A stretch of 12,433 nucleotides of DNA from Candidatus Avipropionibacterium avicola (GTDB taxonomy: Bacteria; Actinomycetota; Actinomycetes; Propionibacteriales; Propionibacteriaceae): contig DVLP01000071.1 in assembly GCA_018715445.1 (NCBI GenBank), forward strand, positions 1 to 12,433, written 5' to 3'. Positions 1 to 12,433 of the stretch are shown here, piece after piece. Below the pieces are notes generated by a model. It searched no databases. It was given only the letters and a program-made list of their open reading frames with translations, and had not been told where the DNA came from. The stretch's first letter is position 1. Each line of letters begins with the position of its first letter. The position numbers and the translations under genes are program-made.

Positions 1-1127
1 CGCCGAACAGCCAGGGCCCGAGCCCGGCCAGTAGGTAGCCGAATCCCTGCGCCATGGCCGACATCGTCCCGGTCAGCTGCACCGGGAAGGCGGTCGAGAT
101 CTTGGTCAGGGCGAAGGTCAACGAGGCCCCGATGGCCAGACCCAGGACGCAGACCCCGACGGCGGCAGCGACCAGGCCCCACGGCAGCAGGGCTGCGCCG
201 ATCACGTACCAGGCCCCGATCACCAGCAGCCCCGGTGTGGTGCGTCGACCCTGCAGGACGACCGGACCGGCCAGGTTGGACACGATCGAGGCGACCGACA
301 GCAGTGACAACAACCACCCTGCCGTGGTGGCGTCGATGCCGGCCGTCAGCATCACGGTCGGCCCCCAGGAGTGGATCGAGTAGAAGACCAGCGACTGCAG
401 GCCCATCAGCGCGGTCACCCCCCCAGGCCAGCGGGCTGGTCATCAGCTGGCGCAGGGCCGACTCACCGGACGGACCGGCCGTACGGCTGGTCACCAGCCC
501 TGCGGCGATCGCCAGGATCCACGCCACGACACAGATCGCGACCAGTGCAACCCACGGCAACTGTCCGCTGCGCCAGGTCCCGTTGACGGCATGGATGAAG
601 GGCCAGGTCAGCCCGGCGGCCAGCACCGAGCCACCACTGAGGGTGACGGCGTAGGCGCCGGTGATCAGCCCGATGCGATGGGCGAACCTCAGCCGGATCA
701 GCACCGGGACGGCGACATTGCCCGCCGCGACCCCGATGCCGACCGCGACCGTGCAGACGAAGAACGCGGTGACCCCGGGCAACAGGGCCCGGCCCAGCCC
801 ACCGAGGCCGAGCACCACCAGACCGATGGTGAGCAGGGTCGCAGGCGTGATGGTGCGCAGCAGCAGGGGACAGATCAGGGCGCCCAACCCGTAGCACATC
901 ACGGTCAGCGTGAGGGCGAACCCGGCCGTGGCGGCGCTGAGTCCCAGCTCGGCCTGGATCTGCGGCAGCACCGGTGAGACCGCCGAGATCACCGTGCGCA
1001 GGTTGCAGGCGACCAGCAACAGGCAGCACGCGGCGAGCACGCCCGTAGGCAGGCGGTGTCGCCCGGAGTTGTGGTGTGGGGTGTGGGGTGGCTGGGGGAT
1101 CGACCCATCGGCGGCGGCGCCGCTCAT
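1..1127 (-). pseudogene. CynX/NimT-like MFS transporter, frameshifted, 3' end outside the window
   Basis: This is a 12-helix major-facilitator transporter of the cyanate/2-nitroimidazole (CynX/NimT) type. Substrate cannot be told from sequence. After a polar N-terminus of about 27 residues, TM1 contains NLRTVISAVSPVLPQI, close to the NLRP..SVGPLLPEI signature of that family. Hydrophobic helices follow up to about residue 235. There a run of 7 G (plus-strand C run 418-424) breaks the frame. Reading with one G fewer restores a typical second half, starting VTALMGLQSLVFYSIHSWGP and continuing through GTMSAMAQGFGYLLAGLGPW at the edge. Read literally, the original frame stays open to the window end but becomes Arg/Pro/Gly-rich and non-membrane. 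The ATG (1125-1127) overlaps the stop of the upstream CPBP gene as ATGA, with AGGAAGG upstream as ribosome site. The gene could be a true pseudogene or an assembly/sequencing indel in a homopolymer. Family call is firm; broken status is uncertain. Confidence 0.85.
418..424. other. Homopolymer frameshift site in the MFS gene
   Basis: Seven consecutive C on the plus strand (G on the coding strand) begin within codon 235 (TGG) of the transporter. Six would give TGG GGG GTG ACC GCG CTG and keep the membrane-protein frame. Seven gives GGT GAC CGC and a nonsense-like composition. Homopolymers are common sites of sequencing error and of slippage. Confidence 0.85.
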
Positions 1128-2083
1128 GTGCCCTTCCTGCTCGTCCTGCCTCCGGCGAACCACCACAGCGCAACGGCCAGGACGGCCGGGGCGATCCAGC
1201 CGGTGACACCGATCGCGGTGCCCCAGACCGTGGCGTCGACCCAGGCGGGATCGCTCAGGCTCATCAGGACGGCCGAGGTGAAGGCGTTCATGACGGCATG
1301 GGCGACCACCGCCGGCCAGACCGAGCCGGAACGCATCCGCAGCCAGGCCAGCAGGGCCCCGTACACGGTGGTGAAGCCGCACATCAGCGGCAGACCGAGC
1401 ACCGGGTGGCCGTAGTTGTAACCGAGCAGGATCACCGGGGCGTGCCACAGGCCCCAGACCACACCGCCGATCACCAGGGCGACGACCTTGGGGGTTCGGG
1501 CCATCAGGGCGGGGTAGAGGAGTCCGCGCCAGCCGATCTCCTCACCGGTGGTGAAGATTGCGGTCAGGACGACCCCGAGGGTCAGGGCCTGGACCAGTTG
1601 GACCGCCACCAGGAAGGCCATCGGCGGCAGCTCGGTGCCGGGCGGGATGCCCTGGGCCTCGAGGAGTTGGGCGAAGGTCGCGAAGTTGACCAGGTCGGCC
1701 TGCCAGGTGCCGAACAGGGCTGACACCCAGAAACCGGCAGCCACCACGACCACCAGCAGCACCCAGGCCAACACCAGCCAGCCGAACCATCCCAGCACCG
1801 TACGGCGTTCGCCGTCGGCGCCGCGGGTGACGGCCAGCCCGAGTGAGACCAGGATCGGGGGATGGTCGCCGTCCCCGCGCCACCGCCGGCCCTCGACCCA
1901 CCGCAGGGCGATCAGCGCCGAGATCATCGGCGTCAGCATCATCACCTGGGCGCACAGTCCGAACCAGGGCGAGGTCAGGCCGCCGGTCAGCCAGGCCGGC
2001 AGGCACACCAGCCAGGCCAGCACGTACGCACCGACGACGAAGGCGACGACGGTACGGGTCCTCAGTGCCATCGTCGAGGTCAT
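1124..2083 (-). CDS. CPBP family intramembrane metalloprotease (CAAX-protease/Abi type)
   Basis: The product is a 319-aa polytopic membrane protein with the three motifs of the CPBP glutamic/metallo-type intramembrane protease family. These are EExxxR (E181, E182, R186, in GEEIGWRGLLYPAL), a W/FxxxH motif (WGLWH, H214), and HxxxN (H262, N266, in HAVMNAF). These residues form the putative catalytic site inside the bilayer. About seven or eight hydrophobic segments are visible, with the first at residues 11-32. Family members process prenylated or other membrane substrates, or act in bacteriocin immunity and regulation; the substrate here is unknown. The ATG at 2083 overlaps the stop of the upstream glutaredoxin-like gene as ATGA, and the stop overlaps the MFS start in the same way, so translation is probably coupled across three genes. 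A second Met at codon 5 is a possible alternative start. Pairing with an exporter could suggest export or immunity, but nothing in the sequence proves this. Confidence 0.93.
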   Translation of the reverse strand: MTSTMALRTRTVVAFVVGAYVLAWLVCLPAWLTGGLTSPWFGLCAQVMMLTPMISALIALRWVEGRRWRGDGDHPPILVSLGLAVTRGADGERRTVLGWFGWLVLAWVLLVVVVAAGFWVSALFGTWQADLVNFATFAQLLEAQGIPPGTELPPMAFLVAVQLVQALTLGVVLTAIFTTGEEIGWRGLLYPALMARTPKVVALVIGGVVWGLWHAPVILLGYNYGHPVLGLPLMCGFTTVYGALLAWLRMRSGSVWPAVVAHAVMNAFTSAVLMSLSDPAWVDATVWGTAIGVTGWIAPAVLAVALWWFAGGRTSRKGT

Positions 2084-2523
2084 CGCAGCTGCTCCAGTCG
2101 TTGGCGGACGAGCTCGGGCGGTGGGTTGGTGTGGGCCGTCCCGTCGATCACCACGGTGGGGACGGTCTCGTTGCCGTCATTGACGCTGCGGACGTAGTCC
2201 CTCCCCACCGGGTCCTTCCAGATGTTCACCCAGGTGGCGCGGCGTCCCGTCCGTCCCAGACGTGCCCGCAGCGCCGAGCAGTACATGCATCCCGGCCGCC
2301 AGTGGATCACCACCGGTGTGGCCCAGTCACCGTCCGCATCGCGTCCCCCGGGGTGGTCCGATCGGCTGCCGCGCAACGGAAAACGCCACCAGGCCGAGAC
2401 GAGGACGGCGACGGCGGCGATGACGTACCCGGCCCAGGCGCCGTCACCGACGCTCCAGGCCACCCAGCCCAACGCGAGGGCGATGACCAGGGTGATGCCG
2501 AGCCAACCCGCGACAGACTTCAT
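2080..2523 (-). CDS. Membrane-anchored glutaredoxin/mycoredoxin-like protein
   Basis: The 147-aa protein has two N-terminal hydrophobic segments (about residues 5-24 and 29-46) followed by a thioredoxin-fold glutaredoxin domain (about 68-147). The active site is a dithiol CxxC, C79-M-Y-C82, in WRPGCMYC. The glutathione/mycothiol-binding cis-proline motif TVP lies at 120-122, preceded by the NIWKDP and VRSVNDGNE segments seen in actinobacterial mycoredoxin-like proteins. Known members reduce mixed disulfides using low-molecular-weight thiols; in actinobacteria the thiol is mycothiol. Location would be the cytoplasmic face or membrane surface, and topology is not certain. Start is the ATG at 2523, with AGGA about 9 bases upstream. 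The gene lies 19 bp after the histidine phosphatase gene and overlaps the CPBP start by 4 bp. The Met in the CxxC loop differs from the more usual Pro or Gly. Confidence 0.88.
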   Translation of the reverse strand: MKSVAGWLGITLVIALALGWVAWSVGDGAWAGYVIAAVAVLVSAWWRFPLRGSRSDHPGGRDADGDWATPVVIHWRPGCMYCSALRARLGRTGRRATWVNIWKDPVGRDYVRSVNDGNETVPTVVIDGTAHTNPPPELVRQRLEQLR

Positions 2524-2542
2524 GGCTTCGATCCTGCCACGT

Positions 2543-3136
2543 TCACGGACGCCCGATCACACCGAACCCGGTCCAGCGCAGCTCGGGCGGCAGGTGACCG
2601 GTGTCGTTGAAGGCCACCAGCTCCGCACCGAGCGGACGGCGCTCGATGATGGTCAGCGCCGCGTTGGCACTGTTGAGGCTGAGCCAGCTGGCCGGCGGAG
2701 CACCGAGCGCCTCACGGACGAGCCAGGCAATCGGATAGGCGTGGGTGACCAGGACCTCATGCGTGTCACGACGGGTGGCTGACCCGAACCTGTCGGTCAG
2801 GGCACCGGCGAGGCGCCGCCCGCGACGGGCCTCGGCAGGGTCGAAGCCGTCGAAGAACTGACCGATCGAGGGCGGCATCTCCTTGGTGGGTGGGACATAC
2901 GGGATGTGGTCGATCAGCTCCTCCGCGACGTCGACCAGGGGGCGCCGAGGCAGTTGGGCTGCCATCAGGTCGGCGCTGACGGCCGCTCGCTCGAGCGGTG
3001 AGTGCCACACGACGTCGATCGGTGCGCTGGCCAGACGACGGCCGAGCAGCTCGGCCTGCCGGCGTCCACGGTCGGTGGGAGCTCCCAGGGCATCGGCCTC
3101 ACCATGACGCACCAGGTAGAGGTGTCGTACGGACAT
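2543..3136 (-). CDS. Histidine phosphatase superfamily protein (RHG/phosphoglycerate-mutase fold)
   Basis: The 197-aa protein belongs to the histidine phosphatase superfamily. The N-terminal LVRHGEAD carries the catalytic R10-H11-G12, where His11 would form the phospho-enzyme. SPLERA supplies the second phosphate-binding Arg (R50), an acidic residue is near E72-E73, and THAYP carries the second catalytic His (H132). Length and motifs fit small broad-substrate phosphatases, including SixA-like phosphohistidine phosphatases, but substrate cannot be read from the motifs. No signal peptide is present, so it is cytoplasmic. The ATG (3136) follows the stop of the PEP-synthase-like gene by 4 bp, with AAGGAG overlapping that junction, so the two are cotranscribed and probably translated together. 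This raises the possibility that it acts on a phosphohistidine of the upstream product (inference). Confidence 0.92.
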   Translation of the reverse strand: MSVRHLYLVRHGEADALGAPTDRGRRQAELLGRRLASAPIDVVWHSPLERAAVSADLMAAQLPRRPLVDVAEELIDHIPYVPPTKEMPPSIGQFFDGFDPAEARRGRRLAGALTDRFGSATRRDTHEVLVTHAYPIAWLVREALGAPPASWLSLNSANAALTIIERRPLGAELVAFNDTGHLPPELRWTGFGVIGRP

Positions 3137-3140
3137 CGGT

Positions 3141-4232
3141 TCACTCCTTGAGAGGTTGGACGATCCCGCGGGTGCCGTCGACGCTGATCCGGTCGCCTTC
3201 GACGATCCGAGACAGTGCCCCCGGCACCCCGAGGACGGCGGGGATGGCGGCCTCGCGGGCGACGATGGCGGCGTGGCTCAGGACCCCGCCGGTCTGGGTG
3301 ACGACCGCGGACACCATGCGCAGCAGGGGAGTCCAGGCCGGCGAGGTGTGGGCACAGACCAACACGTCTCCGGGTCGGACGCGGTCGAAGTCGGCGGGTC
3401 CGTGCACCAGGACGGCTCGACCGGTGGCCGTGCCCGGGCTTCCTGCTGCACCACGCAGGGTCTCGCGATCGGTGGCAACGGTCTCGACACTGGCCGGCAC
3501 GACGGCGGTGACCGGGCGGGACTGCAGCACCCAGATCTGGTTGCCGCTGATGGCCCACTCGATGTCCTGGGCCCGGCCCCGGACCTGCGCGATCCGACAG
3601 CCGAGCTCGGTCAGGGAGCGGATCTGGTCCCGGCGGAGGATCACTGCATCCTCGTGTGGGTCCGGACCACCGGCGAGCGAACCGTCCGGCAACACCCGCA
3701 GGTGCTGAGGCGTGACGGTGCCGTCGACCACACCGACCCCCAAGCCCGGCGTGCACTCGATGACGGTGTCGGCGTCCTCGGAGGTCGGGGTGAACAGCAC
3801 CCCGGCCACCTCGGCGTCGACCATGGCCTGGACCAGGACCGCCATCGGAGCGGGTGGGGTGGCGGTGCCGCGACGGGCCAGCGACCGCGGACCGTGTCGC
3901 GAGGCCAGGCAGGTGCGTACGGCGGCCAGGGTCGAGCCGGCGTCGGCCTCGACCTCGAGCACGGTGTCGTACTGGCCTGCGGCTGAGGTGTCGGTGGTGT
4001 CCTCGTCGGCGGCCGAGGACCGTACGGCGACCGCGGCGGCTCCCAGATCGGTCAGGGCACGGTCGACCACGCGATGCAGGTCGGCCGGGCCGTCCTCAGT
4101 GATCCCTTCGGTGACGTCGTACGGGATCACGAAGCCCGCGGGCACCGCGAAGCCCCGGCGGTGCAGGGCGGCCAAGGTGGCCGCCTTGGTGCCACTGGTC
4201 GCCACGGTCGCGTGCGGCAGGGGGATCAACAC
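3141..4232 (-). CDS. Short PEP/pyruvate-dikinase-like protein: ATP-grasp domain plus phosphohistidine swivel domain
   Basis: The 363-aa protein has two recognisable parts. Residues 1 to about 245 are the PEP/pyruvate-binding ATP-grasp domain of PEP synthases. It shows SGTKAATLA near K16, VRSSAADEDT (R71), AGQYDTVLEV, MVDAEVAGVLFTP, and QDIEWAI leading to WVLQSRPVT. Residues from about 258 to 363 are the PEP-utilising mobile domain, with the catalytic histidine H320 in TQTGGVLSHAAIVARE, followed by IPAVLGV. In full-length PEP synthase or pyruvate phosphate dikinase, ATP phosphorylates this His, which then transfers phosphate to a third domain. Here both the C-terminal TIM barrel and the internal substrate domain of rifampin phosphotransferases are missing. 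The acceptor must therefore be separate or the role may be regulatory. Start is GTG at 4232, with a TGAGG ribosome-site candidate. It is first in a probable five-gene operon and divergent from two HTH genes. Confidence 0.9.
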   Translation of the reverse strand: MLIPLPHATVATSGTKAATLAALHRRGFAVPAGFVIPYDVTEGITEDGPADLHRVVDRALTDLGAAAVAVRSSAADEDTTDTSAAGQYDTVLEVEADAGSTLAAVRTCLASRHGPRSLARRGTATPPAPMAVLVQAMVDAEVAGVLFTPTSEDADTVIECTPGLGVGVVDGTVTPQHLRVLPDGSLAGGPDPHEDAVILRRDQIRSLTELGCRIAQVRGRAQDIEWAISGNQIWVLQSRPVTAVVPASVETVATDRETLRGAAGSPGTATGRAVLVHGPADFDRVRPGDVLVCAHTSPAWTPLLRMVSAVVTQTGGVLSHAAIVAREAAIPAVLGVPGALSRIVEGDRISVDGTRGIVQPLKE

Positions 4233-4238
4233 AGAGCC

Positions 4239-4267
4239 TCAACAAATGATTGACAACAATGTGTTGA
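4239..4267. promoter_or_regulatory. Candidate operator: imperfect inverted repeat over the promoter
   Basis: TCAACAAAT (4239-4247) and its mirrored partner ATGTGTTGA (4259-4267) match at 8 of 9 positions, six of them the contiguous outer TCAACA/TGTTGA. The repeat covers the -35 and most of the spacer of the rightward promoter, as expected for an autoregulatory repressor site. One of the two adjacent HTH proteins is the natural candidate binder (inference). Confidence 0.45.
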
Positions 4268-4278
4268 TTGTGGATCAT
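4250..4278 (+). promoter_or_regulatory. Sigma-70-type promoter for the HTH gene, probably leaderless
   Basis: A consensus -35 TTGACA (4250-4255) is followed by exactly 17 bp and a -10-like GATCAT (4273-4278, four of six matches). Only 6 bases separate the -10 from the ATG at 4285, so transcription should begin at or next to the start codon. No Shine-Dalgarno sequence precedes that ATG, which fits a leaderless mRNA, common in actinobacteria. Confidence 0.6.
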
Positions 4279-4284
4279 CGTGCC

Positions 4285-4665
4285 ATGACACGCAAGCCAT
4301 CGGGCAACGGTCCCGAGCAGCAGGCGGCCGACGCGGAGCAGCAGGCCCGTGAGCATCTCGCCGGGATCGGTGCCACCGCCATCGGCCCGCAGCCGTGGCG
4401 GCCGTCGCCCATGCCCGCGACAGCGACCGATCTGGTCCAGTACGCGGTGTGGCGCTCGGCGGACCTGTCCGCGGAGGATCTGGTGCAGGCAGCCAGTCTG
4501 CTGCCAGCCGCCCGTGCCGAGGTCGACGGACTCGAAGCCGGGCTGCTGTTCGCAGCCCGCAGCGCTGGTGCCACCTGGGCCGAGCTCGCCGAGGCCATGG
4601 GGTTCAACTCACCGCAGGCCTGTCAGCAGCACTTCGCCCGACTCAACGAACGGGCGAGCCGGTGA
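4285..4665 (+). CDS. Small helix-turn-helix protein, unknown target
   Basis: The 126-aa protein has a Gln/Glu/Ala-rich N-terminus (about residues 8-27), a Pro-rich linker (about 35-46) and a C-terminal helical region. The stretch from about residue 95, GATWAELAEAMGFNSPQACQ, looks like the helix-turn-helix of an actinobacterial family in which a WAELAEALG-type helix precedes a SRQAAxQRF-like recognition helix. It is followed by HFARLNERAS at the C-terminus. Function is probably DNA binding; partner and target are unknown. Start is the ATG at 4285, chosen because the -10 box lies only 6 bases upstream and the upstream frame reads through promoter sequence. The gene ends in a 4-bp GTGA overlap with the next gene, so the two products are probably made together. 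Confidence 0.75.
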   Translation: MTRKPSGNGPEQQAADAEQQAREHLAGIGATAIGPQPWRPSPMPATATDLVQYAVWRSADLSAEDLVQAASLLPAARAEVDGLEAGLLFAARSAGATWAELAEAMGFNSPQACQQHFARLNERASR

Positions 4666-5285
4666 GTCACCGTTCGAGCCCTGAGCTGCTCGTGCTCCAC
4701 GCCGTCAGGATCCTCGGCTTCGCCCCGACCACGTCGATCGCGCACCGCTACGACCTGACCATCCCGATCACCGAGGAAGTGCTGGGCGACGACGAGGCGA
4801 GGGGCTGGGTCACCAGGTCGACCTTTGCCGAGCTGACGGGCTGGAGCCTCACCGACTCTGGACGTCAGGAGAACGAGCGTCGGCTCCGGGTCGAGCGTGA
4901 CCTCGTCGATCCGGGCGCCCGTCTCTCGCCGCTCCATGGCCAGTTCCGGGGACTGAACGCCCGACTGTTGCGAGCCGTCACCGACTGGCAGTTGTACGCC
5001 GTTGACGGTCGCTTGGTCCCCAACGACCACAGCAATGTCGGACGGGACGCCGCAACCCTGGACGAGTTGGCGGCCATCGCCGACGGGCTGAGGGAGCTCC
5101 AGGTGGGCCTGTCCCGGTTGTTGTCCCGCTTCGACGGTTACCACCCTCGCTTCGTCGCAGCCCTGGGGCGGGCCCGAGCAGGAGCACCCGCCTTCGTGGA
5201 CCGGACCGATGTCGATTCCTGCCACCGGGTGTGGTTCGAGCTGCACGAGGACCTGATCGCCACGCTCGGACTCACCCGCGACTGA
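4662..5285 (+). CDS. Winged-helix-like protein, conserved hypothetical
   Basis: The 207-aa soluble protein has no signal or membrane segment. The N-terminal third looks like a winged helix. LVLHAVRILGFAPTTSIA (about 10-27) resembles two recognition helices, and GWVTRSTFAELTGWSLTDSG (48-67) resembles the wing with its typical WxLTxxGR ending. The rest is helical, with conspicuous clusters NARLLRAVTDWQL (99-111), PNDHSN (120-125) and RTDVDSCHRVWFELHEDLIA (181-200), the last rich in potential ligand or metal residues (D, C, H, H). The GTG start at 4662 overlaps the preceding stop (GTGA). Longer in-frame extensions to the left would overlap the HTH gene and are unlikely. A link with PEP-utilising enzymes is suggested only by the divergent neighbour. 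Exact function is unrecognised. Confidence 0.75.
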   Translation: MSHRSSPELLVLHAVRILGFAPTTSIAHRYDLTIPITEEVLGDDEARGWVTRSTFAELTGWSLTDSGRQENERRLRVERDLVDPGARLSPLHGQFRGLNARLLRAVTDWQLYAVDGRLVPNDHSNVGRDAATLDELAAIADGLRELQVGLSRLLSRFDGYHPRFVAALGRARAGAPAFVDRTDVDSCHRVWFELHEDLIATLGLTRD

Positions 5286-5301
5286 GCTCAGCTCCACCGG
5301 A

Positions 5302-6126
5302 TCACTGCCTGGCATAGAGACCGAAGCCGTCCCAGGCGACCCAGCCGCCCTCGGCCAGCACGAGCTCGACGATGTTCGCCCCGGGCTGGATGATGTCGGC
5401 CGGCAGCTCCCGCTCGATCGCGGCGCGCTGCATGAGGCTGCCGTGACGGGTGGCGTCGCCGTCACGCGAACCCAGGGTCGCACCCTTGGGGATCTCGATC
5501 TCCAGTGCCGTGTCGCCGTTCACGATGACGTCGAGTCGACCACCCAGTCGCGTGGTGTCGACGAACCACAGGGCGATGTCGCAGACCGAGCTGGGATCCT
5601 CAGCCTCGACCTCCCAGCGGATGCGGTAGGCCTTCCTGCCCGCCCAGCTGTCGCCCGGACCCGGAAGCAGATAAGGACAATCGGCGGCCTGCGCATCGGC
5701 GGGGAGCTCGATCACCCCATCTGGATGATCGGTCGGGATCTTCGCGTAGGCGGCAGGGGAGTGCTGGAACTCCAGGCTCTTGCCGTCGAACTCACCGAGC
5801 GAGCCGAGCCGGCGACCGGTCGCGCTGACAGAGGCCACCGAGTCCAGGGTGAGCGGCTCACTGGGGCGCCCGATGTCGCCGGCATCGGTCACCGCCGAGA
5901 CCGTGTAGGTCCACCGTTCCCCGGCGGGATCGACATCGTGGTGGGTGAGTCGGGGGAAGACCGTCTTGCCGACCAACTGCGTCTTGGAGGGGCGTCGGCC
6001 ACCGCGCGTGGCGTTGATCCGGTAGTGGTCGATCAGCGGGTCGAAGCCGGCCGAGGTCCAGGTCAGCTCGGTACGGCCCAGGGCAGGCTCGGCGGTCAGA
6101 CCGCGCACCTGAGGGGGGTTGCTCAT
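5302..6126 (-). CDS. Fibronectin type III plus jelly-roll-like domain protein
   Basis: The 274-aa protein has a probable N-terminal fibronectin type III domain (about 4-97), with PPQVRGLTAEPALGRTELTW, DHYRINATRGG and WTYTVSAVTDAGDIGRPSEP as the expected strands. A C-terminal beta-rich region (about 137-274) ends NIVELVLAEGGWVAWDGFGL. This resembles the carbohydrate-binding-like domain III of family 4 polysaccharide lyases, though no lyase catalytic domain is present. The protein is acidic, and no signal peptide, Tat motif or transmembrane segment is visible, odd for such domains. Start is the ATG at 6126 with AGGAG 7 bases upstream, 12 bp after the PhoD-like stop, so the two form an operon. 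A role as a binding accessory to the exported phosphatase is possible but unproven. The 16-bp gap to the convergent plus-strand gene holds no obvious terminator. Confidence 0.75.
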   Translation of the reverse strand: MSNPPQVRGLTAEPALGRTELTWTSAGFDPLIDHYRINATRGGRRPSKTQLVGKTVFPRLTHHDVDPAGERWTYTVSAVTDAGDIGRPSEPLTLDSVASVSATGRRLGSLGEFDGKSLEFQHSPAAYAKIPTDHPDGVIELPADAQAADCPYLLPGPGDSWAGRKAYRIRWEVEAEDPSSVCDIALWFVDTTRLGGRLDVIVNGDTALEIEIPKGATLGSRDGDATRHGSLMQRAAIERELPADIIQPGANIVELVLAEGGWVAWDGFGLYARQ

Positions 6127-6138
6127 TCGGATCTCCTG

Positions 6139-7716
6139 TCAGAGCGGACGCAGGGTCGCGGTGTCGACATCGGTGACGAATCGGGCCCCGAGCTCCTTGG
6201 GGGCGGTGTCATCGGCCTCGATCCACGGCACCGTCCAGAAGGTCGAGGTCATGGCGTCGGGGGTCAGCGTGACGTGGACGTAGCCGCGACGTCCGTCGTA
6301 CATCTTGACGTAGTCATGGGCGAGCCAGTCATCCTGCAGCCCGTCCTCCTTCTCGGTGTCGCCGTTCGAGGCGATCGAGCTGCACACCAGCTCCACCCCG
6401 ACGTTGGGACCGTCCGGATCGTCGAAGTCGGCCTTGAGCTCGGAGGCGACATGGCGATGGATGTCACCGGACAGCATCACCGCGTTGCGGCTGCGGCCCA
6501 TCGAGGCCAGGACGCGGCGTCGGTTGGCCGGGTAGCCGTCCCACATCTCCGTCCTGTCGTCGGTGACCGCGGTGAAGACCACCCCGTTGCCGAGGATGTT
6601 CCACAGGGCGTCGGATTCCTCGAGTCGCTCGGTCACCCAGGCCTCTTGCTCGGCGCCCAGGATCGTGCGGTCCTCCGATTGCTGGTCCTCGTCCGAGGTC
6701 GGCGCCGGATCGCGGAACTGACGACAGTCCAGCAAGGAGAACCGTGCCAAACCGCCGACGTCCACCCCGGCATTGATGTGGGACTCCGGGCCGTCGGGGA
6801 TCGCGGACACCTCGAGCGGCATGTGCTCGTAGAAAGCGCGGTAGGCCACCGCCATCCGGTGGACGAAGAGTTCGTCGCTGATGCCGGTGGTCGACACCTT
6901 CCCGCCGTAGTTGTTCTCGACCTCGTGGTCGTCCCACACCGCGATCGCAGGTGCCCGACGATGGACCGCTTGGAGGTGGGGATCGCTCTTGAACAGTCCG
7001 TACCGCAGGCGGTACTGCTCCAGGGTCTCGATCGTGACCGTGTGGGGCTCGGCCACCTCGACGCCCTGACGCCACAGGTTGGCCTCGGTGATCCCGTACT
7101 CGTAGATGTAGTCGCCGAGGAAGACCACCAGGTCGAGGTCCTCCTCCTGCGCGAGATGCTTGTGGGCCGTGAAATGTCCGTGGTACCAGGCCTGGCAGGA
7201 CGCGGTGGCGAAGCTGAAGGACTCGGGGATCTCACCGGGCGCCGGCAAGGTGGTGAAGCGTCCCACCGGGCTGGTCTGGTCTCCGACGGTGAAGCGGTAG
7301 AAGTACGCCGTCGACGGGTCGAGGCCCTTGACCCGCGGATGCACGGTGTGGGCCAGTTCCGCGGTCGCCAGTGCCTCGCCGTCGGCGACCACCGTGTCGA
7401 ACGACTCGTCGGTGGCCACCTCCCACTTCACCCCGACCGCACCGCGGGCCATCCCGCCGTGACCGTCCTCGGCCATCGGATCCGGGGCGAGCCTGGTCCA
7501 CAGCACCAGACCGTCGTGGCGCGGTGCGCCGGAGGCCACCCCGAGAGCGAACAAGCCGTCCGGCAGATCGCCCACCGGTGCCGCAGTGGCACCCGGTGCG
7601 TCAATGCCCAGCGCCAGGACGGTGCCGGTGACCCCGGCCAGTCCGAGCAGGGCACGCCGTGACACCGGTAGCCCGGCAGCAGCGGGCGAGGACGGAGTCG
7701 TCTGAGGTCGGGGCAT
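6139..7716 (-). CDS. PhoD-family alkaline phosphatase/phosphodiesterase, Tat-exported
   Basis: The 525-aa protein begins with a twin-arginine signal (SRRALLGLAG, R20-R21), a hydrophobic stretch and a cleavage region near GATAA (42-46). It should fold in the cytoplasm with metals bound and be exported. The PhoD N-terminal beta domain follows (FALGVASGAPRHDGLVLWTR). The metallophosphatase domain shows FATASCQA (C174, iron ligand position in PhoD), DLVVFLGDYIYEYG (D202), AVWDDHEVENNYGG (262-265) and LSGDIHRH (417-422). Known PhoD enzymes use Fe3+ and Ca2+ to release phosphate from mono- and diesters, often under phosphate starvation. Two ATGs stand in tandem (7719 and 7716). GGAGG is 3 bases before the first and 6 before the second, so the second is preferred. 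No clear PHO-box direct repeat is visible in the 46-50 bp upstream. Confidence 0.95.
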   Translation of the reverse strand: MPRPQTTPSSPAAAGLPVSRRALLGLAGVTGTVLALGIDAPGATAAPVGDLPDGLFALGVASGAPRHDGLVLWTRLAPDPMAEDGHGGMARGAVGVKWEVATDESFDTVVADGEALATAELAHTVHPRVKGLDPSTAYFYRFTVGDQTSPVGRFTTLPAPGEIPESFSFATASCQAWYHGHFTAHKHLAQEEDLDLVVFLGDYIYEYGITEANLWRQGVEVAEPHTVTIETLEQYRLRYGLFKSDPHLQAVHRRAPAIAVWDDHEVENNYGGKVSTTGISDELFVHRMAVAYRAFYEHMPLEVSAIPDGPESHINAGVDVGGLARFSLLDCRQFRDPAPTSDEDQQSEDRTILGAEQEAWVTERLEESDALWNILGNGVVFTAVTDDRTEMWDGYPANRRRVLASMGRSRNAVMLSGDIHRHVASELKADFDDPDGPNVGVELVCSSIASNGDTEKEDGLQDDWLAHDYVKMYDGRRGYVHVTLTPDAMTSTFWTVPWIEADDTAPKELGARFVTDVDTATLRPL

Positions 7717-7753
7717 CATGGTCCTCCATTGGATGGGCAGGCTCTTGACCCTA

Positions 7754-7767
7754 GACGACTCCTCGTC
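7754..7767. repeat. Short hairpin at the end of the TldE gene
   Basis: GACGA-CTCC-TCGTC is a perfect 5-bp inverted repeat with a 4-base loop. It overlaps the TldE stop codon (7766-7768) and sits in the gap before the PhoD-like gene. There is no T tract after it on the coding strand, so it is at best a weak attenuator or RNA-stability element. Confidence 0.3.
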
Positions 7768-9169
7768 AGGATGCCCGCGAAACCGTGGACATGTTGAAAT
7801 CCGGGATGCGCAGGGTCGGCATCGCCGTACGGGTGAACCAGTCGTTCCACTCACGGGGCAGCACGATCTCGGTGCGCGAGGCCTCGGTCGCACGACGCAG
7901 CAGGTCCAACGGGGACTCGTTGAACCGGAAGTTGTTGACGCTGCCGACCACCTCGCCGCCTTCGACGAGATGGACCCCGTCGCGGGTCAGGCCGGTCAGC
8001 AGGAGCGTCTCCGGGTCGACCTCGCGGATGTACCACAGGCAGGTGAGCAGCAGTCCGCGGTCGGTGGCGGCGACCATCTCGTCGAGCGTGGTGGTGGCAC
8101 CGGTGTCGAGGATCAGGTTGTCGATCTCGGGATGGGCGCCGCGCCCGGAGACCTGCCCCACCGAACGCGAGGCCAGCAGTTCGTTGACCACCCCGTCACG
8201 GATCCAGTCGGTCGGATCCAGGTCGGCCCCGTTGTCGAAGACCGACGAGATCCCTTCGGAGGAGCTCGCACTGACCACGAAGGGCGAGGCCTCCAACCCG
8301 GGATGGTCGGGGTCGGAGAACAATCGGTACGGCAAGGTCCCGAGTCGTTCACCGATCCGGGTCCGACCTCCGGGAAGGCTGTAGGCATTGCGACCTTCGG
8401 AGGCGTCACGCCAGCCCGCGCCCCAGTGGGCAGGGATCATCAGGTCGGCCACCGCCGACGGTGGCAGCAGCGTCTCGTACCGGCCGGCGGGCAGCTCGAT
8501 CTGACGCTCCGTCCAGCCGTACCGGGTCACCAGCTCCGGCCACAGGGCACTGACGTCGACATCACTGAAGTCACGGGTCGCCCGACCCAGCCAGACCGAC
8601 CGCTTCATGGCGCGGTCCTTGGCGTTGAGCTCGAGTCGACCGGTGGGCTGGACGTGGCGGCGCCGGATCCCGTTGCTGGTCCCGAGCCATGTGGTGGTGC
8701 AGATGTGCTCGACGAAGCCGAAGGTGGACAGATCGGCCGACTCCGCCTGGGAGAAGACCTCACCGAGATCGGCGGCCACTCGGGAGAGGACCTCGATCGA
8801 GGTGCCCTCGGCTGCGGATGAGAAGTCCGCATCCTGGCAGGCATCGACCAGATCCATGGTGTCCTCGGCTGCCGGGGCGGCCTCGGCGGCCCGCTCGGCC
8901 GAGCGCAGCAGGGCCAGTGCGTCGCCTCCGGAGGTGATCCGTCCCGACACGGTCCCACAGTGTGCGCCGTCGTCGCTGCGGCGGATCGCCACCACCGACA
9001 GGCTGCGGTCGTGCATCTGCCCGTTCGTGGTCAGCGCATTGTGGGCCCACCGCAGGTTGGCCTGCCCGGTCTCGGTCACGATGACCACGCACTCGTCGCT
9101 GCGTGAGGCTGCCATCAGCTCCTCGACGAGATCACTCGAGGCGATGGTGGTGCTGTCGAGGGTGCTCAT
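7766..9169 (-). CDS. tldE: TldE/PmbA-like protein, non-catalytic partner of TldD
   Basis: The 467-aa protein belongs to the TldD/PmbA (U62) family. It lacks the HExxxH metal-binding motif present in its neighbour, as expected for the TldE subunit of the heterodimeric protease. Conserved stretches near the C-terminus include NLILDTGATTTLDEMV, LLLTCLWYIREVDPETLLLT and GEVVGSVNNFRFNESPLDLL, typical of the domain that closes over the shared proteolytic chamber. In E. coli TldD/E removes leader peptides from modified peptides such as microcin B17 and degrades unfolded peptides. It is cytoplasmic with no signal peptide. The ATG at 9169 shares one base with the TldD stop (TGATG), with GGGGAG just upstream, so translation is coupled and equal dosage is likely. 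A much longer open frame extends leftward into tldD on this strand, but its composition is that of a shadow reading. Confidence 0.9.
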   Translation of the reverse strand: MSTLDSTTIASSDLVEELMAASRSDECVVIVTETGQANLRWAHNALTTNGQMHDRSLSVVAIRRSDDGAHCGTVSGRITSGGDALALLRSAERAAEAAPAAEDTMDLVDACQDADFSSAAEGTSIEVLSRVAADLGEVFSQAESADLSTFGFVEHICTTTWLGTSNGIRRRHVQPTGRLELNAKDRAMKRSVWLGRATRDFSDVDVSALWPELVTRYGWTERQIELPAGRYETLLPPSAVADLMIPAHWGAGWRDASEGRNAYSLPGGRTRIGERLGTLPYRLFSDPDHPGLEASPFVVSASSSEGISSVFDNGADLDPTDWIRDGVVNELLASRSVGQVSGRGAHPEIDNLILDTGATTTLDEMVAATDRGLLLTCLWYIREVDPETLLLTGLTRDGVHLVEGGEVVGSVNNFRFNESPLDLLRRATEASRTEIVLPREWNDWFTRTAMPTLRIPDFNMSTVSRAS

Positions 9170-10686
9170 CAGTTCTCCCCTTCGGCCAAGGTGTTGAGGA
9201 CGTTGACACCGCGGAAGACGGCGCTCGGGCAGCCATGGCTCACCGGGGCGACCTGACCCGGTTGGCCCTTGCCACAGTTGAAGGCCCCGCCGAGGACCCA
9301 GGTGTCGGGACCGCCCACCGCCTCCATCGATCCCCAGAAGTCGGTGGTGGTGGCCTGGTAGGCGACGTCGCGGACCTGACCGACGATCCGCCCACCCACG
9401 ATCCGGTGGAACCGCTGACCGGTGAACTGGAAGTTGTAGCGCTGCATGTCGATCGACCACGACTTGTCGCCGACGACGTACAACCCGTCCTCGACCGAGG
9501 AGATCAGCTCGTCGGTCGACGGGCCGGAAGGCTCGGCCAGCAAGGACACATTCGGCATCCGCTGCATCGGGATGTGACCCGAGGAGTCCGCGAAGGCACA
9601 CCCGTTGGACCGGTCCAGTCCCCGGGCGGCCGCCATCTGCCGGTTGAGCTGGTAGCCGACCAGGGTGCCGTTGCTGATCAGGTCGAACTCCTGACCGGAG
9701 ACACCCTCGTCGTCGAAGGCCACCGTGGCCAGGCCGTGGTCGACGGTCCGGTCCCCGGTGACGTTCATCACCGGGGATCCGTAGGCGAGCGTGCCCAGCT
9801 GGTCGACCGTGGCGAAGGAGGTGCCGGCGTAGGCGGCCTCGTAGCCCAGGGCCCGGTCCAGCTCGGTGGCATGGCCGATGGACTCGTGGATGGTCAGCCA
9901 CAGGTTCGACGGGTCGATCACCAGGTCGAGCGTGCCGGCCTCGACCGAGGGTGCCTTGACGTGTTCGGCCAACAGCTCGGGCAACTCGGCGACCTCGGCG
10001 TCGAAGTCCCACCCGGTGCCGGTGCAGTACTCCCAGCCCCGACCGGTCGGCGGCGCCAGGGTCCGCATCGTCGAGAAACCTTCCCCCACAGCGATCGCGG
10101 TCAGCTCGGGGTGGATGCGGACGCGTTGCTGCGTGGTGTCGGTGCCGTGGGAGTCGGCATAGAACTTGCACTCGTCGACGTAGTGGACCCGGGCCTGGGT
10201 GTGCGTGACGCCGTCGGCGGCCAGCAGCCGCTCCGACAGGTCGATCCATCGGCCCTGACGCTCGTGGTCGTCGACCTCGAACGGGTTCACCTCGTGCGGC
10301 GAGACCCACGTGGCACCAGCATGGCGGGGTTCGTCGGCCAGGGTGACCTCGGGTCCGGGCAGTCGGGCGGCGACCTCCGCGGTCGCCACGGCCTGCTCGG
10401 CCAGTCGGGCTGCTGCGTCGGTGGTGAGACTGACCCCTGCGGCGAATCCCCAGGCTCCACGGTGGACGACCCGGACGCTGATGCCCAGGTCGGTGCTGTC
10501 GGTCTGTGACTCGACGGCCACATCCCTGAGGCTCAGGACGCCTTCGCGGATCCGCTCGATCCGTACGTCGGCATGGCTGGCGCCGAGCTCTTGGGCACGG
10601 CTCAACGCAGCATCGGCGAGCGTGTGGAGCGGCAGCGCGGTGAAGTCGGGCGCCACGCAGCGCCCGGGGTTGGTGGACGTGACCAT
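9169..10686 (-). CDS. tldD: TldD-like metalloprotease subunit
   Basis: The 505-aa protein is the catalytic member of the TldD/TldE pair. The zinc site is HExxxH in [20 protein letters not shown] (H267, H272 in this numbering), completed by a distal cysteine (C471) in [20 protein letters not shown], matching the His-His-Cys ligand set known for TldD. The N-terminal domain begins about residue 20 with [19 protein letters not shown]. Known function is cleavage of peptides threaded into the TldD/E chamber, including leader removal from modified peptides. The ATG at 10686 is preferred over the in-frame GTG at 10710. Neither has a good ribosome site, but a TAGAGT -10-like box ends 7 bases before the ATG, which would give a near-leaderless mRNA. 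It is divergent from hisF. Confidence 0.92.
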
Positions 10687-10766
10687 GGCAGGGACTCTAT
10701 CGGCTGACACTACGATGGGGCGTCAGTCCGGGGAGCACAGCGATCCCCGTGGGAATGGAGGTTGCG
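10687..10766. promoter_or_regulatory. Divergent intergenic region between tldD and hisF
   Basis: This 80-bp gap must hold promoters in both directions. On the minus strand TAGAGT (10699 down to 10694) lies 7 bases before the tldD ATG and can serve as a -10 box, with no good -35 at 17-18 bp. On the plus strand TACGAT (10711-10716) is a possible -10 for hisF, again without a consensus -35. No operator-like palindrome stands out. Confidence 0.4.
10757..10761 (+). promoter_or_regulatory. Ribosome binding site that fixes the hisF start
   Basis: GGAGG lies 5 bases before the GTG at 10767. It shows that this GTG, and not the upstream in-frame GTG (10749) or ATG (10755), is the start. The encoded [12 protein letters not shown] also aligns with the usual HisF N-terminus. 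Confidence 0.8.
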
Positions 10767-11549
10767 GTGAGTCTTGCCATCCGGGTGATCCCGTGTCTGG
10801 ACGTCCACGACGGGCGGGTCGTCAAGGGGGTCAACTTCACCCAGCTGCGTGATGCCGGTGACCCGGTCGAACTGGCGGCGGCCTACGACGCGGCCGGGGC
10901 CGACGAGCTCACCTTCCTCGACATCTCGGCCTCCTTCGAGGGCCGCGAGACCACCCGGGACGTGGTCGGTCGGACCGCGGAGACCGTCTTCATCCCCCTC
11001 ACGGTCGGGGGAGGGGTGAGCAGTGCTGACGACGTCGACGCCTTGCTGCGGGCCGGCGCGGACAAGGCCGCCATCAACACCTCGGCCGTCCATCGTCCCG
11101 AGGTCATCACCGAGATCACCCGTCGGTTCGGCAACCAAGTCCTGGTGCTGTCGGTCGATGCCCGTCGCGAGCCGGACCAGCCCTCCGGCTTCGGCGTGAC
11201 CACCCACGGTGGGCGCAAGTCGGCCGACCTGGACGCCTTGGAGTGGGCCCGTCGTGGCGTCGAGCTCGGGGTGGGGGAGATCCTGCTCAACTCGATGGAT
11301 GCCGATGGCACCACGGCCGGCTTCGACGTCGAGATGATTGCGGCGATGCGCCAGGTGGTCGACGTCCCGTTGATCGCCTCCGGTGGGGCCGGCAAGGCCG
11401 AGGACTTCGTGGCCGCCGTGGACGCCGGCGCCGATGCAGTGCTGGCCGCCAGCGTGTTCCACTTTGGTACCTTGAGCATCGCCGAGGTGAAGCACGCCCT
11501 CGCCGCGGCCGGACATCCCGTACGGCTGCCCACGACACAGGAGAACTGA
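10767..11549 (+). CDS. hisF: Imidazole glycerol phosphate synthase subunit HisF (cyclase)
   Basis: HisF is the cyclase half of the HisH/HisF amidotransferase in histidine biosynthesis. It uses ammonia made by HisH to convert PRFAR into imidazole glycerol phosphate and AICAR, in the cytoplasm. The 260-aa (beta/alpha)8 barrel has the catalytic aspartates D12 (RVIPCLDV) and D131 (VLSVDARR). Phosphate-binding elements are also present: LTVGGGVSS (78-86), AAINTSA (101-107) and PLIASGGAG (201-209). The start is GTG with GGAGG 5 bases upstream. HisH, HisA/PriA and HisI are not in the window; instead the gene is coupled through TGATG to a D-2-hydroxyacid dehydrogenase. Length is normal, with a short C-terminal tail (VRLPTTQEN). 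Confidence 0.97.
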
Positions 11550-12433
11550 TGCTGGCTTGGCTCCCGTACGCCGACGAGGACGAGCTCGTCTCGCGCATCG
11601 GACCGCTTCCTGACGGTGTCGAGTTTGAGCCGGTCGACCGGCATCAGCCCAACGGCCCCTCGATCGACCGGGTCGAGTTCTTCGTGCTGCCGTACCTGAC
11701 CGGGGCCAACTCCCTGGACCGGATCGCGGAGATGTCCTCGCTGCAGGTCGTGCAGACCCAGACGGCCGGTTTCGAGAACGTCATCGACCTGATCCCCGAT
11801 CCGGTCACGCTGTGCAACGGCGCCGGGATCCATGACACCGCCACCGCGGAGATGGCCCTGGCCCTGGCGCTGGCCAATGCCCGCCATGTCGACGTCTACG
11901 CCCGCAACCAGACCTCCGGCACCTGGAAGCCCCACTGGGGGTCCTCCCTGGCCGACCAGCGCATCACGATCCTGGGCTACGGCCGGATCGGCAAGGCCAT
12001 CGAGGCCAGGGTCGCCGGCTTCGAGCCGGCCTCGATCACCAAGGTGGCCAGCCGGGCCCGTGACGACATCCACGGCATCGACGAGCTCGCCGAGCTGTTG
12101 CCCCGCACCGACGTGCTCTTCGTGATCGCGCCGTTGACCCCGCAGACCGAGGGACTGCTGGACGCCGCCGCCCTGGCACTGCTGCCCGACAACGCCCTGG
12201 TGGTCAACGTGGCCCGCGGCAAGATCATCGACACCGACGCACTGGTGGCCGAGACCACCTCGGGCCGACTGCGCGCCGCCCTCGACGTGACCGATCCCGA
12301 ACCGCTGCCGCAGGACCATCCGCTGTGGACCATCCCCGGGGTGACCATCTCGCCCCATGTCGGTGGGGCCAGCAGCGCCTTCCACCCCCGTACCGACGCC
12401 CTGATCAAGGCACAGCTGCACCGCTGGGCCACG
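11549..12433 (+). CDS. D-isomer-specific 2-hydroxyacid dehydrogenase, 3' end outside the window
   Basis: The 295 residues present cover almost the whole of a D-2-hydroxyacid dehydrogenase, which interconverts a 2-hydroxyacid and a 2-ketoacid with NAD(P)H. The nucleotide-binding motif GYGRIG (143-148) is clear. The catalytic set is R223 (NVARGKIIDTDAL), E251 (DVTDPEPLPQDHPLW) and H270 (ISPHVGGAS). At the end of the second Rossmann strand, where NAD-specific enzymes carry an acidic residue, the sequence reads KVASRAR. A Ser-Arg pair suggests NADPH preference (inference). Substrate (glyoxylate/hydroxypyruvate, phosphoglycerate or another) cannot be assigned. The ATG shares its A with the hisF stop (TGATG), with AGGAG 5 bases upstream, so translation is coupled to hisF. 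The stop codon lies beyond the right edge. Confidence 0.92.
   Translation, partial: MLAWLPYADEDELVSRIGPLPDGVEFEPVDRHQPNGPSIDRVEFFVLPYLTGANSLDRIAEMSSLQVVQTQTAGFENVIDLIPDPVTLCNGAGIHDTATAEMALALALANARHVDVYARNQTSGTWKPHWGSSLADQRITILGYGRIGKAIEARVAGFEPASITKVASRARDDIHGIDELAELLPRTDVLFVIAPLTPQTEGLLDAAALALLPDNALVVNVARGKIIDTDALVAETTSGRLRAALDVTDPEPLPQDHPLWTIPGVTISPHVGGASSAFHPRTDALIKAQLHRWAT

Follow-up and report, generated by a model that had tools for sequence, protein, structure and literature searches.

Histidine-linked phosphate transfer is known from several protein families. PEP synthase and pyruvate phosphate dikinase contain an ATP-grasp part and a swivel histidine domain, and PEP synthase also has a PEP/pyruvate barrel. 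Rifampin phosphotransferase (Rph) has ATP-grasp and His domains with a substrate domain in the middle of the chain; in phenylphosphate synthase and related split phosphotransferases, PEP-synthase-like parts are found on separate chains and accompanied by accessory proteins. In PRD-type regulators of the PTS, a histidine phosphocarrier acts on a helical regulator domain with a conserved His. The phosphatase PGAM5 acts on phosphohistidine.

Elements of these systems meet in a four-gene locus of Candidatus Avipropionibacterium avicola. The window, i.e. the whole stretch of DNA that was analysed, comprises 12,433 nucleotides and contains the following features:

2543..3136, minus strand: RHG, a histidine-phosphatase-superfamily protein of branch 1 (His_Phos_1, E 3.2e-21)
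3141..4232, minus strand: DIK, a two-domain dikinase-like protein of 363 amino acids with a GTG start (Pfam matches and alignment to solved structures)
3273..3275, minus strand: codon of H320 in DIK (coordinates computed from the DIK gene start)
4233..4284: shared control region of 52 bp between the divergent DIK and HTH genes
4239..4267: tandem operator, consisting of TCAACAAATGATTGA (4239-4253) and ACAACAATGTGTTGA (4253-4267)
4250..4278, plus strand: promoter-like TTGACA-17-GATCAT for HTH-WH, overlapping the operator
4285..4665, plus strand: HTH, a 126-amino acid protein and candidate repressor of the shared control region
4662..5285, plus strand: WH, a 207-amino acid protein whose family has no Pfam or NCBIfam model

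This arrangement bears out the outline given by a preliminary description of the DNA: an ATP-grasp part and a swivel domain with H320 in DIK, a histidine phosphatase gene 4 bp downstream of it, and an HTH/winged-helix pair that diverges across the 52-bp region. The HTH and WH reading frames overlap by 4 bp. No tRNA or Rfam RNA was found in the window, and a known anti-phage defence system is unlikely, as none of the four proteins matched a PADLOC family (E up to 0.01).

DIK consists of an ATP-grasp domain (about residues 1-247) and a swivel (256-358), which match PPDK_N (PF01326, E 5.7e-41, 141.3 bits, cut-off 27) and PEP-utilizers (PF00391, E 2.4e-25, residues 286-356, 88.3 bits, cut-off 23.1), respectively. 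The swivel histidine H320 sits in GGVLSHAAIVARE, and a histidine occupies this column in 93 of 94 aligned DIK rows. DIK also carries K16, R71, D78, E225, Q237 and R239, presumably the ATP-site residues of this family, and the catalytic residues of both DIK and RHG are kept across the aligned relatives. DIK can probably carry phosphate on H320. Among solved structures, PEP synthase 8a8e matches it best (E 6.3e-43), but in contrast to this enzyme the DIK chain ends directly after the swivel; Pfam, with matches to these two families only, detects neither a PEP/pyruvate barrel nor another acceptor domain in its 363 residues, and the score against the PEP synthase model TIGR01418 (198.2) lies below the cut-off of 739.75. 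Because the PEP/pyruvate domain is absent, PEP is an unlikely phosphate source, and the earlier suggestion that DIK might be charged by PEP finds no support.

The ATP-grasp and His domains of 5fbs, a structure with the PDB title PEP synthase that we take to be Rph, align to DIK as well. DIK lacks the middle substrate domain, however, with query residues 247 and 256 corresponding to positions 319 and 762 of 5fbs, and reaches 179.8 against the Rph equivalog NF041857, below the cut-off of 999. Rifamycin resistance via a simple Rph is unlikely for both reasons. The rifamycin-associated element, searched for in the window with a possibly inexact motif, gave 0 matches at up to three mismatches. DIK also differs from phenylphosphate synthase by having ATP-grasp and swivel on one chain, and its accompanying proteins are WH, RHG and HTH.

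RHG contains the catalytic set R10, H11, G12, R50, E73 and H132 and thus both the RHG motif and the second catalytic His of branch 1 of the superfamily; H11 and H132 are present in 69 of 70 aligned RHG rows. It had initially been likened to SixA, with which it has the superfamily and the RHG motif in common, but its score of 21.5 against the SixA model TIGR00249 falls below the cut-off of 74.5, and its nearest solved relative is PGAM5 (3mxo, E 3.2e-17, residues 3-185). In sequence, RHG resembles PGAM5, to which the similarity is almost full-length, more closely than SixA, and the likening to SixA was given up. Different from PGAM5, RHG is bacterial and adjoins a swivel-protein gene.

The layout was compared in three sets of WH loci by using BLAST against stop-to-stop ORFs (E up to 1e-4, window or plasmid-type queries). 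In the 80 named loci, which are the best 80 of at least 584 ranked by similarity to the window WH, DIK is matched in 79, RHG in 64, HTH in 75 and all four genes in 59, a recurrence that goes beyond chance and agrees with the unit that had been proposed. In the class draw, 49 of 56 WH loci have DIK or a PPDK-type protein matched no further than 3.5 kb away, and the 17 loci of the order set contain DIK in 14, HTH in 14 and RHG in 5. Behind a counted DIK match there may be just a swivel (L131, L135, L137, L140, L143, L202) or else a PEP-utilising protein. Partial matches also occur, such as RHG residues 1-52 in L131 and DIK 62-243 in L118. The sets overlap, with at least three contigs of equal length probably common to the class draw and the named set, related loci are not independent, and a Fisher value has descriptive meaning only. 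As judged from these matches, the four genes are a conserved actinobacterial unit whose layout recurs across many genera.

All nine full-length two-domain DIK matches (E <1e-130) among those listed from 296 class-level genomes lie beside a WH place; the opposite pattern, DIK without its partners in most relatives, had been named at the outset as counting against the unit and was seen neither among these nine nor among the HTH-bearing loci of the class draw. The class-level searches scored 10 or 6 first-look candidates per genome, and the class places fetched leave out five with E <1e-20 (G073 twice, G220, G137:C101, G086:C114) and most weaker ones. Within the class draw, HTH is present in 10 of 56 WH loci, and 10 of these 10 also match DIK and RHG. 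To this extent the phosphatase travels with the unit, but 16 of 80 named and 12 of 17 order-set loci have no RHG match. Because RHG and HTH are also unmatched in many class-draw loci (41 and 46 of 56, respectively), both are, by these BLAST counts, accessory in the wider WH family; distant HTH or RHG proteins may escape BLAST at E up to 1e-4, and little weight attaches to genes not seen in L066, L138 and L144, which end close to the genes of the unit. The congener of the window has a split module, in which 47 residues are all that is matched of the dikinase.

HTH has a C-terminal tri-helical HTH and a near-invariant SPQACQQ motif. Its three Pfam matches are all below cut-off, the best being LexA_DNA_bind with 18.6 versus 23.7 bits, and no solved structure matched the HTH model at E <1. 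ACAACAATGTGTTGA holds the perfect inverted repeat CAACA-ATG-TGTTG, and TTGACAACN5GTTGA is found with at most one mismatch in 83 of 98 control regions, while 0 of 490 single-base shuffles come within fewer than three mismatches. The operator is present in 98 of 99 loci with HTH versus 1 of 54 loci without it; in this comparison, the tandem operator tracks HTH, not WH. WH was rejected as the reader of the conserved operator, which is absent in 53 of 54 loci that have WH without an HTH match. As only six bases separate the -10 element from the HTH ATG, the sequence suggests a leaderless HTH-WH transcript.

The family of WH comprises at least 584 confirmed stretches, and the window WH has no Pfam or NCBIfam match at E up to 1. 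Residues 1-87 are predicted to form a MarR/AspA-like winged helix, a fold that the N-terminus would have in common with the MarR family. WH has no MarR Pfam match, and its C-terminal 120-residue helical domain is outside the structure match, which rests on the N-terminus and barely samples this domain. The C-terminal part (88-206) contains the near-invariant residues W109, Q110, Y160, S186, H188, W191 and H195. Of 154 WH rows, only two depart at H188, the orphan L067 with a Q and the frame-broken L231, which is unaligned there; L231 is also the only row unaligned at H195. At H123, at least seven rows have another residue or no aligned one. The peptide pattern W[FMI][EQ]LHEDL, by which the 80 named loci were retrieved, fixes H195-L198 in that set by construction, so that evidence for the conservation of H195 comes from the class draw and the order set alone. 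A comparison within one set of close relatives gives the recognition helix as the least conserved part of WH (0.60, versus 0.75 for the C-terminal domain), and that of HTH reaches 0.84. Of the two DNA-binding-like proteins in the preliminary description, both are present, but they are not equivalent, as the operator tracks HTH and the conserved part of WH is its C-terminal domain.

A dikinase or swivel match is found near WH in most fetched loci. Lone swivel ORFs adjoin WH in six loci (L131, L135, L137, L140, L143 and L202), WH is fused behind a swivel match in Rhodococcus opacus B4, and a single stop-free ORF of 929 amino acids in L201 combines a PPDK-type dikinase with RHG. Together, these sequence arrangements offer new support for a phosphohistidine theme. 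Fused ORFs were recorded at L194 and L195. Five of the 56 class-draw loci (L200, L206, L230, L231 and L232) lack both a dikinase match and a fused ORF, and four of them keep H188 and H195, as do L058 and L128, which are also without a dikinase match.

These observations are compatible with a phosphohistidine module in which an ATP-charged swivel acts in trans with WH, RHG discharges it and HTH controls the unit, the reading that we favour, at a likelihood a little below even. The intact motifs suggest that the ATP-grasp domain of DIK would bind ATP and phosphorylate H320 on the swivel. The adjacency of the genes, the lone swivels and the fusion point to a charged swivel that would act in trans on the C-terminal domain of WH, which could be the place of docking and might itself accept the phosphoryl group, H188 and H195 being the candidates. 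WH might then read the charge state in analogy to a PTS-controlled regulator; the carrier is HPr in the PRD-type systems and would be a PEP-synthase-type swivel here, and no PRD domain was found in the window WH (Pfam, E up to 1) or among the matches of five relatives. The PGAM5-like RHG would strip the phosphate from either the swivel or WH, so that the state could be reversed. Finally, the tandem operator TCAAC-N5-GTTGA, which lies in the shared control region and overlaps the HTH-WH promoter, would be bound by HTH, and HTH could repress its own operon and probably also DIK-RHG. The loci that keep H188 and H195 without a dikinase match, the many WH loci with no RHG or HTH match, the reduced dikinase and split module of the congener and the variation at H123 speak against this reading.

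A split small-molecule phosphotransferase is a real possibility, although we lean against it. By analogy to Rph or to phenylphosphate synthase, the ATP-charged swivel His of DIK would hand its phosphate on to a substrate (an alcohol, a phenol or an antibiotic-like compound) bound by the C-terminal domain of WH or by another protein, so that the acceptor part is on a separate chain; RHG would reverse the transfer or hydrolyse the product, and HTH would sense and derepress. DIK indeed matches the ATP-grasp and His domains of Rph with the substrate domain missing between them, and the C-terminal domain of WH offers a conserved set of polar residues. WH relatives on catabolic plasmids adjoin P450, CoA ligases or PEP-utilising enzymes (7 neighbourhoods examined among 20 plasmid records with a WH match), and WH relatives and dikinase-type proteins are found near aldehyde/alcohol dehydrogenases; a small-molecule phosphotransferase fits these neighbourhoods as well. 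However, the polar residues are identical across very different neighbourhoods, which would be unexpected if each WH bound a different substrate, and the N-terminus of WH is predicted to be of a DNA-binding type. The recurrent neighbours outside the module are also generic (ABC-transporter ATPases in 24 loci, response regulators in 12 and MFS transporters in 11), a weak point because antisense ORFs fill much of the list, which stems from 97 order-set and named loci clustered and read by eye.

It is improbable that WH is an ordinary ligand-responsive MarR-like regulator next to a metabolic enzyme, DIK, with a common regulon but no phosphotransfer between the proteins: WH is found fused to a swivel protein and beside lone swivels, conservation is low in its recognition helix, and the operator goes with HTH rather than WH. 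Least credible is a PEP synthase that has degenerated, leaving DIK as a remnant whose neighbours are there by chance. The absence of the barrel domain and the broken copy in the congener would agree with decay, but the catalytic residues are kept and the layout recurs across many genera, which makes this explanation very unlikely.

If the phosphohistidine module holds, some actinobacterial proteins annotated as "pyruvate phosphate dikinase" or PEP/pyruvate-binding would be ATP-charged histidine carriers rather than dikinases, such carriers would have a dedicated protein partner, and a function would be available for this large winged-helix family. The wider proposal, which we regard as rather unlikely, is a further histidine phosphorelay beside two-component systems and the PTS, in which swivels, free or joined to an ATP-grasp domain, would phosphorylate or dock on the helical domain of the WH family, PGAM5-like phosphatases would reset the state and gene expression would be controlled in many actinobacteria. 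The module brings a defined operator for testing. At up to two mismatches, the organism's own genome contains 33 operator sites versus 45 for the reversed control; there is therefore no excess, and a wider HTH regulon in this genome was rejected. One site in the genome is exact, and one further site has a single mismatch.

The four genes of the module form two divergent pairs, DIK and HTH being 52 bp apart:

2543-3136, minus strand: RHG, the histidine-phosphatase-superfamily protein, 4 bp downstream of DIK
3141-4232, minus strand: DIK, the two-domain dikinase-like protein
4239-4253 and 4253-4267: two operator sites, by sequence match
4285-4665, plus strand: HTH, the 126-residue protein with a C-terminal helix-turn-helix
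4662-5285, plus strand: WH, the winged-helix protein

The superfamilies of the module's proteins are already known; WH gave no match to Pfam or NCBIfam models, and PADLOC matched none of the four. DIK consists of PPDK_N and a PEP-utiliser swivel domain carrying H320. Its alignment with PEP synthase 8a8e (817 residues) stops at residue 480 of the latter, and that with 5fbs skips the middle. K16, R71, D78, E225, Q237 and R239, which we take to be the ATP-site residues of the family, are all found in DIK and are invariant, together with H320, in all 20 rows of the DIK alignment, the window included; in a larger alignment H320 is conserved in 93 of 94 rows. Since DIK is devoid of the PEP/pyruvate barrel, charging by PEP, offered in the preliminary description, is unlikely. 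H11 and H132 of RHG are each conserved in 69 of 70 rows. Its closest solved relative is PGAM5, and the comparison with SixA made earlier was not supported, the SixA model scoring far under its cut-off.

Gene linkage was followed in three sets of loci. A WH search of 57 genomes, mostly of the window's family and order, found WH in 16, giving 17 loci (order set, window excluded), with a dikinase match within 3.5 kb in 14, HTH in 14 and RHG in 5. Scanning genome contigs with the WH alignment confirmed at least 584 stretches; among the best 80 of these (named set), DIK was matched within 1 kb in 79, HTH in 75 and RHG in 64, and all four genes in 59. These loci come from Nonomuraea, Microbispora, Streptosporangium, Cellulomonas, Oerskovia, Promicromonospora, Rhodococcus, Nocardia, Nesterenkonia, Brevibacterium, Corynebacterium, Kribbella, Micromonospora and others. 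RHG was not matched in 16 of the 80. The seven Kribbella loci are all among these, and one of them, L144, stops close to where RHG would be expected. The third set, a class-wide draw, covered 296 genomes, among them that of the window; 66 had WH matches (E <= 1e-3). Of the 56 loci fetched, nearly all of the stronger WH places, 49 had a DIK or PPDK-type match no more than 3.5 kb away, 15 had RHG and 10 had HTH; both DIK and RHG were matched at all ten HTH loci. A reverse search with the DIK profile, in which the DIK of the window and that of genome G163 were each divided into two matches, gave nine full-length matches (E < 1e-130), and among the matches listed all nine adjoin a WH place. The next matches listed, from E 6.8e-98, lie in frames as long as PEP synthase or Rph (about 760 to 1030 codons); of the shorter frames lower down, many match the ATP-grasp part only. 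Because the full-length matches adjoin WH, a dikinase-like gene occurring mostly without its partners, envisaged in the preliminary description as counter-evidence, was not what we found, within the limits of the search.

The association of WH with a swivel domain extends to other architectures. No ATP-grasp match was found in the Promicromonospora loci L131, L135, L137, L140 and L143 or in L202, and in all six a small swivel-motif ORF adjoins WH; RHG was matched in the five Promicromonospora loci, in L131 over residues 1-52 only. R. opacus B4 has a 793-residue fusion: residues 57-108 match the swivel (34.1 bits, cut-off 23.1) and residues 606-788 resemble WH (32% identity). The seven class-draw loci lacking a dikinase match (L194, L195, L200, L206, L230, L231 and L232) include two, L194 and L195, with a single long ORF resembling this fusion over most of its length. 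WH keeps H188 and H195 in L058, L128, L200, L206, L230 and L232 despite having no neighbouring dikinase match. In a single case, L201, a stop-free frame of 929 residues joins a PPDK-type dikinase to an RHG phosphatase through a low-complexity stretch. In Rhodococcus sp. ZPP, Diaphorobacter, Streptomyces atratus and Mycobacterium avium, plasmid relatives of WH adjoin proteins annotated as pyruvate phosphate dikinase; in R. pyridinivorans such a protein lies 5 kb from WH. The three of these plasmid proteins scanned (Rhodococcus sp. ZPP, Streptomyces and R. pyridinivorans) have PPDK_N and the swivel and no barrel. Several of the plasmid neighbourhoods are catabolic.

The analysis established domain content, residue conservation, gene linkage and operator-HTH association. 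The mechanism we favour is a switch in which ATP would charge H320 of DIK, the charged swivel would act on WH, RHG would discharge it and HTH would repress. A close rival is that the module is a split small-molecule phosphotransferase. The polar residues of WH are identical in four-gene loci and catabolic neighbourhoods; we take their recurrence to mean that the C-terminal domain of WH would contact the swivel, the common component, rather than a variable substrate, and it is on this ground that the switch is preferred.

The regulon of HTH is probably local. Seven upstream regions align around TCAACAnnnnGTTGACAACnnnnnGTTGA, and when 98 regions were compared with TTGACAACN5GTTGA, the best match had no mismatch in 64, one in 19, two in 3 and three to six in 12; none of 490 single-base shuffles had fewer than three. 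When regions around WH were rescanned accepting up to two mismatches, the operator was present at 14/14 (order set), 74/75 (named set) and 10/10 (class draw) of the HTH-bearing loci, and at 0/3, 0/5 and 1/46 of those without an HTH match, so HTH is likely the operator binder. In the window, the sites overlap a promoter-like TTGACA-17-GATCAT pair, whose second hexamer is six bases from the HTH start codon. The window's genome holds one exact site, with weaker sites not in excess, which argues for a local HTH regulon. The Promicromonospora loci L131, L135, L140 and L143, devoid of the HTH gene and its operator, share a distinct upstream stretch that contains GATGCACGGTGC and at which a different regulator may bind; the L137 row shows another region.

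In the congener G001 the module is broken up, because HTH, WH and the operator lie together on one contig (L058), and on another a 47-residue DIK match, in an otherwise different ORF, directly precedes the RHG gene (L254, 2106-3927).

Other genes noted in the window are as follows:

1-1130, minus strand: coding region resembling a transporter gene (by eye), split over two overlapping frames (ORFs 3-1448 and 2-418)
1124-2083: CPBP-type intramembrane protease gene, overlapping the mycoredoxin-like gene by 4 bp
2080-2523, minus strand: mycoredoxin-like protein (TIGR02200, 71.6 bits, below the cut-off of 89.5)
5302-7719, minus strand: PhoD-type alkaline phosphatase, then a protein weakly matched to a carbohydrate-binding-like family (PF14683, under cut-off)
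7766-10710, minus strand: adjacent TldE/TldD-type metalloprotease genes
10749-11549: HisF-like gene (by eye), divergent from the TldE/TldD-type genes

The frame of the transporter-like region changes near a run of seven C (418-424); either the assembly is wrong here or the gene is broken.
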